From: Arthonia radiata
Lineage: Eukaryota > Ascomycota > Arthoniomycetes > Arthoniales > Arthoniaceae
Length of the DNA stretch: 64,000 nucleotides
NCBI GenBank assembly: GCA_002989075.1
Contig: PSQN01000007.1
Coordinates: 658,749-722,748, forward strand
Direction of reading: 5' to 3'
Every line of letters starts with the position of its first letter. Position 1 is the first letter of the stretch. This document shows positions 1-64,000 of the stretch, piece after piece. Both the position numbers and the translations under genes were made by a program. The notes under the pieces were generated by a model that made no database searches, was not told the origin of the DNA, and saw nothing but the letters and a program-made list of their open reading frames with translations.

Positions 1-3000
1 ACGAAAAGAGTAACGCTAACGACACGCTGAACCCTGCCAATGGTCACAAATCCACGGGGCCCCCCAAGGAGGAAGAGGGCAGCTTTAAGCGATCAGTACG
101 CGCCGTTGTTGCCTATATCTATTTCCCAGTCGCTTATGTGAGACGGAGCATACTCGGCAAAGACGCTGACGAAGACCGGCAGAAGCCTGCGACCATGGGC
201 AAGATTCTAAACCTAATGCGAAACGATGTATATGAAGTCTCGCAACGATTCTGGGAAGTCGAGGAATTGGTGTCTACACCTGTGGGCATCGTTTGGGCCA
301 CTGCCCTGGTCTGGAACTTGATCGGACCGTCTTGTCTCATCGGTGTCGTGACTGTGATCATTGTTCAATTTCTGAACGTTGTTCTTTTCAGGATTCTGAT
401 GCGCTGGGAGGGGAAGCGTCGATCTGCCACCGACGGTAGACTACAGGTTACTTCTCAGACGATCGAATCCATACGGCACCTGCGTTGGTATGGTTGGCAG
501 CAGACATGGATCGACAAAATCATGAGCGAGAGACAACGTGAGTTGAATCTTAAGATAGTCACCAGCGTGTGGGGTATCGTGCTTGGCTTCGTAAACATAT
601 TAGGCAGCGGCGCCTTTCCGGTCGTTGCTTTCTCTGCCTACACCGCGCTTGCCGGCAAGCCTTTGACGATTGATGTTGCATTTCCAGCACTACAGCTGTT
701 TGGCTTGCTAGAGGGCTACTTCAGGGACGTGCCAATTGTCATCGCCGTTATGCTCAACGCAAAAGTCGCTATGGGTCGCATCGAGGACTTCATGCAAGAG
801 CCTGACAAAGCCGAAAACGAGGAGAAAGCAAGCGACGGAGGATCGATGGCGCTTCGCAACGCAACGTTTGCCTGGCCAGGGACTGCAAAATCGGTGCTGC
901 ATGATCTCGATCTGACCGTGCCAGCCGGTTTGACCCTTGTATGCGGTAAAGTTGGCACCGGAAAGACAGCGCTTTTGCAGGCCCTACTGGGCGAGCTCGA
1001 TCTTATGGAGGGCGAGCTCATTTGTCCAAATGAAATGATAGCTTACTGTGGCCAGACACCGTGGCTTGAAAGCATGAGCATCCGCGACAACATCCTCTTC
1101 GCGGCGCCGTTTGAGGAGACCCGCTATAAGCAGGTTCTTGACGTCTGCGCACTAACACCGGATCTGGCAGGCTTCAAGCACGGTGATCTGTCAAATATTG
1201 GTGAGAACGGCATCGGGTTGTCCGGGGGACAAAAGGCCAGAGTAGCTCTAGCAAGGGCGATCTACAGCCGCGCGGGTGCTCTTTTACTGGACGATCCGAT
1301 ATCAGCGCTTGATCACAACACTGCGGAGTCTATCGTGCACAAAGCCTTTGGTGGCTCGCTGCTTCAAGATCGACGAGTCGTACTTGTCACTCATCGCACG
1401 GAGCTGTGTGTTCATCTAGCCGCGCAAATAGTCGAGGTCGAAGACGGCACTGCTCGTCATATATCCCAAGAAGTAGCAAAAGCCAAAGGCTTGCAGGCTT
1501 CTGCATCCACGGGAAGCGAAGGAGACCAAACGCTGCAACGGGATCAGAAGACTAAGGACGAACAAGAAGCGGCTGCAGTGCCCGACAAATTCATTGAAGA
1601 CGAAGAGCGCGCGACAGGAGGTGTCAAAGCCTCCGTTTACTGGCAATACATCAAAGCTGGCAAGATCAGATGGTGGCTGCTTCACGTTTTCGCGCTGATC
1701 GCCTATCGCTTCTTGGATGTGGGCAATAAATGGCTGCTCAAAGAATGGGGCGAATCTTACGACGAAAACAACACTGCTGCGAGGAAGGGCATCTTCAAAG
1801 CCTTGCCAAACCCAGAGATTAATCTACGACCATGGCTGCTGGCTCTCATGTCTTTCGTCATGGCCTACTCGGTAGCTTTTATGTTCTCACGCATCGTCAT
1901 GACCACTATAGTCTACACGACCGGCAAGCGCCTCTTCGCCATGGTCATTGACAAAGTCACTCACGCCACGTTCCGCTTCTACGACATCACGCCAATTGGG
2001 CGTCTTATGAATCGTCTTACCTCCGACATTGGTACCGTTGATGGAAATATTGCCGATCAGCTTCATAACGTCGCATATTACGGCGTGCAATGGCTTGCAG
2101 CTGTAGCGATCATCGCTTCAATTACGCCGGCGTTCCTGGTCTTCTCGCTTCTGGCTACCGTCACCTTCGTTCTAGTTTTTCGGGTCTTCTTACCCACGTC
2201 ACAGAATTTGCGACGCCTGGAAATGGTCTCGCTCAGTCCGCTCATGACCAATTTTGGCGCTCTTCTCGAAGGGCTAATGACGGTCCGAGCATACTGTGCG
2301 CAGGGACGTTTCCAAACTCGCAACATAGCCACCGTCGACTCATTTCAAAAGATGGATCACTTCTACTGGATCGTCCAAGCTTGGCTCACGTATCGATTTG
2401 ACATCCTCGCCGCAGTGTCTACTTTTCTGCTGGCACTTCTTGCACTGTACGAGAATGTCTCTGCCGGCCTAGCTGCGTTCGTGCTGGTTGCAGGTGGCAA
2501 TTTCGTCAACTCCACGCATGCTATTTGTCGTCAGTATGGTCAGATTGAAATGGACTTCACGTCGGTTGAGCGCGTGGTTGAAATGTTGCACCTGGAACAA
2601 GAGCAGAAGGGAAGTATCGTCCCACCTGCCGTTTGGCCCTCGACGAAAGGCGATGTCATCTTCGAGAACGTGACGATCACGTATGCTCCGCATCTGGACC
2701 CGGCGCTGTCCGACGTCTCTTTTACGATCAAAGGTGGTTCCAACACTGCCATCGTAGGCAGAACTGGCTCTGGCAAGAGCACATTGGCCGTGTGCTTGCT
2801 GGCGACGATCGTCCCGACAAGCGGCCGGATCCTTATAGATGGCATCGACATATCCAAGGTCGACCCGGACTTATTGCGAAGGCGAGTCACTTTCCTGGCG
2901 CAGGACCCGTTGCTTTTCGAAGGCACGATACACGAAAATCTTGACCCGCTAAAAGAGCACTCCGACGATGAATGCGCTGCTGCTCTCGATCGCGTGTGTG

Positions 3001-3392
3001 GCAGTAGCTCTACTGATGCCCTGGCAACGGCAGGCAGCAGCAAAGACGCAGCGAAGAACAGCTCACATCAATCTACCTGGACACTGACTACTCGCGTGGA
3101 GTCCGGGGGGAAGAATCTATCCCAAGGCCAACGCCAGCTCGTAGGTCTGGCCAGAGCTGTTTTGCGACGCAGCGCCATCATCATACTCGATGAAGCCACC
3201 GCTTCAATCGATCTGGAGACGTCAATGCGCATCCAGCAGGTGCTTAGGGAGGATATGCACCAAAGTACAGTTCTGACGATTGCGCATCGTGTGGAGGCCG
3301 TGAAGGATGTTAACAGCGCAGTGGTGCTGAGCAAAGGCCGGCTGCAGGAGTTCCGCGAGGAGAGACAGACAGAAGCTGGTGCTTCAGCATAG
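1..3392 (+). CDS. ABC transporter, ABCC (MRP/Yor1-like) family, 5'-partial
   Basis: ATP-driven membrane exporter of the ABCC type. The reading frame is open from base 3, so the N-terminus lies outside the window. Codons before base 138 (a GTG, not a start) are in frame, though an intron near 95-130 cannot be excluded. Counting from base 138, TMD1 helices precede NBD1 with Walker A GKVGTGKT (270-277), signature LSGGQ (361-365) and Walker B ending LLLDDP, in which Asp replaces the catalytic Glu, as is common in ABCC NBD1. A charged linker leads to TMD2 (about 510-840). NBD2 has Walker A GRTGSGKS (874-881), signature LSQGQ (994-998), Walker B IIILDE (1014-1019) and H-loop IAHR. Only NBD2 therefore looks fully catalytic. 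The motif GKILNLMRNDV in TMD1 is typical of ABCC proteins. Stop is TAG at 3390. Substrate is unknown; multidrug or conjugate export is inferred from family. Confidence 0.93.
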   Translation, partial: EKSNANDTLNPANGHKSTGPPKEEEGSFKRSVRAVVAYIYFPVAYVRRSILGKDADEDRQKPATMGKILNLMRNDVYEVSQRFWEVEELVSTPVGIVWATALVWNLIGPSCLIGVVTVIIVQFLNVVLFRILMRWEGKRRSATDGRLQVTSQTIESIRHLRWYGWQQTWIDKIMSERQRELNLKIVTSVWGIVLGFVNILGSGAFPVVAFSAYTALAGKPLTIDVAFPALQLFGLLEGYFRDVPIVIAVMLNAKVAMGRIEDFMQEPDKAENEEKASDGGSMALRNATFAWPGTAKSVLHDLDLTVPAGLTLVCGKVGTGKTALLQALLGELDLMEGELICPNEMIAYCGQTPWLESMSIRDNILFAAPFEETRYKQVLDVCALTPDLAGFKHGDLSNIGENGIGLSGGQKARVALARAIYSRAGALLLDDPISALDHNTAESIVHKAFGGSLLQDRRVVLVTHRTELCVHLAAQIVEVEDGTARHISQEVAKAKGLQASASTGSEGDQTLQRDQKTKDEQEAAAVPDKFIEDEERATGGVKASVYWQYIKAGKIRWWLLHVFALIAYRFLDVGNKWLLKEWGESYDENNTAARKGIFKALPNPEINLRPWLLALMSFVMAYSVAFMFSRIVMTTIVYTTGKRLFAMVIDKVTHATFRFYDITPIGRLMNRLTSDIGTVDGNIADQLHNVAYYGVQWLAAVAIIASITPAFLVFSLLATVTFVLVFRVFLPTSQNLRRLEMVSLSPLMTNFGALLEGLMTVRAYCAQGRFQTRNIATVDSFQKMDHFYWIVQAWLTYRFDILAAVSTFLLALLALYENVSAGLAAFVLVAGGNFVNSTHAICRQYGQIEMDFTSVERVVEMLHLEQEQKGSIVPPAVWPSTKGDVIFENVTITYAPHLDPALSDVSFTIKGGSNTAIVGRTGSGKSTLAVCLLATIVPTSGRILIDGIDISKVDPDLLRRRVTFLAQDPLLFEGTIHENLDPLKEHSDDECAAALDRVCGSSSTDALATAGSSKDAAKNSSHQSTWTLTTRVESGGKNLSQGQRQLVGLARAVLRRSAIIILDEATASIDLETSMRIQQVLREDMHQSTVLTIAHRVEAVKDVNSAVVLSKGRLQEFREERQTEAGASA

Positions 3393-3720
3393 CGTAGGCG
3401 TTCGGGAAGATGCATAGAGTCCCACTCAAAAGCTGTGCATAGATGACATCGCTGATCACACAGAATATTAGAGCCTGCAAAGGCATTGTAGACAAGACTA
3501 TCCAATGCATCCATAGATAAAGGTGTGGCCGCCGTATCGTGACTGCCACACTTCCTGCGCACGTAATAGATCCTTTCACATATGACCAATCGCCTCTCGC
3601 AACGATCTGTACCTGCTTCCAATAGCAATTCTCCGATTGAAACGTAATAGAGGATCGCACAGCTTGTCCCTGAAGAAGTCTAAGCGTAGACTAACGTTTG
3701 GTCGACTCTTGCAAGGCGAC

Positions 3721-3762
3721 ACATCCGCATCAACACATCCGCATCAACACATCCGCATCAAC
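3721..3762. repeat. Tandem repeat, 3 perfect 14-base units
   Basis: Three back-to-back copies of ACATCCGCATCAAC (3721-3734, 3735-3748, 3749-3762), seen directly. It lies in intergenic DNA; no function is suggested. Confidence 0.9.
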
Positions 3763-3780
3763 CCACCCAGCGGTACCACC

Positions 3781-4370
3781 CTACGTCCAAGTCTTACCAA
3801 TTAACCCCAAGCCGGCCAGTCTTGTACAATGCCAACAAGAAGCCCCCACAGACTCATCCCCCTCTACCTCGAGTATCTCATCCTCACCGTCCACGCGCAC
3901 GCCAGCGCCCATCGCACCGCCATCTGTGCCTCGACCGTCCCACGCCTGCTCCACTGCAGTCAGCTGCGTGACCAGTTCTACACTGACGCTCTGATGACAT
4001 TGATACTGCATCATCTCTGCGAATTTCTGCCTATACTGTACGCCCTGGCACGACTCGGGCAGCGCCGGGGGATGGGAGTGGAACAGCATGAGCTGTTCAT
4101 GTTGGTGGTTGCTTTGTTAGTGCACATCTGGGTGAAGTTGGGTCTTATCGCAAGGACGGTGTTGGAGGGCTTGATGGGGGCGAAGGGGGGCGCGGAGGAG
4201 ATGGTGGGGTGAAGGGGAGGGTAGTGTGGGAAGGGCGTAGTGTTGTTGTACTGGGCTGGAGAAAGTAGGAGATGGCATCGGATAATACGTTTGCAAGTCG
4301 TGCAGCGCATTGTTTCTGGGGTGGTGATGCTAAGCTCATTCACAACGCGCACTCCTGCGCCTGCAAGCAC
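3781..4370. other. Coding-like patch of uncertain strand
   Basis: Both strands look partly protein-like. On the plus strand, 3829-4212 gives 127 residues ending in an amphipathic hydrophobic stretch, loosely like the C-terminus of a fungal transcription factor. On the minus strand, 4089-3781 gives 102 residues with a Ser/Pro-poor acidic tail. An upstream minus-strand exon could be joined through an intron with a CTAAC branch site and AACAG acceptor near 4098-4120, but I found no frame that gives a clean start. It may be a small gene, a remnant of one, or chance. I assign no function. Confidence 0.2.
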
Positions 4371-4523
4371 ATTGAGCCCAGCGCCAGGAACTTGATAGCG
4401 CTCTAATCCATATCATCCTTCACGAACGCTGTTCCAATTCAGCAGTCTCCAGCCCAATGAATCAACAGACCACCATGTCCACACCCATGCATATGCCCCA
4501 GTCAACCAACTTTACAAACCCTC

Positions 4524-5377
4524 TCAGAACTTCTCCATCGCCGGCCTCAAATCCACCTCATGACACCACAAATCCACACTCTGCCCACTTAACCACAGAT
4601 AAGTCCTCCCCACACTCTCCGCACTCATCCTCACCCCCGTCCTCGTCTCGATGCTATCCTCGTCCCTGATCCCGCCATTCGCGACGGCATGCACAACGTG
4701 CACCCCATTCTTGCTCACCTCCTTCGCCAGACCCTGCGCTACCATGCGCGCCGCAGCTCTCCCTGCGCCATAGGCAGAGTACTCGGCGTTCGTGCGCAGA
4801 GCGCCGAGTGTGCCGGTGAAGATAATTGTGCCCTTCTTGGCGCCGTTCGTGTCGGTCAGGGTCGTCTCACCGCCGTGATCTGCGTAAATGCGCTTCAAGC
4901 TCTCCTGCGCGAAGGCAAAGGCACCGGTCGTGTATGTTTGTAAGCTCTCGCCAAAGGCTTGGGGCGTCTCCGAGAGGAAGGGCTTCTTGGAGGAGTGCTT
5001 GACGTGGTAGATTGCGAGTTCGAGCTTGAGGTCAGCAAAGTCTTTGTGGGCTTTGATATCTTGGAAGGCTTTTGCGAGGTTGGCTGGGTCGGTATCCGTG
5101 GGGAAGCCTTGGATGTGAACGTCGGAGGGTAATTGAGAGCGGAGAGTGCTGGTGAGGGAGGAGAGGTTATCAGGGTTGCGGGCGAGGAGGGCGATGGCGT
5201 AGTTGCCTTGCTGGGGATGTGCTAAGACTCTTGCGATGCCGATGCCGGAGGTGGGACCGGCGCCTCTGAGTTGGCGAGGTGTGAGTAGAGAAGCAAGAAG
5301 ATGGATGTGGGAATAGCGAAGTGGTCCCAGAGTAGAATGGTATCTTACATGAGGACGGCAAGAGCTCGAGGTGGCAT
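4524..5377 (-). CDS. Short-chain dehydrogenase/reductase (SDR), two exons
   Basis: NAD(P)-dependent oxidoreductase-like protein with a Rossmann fold, 256 residues. Exon 1 is 5349-5377 (ATG at 5377) and exon 2 is 4524-5265. They are joined across an 83-base intron (5266-5348) with a GTAAGA donor and CTCAG acceptor. The join restores the nucleotide-binding motif GAGPTSGIG at residues 11-19. Downstream is a central strand ending IIFTG, then YSAYGAGRAAARM where classical SDRs carry YxxxK. Here the lysine position is Arg, so the usual catalytic Lys is missing. Stop TGA is at 4524-4526. The protein belongs to a group of fungal and bacterial SDRs with altered active sites, and substrate cannot be predicted. 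It is convergent with the ABC transporter and transcribed away from the F-box gene end. Confidence 0.85.
5266..5348 (-). other. Intron of the SDR gene
   Basis: An 83-base intron starting GTAAGATA (minus strand, 5348 downward) and ending CAACTCAG. Removing it joins codon AT|A and yields the unbroken Rossmann motif. This is the main evidence for the gene model. Confidence 0.85.
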
Positions 5378-5441
5378 TGTGACTATTGGAGACTGTACTG
5401 TTGAAGGCTTTGATTGTTCGTCTTGATTGTGTTGGCTACAA

Positions 5442-5499
5442 TTGACGTGAGCACGAGCGTCAAATTATTCGACAGCGGAAAAGTCCCCTCATTACGTCA
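5442..5499. promoter_or_regulatory. Two CRE/bZIP-like sites upstream of the SDR start
   Basis: TGACGTGA at 5443-5450 lies in an inverted repeat, TTGACG (5442-5447) and CGTCAA (5458-5463). TTACGTCA (5492-5499, reading TGACGTAA on the minus strand) lies about 115 bases upstream of the SDR ATG. Such sites are bound by ATF/CREB-type bZIP proteins in fungi. Whether they are used here is a guess. The surrounding 5378-5659 holds only this promoter and the 3' flank of the F-box gene. Confidence 0.25.
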
Positions 5500-5659
5500 C
5501 TCTCGCCGGCCATCAAGGTGCCCTCGGTGCGTGGGGCACAGACGGTATCGGCAAAACGGCTCATACAATTGAGAAGAGGAGGAAATAAAGCACCTCAAGG
5601 GGATCTGCCCCGAGGAAAATGAAAAAGGATAGGATTGCTTTTACTTACTAAACACACGT

Positions 5660-7002
5660 CTAATCATGACTATTCACAGAGCTCGAGCTCGAGCTATTCG
5701 TCAGTGTCTTCATCAGCTCATTACCCGGGCGTAGGAGGTCTTTCTGGCCCAGCACGACGCGCGAGCACCAGTTGCACCAACTGCGGTTGATGCCCTTTTG
5801 CTCGCGACTGAGGTAATGACCGTGCTCCCTCTCATCCTCATATTCTTTCACCACGGCACCCACCTTGACGCGCTTCTTTACTTTTTTCTTGACGATACCA
5901 CCGATGCCTTCGATCTCTTGCGTTAGGTAGCTTGTTCCGCCGTATTCGCGCCCAGGTGACTCCACGGCTGCCTCTTCGCGTTTGATGTTCGCAAGCTCAG
6001 TGGCGTCGCAGTCGATCTCCTTCTCGATCTCTTTCGATGCAAGGCATTGATTGCCTTTCCCACATTCGACGCCCTCGTTCCCTTCCCCAATGCCGGTGCC
6101 TAAGCCGCCCAAGTAGGTGCTGTAGCGCGTTCGCCAGGTCCAACAGCGCATGTAAGTCGTATCGGAGGATCGAAGCGCGTTGCCGCAGGATAAGCAAAGA
6201 TACACCATATCGCTGCAGCTGCACGGCTTGCGTGCGAACGCGTCGTGAGTGAAGCTTTGTTTGCTCGGTAGCAGGTGCTCAGGAAGCGAGGTCAGGTCAT
6301 TCAGAGCGTGCGCGTGAAGGGGCGCCTTCATGCAGGTCTTACAGAGACGCCTGTGACGACCGAGGAGCGATTTTGGCGGCGGCGACTTGATTGTGCAATT
6401 CTGCTGTCTATTTAGTATTCATTCACAGCATGTTTATGCTGCGCCTTGGAGCAAGAAGGGGCCAAGGCCTCAGCTGCTGCACTTGGTCATGCGTACTCGA
6501 CAGACTATAGTGCCACATCTTCGACACTCGCCCACCATGTCTCGTGCACATAATCCAACTCTTCCACTGGTCAAGTTGCCTTCGAAGGCTTGGCCACGCG
6601 TCTGGCGCCAGACGGTATGAGTATGCAGCATGCGGTTGGCGAGCCTGGAGTTCATAGTCTCTTTATCATTGATGCAGCGCAGGGTGTGCTTGACCAGCTG
6701 CTTGCGGTAGAGCAGCAGATTGGCTCTGAATTGACGACATGTGGCTGAGAGGTCGGCCAGCGAGTTCAGGTCAAGGTGCTGAGCTATCGTGGAGACGATG
6801 CTATAGTGGGTCAGCAGTAGGTTGGGACAATCGCGAAGATGCAAGCATACGGATAGCACGATAAAGCCTGAGCGAAGAAGCCATCGTTGGAGCCATCGAT
6901 CAGCCCCAGGCTTTGCAATGGGCCGCCAAGTGAGGAACGTTGGGGTTCATTGTGTATGGCCGGATCGACAGACTCCTCTTCCAGATCAACGACATACACC
7001 AT
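5660..7002 (-). CDS. F-box protein with C-terminal Cys-rich (zinc-binding-like) region, three exons
   Basis: Predicted 398-residue protein, probably a substrate adaptor of an SCF ubiquitin ligase. Exon 1 is 6851-7002 (ATG at 7002), exon 2 is 6497-6800 and exon 3 is 5660-6400. Introns are 50 bases (GTATGC...CTATAG, with a TGCTGAC branch-like site) and 96 bases (GTACGC...CAGCAG). The splices restore the F-box at about residues 48-80 (core PIVSTIAQHLDLNSL, then SATCRQF). They also restore a run of paired cysteines: C135, C143, C146, C151, C154, C172, C175, then CSCSD, YLCLSCG and WCNWC nearer the end. That pattern suggests zinc binding. A basic Lys/Val segment and a Ser-rich tail close the protein. 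It is divergent from the methyltransferase gene. The substrate is unknown. Confidence 0.85.
6401..6496 (-). other. Intron 2 of the F-box gene
   Basis: A 96-base intron with GTACGC at 6496 downward and an AGACAGCAG acceptor ending at 6401. The join gives phase-0 VCR|NCT, which continues the Cys-rich motif without a break. Confidence 0.8.
6801..6850 (-). other. Intron 1 of the F-box gene
   Basis: A 50-base intron with a GTATGC donor (6850 downward) and an ACTATAG acceptor at 6801. The join is in phase 2 and creates the Pro-Ile that opens the F-box. Confidence 0.8.
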
Positions 7003-7490
7003 GATTCAGGTCCAGATTAGCGCCCGTGTGCATCACAGCTGTCAAAGCAGCCTCTAAGTGGAAATGAGTGAATGGTAAGAAAGGAAAGATGAGACGAAGA
7101 CGAGAAGCGGCCCCGCCGCCACCAGGGTGCGTATAGATCTTGCCAAGGCCCTAGTAGATAAGATAATATCCACTTCCAGGGTTGCTTGCTCTCGTTCTGC
7201 GCTGCAGATGATTTGGTCATGCAGTAGCAATTGTTGTTGCTGTTCCTATCGCAGTGACGCTTGCTCTCGACACAAGTACAGTCAACCTGAGCGCAGTCAC
7301 GAACTCAGTATTGCTAAAGCGATCGATGGCCGCTTCCGAAGCTACTGCAGTTGGGTTAGCGTTCCTGGCGTTAGCGTATGTATCCAGGCGGACGGTTCTC
7401 ATTATTCAGCCAAGTCACATCTCCCACCCTATTTGTCTGTAGAACATCGCTGAATCAGGGTTTGCTCTCCGAGTTGTCGTCTACCTGGGA
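7003..7490. promoter_or_regulatory. Divergent promoter region, F-box gene / methyltransferase gene
   Basis: A 488-base interval between two start codons pointing away from each other, so it must hold both promoters. A GC-rich patch (GGCCCCGCC, around 7110) and short CA/GT-rich stretches are visible, but I recognise no TATA box or specific operator. Open frames inside it do not resemble proteins. Confidence 0.5.
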
Positions 7491-8380
7491 ATGACTCAAG
7501 CGGACGATCGATCTGTGGTACGAGAGCGCCTTCGTGGCATGTTTCAGGTCGATTTAAAGGAGCATGGCAGCCGCTGGGACAGACTGTGGCAGACTGGAGA
7601 TCTTCCATTCGACAGAGGCTTTCCAAATCCAGCCTTGGTTGATACACTCGCCCACAAACATGAGCTGCTAGGCCCTGCTGCGAAGGCGGACCCCACTGCA
7701 ACAACCATACGGAAACGTGCACTTGTTCCTGGATGTGGGCGAGGTTATGATGTGCTGCTGCTGGCGGGCTACGGGTATGACGCTTACGGACTGGAGATCT
7801 CTTCCGGGGCTGTAAGGGCATGCGAAGATTTTGCGGAACAAAACCAGCCATCGTATGCCAAAGCCGCCCCCGGGGAAGGCTTTGGATATTATCATTACCT
7901 GCTTGGGGACTTCTTCAATGATGAGTGGCGGGAGTCTGTAAGCGGCGCAGGCTCAGGGTTCGATCTGATATACGACTACACCGTTTGTGTTCCATGTGTA
8001 TACTTGGCGGCGTTAGTAGACTCACAGAATAGCAGTTCCTCTGCGCTCTTCCGCCGCAGACAAGACCAGCATGGGCGGCGCGAATGTCTGAGCTCCTCAA
8101 CCCAGACGGAATACTCATTTGCGTCGAGTTTCCAACGTACAAAGATCCGGAGAGCGGTGGTCCTCCATTTGGCTTGCCGTCTGAAGTTTATCTGGCACAT
8201 CTTTCAAGACCGGGCGATGAGCTTCCCTATCAGTCGGGCCTTCCCCAAAAAGATGCCTTTTCCAGTATTGACAGCAGTGGCTTGAGAAGAGTGGCGCACT
8301 GGCAACTGGAGCGCACTCATGACATTGGCAAGGGTACCGACTGGTTGAGCATGTGGAAGCACGTAGAACGGAATGAGTAA
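7491..8380 (+). CDS. Thiol/thiopurine S-methyltransferase-like protein, two exons
   Basis: SAM-dependent class I methyltransferase of the TPMT/thiol methyltransferase type, 278 residues. Members methylate thiols, halides or thiocyanate; the substrate here is not known. Exon 1 is 7491-7982, the intron 7983-8035 (53 bases, GTTTGT...AGCAG) and exon 2 8036-8380. The splice restores FDLIYDYT|FLCALPP, a segment typical of the family. The N-terminus has the SRWDRLWQTGDLPFDRG substrate-entry motif. SAM motif I is ALVPGCGRGYD at residues 77-87, followed by the acidic LEIS end of strand 2. The C-terminal half keeps the GPPFGLPSEVY and SGLPQKDAF-type segments of fungal homologues. No signal peptide is seen, so it is probably cytosolic. 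Its stop is 20 bases from the end of the convergent OTU gene. Confidence 0.88.
7983..8035 (+). other. Intron of the methyltransferase gene
   Basis: A 53-base intron in phase 0, GTTTGT donor and AGCAG acceptor. Reading through it gives a non-family sequence that stays open but loses the conserved C-terminus, so splicing is needed. Confidence 0.8.
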
Positions 8381-8400
8381 GGGTCATGACGAAGTAGTGA

Positions 8401-9378
8401 TCAGCCGTTCACCGCCTTCCCGGGCTCCTTTCGTAATGAATTGTAATGCTCGCCTAGTCCAAAGCCGTGTCTGTAGTATGCCAGCCATGCTTCACCTGTG
8501 GCTTGGCTTCCCTCCCCGGCTTCGATCTTCTCAAGGCGTCCACTGGCTTGCAGGATGTTGATGTTTATATTGTAGGCTTTAGCCAAGGCAGTTAATTCCA
8601 ATTGGCCACCCCATTCGCCAGTATCTCGTACCTTGCGTAGATAGTCCGAGAGAGGCTCCTCCAAGAAAGGCTCGAAATCATCTGGATGCGCAGAAATGTA
8701 GTCTGCAGCTGCGGCACGCACCTTCTTGTAGTCGGGCACACTTTTATCTACGGCAGGTTGGCTTTGATCCTGCGACAGATCTACGGCTGATTTGAGATTC
8801 AACTTCTGCTGCAGCATTTGATCTGCTACGGCCAGGTAGAGACAATGGCCATTTGCAGCAACTTCTTTCTCGACGAGACCGTGCTTTTCTGCTTCTTCTA
8901 GCATCTTGTTCCGCTCCAGTGTCTTCATATCAGGAATGTTGGCGGCTTCTTCGGCGGCTTGCGCCGATGCTGCATCTTGCTCAGCGGCTCGTCGCGCGAG
9001 TCGGGCTTTTTGACGGTTAGGCTTGCGCTGAGGCGCTTGTGACGCCGGCTGATCTTCTGCGCTAGTCACGACTAGACCTCGGACTTTTTCTTCGCCCAGA
9101 ATAGTAGCACGTCCCGCAGAGGCCTTCTGTGCTTGCTCTAACTGGCTGGCGTCATCGTCGCCGTTGATCGCAGCTTCGACGGCGTCATCCTCAGCAGAAG
9201 CCCTACCTTCGATAGCAGCGATCTCCGCAGCTTGTCGAGATTTCGTTTCCTGCTCTAAGAGTTCACACTCATTGGTGATCCCTTTCCGCGTCTTCTTAGT
9301 CGCCTGCTTTTTCTTTTGCGTGATGCGTGACTGCAGGTCTTTCTGCTCTCTTCCATGCCGAGCAGCAAGATCCTCCAT
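8401..9378 (-). CDS. OTU-domain cysteine protease (OTUD6/Otu2-like deubiquitinase)
   Basis: Probable ubiquitin-specific protease of the OTU family, 325 residues in one exon. The N-terminus (MEDLAARHGREQKDLQSRI) and the Lys-rich stretch after it match the usual start of fungal OTUD6/Otu2 proteins. This supports ATG at 9378. Residues 20-150 are charged, Ala/Glu/Lys-rich and probably coiled coil. The OTU domain covers about 165-320, with the catalytic Cys at 179 in ANGHCLYLAVADQ and the catalytic His at 311 in GEHYNSL. The residue three before the Cys, usually Asp (DGxC), is Asn 176, so the usual Asp-Cys-His triad is altered. Activity is therefore likely but not assured. The gene is convergent with the methyltransferase and begins about 220 bases from the RIP boundary. 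Confidence 0.9.
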   Translation of the reverse strand: MEDLAARHGREQKDLQSRITQKKKQATKKTRKGITNECELLEQETKSRQAAEIAAIEGRASAEDDAVEAAINGDDDASQLEQAQKASAGRATILGEEKVRGLVVTSAEDQPASQAPQRKPNRQKARLARRAAEQDAASAQAAEEAANIPDMKTLERNKMLEEAEKHGLVEKEVAANGHCLYLAVADQMLQQKLNLKSAVDLSQDQSQPAVDKSVPDYKKVRAAAADYISAHPDDFEPFLEEPLSDYLRKVRDTGEWGGQLELTALAKAYNININILQASGRLEKIEAGEGSQATGEAWLAYYRHGFGLGEHYNSLRKEPGKAVNG

Positions 9379-9596
9379 ACCTATTCAGACTTGAGAGTCT
9401 CTGCTGTTGTGACTGAAAGGAAAGTTTCGGCGTTGTGGTCAACAATACCATCGCAGTGGCTTGTAGAGATTCAGAAGGGGTTAGCATTTGGAGGTTGCGG
9501 CGGAGTAGCCTTAGTCTACTCAGGCCCGTGCGCTCGGCTGATATATTACCCGATAAGGAAATGCTCGCCCTACGGGCCTAAGGCTCGATAGCAGTC
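9379..9596. promoter_or_regulatory. OTU gene promoter and edge of the gene-rich block
   Basis: Normal-composition DNA between the OTU start codon and the abrupt switch to AT-rich sequence near 9,597. It must contain the OTU promoter. No specific motif stands out. Confidence 0.4.
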
Positions 9597-12018
9597 TTAG
9601 CGCGTTCTTATATTTTTTAGCATTTTCATACTTAAAAGTCGCCCTTTAATTCTACTACTATAATAATTAATTTAATAGGTATTTATATAAAAAAAAGTAT
9701 AATTAAAAGAGAATCTTAGAATTTGGTTCTATTTTTTTTAATTTAATTTATACTATATAAAATAGACTATATAGGCTCTTTAAAGAAGAGTAATAGTATA
9801 TAGTTAGGTATTTAATAACTTTATAGTAAAGAAAAATAAATTAAATAAGAAGAACTTAAATATAAGTAGTAGTTAATAAGAGATAAAAAGAAGAAGATTA
9901 ATTAGCTTTTTTTTAAGCTTTAATAGTAGTATACAACCTTTTATATTACTCTTTTATCTCTTATATACTTAATTATTATATAAGGCCTTTATAAACTTAT
10001 TAAAAGAATACTAATATTTAGATTAATTTAAGACTTATTTAATTATTTTAGGCTTTAATATAAGTTAATAGAGGCTATAATATCTCTAATAAAGGTTTAA
10101 AAAGAAGTAATAAGACTTTTAAGGTAGCTAATATTTAAAGAGTATAAGTTTAATTAAGTTTAAAAGCTTAGTATAGTTTTTAGCTATATAAATATTAAGT
10201 AAATTTACTATTAAAAAGCTTTAAACTTAACTTAACTACTACTTAATTTATTATAGTAAAAGTATATTAATTAACTTTAAAGTAAGAAGTATATTCTATT
10301 TCTCTATTAATGTATATATTTTATCCTTTTAATACTATTATATACTTCTTAACTATATAAGCATAATCTTCTTTTTAGTATTTTTGAACTTTTAATATAT
10401 AATTATAGAGTATTTATAGACTTAATTATATAATTTAACTGCTTTAAAGTATACTTAAGCTATAAAATATATATAAAGAACTACTAAAGCTTTAAAACTT
10501 AAGCTAACTAAGTGCTATATTAACTTACTATATAGAGTAAACTTATTATTTATAGCTATAATAACTTAAAGTAATTAACTAAATTAATATACTAAATATT
10601 AAGACTTTAAAAGAGTATTTACTTTAAAATAACTATACTTCTATACTAGCTAAAAGACCTTTTAACTTATCTACTAACTTAGTAGATAATCTATAAGAAG
10701 ATACTACTAAGTATAACAGCCGTTATAAGCTTCTTTAACGTACTAGTATAAATAACCTATCGTCTTACCGCTTAGAGCTTTAAAACGCTATATATAGGGT
10801 TTTTGAAGGCTATTAATAACCTTTTAAGTAATATTAAAGATATTATAATTTACTATTAACTAGCTAATATTCTATCTTCTTTTAACTCTAATTTTCTTTT
10901 ACTTCTTCTAATAAATATTAATAAGAGTATAAATAAAGAAAATATTAAAATTTAATATAAAATTAATGAAATACTTATCTTTCTTAATAAGTATTTTAAT
11001 ACTAAGCCTATTTATATTATTTTTAAAGACTAAAAGACTCTTTAGTAAGTTTATTTAATTATTGTAATATATACTAAGAATATTTATAAGTAGAACTAGT
11101 TCTAATATCTATTTCTAATACTTAGTCTCTTTTATTTATAAATTTACCTTACTTATAACCTAATAAAGATATATTATAGCCTAAATTTAATCTTAAGCTC
11201 TTCTAAACGTCTATAGTAGGTCTAAGAAAAGCTTAAATATAAAGGTATCTCTAGTAAGAGAAGTAACTACTAGGCGCTTAAGAACTTCTTAATAAATATC
11301 TAAAATAAGTAATTTTTTATATACTAGCTAGTTAATCAAGGGCTTAATTGATTAATAATAATATAGTAAATCTTAAGCTTAATTTAAAGTCTTAGAGTTA
11401 AGTAGTTTGAGTATTTAATTATATTAATAGTAAAGTATATTAATAACTAAGTCTATAGTAAAGATACTAACTAAAAGCTTTAATACTTTATAGACTTCTT
11501 TTAGAACGCTAGAACGTTTCTTAACCTATACTAGGCTATTAAATATAGTAACATTAAAATAATTATTAAATATATATACTACTACTATATTCTCTTCTAT
11601 AGTATATATAATTAAATTTCTTTACTTTCTTTATATCTTCACTACTAGATATATTAATCTATTTATATAAGATCTTCTACTTTTAATAATACTTATTAAT
11701 ATTAAAGGGCATATTAATAGCTTCTTTCTAGTTAATCTTATAAATAAGTACTTTAACGGCCTTATTAAGTAGATCTAGCTTAATAAATATAATAGTTACT
11801 AAACGTTTAGAGATATTATAAAGTATAGAACTATTAAAAAGCTATTTTCTAATTTACTCAACAACTAGCTTATAAAGTAGCTATTACTATACTAGTCTAA
11901 TATATATTTTCTTACGTATAGAGACTAGAATATCTTTCTTATAGCTATTAAATCCTTACTAGTAGTATAAAATAGTCTAGAGACTAATTTAATAGTCTTA
12001 AATAAGTCTCTAGACTAT
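9597..12018. repeat. AT-rich RIP-degraded repeat DNA, family not identified
   Basis: Dense TA dinucleotides, very few CG or CA, and stops in all frames at close spacing. This is what heavily RIPped repeats look like. I see no LTR pair, no recognisable RT or transposase motif and no gene. Short patches (for example 11,160-11,300 and 11,820-12,000) keep protein-like codon texture, so it probably derives from one or more old transposons. Confidence 0.6.
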
Positions 12019-12527
12019 TGTTAAATTGGGTGCAGGGAAGAAGAAGGATACTACTACAAAGAGTAGGAAGACGAGACTAGCTTAAGACTGGTACAATACT
12101 TAGGCTTAGTATAGATACAATACTTAGTAGTAAGGAGAAGCTATTGTTATATTGTCTGTCTTATTAGCTAAAATTCTCTAGAGGAATTCTAGCTTATATA
12201 TCTAAGTTTAGCGATCTATATAGGACTTACTAGATATCTGTTTTTTTTAATAGGAGCTAGATAACCTATAACTTACTATATAAGATAGTAATTCTGTCTA
12301 TTTAAAACTGTTAGTCTTTAAGTTTATTCTGTGTTGTCTTAGACTACGGGCCAGCTATCTAAAATAGATCGTATAATACTTCTTTTTGTTCTAGACCCAG
12401 GCTACTAGGCCCGACCCTTTAGATAAAAGGCTTGTTCTATTCTAGACTAAGACAGCTAATAGGACCTATTCGATACTCCGGGCCCCTAGGGATTCCGGCT
12501 AACTAGCTAGTTGATTAATTTCTAACA
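12019..12527 (-). repeat. Solo LTR, Copia-type (minus orientation)
   Basis: A 509-base sequence that is the reverse complement homologue of the solo LTR at 63,113-63,618. It begins TGTTAAATTGGG and ends TTCTAACA, so TG...CA termini are kept. Flanks are ACTAT (12,014-12,018) and ACTAC (12,528-12,532), a 5-base target duplication differing by one C-to-T. No internal region is present, so it is a solo LTR. A TGTTGGAA start, seen in the better copy, is common in Copia LTRs; the family call is inference. Confidence 0.8.
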
Positions 12528-14631
12528 ACTACATTTAACTAGATTTTTAGCGCCTTAGTAATAAAATTATATAGTTTAATAAATTCTTAATATATTTTAA
12601 GCTAGCTTATATTAAGAACAAAGCTATACTTAAGAATATTACTTAATAAATAGATAAAGATACTATAAAGGACTATAAATTCTTTTAATATACTAAGTAA
12701 AGCTTTTAAAATATTAAGTTTACTTTAGATTTGCTATAATATAGCTTATAGTATAACTTTAATAGAAGTTAAATAGTACTTTTAAACAAAATATTAAAAA
12801 TAAAAATAAGTAGGTATATAGCAATATATATATTAATTATATTATTAAAGTAAAAGTAACTCTTTATAGACATTAAGTATTTATTAACTATCTACTAACT
12901 ATCTATTAACTATTAAATAACTATTAAATAACTATACATTAAGTAGTATAGTTATTATAATTATTATTATTCTATCTAACTTAGAAATAAAGATAGTTAC
13001 TATTATTAAGCTACTACTTAAAGAAGTTAATAAATACTATACTAGGCCTACTGAATCGATATCTAAGTATTATTATTAGACTATATTAACTTTTCTTCTT
13101 TTTTAGAGTTAATATTGCTAACTAACGCTAAGTTAACTAGAATATAAATATTAACTAAACTTAGCTATAGTTTGTACTAGAACTATAGATAGGTACCTTA
13201 CTAACGTTAGATAGGTAAAATTAAAGAAGAAATAACTGTAATAGGGCTAGTAGATAGTTAATTAAAAGCTATTTTAATATATATTAGTACTAAGTTAAAG
13301 TAAGATTAAATAATTAATATACCTTAAGGACTAGAAGCAATAAAAGTAACTAGAATAGTAGAAATAGTAGAGATAGTAGGAATAGTACTAGTATTAAGAC
13401 TATACTAGGTAGAATAACTAGAAGTAGTATATAAACTATAGTAGCGCTAATAAATAAGAGTAATTCTTTCTATTATAAACTTATTAAGATTCTACTAGTA
13501 GTAAATATATATATAGATAATTAATTTATTAGTAAATTAATTTAAAATTAACTTAAATATATAGTTATTTAAGTTAAAGTAGATAAATATAGTAGTACTA
13601 ATATTAATTTAGAATTAAATATTATTATTAATAGTAGAAAGCGTAAGGCAATTATTTTAAATAGTATTAATAATATAGCTAGAAATACTAGTTACTAGAT
13701 TATAGTTCTAAATATAGATATAAACTCTATAGATATAAGCTATAGTCTATAGAATATCTATAGCAACTATATAGTATTAGCTTAATATTAGATATTTAAT
13801 ATATATTAAATATATAAAAGTTTATTTAGTTATTATAAGTATTAAAAGATTAGACTACTATATTAATACTAATACTAATATTAAAGTTAAAGAAGACTTA
13901 TAGAAGTTAGAAGAAGAGAAAAAAGATTAAAAAAGAATTAAGATAGTAAAAAAGAATATTAAAAGAAAGATAAGTAAGAATAAAAAAAGTTTAAGTATAC
14001 TGCTCTATTAGTATCTACTTAATTAAGCTATAGTATCTATAAAGTAGCTATATAGAGTTAAAGCTCTAATAATAATTATAGTTAGTATTAACTAACAGTA
14101 TCTTTATTATTTTAATAAGTATTTACTACTTAATTCCTTAAATATAGAGTATACTAGTATCTTTTACTTAGTTTAAACTTTGTTAGTTACTTATATATTT
14201 AGTATATAGAATAGACTATACTAGGGTTAATAGAGGCTAAGATACCTAAGTAGGTTAAATAGTAGATATTAATAGTAGTTAATATAATCTCTAAGTAAGA
14301 ATATATTTTATAATAGCTAAGACTTTAGTATCGTACTTAACTACCTGTACTTAGCTATTAAACTAACCTTTAGTAATAGTATAGATTAATAATACTAGAC
14401 TATTTATTTACTTTTTAGGAAGTATTAGCTTATTATATAGATCTTTAACTAAGTTAAATATAAATCTCTATAGCTAGATAAGAACTATTTACTACTACAT
14501 CTTAAGCTATTTAATGAATTAAGCTTAAATATTAGTAGATATATTATAGTACTATATATTATATACTTTTAAAAGCTTAAATAGCTAAGAATTATAATAA
14601 GGTATATTAAATTATACTACTCTTAATAAAG
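12528..14631. repeat. AT-rich RIP-degraded repeat DNA with protein-like remnants
   Basis: Continuation of the unidentified repeat left of element G. Around 13,860-14,600 a plus-strand frame interrupted mainly by TAG keeps a plausible Lys/Glu-rich then Leu/Tyr-rich texture, suggesting a decayed protein gene. I do not recognise the family. No LTR was found. Confidence 0.5.
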
Positions 14632-14827
14632 TATAATATATAGACATCTTAATAGCAAATTAGGATAAAATATTATCTAGTTAGAAAGGCTATAATTCTA
14701 GAAGATTATCTTTTATCTAGTAGATATATTTCTTTCTTTTCTCCTTAATAATTAGCTTAAATACTAGTAGAGCCTATTAGGACTCTTTTTACTATTTAAT
14801 TACTTTCTGCTCTATATCTAGATTATA
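14632..14827 (+). repeat. 5' LTR of element G (196 bases)
   Basis: Homologous along its full length to the H LTRs at 35,013-35,208 and 50,178-50,373, with G/C to A/T changes. It begins TATAATATATAGAC where H has TGTAATGCATAGAC. The same internal sequence, TTCTAATTATT, follows it. Confidence 0.85.
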
Positions 14828-14928
14828 TTCTAATTATTTTAAATCTATAAGGAGGGCGGCTAGTAGTTAGATACCTTATTAACGTTACTCAAAGGTTAAC
14901 CTAGTATAATTAAGTATAGCTAAGACTC

Positions 14929-15248
14929 TATATATATATATATATAAATAAATAGTATTAAAATTAATTAATGACCGATACTAGTAAGTACTAGGCTTAA
15001 AGAGAATATATAAAGACTTAAGTATATAACGGCAGTTATTTTATATCTATAGAACAATAAGAGTATAAAGAGTAGTAAAATATAGCTAATACTAGAGAAG
15101 ACTAGAACTCTTATATAGAATTTAGCAATAATAATAAGTAAGAAGGCTTGTAAGCTAGTAAATAGATACTAAGTAGATAATAAACTAAAGAGAATAATAG
15201 TTTAAACTAAAATAATAATATTAATAATAATAATAATAATAATAATAA
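14929..15248. repeat. Simple repeats in the G leader and gag: (TA)n and (AAT)n
   Basis: A (TA)n run lies at 14,929-14,946 in the untranslated leader, and a mostly AAT trinucleotide run lies at 15,211-15,248 inside gag. The corresponding part of H (around 35,585-35,605) has a short mixed AATAACGACGAT stretch. The G run is therefore expanded or converted by mutation. Confidence 0.8.
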
Positions 15249-16685
15249 AGAAATCTACTGAGACTTTAATTATAAAGAATCTCTCTTTAGTACCTTTTTA
15301 AGCATTAAAGTATAAAAGCTAAGATAAAAATTACTAGTATAGTAGTAATAGTATACTATTAAGAAGCTCTAGCTTAAAAAGTAAATACTTAAAGTTAAGC
15401 TTTAGTTCTTCTATAATTTAAAGGCTAGTAGTAAGCGGTTATAGAAGAATTTAAGCCTTTAAAGCTAAATTAATAAGCTTCTTAAGAAAGAGACATCTAA
15501 GCTTAAGAAAGCTATTAGCTCTATAGATACTTAATAGACTTAAACTATAGTAGCTAATATATTAAATTTTAATAACATTTATATTATTATTTAGTACGTT
15601 TAAAGACTTCTTAGAGACTTAGTAGATAAATAGTAAACTTATACTAAAAAGAATAAAAAGAAGATATTACTCTATATATAGGTATACTTTAAGAAATAAG
15701 TAATAAAATATATTATTAACTTAGCTATAGCTACTATAGTTAATATAAAAAAGCTCTTTATATTAATATAGAGTTTAATATAGAAGCTTAAAAACTTTCT
15801 AAGCTTTCTATAGAATAAAGAAACTAAGTTACTAAATAGTAAAATATTAGATCTAAATTAGGCTATATTTAACTATATATACTTATCTTTATAAATTAAG
15901 ATAAAGCTAATTAAGTAAGATCTCTTAGAGAACCTACTTAAAGATATAAATAAGCTTCTAAAAAAGGTTTATTAGTATATAAATATTAATTATAGTATAG
16001 TATAAAACTTCTATACTACTACTAATATAAACTAAGATTACTTAGATAGTAGATTAAATATAACTTATAGTAGATACAACGCTAGAGTAACCCTACAGAA
16101 ATTAAATTATAAATAAGATAGATTATATTAAGAATAAGGTAACTTACTAGTCTAACTAAAAGATACTAGCTTTACTATATAGAGGCAACTAAAGTTAATA
16201 TATAGTAAAGTATATATTACTTACTTTATATATAATTGGAAAGGGAATTATACTACTAAATGTATCTCTCTCTAAACTAGTATTAATTTAATACTAGTTA
16301 GATAAAGAAACAATAGGCCTTAAGAATAAGTCTTATATTTCTAAAGCTTAAGACTATTAATTAATAGTAAGGATAAATTAAAGTCTAAGTATAGCTAGAT
16401 AGATTACTATAAGAGGTTCTTACGCTAGTAGATTCTAATATAAAGATTAATCCTATTAATTACTATATTATACTTAAATAAGAATAGTAAAAGTTATATA
16501 AAGTAGAGCTTCTATATACTAAGTTTCTTAATAAAAATAAACTATAGCTTTATAGTGCTTATAACGTAAATATAACTATAAAAGAGATATATAGAGAAAA
16601 AACAGTATTACAAACTTTATCTATATTTAGTTAACTTAATAGAATATAGTCTTATTTTAGAATATTTATAGCTTAAATAAGTTAA

Positions 16686-17157
16686 TGTAACGCCGGTTGC
16701 TAGGAGAACCGAACTAAGGCTTACTTACCTTGTATACTTATTAACCTTGGTAGTAGGTATCTTGTATGCTAGAGACTAAAAGATAGAAGAGGCGAGATAG
16801 ATTATAAAAGATAAGAGAAGCTTAATTAAAGTAAATAGAAGGTAAAGTACGTTACTTAAATATAGTTAAGAAACTTATATTTAAATATTAAGTTAATAGA
16901 CTAAAGTCTATTCTAAGGTTAGCTATTAGTTTAGCTATATAGTTTAAAATATAGAAGAGGCTCTTTAAAGCCGCTATAGCCGCTAGTATTCTTATAATTA
17001 ACCGCGGCTTTTTATCTTAACGTATCCGCTTTAGCTACTATCGGCTAAAGAGGTCTTATTAGCTAAGAGTATACTAGTACTTATTAGCGTTTTAGTAAGT
17101 AGTAGATATTAATGCTTAAGGGTTTGCTTAGCTGTTTTAAGCTTAGCGTTTATAATA
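16686..17157 (-). repeat. 3' LTR of F (472 bases, U3 type B)
   Basis: Begins TGTAACGCCGG at the R-U5 side (plus-strand view) and ends GTTTATAATA. It pairs with 32,958-33,429 by type and flanking GTTAA. Confidence 0.85.
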
Positions 17158-17351
17158 TAATCTCTCTTCTTTTAGTTAAGTTGTTCTTAACTAACCTTTG
17201 CTTCTTACTCTTTTTAATACTATATAAGTATAACTCGCTATAGTCTCTTAGATTTATTTTATAAGTCGTTATACCTAAGATTGCTGTATTACTGTCTAGT
17301 ACTAATTAAAAATAGGTTCGTACCTTCTTAATTAAAACTTATAGCAACAAA

Positions 17352-17916
17352 ATACCTTCTTATTTTTATTGCGCTTATCTAAGTTAGCGTTGTTTTTTAG
17401 CGTCTAGTCGGTATATATATACAGACTATAATTATATAAAGAAGCTCTATAACGTTCGTCCCTTATTAGCTAATAATTAGTTTTTTTTTCTATTTACTTT
17501 CTATTTTCTTGCTAATACGTTAGTTAGCTAATTTTATTTATTCTTAATACCTTTAAATATCTAATACTCTTTAATACGCTAAAAAGCGTTGTACCGAGAA
17601 GAAGTAGTTAAAGAAAGAGGCGGAGAGAAAAGCTTGGGTTACTTTAGAAGAGTAGCTTTAGAAGAAATAAAAAGTCTCGTAGCTAAAGAAGAAGGTAAAC
17701 GTATTACAAGCATCTACTTTAAACAAATTAAATTATAATAAGCTGTTAGAGTAAGAAGAGTTGTCTACTACTATATTAAATAGCGATATACTAAATGCGT
17801 CTAGCGGGCTATCTATAAATTTTTATAAAGATCTGTTTTCTAAATTAGATAGTAGACCTATAACATAGTAAGCTAGCTTATTTACAAATAATCTAGGTGC
17901 TAGTAAGATACACTAG
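17352..17916 (+). pseudogene. Antisense retrotransposon gene, copy in F (damaged)
   Basis: Lies on the strand opposite to pol of its element, between pol and the 3' LTR. The start codon is mutated (ATA at 17,352). Exon 1 is 124 bases, the intron 17,476-17,527 (donor damaged to ATTAGT, acceptor GTTAG) and exon 2 ends at TAG 17,914-17,916. Of the six conserved cysteine positions (4, 7, 14, 23, 26, 33), only 7 and 14 are still Cys; the rest are Tyr. A basic coiled-coil-like region follows, then the PSGLS motif. Exon 2 is 389 bases, 21 more (seven codons) than in A, C, J and K. Confidence 0.6.
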
Positions 17917-18506
17917 ATAGTAAATTAGAGTGTTAGTACTGCTACGACCAATTAATATTCTAGTTCCAATATTGTTAAATTGTGTCTTTATAGTTAATTA
18001 GATATTGTTCTAGTTTCTATTATTTTTTATATTTAGAGTATTCTTTCTATTTTATAAGATACTGTCGTTTGCCTTAGTATTATTTATAAGCTCGAATCGT
18101 TTCGACCTTATACTCGGGTTCTTAGTTGTTAGAAAGGATTTCTAGGTTAAATCGTTCTACTTCTTAAAAGTAGGCTAGTTTTAATAGCGCTATATAGAAT
18201 ATAGAATATATTCTTATTGTCTTTAAGAGTTTAAGTTTAAATATTATAGGTCTCAATTACTGTAAGATTCTAAACGGTTCTATTTTAGTATAGTTAAGTT
18301 TCTTGCTTAGTTTAATAGTTTTTAAGTTTCTTATAAGTAAGTAAGCTCTTTCCCCCTCTTTTATACTTATATTTAGAATAGTTCTTAACTTATTATACTA
18401 TCTTTTAGTTTGTTCGTTAATAAACTCGCTATTAGACTTTAACTACTAATATAGGGTTTTTATGCTTGTAGCTATTCGTATAGCTATTTTATTTTCTATA
18501 ATATTC

Positions 18507-18978
18507 TATAACGCCGGTCGCTGGGAGAACCAAACTAAGGCTTACTTGCCTTATATACTTATCGACCTTAGTAGTAGGTGTCTTGTGTACTAGAGACTAA
18601 AAGGTAGAAGAGGCGAAATAGATTATAGAGAGTAAGAGGGGCTTAACTAAAGTAGATAGAAGATAAAGTACGTTATTTAAATATAGTTAAGAAACTTATA
18701 TTCAGATATTAAGTTAATAGACTAAAGTCTATCTTAAGGTCGATTATTAGTTTAGCTATATAGTCTAAGGTATAAGAGAGGTTCTTTAGAGCAACTATAG
18801 CTGCTAGTATTCTTATAGACAACCGCGGCTTTCTAGTCCGTTGTACCTGCTTTAGCCGCTGTTAGCTAAAGAGATCTTATCGACTAAAGATACGCTAGTG
18901 CCTGTTAGTATCCTAGCGAGTAGTAGGTATTAATGCTCGGAGGTTCGCTTAGCTATTTTAAGCTTAGCGTTTATAATA
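18507..18978 (-). repeat. Second LTR inside F (472 bases, U3 type B)
   Basis: A full-length LTR of the same type as F's, beginning TATAACGCCGG, with TG mutated to TA. It interrupts F's integrase sequence. Left flank TATTC has no matching right flank, as expected if the insert's other end was lost by recombination with F. Confidence 0.8.
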
Positions 18979-19172
18979 TAATCCCTCTTCTTCTAGTTAA
19001 GCTGTCTCTAACTAACCTTCGCTCCTTGCTTTTTTTAATACTGTATAAATATAACTCGCCGCAGTCTCTTAGATTTATTCTGTAAGTTGTTATACTTAAG
19101 ATTACTGTATTACTATTTAGTGCTAATCGAAAATAGATCCGTACCTTCTTAATTAAAACTTATAGTAACGAA

Positions 19173-19688
19173 ATGCCTCCTTGTTTTTATTGTGCTTGTC
19201 TAAGTTAGCGTTGTTTTTTAGTATTTAGTTAGTATATATGTATAGGCTATACTTATATAGAGAAGCCTTATAACGTTCGTCTCTTGCTAACCGATAGTTA
19301 GTTTCTCTTCTGCTTACTTCTTATTTTCTTACTAACGCGTTATTTAGCTAATTCTATTTACTCTTAATATCTCTAAATATTTAATACTCTTTAACGCGCT
19401 AAGAAGCGTCGTACCGAAAAGAAGTAGTTAAAGAAAGAGGTAGAAGGAAAAGCTTGGGTTGCTTTGAAAGAGTAGCTTCATAAGGAATAAAAAGTCTCGT
19501 AGCTAAAGGAGAAGGTAGACGTATTGTGAGCGTCTATCTTAGACAAATTAAATTGTAATAAGCTATTAGAGCAGGAAAAGTTGTCTACTGCTATATTGGG
19601 TAGCGATGTACTAAATGCGCCTAGCGGGCTGTCTATAGATTTCTATAAAGATCCGTTTTTTAAATTAAGTGGTGGATTAGAGTGTTAA
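19173..19688 (+). pseudogene. Antisense retrotransposon gene, copy in the inner type-B element
   Basis: ATG at 19,173, exon 1 of 124 bases to 19,296, intron 19,297-19,347 (51 bases, GTTAGT donor, ACTAAC branch-like site, TTTAG acceptor) and exon 2 from 19,348. Four of six conserved Cys are present (4, 7, 14, 23). Exon 2 encodes a basic RAKKRR stretch, a long Lys/Glu/Leu coiled-coil-like region, LLEQEK and APSGLSIDFY. A deletion removes the C-terminal tail, giving stop TAA at 19,686-19,688. Several in-frame TAG and TAA stops are of the RIP type. This copy best shows Cys 7. Confidence 0.65.
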
Positions 19689-21648
19689 TGCTGCTACAAC
19701 CGATTAATATTCTAGTTCTAATATCGTTAAATAGTGTCTTTATAATTAGTTAGGTTTTATTCTAATTTCTATTGGTTTTTGTGTTTAGAGTATCCTTTCT
19801 ATTTTATAAGATACTGTCGTTTGCCTCGATATTGTCTATAGGCTCGAATTATTTTAACCTTATACTCAGGTTCTTAGTTATTAGAAAGGATTTCTAAGTT
19901 GGGTCGTTCTACTTCTTAGAAGTAGACTAGTTTTAATAGCGCTACATAGAATACTAAATATATTCTTATTGTCTTTAGGAGTTTAAGTTTAAATGTTATA
20001 GATCCTAATTGCTGTAGAATTTTAAACGGTCTTGTCTTAGTATAGTTAAGTTTCTTGCTTAGTCTGGTAGTTTTTATGTTTCTTATAAGCAAATAAGCTC
20101 TTCCCCCCTCTTTTATGCTTGTATCCGGGGTAGTTCTTAACTTGTTATACTATTTCCTTATTCGTTCGGTAATAAACTCGCTGTCAGACTTTAACTGCTA
20201 GTATAGGGTTTTTATGCTTATAGCTATTTACGTAGATATTTTGTTTTCTGTAGTATTCTGTAGCTATCTGCTCTAAAGAGGGTAGTAGCTATATAGTGTA
20301 TAGAACAGAGTTGTTTTCGTTATATCGTTCTTTATATTATTATACGCGGCTTATACAACTAGTAGTAACTATACTCAGTCGTTTTGTTAGTAGTTAATAT
20401 ATGCTCGGAGATACTATTTCAGTGTTTAATTCGTTTGTTCTGTCTATCTGTCTGTTTACAGATAAAATAACGTCGATATTTTCTGCTTCGTTCCCAGTTG
20501 TTGTATTAGAGACGTTTAAAATTGTAAGACGAATTTTTAGTCTCTGTCTAAGATAATTCTTTGTAGTTAACTATAGTTCGCTAGGACAATCTAAAGGAAT
20601 ATATATATTAATTGTTCTAAATTGCTAGCTTCCTTGTAAGGTACGAAGTATACGTACTTTATTAGTTTATCGTATATAACTAGAATAGCGTTGTAAGCTA
20701 CTCCTGTTAGTAGATCCTTAGACGTTAGTAGTTTAGTAATAAAGTTTAGTAAGACTATATACTATAGTCTTTCGGGTATCTTTAGTAGCTATAGTTTGCT
20801 GTACGGCGAATACCTCGGGTGCTTAGTTCTTACGTATATATCGCATTCTCGAATATAATTCTCGACGTAATGTCGAATTCTTAGGATATAGTAGGTTCTT
20901 ATAATCTTTTTTATAGTATTATTAATACTTTTATGTTCTTTAGTTGGGTTATCGTAGAAGTTACTAATAATGTTTTGGGTTAGATTCCTTAAGATATAGA
21001 TTTTACCTTAAAATTCGTAATATTCTTTACTATTCTTAGTTAATCTCGAGTGTCGTTTTTCTGTCTTCTGGTAGGTTTTAAAGTCGTTTAGAATGTCTGA
21101 GATTCGGCTGTCTGGTTCGATAACGAACTCGGTTGTTATAGCCAATTGATTGTATCTAATCTCGTTATTATATTCTTAGAATATTGTGTGCTCGACGTGT
21201 TTCTTGTCGTTAAGGTAGTCTAGACGTCGGCTTAGAGCGTCGGCTCTGTCGTTCTTAGAACCCTTCTTGTAAGTAATAATAAAGTTATATAAAGCTATAG
21301 TTTCTAACTATCTAACTTGTCTACAATTAAGTTTCTTTATTGTTATAAAGTAGATTAGATTCTTATAGTCTATATATACTATAATTATATAGTTTGCTCC
21401 TTTTAAATAAGCTTGCTATATCTTGAATGCTGCTATAATAGCTAAGAGCTCTTTATTGTAAATATTATAGTTCTATTCTCTAAGTAATATTTTTCTTAAG
21501 TAGAAAGCTACTGGTCTAAGCTTTCTTTCTTTATTATTTTAACTTATATATACTCTAATTGTATAGTCTAACGCGTCTATTTCTATAATAATTAGTAAGT
21601 TAGGGTTAAATATTGCTAGTACAGGTCCGATCTTAAAAGCTTTCTTAA

Positions 21649-22120
21649 TGTAACGCCGGTTGCTGAGAGGACCGAACTAAGGCTCACTTGCCTTGTGTGC
21701 TTGTCGACCTTAGTGGTAGGTGTCTTGTATGCTAGAGACTAAAAGGTAGAAGAGGCGAGATAGATTACTAAGAGTGAGAGAGGCTTAACTAAAGTAGATA
21801 AAAGGTAAAGTACGTTATCTAAATATAGTTAAAGAACTTATATTTAAATATTAAGTTAATAGACTAAAGTCTATTCTAAGGTTAGCTATTAGTCTAGCTA
21901 TATAGTCTAAGGTACACAGAGAAAGTTCCTTTATATTTACTAACTCGACAATACTTATATTGAGTTTATAAGAAATATAGGCTTTTATAGCTGTCTTGTT
22001 CAACAATACTTACGGCGGGTTTGTAGGCTTAGTCGGGAATAATGCTGGTAGGGCTAAGATGATTGGTAGTGGTTGATGCTTGGGCGTGCGCTAGGCCGTC
22101 TAGGGCTAGTGCTCGTAACA
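21649..22120 (-). repeat. 3' LTR of C (472 bases, U3 type A)
   Basis: Starts TGTAACGCCGG and ends GCTCGTAACA in plus-strand view. It is followed by CAATCCCTCCTC, the complement of the polypurine tract, which fixes the orientation. Confidence 0.9.
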
Positions 22121-22306
22121 CAATCCCTCCTCTTTTAGTTAAATTGTCTTTAATTGACTCTTAGCCTTTTAAACACGTATAAGTTACGTTTCGTTCCCCT
22201 CTTCGTAACTAATCTGTAAGTCGCTATGCTTCGTATAAAGTCCGTTACTACGGGTCTTAATAAAAAGTATAGTTAATACCTATTAATTAAAGCCTGTGGT
22301 ATCGAA

Positions 22307-22849
22307 ATGCCTCCTTATTTTAGATATATGTCGACTAAGGAAAGATATATAGTTTAGTTTAGAAAGGCGACGTGTTCGATGTATACTCGAGACGGAAAGA
22401 GTTATAATTTACGGGTATTAATGGTAGATAGTATGCCTCGTTGCTGTTTTCTTGTAGTAACTGGAACTAACTTAATTGCAGTGCGTTTAGTTTATTCTCA
22501 ATACTCCTCTTAGTCGGCTGCCCTCTAGCGCGCGAAGCGCCAATTACGTTCGTTAAAGGCTTAGATAGCAGCGTTCGTTGCAGCTGTATAGCGTAACCGA
22601 TCTAAGGTTTAGAAGTTAAAAGAGGAGGTTAAAAAGACTTGTGCGCAGGTAGCAGTAAAGTTAGCTTAGAATAAGTTATTGGAGTAAGAGAAGCTTGCTA
22701 CGTTAATAGCTAGTAATAATATATTTAAATGTCCGAGCGGGTTATCTATTAACTTTTGAAGTAACCTTTACCTAGTATTGGGTAGCGGTCTTATAACGTG
22801 GTAGACTGGTTTGTTTAAAGATAGTCTGGGTGCTAGCGAGGTATACTAG
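22307..22849 (+). pseudogene. Antisense retrotransposon gene, copy in C
   Basis: ATG at 22,307, exon 1 to 22,430 (124 bases), intron 22,431-22,481 (51 bases, GTATGC donor, ACTAAC branch-like site, TTGCAG acceptor) and exon 2 22,482-22,849 (368 bases, stop TAG). Only Cys 23 of the six conserved cysteines survives; the others are Tyr. The coiled-coil-like region and CPSGLS motif are recognisable. In-frame stops are TAG and TGA, explained by C-to-T or G-to-A change. Sequence type matches the A copy. Confidence 0.65.
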
Positions 22850-22861
22850 ATAGTAGATTAG

Positions 22862-25800
22862 AGTGTTAATGCTGCTACGACCGACTAATACTTTGGTCTC
22901 AATACTGTCGAATAGTGGCCTTGTAGTTAGTTAGGTTTCGTTTCGGTTCCCATTAATTTTTATGTTCGGGGTATCCTTTCTATTTTACAAGATACTGTTG
23001 TTTACCTCGGTGTTGCCTATAAGCTTGAATCGTTTTAACCTCGTACTCGGGTTCTTGATTGTTAGAAAGGATTTTGGGGTTGAGTCGTTCTACTTCTTAG
23101 AAGTAGGCTGGCTTCAACAGCGCTACGTAAAATACAGAATATATTCTTATTGTCTTCGGGAGTTCTAGTTTAAATGTTATAGATCCTAATTGCTGTAAGA
23201 TTTTAAACGGTTTCGTCTTAGTATAGTCGAGTTTCTTACTTAGTCTAATGGTCTTTAAGTTTCTTATAAGTAAGTAAGCTCTTCCCCCCTCTTTTATGCT
23301 TATATTTAGGGTAGTTCTTAATTTATTATACTATTGTCTTGTTTGTTCGTTAATAAACTCGCTATTAGACTTTAACTGCCGGTACAGGGTTTTTATGCTT
23401 GTAGCTACTCGTGTAGCTGTCTCGTTTTCGGTAGTATTGTGCAGCTGTCTTCTCTAAAGAGGGTAATAGCTATACAAGGTATAGAACGGAGTTGTCTTAG
23501 TTGTATCGTTTTTGGTGTCGTTGTGCGCTACTTGCGCTACTAGTAGCAATTGTACCTAGTCGTTCTGCTGGTAGTTAATATACGCCCAAAGATACTGTTC
23601 TAGCGTTTAATTTGTTCGTTCTGTCTGTCCGTCTGTTTGCGGGTAGAATAATGTTAATATTTTTTATTTAGTCTCTAGTTGTTGCATTAGAGATATCTAA
23701 AATTGTAAGACAAATTTCCGGTCTCTGTCTAAGACAATTCTTTGCGGTTAACTATAGTTAGCTAAGATAATCCGTAGGAAGGTATACGCTAGTTGTTCTA
23801 AGTTGCTAGCTTCCTTGTAAGGTACGAAGTATGCGTATTTTGTTAGTTTGTCGTCTATAACGAGGATAGCGTCGTAAGCTACTTCTATAAGTAGATCCTT
23901 AGATATTAGTAGTTTAGTTATAAAGTCTAGTAAGACCGTATACTATAGTCTCTCGAGTGTCTCTAGTAGTTGTAGTTTACCGTATAGTAAATGTCTTGGG
24001 TGCTTAGTTCTTGCGTATATGTCGTATTCTCGGATATAATTCTCGACGTGGTGTTGGATTTTTGGGATATAATAGGTTCTTGTAATCTTTTCTATGGTAT
24101 TGTCGATACCTTTGTGTCCTTTAGTTAGGTTATCGTAGAAGTTACTAATAATGTTTTGGATTAGATTCCTCGGGACGTAGATTTTGCCTTGGAATTCGTA
24201 ATAGCCTCTGTTGTTCTTAGTTAATTTTAGGTATCGTTTCTTGTTTTCCTAGTAGGTCTCAGGGTCGTTCAGGATGTCTGGGATTCGGCTGTCTGATTTA
24301 ATAACAAACTCGGTTGTTATAGCCAATTAATTGTATCTGATCTTATTATTCTGTTCTCGAAATATTGCGTGCTCGACGTATTCCTTGTTATTGAGGTAAT
24401 CTAGACGTCGGCTTAGTACGTCGGCTCTATCATTCTTAGAACCTTTTTTGTAGGTAATAATAAATTCGTATAGAGCTATAGTTTCTAACTATCTAACTTG
24501 TCTGCGATTAAGCTTCTTTGTTGTCGTAAAGTAAGTTAGGTTCTTATAGTCTGTATATACTATAATTGTATAGTTTGCTCCTTCTAGGTAAGCTCGCTAT
24601 GTCTCGAATGCTGCTATAATAGCTAAGAGCTCTTTGTTGTAAATATTATAGTTCTGTTCTATAGGTAATATCTTCCTTGAGTAGAAAGCTACTGGTCTAA
24701 GCTTTCTTTCCTTATTGTTTTAACTTATATATGCTCCAATCGCATAGTCTAACGCGTCTATTTTTATAATGATCGGTAGATTGAGGTCGAATATTGCTAG
24801 TACGGGTCCGATCTTAAAAGCTTCTTTAAGCTCTTTAAATGCTAATTGTTCTTTTTGCGTCTAGAAGAATTCTATCGATTGTTTCGTCTATTAAGACAGC
24901 GGTACTATAATTCGGCTAAAGTTAGATATCTACCGCCTATAGTAATTAATAAAACTAAGAAACTATTGTAGTTATTTTATATTCTTTGGTGTAGGCTAGG
25001 TTAGAACGGATTAGATCTTTAAATCTTCTATTTAAAGATCGTGCTCGGTAATTATAAATCTAAGAAATTCGACGGATTGTTAATAAAACTAGGTTTTCTC
25101 GATATCGATTCGTAAATCGATACGCGCTAATCTTTCTAATACCTTTTTAATATGTTCCTTATATTCTTCTAGTATACGGCTGTATACTAAGATATTGTCT
25201 AAATAAGCAGTTATAAATATATCTAGGTAATTACTAAGTATATTGTTAATTAGTTTCTAGAATAATGCTAGTGCGTTTATTAGTCTAAAGAGTATAACGC
25301 AATACTCAAAAAGTCTGTGTCTAGTGCGGAAGGCTGTTTTCTATTTTTCGCCTTTCTTTATATAGATTAGGTTGTAGGCTCCTTATAGGTTAAACTTAGT
25401 AAACTATTGCGCGTTATGCAATCGGTCTGTAATCTCGTTGATACGTAGTAGTGGGTATCGGTTCTTAATAGTTACTCCGTTTAATTATCTATAATCTACG
25501 TAGAGTCGTAGTTTGCTATTTTTCTTTGGTACGAAGAGTATTGGGTATCCGGCTAGTAATATTAATTTCCGGATAAATCTTTTCTTAAGATTTTTCTTAA
25601 GGTAGTCGCGGAGCGCTTAATTTTCTACTTCTAATAGAGAGTATATTAGACCGAATATTGGCGTTTTGCCTTCTTATAAAGGTATTGTGTAATCCTACGG
25701 TTTGTGTTCTGGGAGAGCTGAGTCTAGCTCAGCTTTCTTAAATAAGTGTTAGAATTAATTATATTTCTTTAGTATCTTAGTAATTAACTAAGTACTTGTC

Positions 25801-28285
25801 GTCGTATAGAATCGTTGGCGTACAGTTGTCTCTTGTTTATACTTGCGTGTAGCTAGCTATAGACGAGATACTGCGTTAGACTCTTCTCGTAGGATATCTA
25901 AGTGTCGGAGTATAGTAGTGCTAACTTGCGTAAGTTCTTTATCGCGCTCCTTATTCTTACTACTAAAGATAGCTTATAGAGTATTCGTTCCGTAGAACGA
26001 CTCTTGTCTAGAGTACTTGTACCTAGTAAAGAGGAGTTTCTTAGTTCTTTAATTTACTTCTAGATTATATTGTTGTAACTAAGGTATACCTAGTATAGCG
26101 TAGTACTGGTTAATATCTACGATATTATAAGTAATTTCTTCTTAATAGTTCTTAATTGTTATTCCTATTAGTAAAGTTTTGTAGTCGACTCTTTCCTCTG
26201 CCCTTTGAAATTTAAACAGTACGTAGAGTAATTTCTTTTTTTGTGTTTATATCTGGTACTCCTTAACGCAGCGTATTGAGATAAAGTTGTCCGTTGCGCC
26301 TAAATCGATTATAATCTCAATATTTCTATAGTTTATCGTTGCCTAAGTGTATAGGTATGTTTTGTAGGAAGCTAAGCTCATACAGAGCTAGACTTCTAGA
26401 GGGTCTAACCGTTGAACGGGCCGGTACTACTGCCCTCGGAGTAGTCGGTCTGGTCTTTTTTTTGTTAATTGTGTACGTTCTAGAGTAATCTAGGTACTAG
26501 AACCTATTGTCGGTTAATTTGCTGTAAGAATTCCTGTGTGAGGTGTCCTAGTACTACTCTTATTATAACGTTTAGTTTATTGTTTACGATCTCTACTTTA
26601 ATTATACAACTATCGCTAGTTAAAACCCGTTGTGTTTATAGGTTGTATATTGTTAGTCGAAGATATTAGTACTAACTACGTAATTCTAGACCTCTAATAA
26701 GGTAGTCTACTAGTCGTCGTAGGCGTAAGTAAATATATTTTAGAATATCGTTAATGTCTCTATTAGCGCTTAACTTTCTATTATAGAAGGCTAACTAACA
26801 AAGTCTCTATATTATTCCTTTCCAACGGATTAGGGTTTGTTCTTCCTAATTAGTATCGTTCTCGAGCAAGAATTCTGTACCATTAGAATCTATATTTTTG
26901 TCTTTAAGTCGTTGTCTTGCTTATAACGCATTATAGCTGCTATCTTGCTTAGCCTCTACAATCTATTCTTCCTTAGATTTTCCTTAGGTTTCTAGGTAAG
27001 GCAACCTAGGTTGTTCTCGGGTGAGACCTAGTTTTTGTGTCGAACCTTGTTTTAGAGATGTTAGTTTCTTTAGCTACTATCCTAACCCCAATTTGTTAGA
27101 TTCGTGGATCGTATAATTGTTATTGTAGCACGCGGTTTAGAATAGTGTTTCGTGTAGTACAACGGTATTTTGTACCTGCTGCCTCGGAATAGTGCGGTTG
27201 ATGCTATTTTAGTCCTATAGATTTTATTGTTCCTGTTTTATTTGTCGTTCCTTTGTTTCTTCCTATAACTCAATGTCCTTATCTTAGTTCTTGTGTAGGT
27301 CAAATAAGTTCTATTTGTTGTGCTTTTTGTTAAAAGTAACCTAGTAGGTGTTCTCCTGTGTCTAGGTAGTTATATTAAAATATTGTTGTAGGAAATAGGG
27401 TTTCTTAAGTCGATCGTTGTACTTGTTTCTGTTAGTACTGTTAAACTGTTGTTTCTTAGAACAGTATTCTTTAACTTAATGCCCTAGTTTTCCGCAATAC
27501 AAGTATAGCTTATTCTTTATTCTGTGTTCTCGTTCCTAGTTGTTTAGTTTCCTACGGGGCTTTATAAAGTCTAATTCTATTGAATTACTCCGGTCTTATT
27601 GTAAGTTGTGCTTACTCTGAGTCTAGGTAAACTTACCTAAGTTAGCTCCTTTTTTTTCTAACTGTCGTTTAAAGTTGCTGTCGTCGATTTCCTTGGCTCG
27701 TTCTATAAACTTCTCTAGTTCAGTAAACTTTTCTCTATAGATATAGATAATTTCCTTAATATAGTCCTTTAAGCCTTTATAAAAGGCGTCGACCAGAGGT
27801 CCTTTATCCTATCCAGTTTAGTTAGCATACTGCAGGAACTTAGCGGCGTATCGGCTAGCTGGTCCTGTCTAACGGAGTGTCTTAAGTTTACGTACAGTAG
27901 TACGTTTAGAATCTGTATCCCCGTATACCTATCGGAGCTTTTACTAAAACGTAGCAAAGCTAGAGAAGAGCTCGTTAGTCTCTTCTTGTTGTTTGTTAGG
28001 TGCCTTATAGAGGTAGTCTTTAAGATAGAAGTTAAACTATTTATATGCCTCGCTATCTATATAGAATGCGGTAAATAAAACTATAGTGCTGTTATTCAGG
28101 AACTAATCCTTATAAGTCTTAAAATATACGGCTAAGCGTGTTAGAAATAAAGTAAGTTTAGAACGTTTATTAGAGAAGCTTTTGCCTATCTTAGTGTTAA
28201 CGTCCGATATCTTACCTGTGGCGGTCATTTTGCTGGCCAGCCTATCCGTAGCGTTACGGCTATTGGGTGCCAAAGTAGTAGACAT
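22862..28285 (-). pseudogene. gag-pol remnants of element C
   Basis: Reading leftwards: gag from ATG 28,285 (MSTTLAPNSRNATDRLASKM), a damaged CCHC knuckle region, protease near 26,300, RT around 25,000-25,500, RNase H around 24,500, integrase around 23,400-24,200 and chromodomain near 23,000. Frames are collinear with A but interrupted by many TAG and TAA. A polyprotein of this kind would encode virus-like particle proteins and the enzymes of retrotransposition; this copy cannot. Confidence 0.7.
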
Positions 28286-28327
28286 AATTAATCTGCTTTC
28301 TCTACTTTTATAGCGAGTCTATTAAAG

Positions 28328-28799
28328 TGTAACGCCGGTCGCTAGGAGAACCGAACTAAGGCTTACTTGCCTTGTGTGCTTGTTAACCTTAATAGTAGGT
28401 ATCTTGTATGCTAAAGACTAAAAGGTAGGAGAGACAAGATAGATTACTAAGGGTAAGAGGGGCTTAACTAAAGTAGATAGAAGATAAAGTACGTTATTTA
28501 AATATAGTTAAGAAACTTATATTTAAATATTAAGTTAATAAACTAAAGTCTATTCTAAGGTTAGCTATTAGTCTAGCTATATAGTTTAAGATATATAGGG
28601 AAAGTTTCTTTGTGTTCGCTAACTTAACAATGCTTATATTAAGTTTGTAGGGAATATAGGCTTTTATAGCCGTCTTGTTCGATAATGCCTACGGCGGGTT
28701 TATAGGCTTAGTCGGGAATAATTCTGGTAGGGCTAAGATAATTGGTAGTAGTTGATGCTTAGGCGTGCGCTAGGCCGTCTAGGGCTAGTGCTCGTAACA
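28328..28799 (-). repeat. 5' LTR of C (472 bases, U3 type A)
   Basis: Same length as its partner at 21,649-22,120. It is adjacent to the gag start and flanked by CTTAA on the outside. Confidence 0.9.
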
Positions 28800-31700
28800 C
28801 TTAAGCTCTTTAAATACTAATTGTTCTTTCTGCGTCTAGAAGAATCCTATCAATTGTTTTATCTATTAAGACAGCGGTACTATAATTCGATTAAAGTTAG
28901 ATATTTATTACCTATAGTAGTTAGTAAAACTAAGAAACTGTTGCAACTATTTTATATTCTTTAGTATAAGCTAGGTTAGAACAGATTAAATCTTTAAATC
29001 TTCTATTTAGAGATTGTACTCGGTAATTATAAATCTAAGAAATTCGACGGATTGTTGATAGAACTGAGTTTTCTTGATATTAATTTGTAAATCGATACGC
29101 GCTAATCTTTCTAATACCTTTTTAATATAATTTTTATGTTCTTCTAGTATACAGCTGTATACTAGGATATCGTTTAGATAAGTAGTTATAAATATATCTA
29201 GATAATTACTAAATGTATTGTTAATTAGCTTCTAAAACGATACTAGTGCGTTTATTAGCTTAAAGAGTATAACGCAATATTCGAAAAGTCTGTATCTAGT
29301 ACAGAAGGCTGTTTTCTATTCTTTACCTTTCTTTATATAAATTAAGTTATAGGCTCCTCGTAGGTTAAACTTAGTAAACTATTGTACGTTATACAATTAG
29401 TCTATTGATTTGTTAATGCGTAGTAAAGAGTATCGGTTTTTAATAGTTACTTTGTTTAATTATCTATAATCTATATAAAGTTGTAGTTTGCTATTCTTCT
29501 TTAGTACAAAGAGTATCGGGTATCCGGCTAGTAATATTAACTTTCGGATAAATCCTTTCTTAAGGTTTTTATCGAGATAGTCGCGAAGCGCTTAATTTTC
29601 TGCTTCTAATAGAGAGTATATTAGATTAAATATTAGCGTTTTGCCTTCTTATAAAGGTAGTATATAATCCTATAGTTTGTGTTCTAGGAGAGCTGAGTCT
29701 GGCTTAGCTTCCTTAAACAGATATTAGAATTAATCGTATTTCTCAGGTATCTTAGTAATTAACTAAATACTTGTTGTTGTATAGAATCGTTGGTATATAG
29801 TCGTCTCTTATTTATACTTACGTATAGTTAGCTATAGACAAGATACTACGTTAAACTCCTCTCGTAGAATGTCTAAGTATCGAAGTATAGTAGTACTAAC
29901 CCGTATAAGTTCTTTATTGCGCTCCTTATTCTTACTACTAAAAATAGCTTATAAAGTATCTATTTTATAGAACAACTCTTGTTTAGAGTGCTTATACCTA
30001 GTAAAGAGGAGTTTCTTAGTTCTTTAATTTACTTCTAAATTATATTGTTGTAACTAGAGTATATCTAGTACAGTATAGTGCTAGTTAATATCTACAATAT
30101 TATAAGTAATTTCTTCTTAATAGTCTCTAATTATTATATCTATTGGCAAAGTCTTGTAGTTAACTTTTTTCTCTGCTTCTTAAAATCTAGACAGTACGTA
30201 GAGTAATTTCTTTTTTTATGTTTATATTTAGTACTCCTTAACGTAGCGTATTAAAATAAAGTTGTCTATTGCGCTTAAATTAATTATAATTTTAATGTTT
30301 CTGTAGTTTATCGTTGCCCGAGTATATAGATATATTCTATAAAAAGCTAAGCTTGTATAGAACTAGACTTTTAGAGGGTTTAACCGTTAAACGGGCCGGT
30401 ACTACTGTCCTTAAAGTAGTTGGCCTAGTCTTTTTCCTGTTAATCGTGTACGTTCTAGAGTATTCTAGATATTAGAATCTATTGTCGATTAATTTGCTGT
30501 AAGAATTTCTGTGTAAGATGTTCTAATACCGCTTTTATTATAATATTTAGTTTATTGTTTATAATCTCTACTTTAATTATATAACTATCGCTAATTAAAA
30601 TCTATTGTATTTATAAGTTGTATATTGTTAATTAAAGATATTAGTACTAACTATACAATTCTAAACTCTTAATAAGGTAGTTTACTAGTTATTATAGACG
30701 TAAGTAAATATATTCTAAAATATTATTAATGTCTCTATTAGCGCTTAACTTTCTATTATAGAAGGCTAACTAACAAAGTCTCTATATTATTTCTTTCTAA
30801 CGGATTAGGGTTTGTTCTTTCTAATTAGTATTGTTCTTAAGCAAGAATTCTATATTATTAGAATCTATATTTTTGTCTTTAAGTCGTTATCTTGTTTATA
30901 ACGCATCGTAGCTGCTATCTTGCTTAGTCTCTACGGTCTATTCTTTCTTAAATTCTTCTTAAGTTTTTAAATAAGACGACCTAAATCGTTCTCGAGTAAG
31001 GCCTAGTTTCTATATCGAACCTTATTTTAAAGATATTAGTTTCCTTGGCTATTATCTTAATTCTAATTTATCGGATTTATAGGTCGTATAATCGTTATTG
31101 TAGCATATAGTCTAGAATAGTGTTTTATATAGTATAACGGTATCTTATATCTACTACCTTGAAATAGTGCGGTTACTGTTGTTTTAGTCCTATAAATTTT
31201 GTTGTTTCTATTTTATTTGTCGTTCCTTTGTTTCTTTCTATAACTCGCTGTCCGTATTCTAGTTTTTATATAAGTTAAACAAGTTCTATTCGTCGTACTT
31301 CTCGTTAAAGAAAGCCTAGTAAGTATCTTTCTAGTTATAGAAGGTACTCTAGTAGATATTCTTCTGCTTCTTAGTTAGTTTAATAACGTACTGTAACGCT
31401 GCTAGATTGTGTCTCCTAGCATAGAGGTTATAGGCTCAAGGAACAGGGGCGATAACAAGGGACAAGTAATATATATATAGTATAGGCAATTAATCAAGGC
31501 TTTGGTCTAAGGACCGAGGCAACAGTCTAACACAATAGTAGACTGCCGAACGCAAAAGGCACGAGATACGTTACTGTCACAAGTAATTAAGTTTAAAACA
31601 GAGTAATAAGTTAAGTTAACCGATATTAGTTTATAGAGGTAGTCTGCTATCGTAGCTATATAGTCTACGGCTGTAGCCTCTATTCTATATTCCCGCTAAA

Positions 31701-32915
31701 TCCTCTGGCGGGTTGCTCTAGTTCGGCGAGTTCGTTCTATACGTAACCCGCCTAATTTAATGCTAAGTCTAGCTAGTAATGCTAGTCTTTTCTATTCGGA
31801 AAATCTGTCGTAAGACTGGTTCGGGGATCTGGTTATACAGCCGTTATACGTACTTATACCAGTTCTAAATAATTTTCTGTAGGAGACCCAACTCTTAAAG
31901 AGAACAACCTCCGGTTAGATCTATATATTAGCGGTCGAAGAAGGCTGCTAGTAACTCTATCGCCTTATTATAACTATTGTCTTCTTGTATCTAAGTAGTT
32001 ATATTAAACTGTTGTTGTAGAAAATAGGGTTTCTAAGATCGGTTATTGTATCTGTTTCTATCAATACTGTTAAACTATTGTTTTTTAGAACAGTATTCTT
32101 TAACTTAATGCCCTAGTTTTCTGCAATATAAGTATAGCTTATTCTTTATTCTGTGTTCTTATTTCTAGTTATTTAGTTTTCTATAGAGCTTTATAAAGTC
32201 TAATTTTATTGAATTACTCTAGTCTTATTGTAAGTTATACTTACTTTAGGTCTAAACAAACTTACTTAAGTTAGATTCTTTCTTCTTTAACTGTCGTTTA
32301 AAGTTGCTGTTATCGATTTTCTTGGCTCGTTTTATAAACTTTTTTAGTTCGGTAAACTTTTCTCCGCGAATATAGATAATTTCTTTAATATAGTTCTTTA
32401 AGCCTTCGTAAAAGGCGTCGATTAAGGGTTCTTTATCTTATTTAGTTTAGTTAGTATATTACAGAAACTCGGCGGCGTATCGGCTGGCCGGTTCTATCTG
32501 TCGGAGTGTCTTAAATTTATATATGGCAGTACATTTAAAATCTATATTTCTATATATCTATCGAAGCTTTTGCTAAAACGCAGCAAAGCTAGAAGAAGAG
32601 TTCGTCTATCTCTTCTTATCGTTTATTAAATACTTTATAGAGATAGTCTTTAAGATATAAGTTAAACTATTTATATATCTTACTATTTATATAAGATATA
32701 GTAAATAAAAATATAGTACTGTTATTTAGAAACTAATTTTTATAAGTTTTAAAGTATATAGCTAAGCGTATTAGAAATAAAGTAAGTTTAAAATATTTAT
32801 TTAAGAAGCTTTTATCTATCTTAGTATTAACGTTCAATATTTTATCTATAGCGGCTATCTTGCTGGCTAGCCTGTTTATAGCATTGCGGCTATTAAGTAT
32901 TAAAGTAGTAGATAT
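28800..32915 (-). pseudogene. RT-to-gag part of element F (remnant)
   Basis: Collinear with the first half of A on the minus strand: gag from about 32,915 (ATG now ATA), protease near 30,300 and RT around 28,950-29,500. The RT active site reads YLND near 29,170. It is interrupted by the solo LTR at 31,392-31,848 and by numerous RIP-type stops. Confidence 0.65.
31392..31848. repeat. Solo LTR of a different family, target duplication CGTAC
   Basis: A 457-base insert in the gag region of F. It begins TGTAACGCTGC and ends CAGCCGTTATA, giving short inverted ends (TAACG/CGTTA). It is flanked by CGTAC at 31,387-31,391 and 31,849-31,853. The flanking gag sequence resumes exactly after it when compared with A. 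It is less AT-rich than its surroundings, so it is either young or was less exposed to RIP. The element family is not known to me and there is no internal coding region. Confidence 0.82.
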
Positions 32916-32957
32916 AATTAATCTACTTTTTCTACTTTTATAGCGAGTCTATTAAAG

Positions 32958-33429
32958 TATAACGCCGATCGCTAGAAGAACTAAACTAAGGCTTACTTAC
33001 CTTATATACTTATTAACCTTAATAGTAAGTATCTTGTATACTAGAGACTAAAAGATAGAAGAGGCGAAATAGATTATAGAAGATAAGAGGGGCTTAACTA
33101 AAGTAAATAGAAGATAAAGTATGTTACTTAAATATAGTTAAAGAACTTATATTTAAATATTAAGTTAATAAACTAAAGTCTATTCTAAGGTTAGCTATTA
33201 GTTTAGCTATATAGTTTAAAATACAGAAGAGGTTCTCTAGAGCCGCTATAGCCGCTAGTATTCTTATAGATAACTACGGCTTTCTAGCTTAATATACCTA
33301 CTTTAGCTGCTATTAGCTAAAGAGATCTTATCGGCTAAGAGTACGCTAGTATCTGTTAGCGTCTTAGCGAGTAGTAGGTATTAATGCTCGGAGGTTTGCT
33401 TAGCTGTTTCGGGCTTAGCGTTTGTAATA
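32958..33429 (-). repeat. 5' LTR of F (472 bases, U3 type B)
   Basis: Begins TATAACGCCGATC and ends GTTTGTAATA in plus-strand view. It is followed by the target duplication GTTAA, where the host element G resumes with AAGCTCTAAATTAGC. Confidence 0.87.
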
Positions 33430-35012
33430 GTTAAGCTCTAAATTAGCTAGATAATAAAAATAATTACTTAAGAAAATCTTTTTATATCTAAAGAATAGAT
33501 AGCTAGAGCTAAAGTTATTAAAATTGTTAGTAAAGATATAATTCTAGTATATTTATAAAGAGACAAGTAGTACTATTCTATAATTTTATAGATAAAAGTA
33601 AATAAACGCTATAAGTATTAAATAGCGGTTCTATTAGACGTTAGTTTACTATTAAACTAAACCTTAAATAGTAAGTTTAAGAAAGTAGAAAAGTAAGATA
33701 AGCTTTTTTTTTAGTATACTAAATATAAAGATATCTTTTTTAAAGAACTATTAAGTAAGCTTATACCGCTTAATAAGTATACTTATAAAATTAAGCTTAA
33801 GAATAGTATAGAACCTTTATATAAGCTAATCTACTTTATATTATAAAATAAGCTAAAGATACTTTAGAACTATTTAAATATAATAATTAAAAAAGAGTAG
33901 ATATAACTCTCTATTAGTTTAATAGATATTTTAGTTCTATTTATATTTAAGATAAATAAATTATTAAGACTATATATTAACTACTATAGTTTAAATAATA
34001 TAACTATAAAGAGTTACTATCTATTGCTACTAATTTTTAAGATTTTTAATTATCTATAAGGCTTAAAGATATTTATAAAGCTTAATCTTTAAGATACTTA
34101 CTACTATATTTATATTTATAAAAAAAATAAGTAAAAGATAGTATTTTATATCTAATATAGGTACTATAAGTATTTAGTAATATCTTTTAAACTAGTAAAC
34201 ACTTTTATTACGTTTTAGATATATATTTATAAAGCTATAAATAATCTTATTAATACTATATATATTATTTATATAGATAATATCTTAATTTTTTTTAAAG
34301 ATAAGAAAAGCTATAAAGGCTATATTAAAGAAGTTCTATAAAGGCTTTATAAATAGAGTTTATTTATAAAGCTGTTTAAGTATTAATTTTATACTACTAA
34401 GCTCTCTTTTCTAAAGTTTGCTATAAAAGTTAATAGTATTAAAATAAACTTAGAAAGAATATAAACTATAGCTAACTAGCTAGTTTCTACTATAGTAAAG
34501 TAGATTCTATTCTTCTTAAAATTTATAAACTTTTACTAATAATTAATCTATAAATTTAGCTATATTATAGCGTCTATAAATATATTAATAAAAGATATTA
34601 AATTTAACTAAAATAAAGTTTAATAAAAAGCTTTTAAAGCGCTAAAGTAAGTCTTTATAAATATATCTATACTAATATACTTTAATTTAGTACTACTAAT
34701 TATCTTAATAACTAATATATTAGACTTTATAATAGTAGATATCTTATTTTAACTATAAGAAGATAGCTAATTAAAATTACTATTAAATATTAACTTAAAT
34801 TTATTTATTCTAATAATAGTAGATACTATCTAAACTAGTACTAATAATAAAGTAGATATATATTTATATTTAGTAGCGTTGTTTTTAAAGAAGTTTATAA
34901 ATACTAAACTAAAATATAATATCTATAATAAAGAGCTTATAGTAATATAAGCTAGCTTTAAGTACTAGCGCTATTATTTTATTAGTATATAGTACTTAGT
35001 AAAGATTATAGT

Positions 35013-35208
35013 TGTAATGCATAGACGTTCCGATAGCGAATTAGGACAGAATATTGCCTATTTAGAAAGGCTACAATCCTAGAAGGATATCTTCTCTCTA
35101 GTAGACGCATCCCTTTCTAGTCTCCTTAATAATTAGCTTAAACACTAGTAGAGCCTATTTGAGCCCTTTTTGCTATCTAACTGCTTCCTGCCCTACATCT
35201 AAATTACA
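35013..35208 (+). repeat. 5' LTR of H (196 bases)
   Basis: Runs TGTAATGCATAGACG to TCTAAATTACA with TG...CA ends. It matches 50,178-50,373 in length and the G LTR at 14,632. Confidence 0.9.
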
Positions 35209-35347
35209 TTCTAATTATTCTAAACCTATAAGGGGGGCGGCCGGCAGTTAGGTACCTTATCGACGTCGCTTAGGGGTCAACCCGGCATAATTAAGTATAG
35301 CCGAGACTCTGTATACACATTAAAATAAATAATATTAAAATTAATTG

Positions 35348-38300
35348 ATGGCCGGTGCTAGCAAGTACCGTATTCGAAGAGAACGAACAAGGAACTAAGT
35401 ATACGACGGTAATCGCTTTATATCCGCTATACAAGCAGAATATAGAGCGTAGCAAAATATAGCTAACGCTAAAGAAGACTAGGGCCCTTATATAGAATCT
35501 AGCGACAACGATAAGTAAGAAAGCTTATAAGCCGGCGAACAGACGCCGAGTAGATTGCAAACTAAGAAGAACAATAGTCTAAACTAAAATAATAACGACG
35601 ATAAAGGGGCTTATTAAGACTCTAACCGCGAAGAATCTCTCTTTAGCGCCTTCTTAAGTATTAAGGTACAAAAGCTAAGATAAGAACTACTAGTATAGTA
35701 GTAGCAGCATACTATTAAGAAGTTTAAGCTTGAAAAGCGAATACTCGAAGTTAAGCTCTAGTCTACTTATAATTCGAGGGCTGGTAGCAAGCAGCTACAG
35801 GACGATTTAAGCCTTTAAAGCTAGATTAACGAGCTTCTTAAGAAAAAGGCGTCTAAGCTTAAGAGAGCTATAAGCTCTATAGACACTCAATAGACTTAAA
35901 CTATTAAGAAAAGATTTTAGATAGCTAATATATCGAACTCCGACAACGTTTGTATTATTACCTAGTACGTTTAGAAACTCTCTAGAAACCTAGCAGATAG
36001 ATAGCAAACTTACGCCGAAGAGAATAAAGAGAAGACGTCGCTCTACGTATAGACGTACTTTAAAAGATAAGTAATAGAATATATCGTTAACCTAGCTATA
36101 GCTACTACAGCTAACACAGAAAAGTTCTTTATATTAATACAGAGTTCGATATAGAAGCTCAAGGACTTTCTAAGCTTTCTATAGAACAAAGAAACTAAGT
36201 TGCTAGGTAGTAAGATATCGAACCCGAATTGGGCCGTATTCTACTATACGCGCTTATCTTTATAAATTAAGGCGAAGCTAATTAAGTAAGGTCTCTTAGA
36301 GAACCTGCTTAAAGACATAAACGAGCTTCTAAAGAAAGTTTGTTAATATATAAATATTAATCGTAGTATATTGCAGGACGCCCGCAATACTAACACAAAC
36401 CGAGATCGCTTCGGTAGCGAATTAAGTACAAACTGTAGCAGTTATAACGCTAGAGCATCTCTATAGAAGTTGGACCGCGAACGAGGCGGTTTATACCGAA
36501 GACAAGGCAACTTACCGGTCCAATAAAGAGACAATAGCTCTGCCGCACAAAGGCAACTAGGGTCGATATATAGTAAGGCAAACATTATCTACTTTACGTA
36601 CAATTAGAAAGGGCATTATACTACTAAATGTACTATGCCCCAAATTAATGTTAATTCGACGCTAGTTAAGTAGAGAAACGATAGGCCTTAAGGGTAAGTC
36701 TTACGTTTCTAAAGCTTAAGACTATTAATTAACGGTAAGAACGAATTAAAGTCTCGGTACAGCTAAATAGGTCGCTGTAAGAGATTTTCGCGCTAATAGA
36801 TTTTAATACAAAGATTAACTTTATTAATTATCGTATTGTGCTTAAAAGAGGATAGCAAAAATTATATAAAGTAAAGCTTTTGTATACTAAGTTCCTTAAT
36901 AAAAATAAGCTGTAGCTCTACGGCGCTTATAACGTAAACGTAACTATAAGAGATATATATAGAGAGAAACGGTATTGCTAACTCTACCTATATTTGGCTA
37001 ACTTTATAGAATATAGCCTCGTTTTAGGATATCTATAGCTTAAGTAAGTTGAGCTCTAAATTAGCTGGGCGATAAGAACAATTGCTTGGGGAAACCTTTC
37101 TACGCCCGAAGAATAGGTAGTAAAAGCTAAATCTATTAAGATTGTTAATAAAGACGTAATTTTAGTATGTTTGTAAAAAGACGAACAGTACTACTCCGCG
37201 ATCCTATAGATAGAAGCGGATAAACGTTATAAGTATTAAATAGTAGTTCTATTAGACGTTAGTTTGCCGCTAAACTGGACCCCGGATAACAAGCCTAAGA
37301 AAGTAGAGAAGCGAGATAAGCTTCCTTCTTAGTACGCTAAATATAAAGATATCTTTTCTAAAGAACTGTTAAGTAAGCTTGCGCCGCTTAGTAAGCATAC
37401 TTATAAAATTAAGCTTAAGGATAGCACAGAACCTCCGTATAAGCTAATCTACTCTATATTGTAGAATAAGCTAAAGACGCTCTAAAAGTATCTAAATGCT
37501 ATAATTAAGAAAGAGTAGATACAACCCTTTACTAGTCCGACGGGTGCCTTAGTTCTATTTGTATCTAAAGTAGACAGATCGTTGAGACTATATGTTAACT
37601 ACCACGGTTTAAACAATATAACTGTAAAGAATTGCTACGTATTGCCGCTAGTCTCTAAGATTCTTAATCGCCTATAAGGCTCGAAGATATTTACAAAGCT
37701 TAATCTTTACGATACCTATTACCGTATCTATATTTATAAAGAAGATAAGTAGAAGACAGCGTTTTATACCCGATACGGGCACTATAGATACCTAGTAATA
37801 CCTTTTAGACTAGTAAACGCCCCTGCTACGTTCCAGACATATATCTATAAAGCTATAGGCAATCTTGTTAATATCGTATGTATCGTTTATATAGACAATA
37901 TCTTAATTTTCTCTAAAGACAAGAAAAGCTATAAAGGCTATATTAAAGAAGTCTTGCGAAGACTCTGTAAATAAGGTTTATTTATAAAGCTGTTTAAGTG
38001 TTAATTTTATACTACCAAGGTTTCTTTCCTAGGGTTCACCGTAAGAGTCGATAGTGTCGAAATAGACCTAAAAAGGGTACAGACTATAGCCGAATAGCTA
38101 GTTCCTACTACTATAAAGTAGATTCTGTTCTTTCTAAGATTCGTAAACTTCTACCGGCAATTTATCTACAAATTTAGCCGCATCGTAGTGTCAATAAACG
38201 CACTAACGAAAGACGTTAAGTTTGTCTAGAGCAAAGCCCAACAAGAAGCTTTTAAAGCGCTAAAGTAAGCCTTTATAAATATACTAGTGCTAACGTACTT

Positions 38301-40790
38301 TAACTCGGTACTATCGATTGTTTTAATAACTAACGCATTAGACTTTATAATAGCAGGCATCTTACTTCAGCTAAGGAGAGATAGCCGATTACTATTGCCA
38401 TTAAATATTAACTTAGGCTTACCTATACTAGATATAGCGGATACCGCCTAAACTAGTATTAATAATAAGGCGGATATATACCTACATCTAGTAGCGTTCT
38501 TTTTAAAGAAATTTATAGACGCTAAGCTAAGATATAATACCTATAATAAAGAGCTTATAGCAATATAGACTAGCTTTAAGTACTAGCGCTATTACCTTAT
38601 TAATATATAGTACTTAGTAAAGGTCGTAACAGACTATAATAATCTATAGTATCTTATAACAACGAAAGTATTGTCTCGCCGATAGGCGCGCTAGGTAGAA
38701 GATCTATTAGTATTTAACTTTAAAATACTATACCGTACGGGTAGTAAGAACCTAGCAGACGCGCTATTACGCCGTCTAGATTACAAGAATTTGCGTGAAG
38801 CAAAGGAAGACAACGCCAACAAGATGTTACCGAGTCTATAGTAAAAGCTTAGAAGAGATACTACTTTGTCTAGTACTAGGGAAGAGCCCTCTAGCCTAGA
38901 AGAAGGTGTATTTGCTGTCTTAATTATATTACTTAAAAATTAGTTTAAATACTGTTAGCGGTTTGGCTACCAATCTAAAACCCTAGACGCGACTGTAGCC
39001 CAAATCGAGGGCAGATTGGAGTTAAATACAGACCTTATATAGAACGCCTAGGAGCGAGAAACGCATCCGTCTTTCTCTACTAATATAAAGCCTTTTTCGG
39101 TAGCTCTTATATTACGAGTTAAGGTAGTTATAGCTACCGCTCTTAAAATAGCTTATAATAATACTTCTTAAGGTCTCGCGACTCTAATTCTCGAAGTTTA
39201 GTAGAGAAACGCCTTTATAAAGTAGAAAGTATCGGAGTTAAAATTATTGGCTGGGACTAAAGATTAGCAGAGTAATAACACGATAATAGATCGCTATTAA
39301 GTCGATACAAGAAAGCGCCGTACGAGTCGAATTAACTTAGATGCCCTAATAGAGCCCGACTCAGACTTTAAGTCTCTAAAGCACGTAGAATAGTTAGTCG
39401 ACAGCCACAGATTGTTGCACTAAGGTAGCAAAATTTAGATACTAGAATATTCTACGTTAAAGCTTAAAATTATAAGCAAAAATTATAATAATAAGCTTGC
39501 TAGCTACTTTAAGGTCGAGAAGACCCTTAAAATTCTAAGACGTAAATATACGTAGAAAAAGATAGTAACGTATATTAAGAACTTTATTACTAAATACAAT
39601 ATATACTAACAAACAGCCGTAAAGAGGTATAAGCTATATAGCGAAATAGCGGCGATATTAGTTTTGATTGGCCTCTTTAAGGACCTATTCTTAGACTTTA
39701 TTGTTAAACTACCGATAGTTCTTTTAAAGAACAAAGATATTGTTAATTTAATTCTTATAGTCGTAGACCGCTTCTCTAAGTTTATAACCTATATTCTAGT
39801 TAGTAAAACTATAGATGCTATAGAGCTAGTAGAAGTGCTTTATAAACACTAGGCAAAAACGTCGGGATTCCCGAGGAGCCTCTTGTCTGACAGAGGATCT
39901 ATGTTTACTAGCTTATATTAGAGTACCTTCTGCCAGTATTTAGCCGTAAAACGAAGGTTGAGCACTGCATTTTACTCTCAAACTGATAGTCAAACCGAGC
40001 GCTAGAATTAGGAGCTTGAAAACTACCTGTGTATCTATATCTCCTAGGATTAAGATAATTGGTATAAGTATCTAGAAGAAGCTACTTTTGTGTACAATTT
40101 AAAAGTTTATTTATCGACGAAAATTTTGCCGATTGAATGTACGTTCGGTCGCGTTGTAGACGTACTAGACGGCGCGCCGCCGCTAAATTGGTACCGTACC
40201 GTAGTTAAGCTAAACAACCTTTCTATCGGTAAGAATATCTTCCGTTAAGAGGGAAGGTAGCTTAGACTAGAATATTCTATAGCAGTTAAGTATATAGAAG
40301 AACGCCTTCTTTGTTAACAAGAAATAAAGTAGTAGCTAGAGAAAGCTTAGCGTCTATAGACAGAATAATACAATACTAAGCATACATTAAAATACTATGT
40401 AGTAGGTAACTTAGTGCTACTATCGTTAAAGAACCTTAAGACAAAGAGGCCAATAAAGAAGCTCGACGATCGAAGCTTAGGACTATTTAGGATTCTTAAG
40501 AAAGTAGATAAATAAGCTTACTAGCTAGTACTACTAGACTCCTACCGCATTCACTCTATCTTCTACGTATTCTTACTAGAGCTATATCGCCGTCGGCCTG
40601 GTACGGAACCGCCTAGTTCGATCGAAGTCGATAGTAGTAAAGAATAGCTCGTTAAGGCGATCCGCTTTAAGATTAAGAACAAAGACTAGTATTAGACTAA
40701 GTAGTAGGGGTAGTTAGAGGTAAATAACATAATAGAGCCGCGGGCATATCTTAAAGACTCTAACGCCCTTAAGAAATTTAAGAAGCATAA
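35348..40790 (+). pseudogene. gag-pol remnants of element H
   Basis: Gag starts MAGASKYRIRRE and is soon broken by TAG. RT motifs are visible around 37,350-38,000 (for example LSKLAPLSKHTYKIKL and YIDNILIFS) and RNase H follows. Protease must lie between the knuckle and RT, but I did not pin it down. Integrase includes a 62-residue open segment at 39,664-39,852 (core DFIVKLPIVL, then VDRFSKFITY). A C-terminal segment near 40,630-40,770 ends in a chromodomain-like pattern (EPRAYLKDSNALKKF), uncertain. Most stops are TAG in place of Gln or Trp codons. Confidence 0.7.
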
Positions 40791-41214
40791 AGATACTGAG
40801 CCGAGAGGTAAGCGTCTAAGACAAACTAGACAACGTAGATAAGAAAGAACTACAAGCCTACGCAATTAGCCTACAATATAACGCTAAAGAGAAGATAGAT
40901 TACCTAAAGTACAGTTTAAAACATAAAATTAGTATAGTATTAAACTTTAAGACTATTTATATATAATTATAAAGCTTAAGCTATAAGAAAGCTAAAATAA
41001 GACTTGTACAGGAAGAAAATATAGAGCTATTCCGATAGACTAAGGAAAACTACTTACACAGATTAAAACTCTAGCCGAACAAAAGGCAGAAAACTACGAG
41101 AAGACTACCCGAACTAGCGCCGAAGTTAGTACGGATCAGCGGTATAATACTACTTAACCTAGTTGCGACTACCGTCGACGTAGTCCTAAATCTAATTAAC
41201 TAGATCTACTATAG

Positions 41215-41686
41215 TGTTACGGGCACCAGCCCTAGACGGCCTAGCGTGCACCCAAGCATCAACCACCGCTAGTCATCTCAGCCCTACCAGCATTATTCCC
41301 GACTAAGCCTATAAACCCGCCGTAGGCATTATCGGACAAGACGGCTATAAGAGCCTAAGTTCCATAAAAACCCGATATAAGCATTATAAAGATTAAAAGA
41401 AAAAGAGGAACTTCCCTATGTACCTTAGATTATATAGCTAGACTGATGGCCGACCTTAGGATAGACTTTAGTCTATTAACTTAACATCTGAATACAAGTT
41501 CCTTAACTATATTCAGGTAACGTGCTTCACCTTCTGTCTACTTTAGTTAAGCCCCTCTCACCCTCTGTAATCTGTCTCGCCTCTCCTGTCTTTTAGTCTC
41601 TAGCACACAAGACACCCACCACCAAGGTCGACAAGCACACAAGGCAAGTAAGCCTTAGTTCGGTCCTCCCAGCGACCGGCGTTACA
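41215..41686 (+). repeat. 5' LTR of A (472 bases, U3 type A)
   Basis: Starts TGTTACGGGCACC and ends CCGGCGTTACA. It differs from the 3' LTR mainly by transitions plus a patch of changes in the middle (around 41,362-41,401). Confidence 0.93.
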
Positions 41687-41728
41687 CTTTGACAGACTCG
41701 CTACGAAAGTAGAGAAAGCAGATTAATT
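41687..41728 (+). other. Leader of element A between 5' LTR and gag
   Basis: A 42-base leader starting CTTTGACAGACTCGC, conserved in C, F and K as CTTTRAYAGACTCGC. A tRNA primer site normally begins TGG just after the LTR. None is seen here, so priming may be unusual. Confidence 0.5.
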
Positions 41729-43870
41729 ATGTCTACTACTTCGGCACCCAACAGCCGCGACGCTGCGGACAGATTAGCCAACAGAATGGCCAGTACAAGT
41801 AAGATATCGGACGTTAACACTAAGATAGGAAAAAGTTTCTTAGGTAAACGTTTCGAAGTCACTTCATTCTTAACACGCCTAGCCGTGTACTTTAGAACTC
41901 ATAAAGACTAGTTCCCGAACAATACCACTATAGTTCTATTCGCTACCTCTTATATGAATAAAGATGCCTACAAGTAGGTCGAGTACTACCTCGACGATTT
42001 CTTATTTACCTCGATAAAGAGCAGGCGCGAGGACACCGACGAGTTCTTCGCTAGCTTTGCCTTCTTTTAGAAGAAGCTTCGCGAAATCTTTAGATAGACC
42101 GACGCTGGACGCGTCGCTATTAGGAAGCTTAGGAACCTCAAGCAGACAGGACCAGCAAGCAGGTACGCCGCTGAATTTATATAGTATGCTAATTAAACAG
42201 GATAGGACGAGAAACCCCTGATCGAGACCTTTTACGAAGGACTTAAGGATTATGTCAAGGAAATAATCTACATTCGTGGAGAAAAGTTTGATGATCTCGA
42301 CAACTTTATACAACGAGCAAAGGAGATCGACGACAGCAACTTCGAAAGACAAATAGAAAAGAAGGGCAATCCCACTAACAGGTTCTATGGAACAAAGAAT
42401 CGAGCAAACTTACAACAAGACCGAGGCGATCCAATGGAGTTAGATTTTACAAAGCCTCGAGGGAAACTAAATAACCAAGAAAGAGAACACAGAATAAAGA
42501 ACAAGCTATGCTTGTATTGCGGAAGACTAGGGCATCAAGTTAAAGAATGCCGCTTTAAGAAACAATAGTTCAACAGTACCGGCAGAAACAGGCATAACAA
42601 TCGATCTTAGAAACCCCGTTTCCCACGACAATAGTTCAATATAACTATTCAGACATAGGAACACTACGGTCGCAATAAGGCAATAGAATTACTGGCAGCC
42701 TTCTCCGACCGCTGGCACGTAAACCCAACCGGGGACCGTCTACTTCAAGCGTTTGGACTCCCACCTAAGATCAACCAGAACTGGTATGAGTACGTTACTG
42801 GACTCACCAAGGAGCAGAAGGACACCTATTGGGGTGCCTTCTGTAACCAGGAAGACACTTATTCAGTTACTTCCGATAAGAAGCACAACGAACTAAACTT
42901 GTTTAATTTACACAAAAACTGGGATACAGACAGTGAGTCATGGGAAGAAATAAAGGAACGACAAATGAAACAGGAACAATAAGACCTATAGGACTGGAAC
43001 AACATTAACCGCACTATTCCGAGGCATTAGGTACAGAGTACCGTTGCACCACACGATACACTATCCTAGACCGCGTGCTACAATAACGATTGCACGACCC
43101 ACGAATCCGACAAACTAGGGTTAGGATAGTGGCCGAAGAAACCGATATCTCCCAAACAAGGTTCGACACAAGAACTAGGCCTCGCCCGAGGACGACCTAG
43201 GTTACCTTACCCAGAAACCCAAGGGGAATCTAAGGAAGAACAGACCGTAGAAGCTAAGCAAGACAGCAGCTACGATGCGTTACAGGCAAGACAACGACTC
43301 GAAGACGAAAATATAGATTCTGATGGTACGGAATCCTCGCTCGAGGACGACACTAACTAGGAAGAACAAACCCCAATTCGTTGGGAAGGAATAATATAGA
43401 GACTTTGTTAGTTGGCCTTCTACAATGGGAAGTTGAGCGCTGATAGAGACATTAACAACATTCCGGGATACATTTACTCACGCCTACGACGACCAGTAGA
43501 CCACCTTATTAGGGGTCTAGAATTGCGCAGTCAGTACCAATATCTTTAACTAACAATGTACAACCCACAGACACGACGAGTTTTAACCAGCGATAGTTGT
43601 ATAATCAAAGTAGGGATCGTAAACGATAAACCAGACGTTATAATAAAAGCAGTATTAGGACACCCTACACAGGAATTCTTATAGCAAATCAACCGACAAT
43701 GAGTTCCGGTACCTAAAATACTCTAGAACGTATACAATTAACAGGGAAAAGACTAGGCCGACTACTTCGAGGGCAGCAGTACCGGCCCGTCTAACGGTTA
43801 AACCCTCTAGAAGTCTAGCTCTGCGCGAGCTCAGCTGCCTATAGAACACACTTACACACTCGGGCAACAG
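41729..43870 (+). pseudogene. gag of element A (stop-interrupted)
   Basis: ATG at 41,729 lies 43 bases after the LTR (MSTTSAPNSRDAADRLANRM). The first 60 codons are open, then TAG where other positions suggest Gln. The frame is kept to a CCHC zinc knuckle (C-x2-C-x4-H-x4-C, 42,509-42,550), the nucleic-acid binding part of Gag. It continues through an acidic region to about 43,850. Pol lies in the -1 frame relative to this one. Gag would form the particle shell; with the stops seen it cannot be made whole. Confidence 0.8.
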
Positions 43871-43879
43871 TAAACTACA

Positions 43880-46800
43880 GAAATATTAAAGTTATAATCG
43901 ATTTAGGCGCAACAGGCAACTTTATCTCAACACGCTGCGTTAAAGAGTGCCAGATACAAACACGAAAGAAGAAATTACCCTACGCACTGTCTAGATTTCA
44001 AGGGGCAGAGGGAAGAGTCGACTACGAGACTTCGCCAATAGGTATAACAATTAGGGACCATTGGGAAGAAATTACTTATAATATCGTAGATATCAACCAG
44101 CACCACGCTGTGCTAGGTATACCTTGGTTGCAACAATATAACCCAGAAGTAGATTAGAGAACTAAAAAACTCCTCTTTACTAGGTGCAAGCACTCTAAGC
44201 AAGAGTCGTTCTGCGGAACGAATACCCTACAAGCTAATTTTAGTAGTAAGGATAAGGAGCGCGATAAGGAACTTACGCGGGTCAGCACCACCACACTCCG
44301 ACATTCAGACATCCTACGAGAGGAGTCTAACGCAGTATCTCGTCTGTGGCCAACTATACGCAAGTGTAAACAAGAGACGACTGCCCGCCAACGATTCTAC
44401 ACGACGACAAGTACTCAGTTAATTACTGAAATACCTGAGGAATACGATTAATTCCGACACCTGTTTGAAGAAGCTGAGCCGGACTCAGCTCTCCTAGAAC
44501 ACAAACCGTGAGATCACACAATACCTTTACAAGAAGGCAAAACGCCAATATTCGGTCTAATATACTCTCTATCAGAAGCAGAAAATTAAGCGCTCCGCGA
44601 TTATCTTGACGAGAACCTTAAGAAAGGATTTATCCGGAAATCAACATCACTAGCCGGATACCCGATACTCTTCGTACCTAAGAAGAATAGCAAACTACGA
44701 CTCTACGTAGACTACAGACAACTGAACGGGGTAACTATTAAAAATCGATACCCTTTACTACGCATCAACGAAATAACAGATCGATTGTATAACGCGCAAT
44801 AGTTTACTAAGTTTGACCTACGAGGAGCATATAACTTGATCCGTATAAAGGAGGGCGAAGAATAGAAAACGGCCTTCCGCACTAGACACAGACTTTTTAA
44901 GTATTGCGTTATGCCCTTTGGGCTAACAAACGCTCTAGCATCATTTTAGAAACTAATTAACAACACACTTAGCGATTACCTAGACATATTTATAACTGCT
45001 TATCTAGACGATATCCTAGTGTACAGCCGTACACTAGAAGAATATAAAGAACATATTAAGAAGGTATTAAAAAGATTGACGCGTGCCGATTTACGAATCG
45101 ATATCGAGAAAACTTAGTTTCACCAACAATCCGTCGAATTTCTTAGATTTATAATTACCGAGCACGGTCTCTAAATAGAAGATTCGAAGATCTAATCCGT
45201 CCTGACCTGGCCTATACCAAAGAATATGAAACAATTACAACAGTTTCTTAGTTTTGCTAACTACTACAGGCGATAGATATCCAACTTTGGCCGAATCACA
45301 GCACCGCTGTCTCAACAGACGAAACAATCGACAGGATTCTCCTAGACGTAGAAAGAGCAATTAGCATTTAAAGAACTTAAAGAAGCTTTTGAGATTGGGC
45401 CTGTACTAGCAATATTTGACCCTAACCTACCGATTATCATAGAAACAGACGCGTTAGACTATACAATTGGAGCATACATAAGTTAAAACAACAAAGAAGG
45501 AAAGCTTAGACCAGTAGCTTTCTACTCAAGGAAAATGTTACCTACAGAACAGAACTACGATATTTACGATAAAGAGCTTTTAGCCATTATAGCAGCATTC
45601 GAGACATAGCGAGCTTACCTAGAAGGAGCAAACTATACGATTATAGTATACACAGACTACAAAAACCTAACTTATTTTACGACAACAAAGAGACTTAACC
45701 GTAGATAAGTTAGATAGTTAGAAACTATGGCTCTATACGACTTTATTATTACCTACAAGAAGGGTTCCGAGAACGACAGGGCCGACGCTCTAAGCCGACG
45801 ACCGGATTACCTTAATAACAAGGAACACGTCGAGCATGCAATATTCCGAGAACACAATAATGAGATTAGATACAATTAATTGGCTATAACAACCGAGTTT
45901 GTTATTAAACCAGACAGCCGAATCCCAGACATCCTGAACGACCCTAAAACCTACTAAGAAAACGAGAAACGACACCTAGGATTAACTAAGAACAACAAGG
46001 GATATTACGAATTCTAAGGTAAAATCTATGTCCCGAGGAATCTAATCCGGAACATTATCAGTAACTTCTACGATAACCCAACTAAAGGACATAAAGGCAT
46101 CGACAATACCATAGAAAAGATCACGAGAACCTACTACATCCCGAGGATCCGACACCACGTCGAGAATTATATCCGAGAATGCGATATATGCGCAAGAACC
46201 AAGCACCCGAGGCATTCACCATACGGTGAACTACAACCACTAGAGACACCCGAGAGACTATAGCACACAGTCTTACTAGACTTTATTACTAAGTTACCAA
46301 CTTCTAAGGATCCTTTTATAGGAGTAGCTTACGACGCTGTTCTGGTTATATGCGACAAACTAACAAAGTACGCGTACTTCGTACCTTACAAGGAAGCCAG
46401 CAACTTAGAACAGTTAGTATATACCTTCCTTTGGATTATCTTAGCAAACTATGGCCAACCCCAAAGAATTGTCTTAGACAGAGACCGGAAATTCGTCTCA
46501 CGGTTTTGGACATCCCTAATACAATAGCTAGAGACAAAACAAAAAATGTCAACATCATTCTATCCACAAACAGACGGACAGACAGAACGAATAAATTAAA
46601 CACTGGAACAGTATCTCCGGGCATACATCAACTACCAGCAGAACGACTAGGTACAGTTACTACCAGTAGCGCAAGCAGCGCACAACGATACAAAGAACGA
46701 TACAACCAAGACAACTCCGTTCTACGCCTTATATAGCTATCACCCTCTTCAGGGAAGACAACTACAAAATACCACAGAGAACGAATTAGCTACACGAATA

Positions 46801-47313
46801 GCTACGAACATAAAGCACCTGCACCAGCAGTTAAAGTCTGACAGCGAGTTTATTAACGAACGAACAAGAAAGTAGTATAACAAGTTAAGAATAACCCCAA
46901 ACACAAGCATAAAAGAAGGGGGAAGAGCTTACTTGCTTATAAGAAACTTAAAAACTATCAGATCAAGCAAAAAACTCGACTATACCAAGACAAAACCGTT
47001 CAAAATCTTACAGCAATTGGGACCCGTAACATTTAGACTCAAACTCCCAAAGACAATAAGAATACATCCTATATTTTACGTAGCGCTGTTGGAACCAGCC
47101 TACTTCCGAGAAGCAGAACGACCTAACCCAGAAATCCTTTCTAACAATCAAGAACCCGAGTATAAAGTCGAAACAATTCGAGCCTATAGACAATACCGAG
47201 GCAAACGACAGTATCTCATAAAGTGGAAAGAATATTCCGAACACGAAAATCAATGGGAACCGGAACGAAACCTGACCAACTGTAAAGACACCATCCGACG
47301 ATATTGGGACTAG
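43880..47313 (+). pseudogene. pol of element A: protease, RT, RNase H, integrase, chromodomain (stop-interrupted)
   Basis: Protease motif DLGATG is at 43,900-43,917, where DSGAT is usual (Ser to Leu). RT has the [11 protein letters not shown] block near 44,700, VMPFGLTNA near 44,910 and an intact YLDD catalytic pair at 45,001-45,012. RNase H has ETDALDY near 45,445 and YDKELLAI. Integrase has the zinc motif ending CDICAR near 46,180, the first catalytic Asp in LLDFITKLP near 46,275, the second in LDRDRKFV near 46,475, and DGQTERIN carrying the Glu. The chromodomain is at about 47,157-47,310 (YLIKWKEYSEHENQWEPE). The 46,933-47,313 stretch is fully open. Everything is in one frame, broken by TAG, TAA and a few other stops typical of RIP. 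Confidence 0.85.
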
Positions 47314-47356
47314 AATATTAGTCGGTCGTAGCAGCATTAACACCCTAATCCACTAC

Positions 47357-47899
47357 CTAGTGTGCCTCGCCGGCACTCAGGTTACCCTCAAACGAACCAG
47401 CCCACCATGTTACAGGACCACTACTCAATACCGGGTAGGGGTTACTCCGAAAGTCAACGGATAACCCGCTCGGACATTTAAATGTATCACTATTAGCTAT
47501 CGACGCAGTAAATTCTTCTTGCTCCAATAACTTATTCCGAGCCAACTTCGCTGCTGCCCGCGTACGAGTCTTCTCGACCTCCTCTTTCAACTTCCAGATC
47601 TTAGATCGGTCACGCTGCACAGCCGCAACCAACGCTGCTGCCTGAGCCTTTGACGCACGCAGTCGGCTCTTCGCGCGCTAAAGGGCAGCCGACTGAGAGG
47701 AATGTTGAGAATAAACCGAACGCGCTACAATCAAGTTAGTTCTAGTTACCACAAAAGGACACTAAAAAGGCATACTATCTGCCATCGACACCCGTAAATT
47801 ACAACTCTTTCTATCTCGAGTACACACCGAACACGTCGCCTTCCCGGACTAAACCACACACCTTTTCTTAGTCGACACATATCTAGAACAAGGAGGCAT
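47357..47899 (-). pseudogene. Antisense spliced gene of element A: Zn2Cys6-like cysteine cluster plus coiled coil (best copy)
   Basis: Lies opposite to pol, between the pol stop and the 3' LTR. Exon 1 is 47,776-47,899 (ATG at 47,899, 124 bases), the intron 47,725-47,775 (51 bases, GTATGC donor, ACTAAC branch-like site, TTGTAG acceptor) and exon 2 47,357-47,724 (368 bases, stop TAG). Product would be 163 residues. Cysteines at 4, 14, 23, 26 and 33 are present and position 7 is Tyr. Other copies show Cys at 7, so the pattern is C-x2-C-x6-C-x8-C-x2-C-x6-C, within the Zn(II)2Cys6 range. KKR precedes the third Cys. Exon 2 encodes a basic Arg/Lys/Ala/Glu stretch, probably coiled coil, then LLEQEE and CPSGLSVDF. 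Only two internal stops occur, both TAG (47,849-47,851 and near 47,676). DNA binding is inference. Confidence 0.72.
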
Positions 47900-48070
47900 C
47901 TCGATACCGCAGGCTTTAATTAACAGGTATTAGCTGTACTTTTTATTAGGACCCGCAGCAACGGACTTTATGCGAAGTATAGCGACTTACAGATTAGTTA
48001 CGAAAGGAGGGACGAAACGTAACTTATAAGTGTTTAAAAGGCTAAGGGTCAATCGAGGACAATTTAACTA

Positions 48071-48081
48071 GAAGAGGGGGG
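48071..48081 (+). other. Polypurine tract of element A
   Basis: GAAGAGGGGGG four bases before the 3' LTR, the usual place for plus-strand priming. The complement is conserved beside the 3' LTRs of C and F. Confidence 0.75.
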
Positions 48082-48085
48082 ATTG

Positions 48086-48557
48086 TGTTACGGGCACCAG
48101 CCCCAGACGGCCTAGCATGCACCCAAGCATCAACCATCGCCAGTCATCTTAGCCCTACCAGCATTATTCCCGACTAAGCCTATAAACCCGCCGTAGGCAT
48201 TATCGAACAAGACGGCTATAAGAGCCTACGTTCCCTATAAACCCGATATAAGCATTATCGGGATTGACGGACATAGAGAAACTTCCCTATATACCTTAGA
48301 TTATATAGCCAGACTAATGGCCGACCTTAGGATAGACTTTAGTCTGTCAACTTAACATCTAAATACGAGTTCCTTAACTATATTTAAGTAACGTGCTTCA
48401 CCTTCTGTCTACTTTAGTTAAGCCCCTCTCACCCTCTGTAATCTGTCTCGCCTCTCCTGTCTTTTAGTCTCTAGCACACGAGATACCCACCACCAAGGTC
48501 GACAAGCACACAAGGCAAGTGAGCCTTAGTTCGGTCCTCCTAGCGACCGGCGTTACA
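48086..48557 (+). repeat. 3' LTR of A (472 bases, U3 type A)
   Basis: TGTTACGGGCACCAGCCCC to CCGGCGTTACA, followed by target duplication TATAG. Confidence 0.93.
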
Positions 48558-48562
48558 TATAG

Positions 48563-49330
48563 CTAGCTTGTAAGGAGCCTTATTTGTAGGCAGCTAAGAG
48601 CCGTACAACCTTATATTAGAATTAAAGCTGTGGCGTAGCGCCTTAATACGCTTAAAATCGTTAGTATCGGTCTACTCGACCGACTTAGTACTTAGACCGC
48701 GCTGCCAGGTCTATAGCTAAACGTAAAAAGTACGAAGCAGAGTAAGATAGTCGTTGTAGAAAGACTCTTTGTTATTCTAAACGTCCTTGCTAAAGGTTAA
48801 GAAGAAGTTAGCGCGCACAAGAAGGTTATAGGTACGTCTTTACTAAGCAGAGACCTAGTATACGTTAATATAGGGTCAATTAGTATCTAAAACGGGGGAG
48901 TATTAGACTTACTATCTTATACTTGTCTTCCGACCTTTTAACACTAGTATAGCGAGTACACTTAGTGTACTGTTTCTTAGGCTACTCGCAGGCCTAGTCC
49001 TTATAATACTTAAAATTTAAGTTTGCGGAAGGACTACTATATATAGCTATATTGCTAAACAAGGCCTTTATACAACGGTAGCATACTAAGACGTAAGTCT
49101 CTAGCTAAGGCTAGATTAACGCAGGCATAGCGCGAAAAGCAGGATTCGAGGAGGTAGACTAACGAGACTTTATAGATAACTTGGGCTTATAAGTAGTACC
49201 GCGGTAATAAGAAGAACGGACAATTTTATTATCGTTAGAGTTATCTTTACGGACGTAACACTTTTAACGAGCTAGAATGCTAATAGTTAGACTAAAACAA
49301 AGCAATAAGAGATAGTAGACTTATAAGGAG
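48563..49330 (-). pseudogene. Antisense Cys-rich reading frame in element H (damaged)
   Basis: On the minus strand, opposite to H pol, a frame interrupted almost only by TAG runs from about 49,330 to 48,860. It contains VCYRCIKALF at about 49,086-49,057 and CTRYTSVKRSEDK near 48,960, where the Tyr may be a former Cys. A second frame, again with only TAG stops, continues to about 48,563. The switch between them implies an intron or a frameshift. Boundaries and start are not resolved. The position between pol and 3' LTR matches the antisense gene of element A, but the sequences are not obviously alike. Function is not known. Confidence 0.4.
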
Positions 49331-50177
49331 TCGTAAAAGTTAGAGATACGCTATCTAGTTTAAAAGAGCGTAAACTAAAAGAAGCCGTAGATAATTTAGA
49401 AATTAGTAAAGCAATCTTAGAAGCTTTCTTCTTACAGACGTTATAAAGAAGAGCTTTAGAATTAATAGCGGCTTTAAAGTCCTTAATACCGCAAGTTAAG
49501 CGGCAAGTTGGCGCTTTAAAAGAGCTCGCTTTAGTAGCGGGTTTGTTAACAAAGTTAAAATCCGATATAGTAGAGATTATAAAGGCAAATTGAAGGCAAT
49601 TTAATACTAAATTAGCTACAAACTTATTACCTAAGAAGAGAAGTAAAGGCCTACCAAAGAAGAGAAGCTTGTAGATTAAGTAGAAGAGTATAATAATGTT
49701 AAAGAAAGAAAGAGAAAGTTTAAAAGAGCAAGGGCCTTATTTTATATCTATCGTCAGATACCAATAACAAAGCTTCCGCCTACAGGTACTAATATAGAAG
49801 CAAAGAAGCCTATTTACGTAGGTTGCTACTATCTATAGAGGCAATTAATTAGTAAAAGCGTACATAAGAGTATATAAAAGAACGTAAAATTAGATAAAAA
49901 TAATATATAACCTTACTACCGAGCTTATAACTTAGGCTCGGGAGCTTTAAATTAAAAGTAAAGCTTAGCACTATAACTCGATGCTATAGAAAACTAGCAC
50001 TAAACGACGCGTAGAATGATAGTAAGCAATATTACTCTTTTTCCGACTGAACGTAGATATAAGCTAGTAGGTTTTTAACGAGGTTATTGCTTTACGTAAG
50101 ACAATAAATAGAAGGTACGATAGAGATAGTAGATTACACTCGGATCGAGGGCAATCCTCCTTAAGAGGGAAGGTAGT
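49331..50177. other. 3' non-pol region of H, partly coding-like, ending in polypurine tract
   Basis: A plus-strand frame from 49,327 to about 49,770 is rich in Lys, Leu and Glu (LKERKLKEAVDNLEI, later LPKKRSKGLPKKRS), with stops explainable as CAA, CGA or CAG mutated by C-to-T. The opposite strand is also open over part of this. I cannot tell which is real. AAGAGGGAAGG just before 50,178 is the likely polypurine tract. Confidence 0.35.
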
Positions 50178-50373
50178 TATAATGTATAAACGTTTCGATA
50201 GCGAATTAAGATAGAATGTTGTCTATTTAGAAAGACTGCGATCCTAGGAGAATATCTTTCCTCTAGTAGACGTATTCCTTTCTAGTCTCCTTAATAATTA
50301 GCTTGAACACTAGTAGGGCCTATTTGGGCCCTTTTTGCTATCTAACTGCTTTCTGTCCTATATCTAGATTACA
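50178..50373 (+). repeat. 3' LTR of H (196 bases)
   Basis: Starts TATAATGTATAAACG (TG mutated to TA) and ends CTAGATTACA. It is followed by ATAAT and then by G sequence collinear with H from about 38,630 onward. Confidence 0.9.
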
Positions 50374-51507
50374 ATAATAGACTATAATAGTTTATAGTAT
50401 TTTATAATAATAAAAGTATTGTTTTACTAATAGGTATACTAAATAGAAAATCTATTAGTATTTAACTTTAAAATACTATACTATATAAATAGTAAGAATT
50501 TAGTAGATATACTATTATACTATTTAAATTATAAAAATTTATATAAAGTTAAGAAAAATAATACTAATAAGATATTACTAAGTTTATAGTAAGAAGCTTA
50601 AAAGAGGTACTACTTTACTTAGTACTAGAAAAGAGTCCTTTAGCTTAAAAAAAGATAGAATTGCTATCTTAATTATATTACTTAAAAGTTAGTTTAAATA
50701 CTATTAGTAGTTTAGCTACTAATCTAAAACTCTAAATATAACTATAGTTTAAACTAAAAGTAAATTAGAGTTAGATATAAACCTTATATAGAATATTTAA
50801 AAGTAAGAAATATATCTATCTTTCTCTACTAATATAGAGTCTTTTTTAATAGCTTTTGTATTATAAGTTAAGGTAGTTGTAGCTACTACTCTTGAAATAG
50901 CTTATAATAATACTTCTTAGGGTCTTATAAACTTTATTTTAAAAGTCTAATAAGAGAATACCTTTATAAAGTAGAAAGTATTAAAGTTAAAATTATTAGC
51001 TAGAACTAAAAGTTAATATAGTAATAAAATAGTAGCAGACCGCTATTAAGCTAATATAAGAAAACGCTATATAAGTTAAATTAACTTAGATATCCTAGTA
51101 GGGCTTAACTTAAACTTTAAGTTATTAAAGTATATAGAATAGTTAGTTAATAGCTATAAGTTATTATACTAAGATAATAAGATTTAAATACTAGAATACT
51201 CTATATTAAAGCTAGAGGTTATAAGCTAAATTTATAATAATAAGCTTATTAGCTACTTTAAGATTAAAAAGACTCTAAAAATTCTTGAGCGTAAATATAT
51301 ATAGAAGAATATAGTAACGTACATTAAAAACTTTATTACTAAATATAATGTATATTAGTATACTACTATAAAAAGATATAAGCTATATAGTAAAATAGTA
51401 GCAATATTAGTTCTAATTAGACTCTTTAAAGATCTATTATTAGACTTTATTATTAAGCTATTAATAGTATACTAAAAGAATAAACATATTATTATTTTAA
51501 TTCTTAT

Positions 51508-51956
51508 TGTAACGCAGGTTGCTAGGTAGACCGAACTAAGGCTTACTTGTCTTATATACTTATTAACTTTGGTAGTAGGTATCTTGTATACTAGAGACTA
51601 AAAGATAGAAGAGGTGAGATAGATTATAAAGAGTAACAGAGGCTTAACTAAGTAGATAGAAGATAAAGTACGTTACTTAAATATAGTTAAAGAACTTATA
51701 TTTAAATATTAAATTAATAGACTAAAGTTTATTTTAAAGTTAGCTATTAGTTTAGCTATATAGTTTAAAGTATATAAGTAAGTTTCTCTATATTTAATAG
51801 TTTTAATAGCTCTTTTATTGCGTTATTAGAATTCTATTGTAATATAGCAACGTTACTAATATCGCTATATCAAAGTTATTGGGTATTCTATATAATACTC
51901 TAATAAGGCTAGTTACGCTTAGTCTTATACTAGCTAAATATAGTAAGACGGTAATA
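51508..51956 (-). repeat. 3' LTR of J (449 bases, U3 type K)
   Basis: Begins TGTAACGCAGG and ends GACGGTAATA in plus-strand view. It shares its U3 part with the K LTRs and its R-U5 part with all the Gypsy LTRs of the A/C/F group. Confidence 0.82.
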
Positions 51957-52132
51957 CAAGGTTCTTTCTTTAAGGCTAGTCGTCCTTAACGACTCTAAAG
52001 ACATTAAAATTTTGTTGTTGCTTAGTAATAGATTTAATTCTATAAGTCGTTATACTTAAAGTTAAGAAAGCTTTCAACGCTAATAAAGCGCTTAAAATTA
52101 ATATTGTTCTTACTAAAGTCTATAATTAAGAG

Positions 52133-52672
52133 ATGCCTCTATATTTCTGTTACTTTTATTTAAATAAGAAGTATATTCTAAAGTTTAGAAAGATATCTTA
52201 CTTTATATACATTCGCGATAAAAAGTTGTACAATGTTTGTCTATCGTTAAAGAATAGTTAGTTTCTATCTTAATGTTTATTTATACTAGTTTTAACTTAT
52301 TTAGCTTAGAGTATCTATTCTTAGTACTTATAGATATTAAACGCTCTTTAGAAGCAGCGCAAGCATTTAGTAAAAGAGAAGGAAGTTATTTATACAGCAA
52401 AAAGGTAGCGCGAAGCTATTAAAGCGGCGGTTATTAATTTAAAGAAGGAGCTTAAAAGATTATACTTCTAGATACAAAATAAAATAAATTAAAATAATAT
52501 ATTGTTTAAGAAAATATAGTTAATAGCTATGTTTAGTAGTAATATTGTAGATATACTAAGTAGCTTAAGTATAGATTTTTATAATAATCTATATTTAAAG
52601 TTAGATAGTAGGCTACTTTTATAGTAAGCTAGTTTGTTTATAGATAATTTAAGTACTAATAGAGCGTACTAA
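52133..52672 (+). pseudogene. Antisense retrotransposon gene, copy in J
   Basis: ATG at 52,133, exon 1 to 52,256 (124 bases), intron 52,257-52,304 (48 bases, GTTAGT...TTTAG) and exon 2 52,305-52,672 (368 bases, stop TAA). All six conserved cysteine positions (4, 7, 14, 23, 26, 33) now read Tyr, exactly the outcome of TGT-to-TAT mutation. The spacing is untouched. The PSGLS-like site reads PSSLSIDFY. Exon lengths equal those of A, C and K. Confidence 0.62.
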
Positions 52673-53242
52673 ATAGTAAATTAGAGTATTAGTACTGCTA
52701 TAACTAATTAATATTTTAGTTCTAATATTGTTAAATAGTATTTTTATAGTTAGTTAGGTTTTATTTTAGTTTCTATTAATTTTTATATTTAGAGTATTCT
52801 TTCTATTTTATAAGATATTGTCGTTTACCTCGGTATTGTCTATAAGCTCGAATTATTTCGACCTTATACTTGGATTCTTAGTTATTAGAAAGAATTCTTA
52901 AGTTAAGTCGTTCTGCTTTATATAAGTAAGCTAGTTTTAATAGCGCTATATAGAATATAGAGTATATTCTTAATATTCTTAGAAGTTTAATTTTAAATGT
53001 TATAAGTCTTAATTACTGTAAGATTTTAAACAGTTTTGTCTTTATATAGTTAAGTTTTTTGCTTAGTTTAATAGTTTTTAAGTTTCTTATAAGTAAGTAA
53101 GCTCTTCCCCTCTTTTTTATACTTATATTTAGAATAATTCTTAACTTATTATACTATTTTCTAGTGCGTTTGTTAATAAACTCGCTGTTAAACTTTAACT
53201 ACTAGTATAGAGTTTTTATACTTGTAGCTATTTGTGTAGCTG

Positions 53243-53692
53243 TGTTACGATCTTACTATATTAGACTAGTACAAGACTAAGCGCAGCCAGCCTTATTGAA
53301 GCATTATATAGTATATCCGACGACTCTAATATAGCGACGTTAGCAACGTCGCTATATTGCAATAGAATCTTAACTACACGATAAAGAGATTGTTAAGACT
53401 ATTAAATATAGAGAAATATACTTTTATATCTTAAACTATATAGCTAAACTAATAACTAACTCTAAAATAGACTTTAGTCTATTAATTTAATATTTAAATA
53501 TAAGTTTTTTAACTATATTTAGATAATATACTTTATCTTTTATCTACTTTAGTTAAGTTCTTCTTATCTTCTATAATTTGTTTCGCTTCTTCTGTCTTTT
53601 AGTCTTTAGTATATAAAATACCTACTACTAAGGCCAATAAGTATATAAAATAAGTAAGCCTTAGTTTAGTTTTTCTAGCGACCGGCGTTATA
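53243..53692 (+). repeat. 5' LTR of K (450 bases)
   Basis: TGTTACGATCTTACT to CCGGCGTTATA. Its first part (U3) differs from U3 types A and B, while the second part (R-U5) is shared. Confidence 0.87.
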
Positions 53693-53734
53693 CTTTAATA
53701 GACTCGCTATAAAAGTAGAAAAAGTAGATTAATT

Positions 53735-56700
53735 ATATTTACTACTTTAATACCTAATAGCTGCGACGCTATAGATAGGTTAGCTAATAGAATAGCTAGT
53801 ATATTAAACGTTAACACTAAGATAGAAAAAAGCTTCTTAAATAAACGTTTTAAAGTTACTTTATTCTTAATATATTTAGCTATATACTTTAAAACTTATA
53901 AAAACTAGTTTCTAAGCGACACTACTATAGTTCTATTCGCTACATTTTATATAGATAGAGATACTTATAAGTAGATTAAGTACTACTTTAACGACTTTCT
54001 ATTTACTCTAATAAAGAATAGACGCGAGGACACTAATAAATTCTTTACTAGCTTTATCTTCTTCTAAAAAAAGCTCTAAGAGATTTTTGGTTAGACCGAC
54101 GTTAGACGCGTTGCTATTAAAAAGCTCTAGAATTTTAAGTAAATAGAACTAGCAAGCAGATATACCGCCGAATTTATATAGTATGCTAATTAAATAGAAT
54201 AGAACAAGAAATTCCTTATTGAGATCTTTTATAAAAAACTTAAGAATTATATTAAGAAAATAATCTATATTTATAGAGAGAAGTTTAATAATCTTAATAA
54301 CTTTATATAACGAGTAAAGAAGATTAATAACAGCAACTTTAAGAAATAAATAAAAAAGAAGGGTAACTCTACTAATAGATTCTATAGAACAAAGAATCGA
54401 GCAAACTTACAATAAAACTAAGGCAATCTAATAGGGTTAAATTTTATAAAGCCTCGAGAAAAAATAAATAACTAAGAAAGAGAATATAGAATAAAGAATA
54501 AGCTATACTTATATTGCAAAAAACTAAGGCATTAAGTTAAGAAATACTGTTTTAAGAAATAACAGTTTAATAGTACTAAGCGAAGTGAGTACTACAACAA
54601 TCGATCTTAAAAACCCCGCTCGCTACAATAATAGTTCAATATAACTATTCTAGTTACTATAGCTAGAGAAAAACTTAACCAACGTCTAAATTAGATAAAC
54701 TTACTTATATATACAGAAGACTTTTAGCTAAAATATCTCACTAGCTTAAATTTCTATACAAAAACGAGCGTTTAACTACCTAAAGTTAGGAATAAATCTA
54801 CTTTAACTAATTTTAAAGGACTTAAGAGAGAAAAACCGACTAAATCTATACAAACTTTATTAGAATTAGGATACCGACAATAAGTTATAAGAAGAAATAA
54901 GAGAACGACAAACAATATAGAAACAATAGAATTTATAGGGCTAAAACAATATTAGCCGTATTATTCCGAGGTATTAGATATAGAGTACCGTTATACTATA
55001 TAAAACACTATCTTAGACCGCGTACTACAATAACGATTATACAATTTATAAATCTAATAAACTAGAGTTAAAATAGTAGCTAAAGAAACCGATATCTCTA
55101 AAATAAGGTTCGATACAAGAACTAGGTCTTATTTGAGAACAATCTAGATTACCTTATTTAGAAACTTAAGAAGAATTTAAGAAAGAATAAACTATAGAGG
55201 CTAAGTAAGATAGTATCTACAATACGTTATAGATATAATAACAACTCAAAGACAAAAATATAGATTCTAATAGTATAGAATCCCCTCTTAAGAACGATAC
55301 TAACTAGAAAGAGTAAACTCTAATTTGTTGAGAAGGAATAATATAGAGACTTTATTAGTTAGCCTTCTACAAAGGAAAGTTAAGCGCTAATAGAGATATT
55401 AATAATATTCTAAGATATATTTACTTACGCCTATAATAACTAGTAAACTACCTTATTAAAGGTTTAAAATTATATAGTTAGTATTAATATCTTTAACTAA
55501 CAATATATAATCTATAGACATAACGAGTTTTAATTAGTAATAGTTATATAATTAAAGCAAGGATTATAAACAATAAACTAAATGTTATAATAAGAGTAGT
55601 ACTAGGACACTCTATATAGAAATTCTTATAGCAAATTAATCGATAATAGGTTCTAGTATTAAAAATACTCTAGAACGTACACAATTAACAGAAAAAAGAC
55701 TAAATCGACTATTTTAAGGGCAGTAGTATCGGCCCGTCTAACAGTTAGACCCTCTAGAAGTCTAGCTTTATATAAGCTCGACTGTCTATAAAATATACTT
55801 ACAAACTCGGGCAACAATAAACTACAAAAACATTAAAATTATAATTAATTTAGACGTAATAAATAACTTTATTTTAATACGCTACGTTAAGGAGTATTAA
55901 ATATAAACATAAAAGAAGAAATTACCCTACGTACTGTCTAAATTTTAAAAGACAGAAAGAAGAGTCGACTATAAGACTTTACTAATAGATATAACTATTA
56001 GAGACTATTAGAAAGAAATTACTTATAATATTGTAAATATTAACTAGTATTATGTTATACTAAGTATACCTTAGTTACAACAATATAATCTAGAAGTAGA
56101 TTAAAGAAATAAGGAACTCCTCTTTACTAAATATAAGCACTTTAGATAAAAGTTGTTTTACAGAATAGATACTTTATAAACTAATTTTAGTAGTAAGAAT
56201 AAAAAGCGCGATAAAGAACTTATATAGATTAGTACTACTATACTTCAACGCTTAAATATTCTATAAGAGAAGTTTAATACAGTATCTTATTTATAGCTAA
56301 CTATATATAGATATAAACAAAAGACAACTATATATCAACAATTCTATACAACGATAGAGACTCAGTTAATTGCTAAGATATTTAAAAAATATAATTAATT
56401 TTAATACGTATTTAAGGAAGCTAAGCTAAACTTAGCTCTTTTAGAATATAAACTATAGGATTATATAATATCTTTATAAGAAGATAAAACGCTAATATTT
56501 AGTTTAATATACTTTCTATTAGAAGCAGAAAATTAAGCGCTCTGCAACTATCTTAATAAGAACCTTAAGAAAGGCTTTATCTAAAAATTAACATAATGAG
56601 CTAGATATCTAATACTCTTTATACTAAAGAAGAATAATAAACTACAACTTTACGTAAATTATAGACAGTTAAATAGAGTAACTATTAAAAATCAGTATTC

Positions 56701-58762
56701 TTTACTATATATTAACAAAATAATAGATCGATTATATAACGCGCAATAATTTACTAAGTTTAACCTTAAAGAAGCTTATAACCTAATTTATATAAAGAAA
56801 GGCAAAGAATAGAAAACAGCCTTTTATATTAGATACAGACTTTTTAAGTATTGCGTTATACTCTTTAGGCTAATAGACGCACTAGCATCATTTTAGAAAT
56901 TAATTAATAACACACTTAGTAATTATTTAGATATATTTATAATTGCTTATCTAAACGATATTCTAGTATATAGCCGTATACTAGAAAAAAATAAAAAATA
57001 TATTAAGAAAGTATTAGAAAGATTAATGCGTACTAATTTATAAATTAATATCGAGAAAACCTAGTTTTATTAACAATCTATTAAATTTCTTAGATTTATA
57101 ATTACCGAGTATAGTCTCTAAATAAAAGATTTAAAGATTTAATTCGTTCTAACTTAGCTTATACTAAAGAATATAAAATAACTACAACAGTTTCTTAGTT
57201 TTACTAACTATTGTAGACAATAGATATCTAACTTTAGCCGAATTATAGTACCGCTGTCTTAACAAACAAAATAATCGATAGAATTCTTCTAGACATAGAA
57301 AAAATAATTAATATTTAAAAAGCTTAAAGAAGCTTTTAAGATTAAATCTATACTAGCAATATTTGACTCTAACCTACTAATTATTGTAAAAATAGACGCG
57401 TTAAACTATATAATTAAAGTATATATAAGTTAAAATAATAAGAAAGAAAAGCTTAGACCAGTAGCTTTTTACTTAAAAAAATATTACTTATAAAATAGAA
57501 CTACAATATTTACAATAAAGAGCTTTTAGCTATTATAGCAGTATTCAAAATATAACAAGCTTATTTAAAAGGAGCAAACTATATAATTATAGTATATATA
57601 AACTATAAGAATCTAATATACTTTATAACGATAAAGAAACTTAATTATAGATAAGTTAAATAGTTAGAAACTATAGCTCTATATAACTTTATTATTACCT
57701 ATAAGAAGGGTTTTAAGAACGATAGAGCCGACGCTCTAAGCTAACGTCTAAATTACCTTAATAACAAAAAATACGTCGAGTATACAATATTCTAAGAATA
57801 CAATAACGAGATTAGATATAATTAATTAGCTATAACAATTAAGTTTGTTATCGAACTAGATATCTAAATTCTAAATAACTTTAAAACCTATTAAAAGAAC
57901 GAAAAACAATATTTAGAACTAATTAAGAACGATAAGAGCTATTACGAGTTTTAAGATAAAATCTACGTACTAAAGAATCTAATCTAATATATTATTAGTA
58001 ACTTCTATAATAACCTAACGAAAGGATATAAAGATATTAATAATACTATTAAAAAGATTATAAGATCCTACTACCTCCCGAAAATTAAATACTACGTTAA
58101 GAATTATATCTAAAAATACAACGTATATATAAAGACTAAGTATCTAAGACATTTACTATATAGTAAACTACAGTTACTAAAAATACTTAAAAGACTATAG
58201 TATATAGTCTTACTAAACTTTATTACTAAGTTACTAATCTCTAAGAATTTACTTATAAGAGTAGCTTATAACGCTATTCTAGTTATATACAATAAACTAA
58301 CAAAGTACGCATACTTCGTATCTTACAAGAAAGCTAGTAATTTAGAATAATTAGTATATACATTCCTTTAAATTATTCTAGCTAACTACGGTTAACTATA
58401 AAGAATTATCTTAGATAGAGATTAAAAATTTATCTTACAATTTTAAATATCTCTAATACAGTAATTAGAATCTATAACGTTTAAACTTAAACTTTTAAAG
58501 ATAATAAGAATATATTCTATATTCTATATAGCGCTGTTAAAACTAGCCTACTTCTAAGAAGTAGAACAACCCAACCTTAAAATCCTTTTTAACAATAAAG
58601 AATCTAAGTATAAAGTCGAAACAATTCGAGCTTATAAACAGTATCGAGGCAAACAACAGTATCTTATAAAATAGAAAAGATATTCTAAATATAAAAATTA
58701 ATAGAAACCAAAATAAAACCTAACTAACTATAAAGACACTATTTTACGATATTAGAACTAAA
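53735..58762 (+). pseudogene. gag-pol remnants of element K
   Basis: Collinear with A but saturated with TAG and TAA. Protease lies near 55,850, RT around 56,600-57,200, RNase H to about 57,730, integrase to about 58,470, then an internal deletion, then the chromodomain region. The catalytic YLDD reads YLND. Confidence 0.7.
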
Positions 58763-58804
58763 ATATTAATTAATTGTAGTAGCACTAATTATCTAATTTA
58801 CTAT

Positions 58805-59346
58805 TTAGTACGCTCTATTAGTATCTAGGTTATTTATAAATAAACTAGCTTACTATATTAGTAGCCTACTACCTAACTCTAAATACAGATTATTACAAAA
58901 AACTATACTTAAGCTACTTAGTATATCTACAATATTACTACTAAATATAGCCGCTAGCTTTTCTTCTTTAAACAATATATTATTTTAATCTATTTTATTC
59001 TGTATTTAGATACATAACCTTTTAAGCTTCTTCTTTAAGTTTATAACCGCCGCTTTAATAGCTTCGCGCTACCTTTTCGCTGTACAAATAACTTTCTTTT
59101 TTTCTATTAAACGCTTACGTTGCCTCTAGAGGGTATTCAATACTTATAAGTACTAAGAACGAATACTCTAAGCTAAAAATAAGTTAAACTAACCTAAAAA
59201 CAAACGTAGAATAGAAACTAACTATCCTTTAATAATAAATAAACGTTATACAACTTCTTATTGTAAGTATATATAAAGTACGATACCTTTCTAGACTTTA
59301 GAATACACTTCTTACTTAGATAAGAGCAACGAAAATACAGAAGCAT
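58805..59346 (-). pseudogene. Antisense retrotransposon gene, copy in K
   Basis: Start ATG at 59,346, exon 1 59,223-59,346 (124 bases), intron 59,173-59,222 (50 bases, GTTAGT donor, TTTTAG acceptor) and exon 2 58,805-59,172 (368 bases, stop TAA). Cys 7 and Cys 14 survive; positions 4, 23, 26 and 33 are Tyr. Sequence type matches the J copy (LSKKC before the third position). The coiled-coil-like region and the C-terminal motif are recognisable. Confidence 0.65.
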
Positions 59347-59510
59347 CTTTTAACTATAAACTTCAATAAGAACGGTATTAATCTTAAGCACTTTATTAGC
59401 GTTAGAAGCCTTCTATAATAACTTATAGAACTAAATCTACTATAAAGCAACAACAAATTTTAATATCTTTAGGACCGTTAAGAACAACTAGCCTTAAAAA
59501 GAAGATCTTA

Positions 59511-59960
59511 TATAATAATCTTACTATATTAGGCTAGTATAAGACTAAGCGCAGCCAGCCTTATTAAAGTATTATATAGTATATTTAATAACTTTAATAT
59601 AGTAACGTTAGTAATGTCGCTATATCGCAATAGAATCTTAACTATATAATAAAGAGATTATTAAGACCGTTAAATATAAAGAAATATACTTTTATATCTT
59701 AAACTATATAACTAAACTAATAGCTAACCTTAGGATAAACTTTAATCAATTAACTTAATATTTAAATATAAGTTCCTTAACTATATTTAAGTAATATACT
59801 TTACCTTTTATCTACTTTAATTAAGTCTCTCTTACCTTCTATAATCTATCTCGTCTCTTCTACTTTTTAGTCTCTAGTATACAAGATACCTACTACTAAG
59901 GTCGATAAGTATATAAGATAAGTAAGCCTTAGTTCGGTTCTCTTAGCGACCGGCGTTACA
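59511..59960 (+). repeat. 3' LTR of K (450 bases)
   Basis: TATAATAATCTTACT to CCGGCGTTACA. It aligns end to end with 53,243-53,692 and is followed by AGCTA. Confidence 0.87.
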
Positions 59961-62900
59961 AGCTACTTCGTTTTTAGTAGTATTCTATAGTTATTTACTT
60001 TAAAGAGGATAATAGCTATATTAGACATAAAACAGAGTTATTTTTATTATATCGTTTTTTGTATTATTATACGCGGCCTACGCTATTAGTAATAATTATA
60101 CTTAGTCGTTTTACTAGTAGTTAATATATACTTAAAGATACTATTTTAGTATTTAATTTGTTCTTTCGGTCTGTTTATTGGTCTATAAATAGATTAGAGT
60201 AGATATTTTCTGTTTTATTTCTAATTATTGTATTAGAGATATCTAAAATCGTAGGACAAATTTTTAATCTCTGTCTAAGACGATTCTTTGTAATTATCTA
60301 TAGTTAGTTAGAATAATTTAAAGAAATGTATATACTAATTACTCTAAATTACTAGCTTCTTTGTAAGATATAAAGTATATATACTTCGTTAGTTTATTGT
60401 ATATAACTAAAATAGTATTATAAGCTACTTTTATAAGCAGATCCTTAGAAAATAGTAATTTAGTAATAAAGTTTAGTAAAACTATATACTATAGTTTTTT
60501 AGATATTTTTAGTAGTTGTAGCTTACCGTATAGTAAATATTTTAGATACTTAATTCTTGCGTATATATTATATTCTTAGATATAATTTTTAACGTAGTGT
60601 TGGATTCTTGGGATATAATAGATTCTTATAATTTTTTTAATAGTATTGTCGATTTCTTTATGTTTCTTTGTCGAGTTATTGTAAAAGTCGCTAATAATGT
60701 ATTAAATTAGATTTCTCGAAATATAGCTTTTTTCTTAAAATTTATAGTAGTCTTTGTTATTCTTTATTAGTCCTAGATATTGCTTTTCGTTCTTTTAGTA
60801 CGTTTTAAGGTTAATTAGAATATCTAAGATTTAGCTGTATGGTTTAATAACAAACTTAGTTGTTATAGCTAGTTAATTGTATCTAATCTTGTTGTTATAT
60901 TCTTAAAATATTGTGTGTTCGACGTGTTTCTTATTATTAAGGTAGTTTAGTCGTTAGCTAAGAGCATTTACTCTATTATTTTTAAAACCTTTCTTATAGA
61001 TAATAATAAAGTTGTATAAAGCTATAGTTTCTAACTATCTAACTTATTTGCAGTTAAGTTTCTTTATCGTTATAAAGTAAGTTAGATTTTTATAGTTTAT
61101 ATATACTATAATTGTATAGTTTGCTTCTTTTAAATAAGCTTGTTAAGTTTTGAATACTGCTATAATAGCTAAAAGCTCTTTATTATAGATATTGTAGTTT
61201 TATTTTATAAATAATATCTATTTTAAGTAGAAAGCTACTGGTCTAAGCTTTCTTTTTTTATTATTTTAACTTATATATACTCTAATTGTATAGTCTAACG
61301 CATCTATTTTTATAATAATTAGTAAATTAGAGTTAAATATTGCTAATATAGGTTTAATCTTAAAGGCTTCTTTAAGTTCTTTAAATATTAATTATTCTTT
61401 TTACGTCTAAGAGAATTCTATCGATTATTTTATTTATTAAGACAGTAGTACTATAATTCGGCTAAAGTTAAATATCTATTACTTATAGTAGTTAGTAAAA
61501 TTAAGAAACTATTGTAGTTATTATATATTCTTTTGCGTAGACTATATTAAAACAGATTAAATCTTTAAATCTTTAAATCTTTTATTTAGAGACCGTACTC
61601 AGTAATTATAAATCTAAGAAATTTAACAGATTATTAGTAAAACTAAGTTTTCTCGATATTAATTTATAAATTGATACGCGCTAATCTTTCTAATACCTTT
61701 TTAATATATTTTTTATATTCTTTTAGTATACAGCTATATACTAAGATATCGTTTAGATAAGTAGTTATAAATATATCTAGATAATTACTAAGTATGTTGT
61801 TAATTAATTTTTAAAATAATACTAGTACGTTTATTAGTTTAAAGAGTATAACGCAATACTTAAAAAGTCTGTATTTAGTATAAAAAGCTGTTTTCTATTC
61901 TTTACCTTTCTTTATATAGATTAGATTATAAGCTTCTTGTAGGTTAAACTTAGTAAACTACTATACGTTATAGAGTCGATCTATAATTTTGTCGATATAT
62001 AGTAACGAATATCGATTCTTAATAGTTACTCTATTTAACTGTCTATAATCTATATAAAGTTGTAGTTTACTATTCTTCTTAGATATAAAGAGTATTAAAT
62101 ATCCGGCCGATAATTTTAAATCTTAAATAAAATCTTTCTTAAGGTTTTTATTAAAATAGTTGTAGAGCGCTTAATTTTCTGCTTTTAATAGAGAGTATAT
62201 TAAACTAAGTATTAGCGTTTTACCTTTTTATAAAGATATTATATAATCTTACAGTTTATATTCTAAAAGAGCTAAGTTTAACTTAGCTTTCTTAAATAAG
62301 TATCGGAATTAATTATATTTCTCTAGTATCTTAGTAATTAACTAAGTACTAGTCGTCGTATAGAATTATTAGCGTATAGTTGTTTTTTATCTATACTTAT
62401 ATATAGTTAGCTATAGACAAGATACTGCGGTAGACTTCTCTTATAAGATATTCGGTTATTAAAATATAGTAGTATCTACTTATATAAGTTCTTTATTACG
62501 CTTCTTATTTTTACTACTAAAAATAGCTTATAGAGTATCTATTTTATAGAACGACTCTTATTTAGAGTACTTATATTTAGTAAAGAGGAGCTTTTTAGTT
62601 CTCTAATCTACTTTTAGATTATATTATTGTAATTAAAATATACCTAGTATAGTATAGTACTAGTTAATATTTATAATATTATAAGTAATTTCTTTTTAAT
62701 AGTTCTCTATTATTATATCTATTAGTAAAGTCTTATAGTCGACTCTTTCCTCTGTTCCTTAAAATTTAGATAGTATATAGAGTAATTTCTTCTTTTATAT
62801 TTATATTTAGTACTCTTTAATATAGCGTATTAAAATAAAGTTACTTATTACGCCTAAATTAATTATAATTTTAATATTTCTATTGTTTATTGTTATCTAA

Positions 62901-63112
62901 GTATATAGATATATTCTATAAGTAGCTAAGCTTATATAAAGCTAGATTCTTAGAAAGTCTAACTATTAAATAAGCCGGTACTACTACCCTTAAAGCAGTC
63001 GGTTTAGTCTTTTTTCTGTTAATTGTATACGTTTTAGAGTATTTTAAGTACTAAAATCTATTGTTAGTTAATTTACTATAGAAATTCCTGTATTAAATAT
63101 CTTAGTACTACT

Positions 63113-63618
63113 TGTTGGAAATTAACCAACTAGCTGGTTAGCCAGAACCCTCAGTGGCCCGGAGTATTGGACAGGTCCTACCAGCTGTCCCGGCCTAGAA
63201 TAGAACAAGCCTTTTACCTAAAGGATCGGGCCTAGTAGCCCGGGCCTAGGACAAAAAGGAGCATTGCACGACCCGTCTTAGACAGCTGGCCCGTAGTCTA
63301 AGACAACACGGGATAGACTGAGACTAACAGTTTTAGATAGACGGAATTACCGTCTTGTGCGGTAAGTTACGGGTTATCTGGCCCCTATCAAAAGAACAGA
63401 TATCTAGTAAGTCCTGCACGGGCCGCTAGACTTAGATATATAAGCTAGGATCCCTCTAGAGGATTCTAGCTAACAAGACAGACAACACAACAACAGCTTC
63501 TCTTTGTTACTGAGTATTGTACCTGTAACAAGCCTAAGTATTGCACTAGTCCCAAGCTAGTCTCGTCTTCCTACTCTTTGTAGTAGTATCCTTCTTCTTC
63601 CCTGCACCCTTTTTAACA
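63113..63618 (+). repeat. Solo LTR, Copia-type, target duplication CTACT
   Basis: A 506-base sequence starting TGTTGGAAATTAACC and ending CCCTTTTTAACA, flanked by CTACT at 63,108-63,112 and 63,619-63,623. It is strikingly GC-richer than the J sequence around it, so it is a late insertion. No internal region remains. Its relative is at 12,019-12,527 in the opposite orientation. Confidence 0.88.
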
Positions 63619-64000
63619 CTACTTTTATTATAATATCTAGTTAGTTATTTACGATCTCTACTTAAATTATACAACTATTGCTAGTTAAAACTTATTGTAT
63701 CTGTAGGTTGTGTATTGTTAGTTAAAGATATTAGTACTAACTATATAATTTTAAACTTCTAATAAGGTAGTCTACTAGTCGTTGTAAGTATAAGTAAATA
63801 TATTTTAGAATATCGTTAATATCTTTATTAGCGCTTAACTTTCTATTATAGAAGGTTAACTAATAAAGTCTCTATATTATTTCTTTCTAATAGATTAGAG
63901 TTTATTCTTTTTAGTTAGTATTGTCTTTAACAAAGAATTTTGTACCATTAAAATCTATATTCTTGTCTTTAAGTCGTTATCTTATTTATAACGCGTTATA

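What the first reader, a model, noticed from the sequence alone, without database searches (positions are those of the whole stretch)
47357..47899. A spliced gene on the antisense strand of a chromodomain Gypsy family, with Zn2Cys6-like cysteine spacing, in six copies
Copies are at 17,352-17,916(+), 19,173-19,688(+), 22,307-22,849(+), 47,899-47,357(-), 52,133-52,672(+) and 59,346-58,805(-). Each is antisense to pol and sits between pol and the 3' LTR. Exon 1 is 124 bases in all six. An intron of 48-52 bases with GT...AG ends follows in the same codon; in one copy the donor is mutated. Exon 2 is exactly 368 bases in A, C, J and K, although these belong to two diverged sequence types. Exon 1 has six positions spaced C-x2-C-x6-C-x8-C-x2-C-x6-C that are Cys or Tyr (TGT to TAT) in every copy. 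Different copies keep different cysteines. Exon 2 gives a basic coiled-coil-like region and a PSGLS motif. Conserved length, splice frame and cysteine spacing argue for a real protein under past selection, perhaps a DNA-binding regulator of the element or its host. The six-cysteine reading, the intron and DNA binding are inference.
Basis: partly seen in the sequence, partly recalled or inferred. Interest (0 to 1): 0.92.

Follow-up and report, generated by a model that had tools for sequence, protein, structure and literature searches.

The report
Antisense zinc-cluster-like gene in retrotransposons
Fungal jumping genes here carry an extra spliced gene on the opposite strand that looks like a small zinc-cluster protein, and this gene together with the neighbouring promoter DNA occurs in three versions on one shared backbone, which suggests a self-regulation module.

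Summary
The antisense gene is real. It lies between pol and the 3' LTR of a chromodomain Ty3/Gypsy element in a RIP-mutated fungal genome. Three gene types were found (f1 = J, C; f2 = K, N; f3 = A, B). Transversions, which RIP cannot make, concentrate at third codon positions (f1-f3 0.18/0.16/0.32, p=1.5e-4). The f2 intron has 36.7 gap runs per kb per copy against at most 1.3 in f2 coding segments. The spacing C-x2-C-x6-C-x8-C-x2-C-x6-C is intact in 10 of 40 f1 copies and in one little-mutated f2 copy, whose N-terminus scores 20.3 bits against Zn_clus, cut-off 21.

New: the three types share one backbone. Transversion divergence between types is 0.3-2.9% in pol but 15-39% in gene, spacer and upstream U3, with edges near the end of pol and at the sense TATA-like box. 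The likeliest reading is an element-encoded regulator paired with its own U3, in layout like HTLV-1 HBZ. Antisense genes at this place are known (Grande, RIRE2, Retand, Boty brtn); regulation is inferred.

The parts
41215..48557 (+). Ty3/Gypsy element J (sense orientation), TATAG on both sides
   Evidence: LTR pair 41211-41686 / 48082-48557; ends and TATAG read directly
46933..47313 (+). 3' end of pol: Tf2-1-like SH3 and chromodomain
   Evidence: Pfam PF00385 54.3 bits, PF24626 49 bits
47318..47980 (-). Antisense gene, longest reading: upstream start site (mutated in J) to codon 177, the stop that is invariant in 40 f1 copies
47900..47980 (-).
   Evidence: in frame in copies of all three types, preceded by a shared TAAGTCG sequence; but no codon-position signal of its own
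47776..47899 (-).
47801..47890 (-). Six-cysteine array C-x2-C-x6-C-x8-C-x2-C-x6-C (codons 4, 7, 14, 23, 26, 33; codon 7 is Tyr in J)
47725..47775 (-). Intron of 51 bases
47357..47724 (-).
47318..47356 (-). C-terminal extension to codon 177, inside the shared backbone
48023..48028 (-). TATA-like sequence 43-48 bases upstream of the upstream start site; also seen in f3 copies, not clear in f2
   Evidence: read by eye
47385..48285 (.). Diverged cassette: antisense gene (all but its end), spacer, polypurine tract, upstream U3
   Evidence: transversion profiles between types
48086..48557 (+). 3' LTR; about the first 200 bases belong to the cassette, the rest is shared by the types
48288..48293 (+). 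Sense TATA-like sequence at the LTR edge of the cassette
   Evidence: read by eye
17352..17916 (+). Copy A (f3)
19173..19688 (+). Copy B (f3), 3' end of the gene altered
22307..22849 (+). Copy C (f1)
52133..52672 (+). Copy K (f2)
58805..59346 (-). Copy N (f2)

Best explanation
A chromodomain Ty3/Gypsy element carries an accessory gene on the strand opposite gag-pol, tail to tail with pol. It is transcribed from a promoter inside the element, spliced once, and gives a protein of about 190-210 residues: a zinc-cluster-like N-terminus with six Cys, a basic middle and a conserved C-terminus. The intron survives retrotransposition because the packaged RNA is the other strand. The protein acts in the nucleus on the upstream U3 of its own element type and tunes (most likely damps) sense transcription. 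Gene and U3 therefore stay together as one cassette, of which three versions sit on one gag-pol backbone. Shown here: the gene, its codon constraint, the intron (clearest in f2), the cysteine spacing and the cassette. Inferred: transcription, splicing, zinc and DNA binding, the target, the sign of regulation, and why the intron survives.
For: Gene: excess of transversions at third codon positions in three type pairs (0.23/0.17/0.30 p 0.019; 0.18/0.16/0.32 p 1.5e-4; 0.18/0.15/0.26 p 0.021; ungapped blocks together p 0.024, 1.7e-5, 0.02). pN/pS 0.53-0.64, bootstrap upper limits 0.63-0.78, between three copies. In 40 f1 copies, 19 codon columns from -26 to 176 hold stops and in each of them at least 4 copies have a sense codon; codon 177 is always a stop. 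Sense strand: 3-11 stops in each of the 12 frames examined in 4 copies.
Intron: f2 gap runs 36.7 per kb per copy (25 of 29 copies) against 0.4-1.3 in f2 coding segments; donor GT in 86 of 88 copies and acceptor AG in 87 of 88; CTAAC or CTGAC branch-like sites in the copies read by eye.
Zinc cluster: spacing conserved in three types; Zn_clus 20.3 bits.
Cassette: transversions between types 0.3-2.9% in pol, 15-39% in gene, spacer and upstream LTR; pol third positions differ at 5-10 of 287 in the four f1 comparisons against 26-32% in the gene. Edges at 47370-47400 and about 48285-48300 for f1-f2 and f1-f3, similar for f2-f3. U3 type agrees with gene type in 83 of 88 copies, 5 unassigned, 0 mismatched.
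Against: No transcript or protein data. No homologue outside this genome, though the protein library looks nearly empty of fungal proteins: the chromodomain itself found only 4. Zn_clus stays below Pfam's cut-off and other pieces score far lower. CGG/CCG triplets, the usual Zn2Cys6 half-sites (recalled), are not enriched in the U3 of 6 f1 copies (P 0.11-0.45). The 27-codon extension alone shows no clear third-position excess (10/9/11, 8/4/10, 8/7/7 of 27), and single blocks of f1-f2 and one of f2-f3 are not significant. The 51-base intron of f1 keeps the frame in 40 of 40 copies and is stop-free in 21, so f1 alone does not show splicing. One sense frame is open for 129-132 codons in 2 of 4 copies. 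Gene and U3 are neighbours, so their linkage may be proximity. Cassette types are clustered on the pol-end tree (7 changes against a shuffled mean of 28.8), so exchange has been infrequent.
Confidence: 0.5

Rival explanations
1. It is a real accessory protein with a zinc-cluster-like domain, but it works in the retrotransposition cycle itself (nuclear import, integration targeting, nucleic-acid chaperone), not in transcription.
For: Maize Grande GENE23 is nuclear, Retand ORF4 and PvRetro13 ORF2 carry other domains, and the review suggests a role like that of retroviral accessory proteins. The exon-2 stretch is basic.
Against: Does not explain why the gene is diverged together with the U3 upstream of the sense TATA-like box.
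Confidence: 0.22
2. The cassette needs no functional coupling: template switching between co-packaged RNAs (strong-stop transfer near the RNA start, then a switch near the end of pol) replaces the 3' part of the element, so whatever lies there moves together.
For: The LTR edge lies at the sense TATA-like box, close to where the RNA should start (start inferred). The pol-end tree needs 7 changes of type, least possible 2, and one clade is rejected for f3 (p-AU 0.021). Gag is mosaic too.
Against: Similar edges in three type pairs and 0 mismatched gene-U3 pairs among 83 assigned, although adjacency alone could give this. It explains movement, not why three versions are kept. One clade is not rejected for f1 (0.13) or f2 (0.105).
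Confidence: 0.2
3. A noncoding antisense RNA, or a chance open frame, with no protein.
For: 38 of 40 f1 copies have stops in the frame; antisense transcripts of retrotransposons can act as RNA (review passage).
Against: Third-position excess of RIP-proof changes, intron-confined indels in f2, conserved Cys codons.
Confidence: 0.04
4. A captured host gene fragment carried as a passenger.
For: Zn2Cys6 proteins are abundant in fungi (recalled), and capture is known in other retroelements (review passages).
Against: Constraint across three diverged types. 78 of 88 copies read have an alignable pol end beside them. A diverged host parent gene was not specifically sought.
Confidence: 0.04

Closest known systems
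[quoted passage not shown] 2011; original not held; known here from PMC7264820 section 5 and from passages of PMC8365987 and PMC4227169)
   Same: Additional antisense gene between pol and 3' LTR of a fungal Ty3/Gypsy element whose gag-pol has a chromodomain
   Different: The sequence of brtn could not be compared; the passages seen mention no zinc cluster, intron or cassette
Antisense additional ORFs of plant elements: Grande gene23, RIRE2, Retand, PvRetro13 (PMC7264820, abstract, sections 5 and 7 and passages)
   Same: Position, antisense orientation, presence in most copies; gene23 has its own upstream promoter and a nuclear product
   Different: No zinc cluster reported: the word zinc does not occur in the main text of that review
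HBZ of HTLV-1 (PMC3185765, abstract and passages)
   Same: Antisense gene at the 3' end of a retroelement, main product from a spliced transcript, damping sense transcription
   Different: bZIP, not zinc cluster; starts in the 3' LTR; no cassette; no homology suggested
Fungal Zn2Cys6 transcription factors (Pfam PF00172)
   Same: Six Cys at the class spacing, basic residues between the second and third Cys
   Different: Score just under the family cut-off; very short protein
Immunity regions of lambdoid phages (recalled)
   Same: Regulator and target DNA occur as alternative cassettes on a shared backbone
   Different: Analogy of layout only; regulation is not shown here

Membership tests
Antisense additional ORF between pol and 3' LTR | Antisense to gag-pol and between pol and 3' LTR | tested here: met
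   copy J; three types with many copies
Antisense additional ORF between pol and 3' LTR | Transcribed antisense | not testable with these tools
   no RNA data
brtn of Boty | Sequence homology to brtn | not testable with these tools
   paper and sequence not held
Zn2Cys6 (PF00172) | C-x2-C-x6-C-x5-12-C-x2-C-x6-8-C (pattern recalled) | tested here: met
   all six Cys in 10 of 40 f1 copies, 0 of 30 f2, 0 of 18 f3 (5 of 6 in 4 copies); all six in the f2 copy L092
Zn2Cys6 (PF00172) | Pfam gathering score of 21 bits | tested here: not met
   best 20.3 bits, E 6e-4; others lower or absent
Zn2Cys6 (PF00172) | Binds two zinc ions and CGG-type DNA | tested here: inconclusive
   zinc binding not testable; CGG/CCG not enriched in the U3 of 6 f1 copies
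Ty3/Gypsy chromovirus | Chromodomain at the end of pol | tested here: met
   PF00385 54.3 bits

The most novel reading that the evidence does not exclude
The cassette is an immunity-like module: each type encodes a zinc-cluster regulator that recognises only its own U3, so resident elements limit their own type while elements with another cassette, on the same gag-pol backbone, escape. Exchange of cassettes by template switching would then be how a family re-invades its genome, as exchange of immunity regions is for temperate phages.
Probability: 0.27. Interest if true: 0.9.

Novelty: new variant of a known kind. Interest (0 to 1): 0.72.

Why it matters
Antisense accessory genes of LTR retrotransposons have long been noted, with functions unknown (review). 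A six-cysteine array, an intron and pairing with one of three U3 types turn this into a directly testable hypothesis. Transversion analysis, which RIP cannot disturb, also offers a way to detect genes inside RIP-destroyed repeats without rebuilding them.

Tried and rejected
Chance ORF or noncoding RNA: disfavoured. Mirror of a sense gene: two of four copies have one sense frame open for 129-132 codons, but by codon geometry the third positions of that frame (frame 2) would be the antisense second positions, the least diverged ones; the sense frame that shares third positions with the antisense frame (frame 1) has 8-11 stops. Constraint as the cause of the cassette: rejected, since pol third positions are about ten times less diverged than those of the gene. 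First pol control: its f1-f2 values are spoilt by a frame change in the reference copy and the script then stopped with an error; replaced. In one search the f2-f3 codon phases are not valid (coordinates are those of f1) and are not used. CGG half-site enrichment: not found. Rfam: nothing in 41000-49000. Bacterial promoter scan: nothing, and not suited to a fungus. IMG/VR: 473 pattern matches, none confirmed. Other cassette types: of 9 J-like pol ends that I saw by eye had no gene in the lists, I fetched 4; all 4 carry f2 cassettes, so no fourth type was found; 5 were not looked at. Papers: 10 searches answered; those combining antisense, Zn2Cys6 or zinc cluster and retrotransposon showed no title on such a gene, but I saw listings only, one search listed 20 of 567, and the library lacks most subscription papers. 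Rows dropped: 10 of 88 copies before the tree; 5 of 88 unassigned; L089-L091 left out of f3 (two read as f2, one unrelated). In one search the f2 copy was spliced 3 bases too far for the pN/pS count, which drops one codon.

Full report
Setting. The window lies in a 33.5 Mb assembly of 16 contigs, in a stretch with GC 0.17-0.46 from about 10 kb on. Element J spans 41215-48557 with LTRs of 472 bases and TATAG on both sides. Its pol ends in a chromodomain. The antisense gene fills the space between pol and the 3' LTR.

Copies. I read 40 f1 copies (40 scored of 183 candidates), 30 f2 copies (of 40 near full-length places, 201 candidates) and 18 f3 copies (of 21 places), later 4 more f2 cassettes.

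Gene model. In f1, 19 codon columns between -26 and 176 hold stops and each also holds sense codons in at least 4 of 40 copies; codon 177 is a stop in 40 of 40. In f2 and f3 codon 164 is a stop in 30 of 30 and 16 of 17 readable copies, so there the protein may end at 164; the letters at that place belong to the shared backbone. A TATA-like sequence stands 43-48 bases before it in J.

Selection. RIP makes only transitions, so I compared purine/pyrimidine states. Differences between types rise at the third codon position in all three pairs and in ungapped blocks taken together; the three pairs are not independent. The N-terminal extension alone shows no clear signal, so its coding status rests on the open frame and the shared start region. 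Classical pN/pS on three copies is 0.53-0.64, less reliable because RIP adds transitions. In the end of pol, f1 comparisons show few differences, third position highest in each (for example 2, 1 and 5 of 288, 287 and 287).

Intron. f2 intron lengths run from 47 to 53 bases in 30 copies, while f2 coding segments rarely change length (3, 3 and 4 of 29 copies with an indel, against 25 of 29 in the intron). In 20 of 30 f2 copies the intron length breaks the frame and all 10 others have a stop inside; in f3, 16 of 18 keep the frame and 15 of these have a stop, but such stops may be RIP products. f1 alone is ambiguous: 51 bases in 40 of 40, stop-free in 21. The intron diverges more than the exons (f1-f3 21 of 51 sites). 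The first two donor bases are GT in 39 of 40 f1, 30 of 30 f2 and 17 of 18 f3 copies; the acceptor ends in AG in 40 of 40, 30 of 30 and 17 of 18.

Cysteines. At the six columns f1 copies read Cys 190, Tyr 49, other 1; f2 Cys 34, Tyr 145, one incomplete; f3 Cys 57, Tyr 50, other 1. Cys to Tyr is a RIP-type change. The little-mutated f2 copy L092 keeps all six and gives the best Zn_clus score, 20.3 bits against a cut-off of 21.

Cassette. Between types, transversions are 0.3-2.9% over about 1300 bases of pol but 15-39% in upstream LTR, spacer, extension, exons and intron; two f1 copies differ by 0-1.2% throughout. Along the whole element J against N, 150-base bins outside the cassette reach at most 2.7%, except two bins at 42651-42950, three unmatched bins at 46551-47000, the bin that straddles the pol-side edge and the 5' U3. 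The shared LTR part starts at the sense TATA-like box. Median differences in the pol end are 1.0% within f1, 2.8% within f2, 1.8% within f3 and 1.7-2.8% between types (78 of 88 copies): types are no further apart in pol than f2 copies are among themselves. The pol-end tree needs 7 changes of type (least possible 2; shuffled mean 28.8); one clade is rejected for f3 (p-AU 0.021), not for f1 (0.13) or f2 (0.105). Only 5 of its 56 inner branches are well supported, so repeated exchange is likely but not firmly shown.

Mechanism. The protein gene and the DNA upstream of the sense TATA-like box diverge together. The simplest functional reading is that the protein acts on that DNA. That step and the sign of the effect are inference. 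Template switching as the physical route is inferred from general knowledge of LTR-element replication.

Known relatives. PMC7264820 (abstract, sections 5 and 7, passages) describes antisense ORFs at this place in Grande, RIRE2, Retand, PvRetro13 and Boty, functions unknown. Boty brtn (original not held) is the nearest fungal precedent, so the kind is known. HTLV-1 HBZ (PMC3185765, abstract and passages) is the best functional parallel.

Limits. No RNA or protein data and no second fungal genome. The protein library gave only 4 hits for the chromodomain itself, so the lack of homologues says little.

Noticed in passing
window 41901-42500: Within gag, J differs from C (same cassette type) by 8-15% transversions but from N (other type) by at most 2%: a second mosaic boundary.
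   Followed up: partly
window 42651-42950: Short patch of high divergence and gaps between J and N, mostly unmatched in C, in otherwise nearly identical internal sequence.
   Followed up: no
L092 1-941: An f2 cassette with GC 0.52 beside a pol end that matches J at 90%, far less mutated than the other f2 copies read.
   Followed up: partly
window 48201-48350: J and C, both f1, differ by 6% transversions in this TATA-proximal bin, hinting at a subtype.
   Followed up: no
window 9001-11000: Change from GC about 0.53 through 0.40 to 0.19, the edge of a RIP-affected repeat block.
   Followed up: no
window 53241-53408: The pol match beside copy K stops near 53241 and the LTR match of element N begins near 53376: abutting or nested insertions of the same family.
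   Followed up: no
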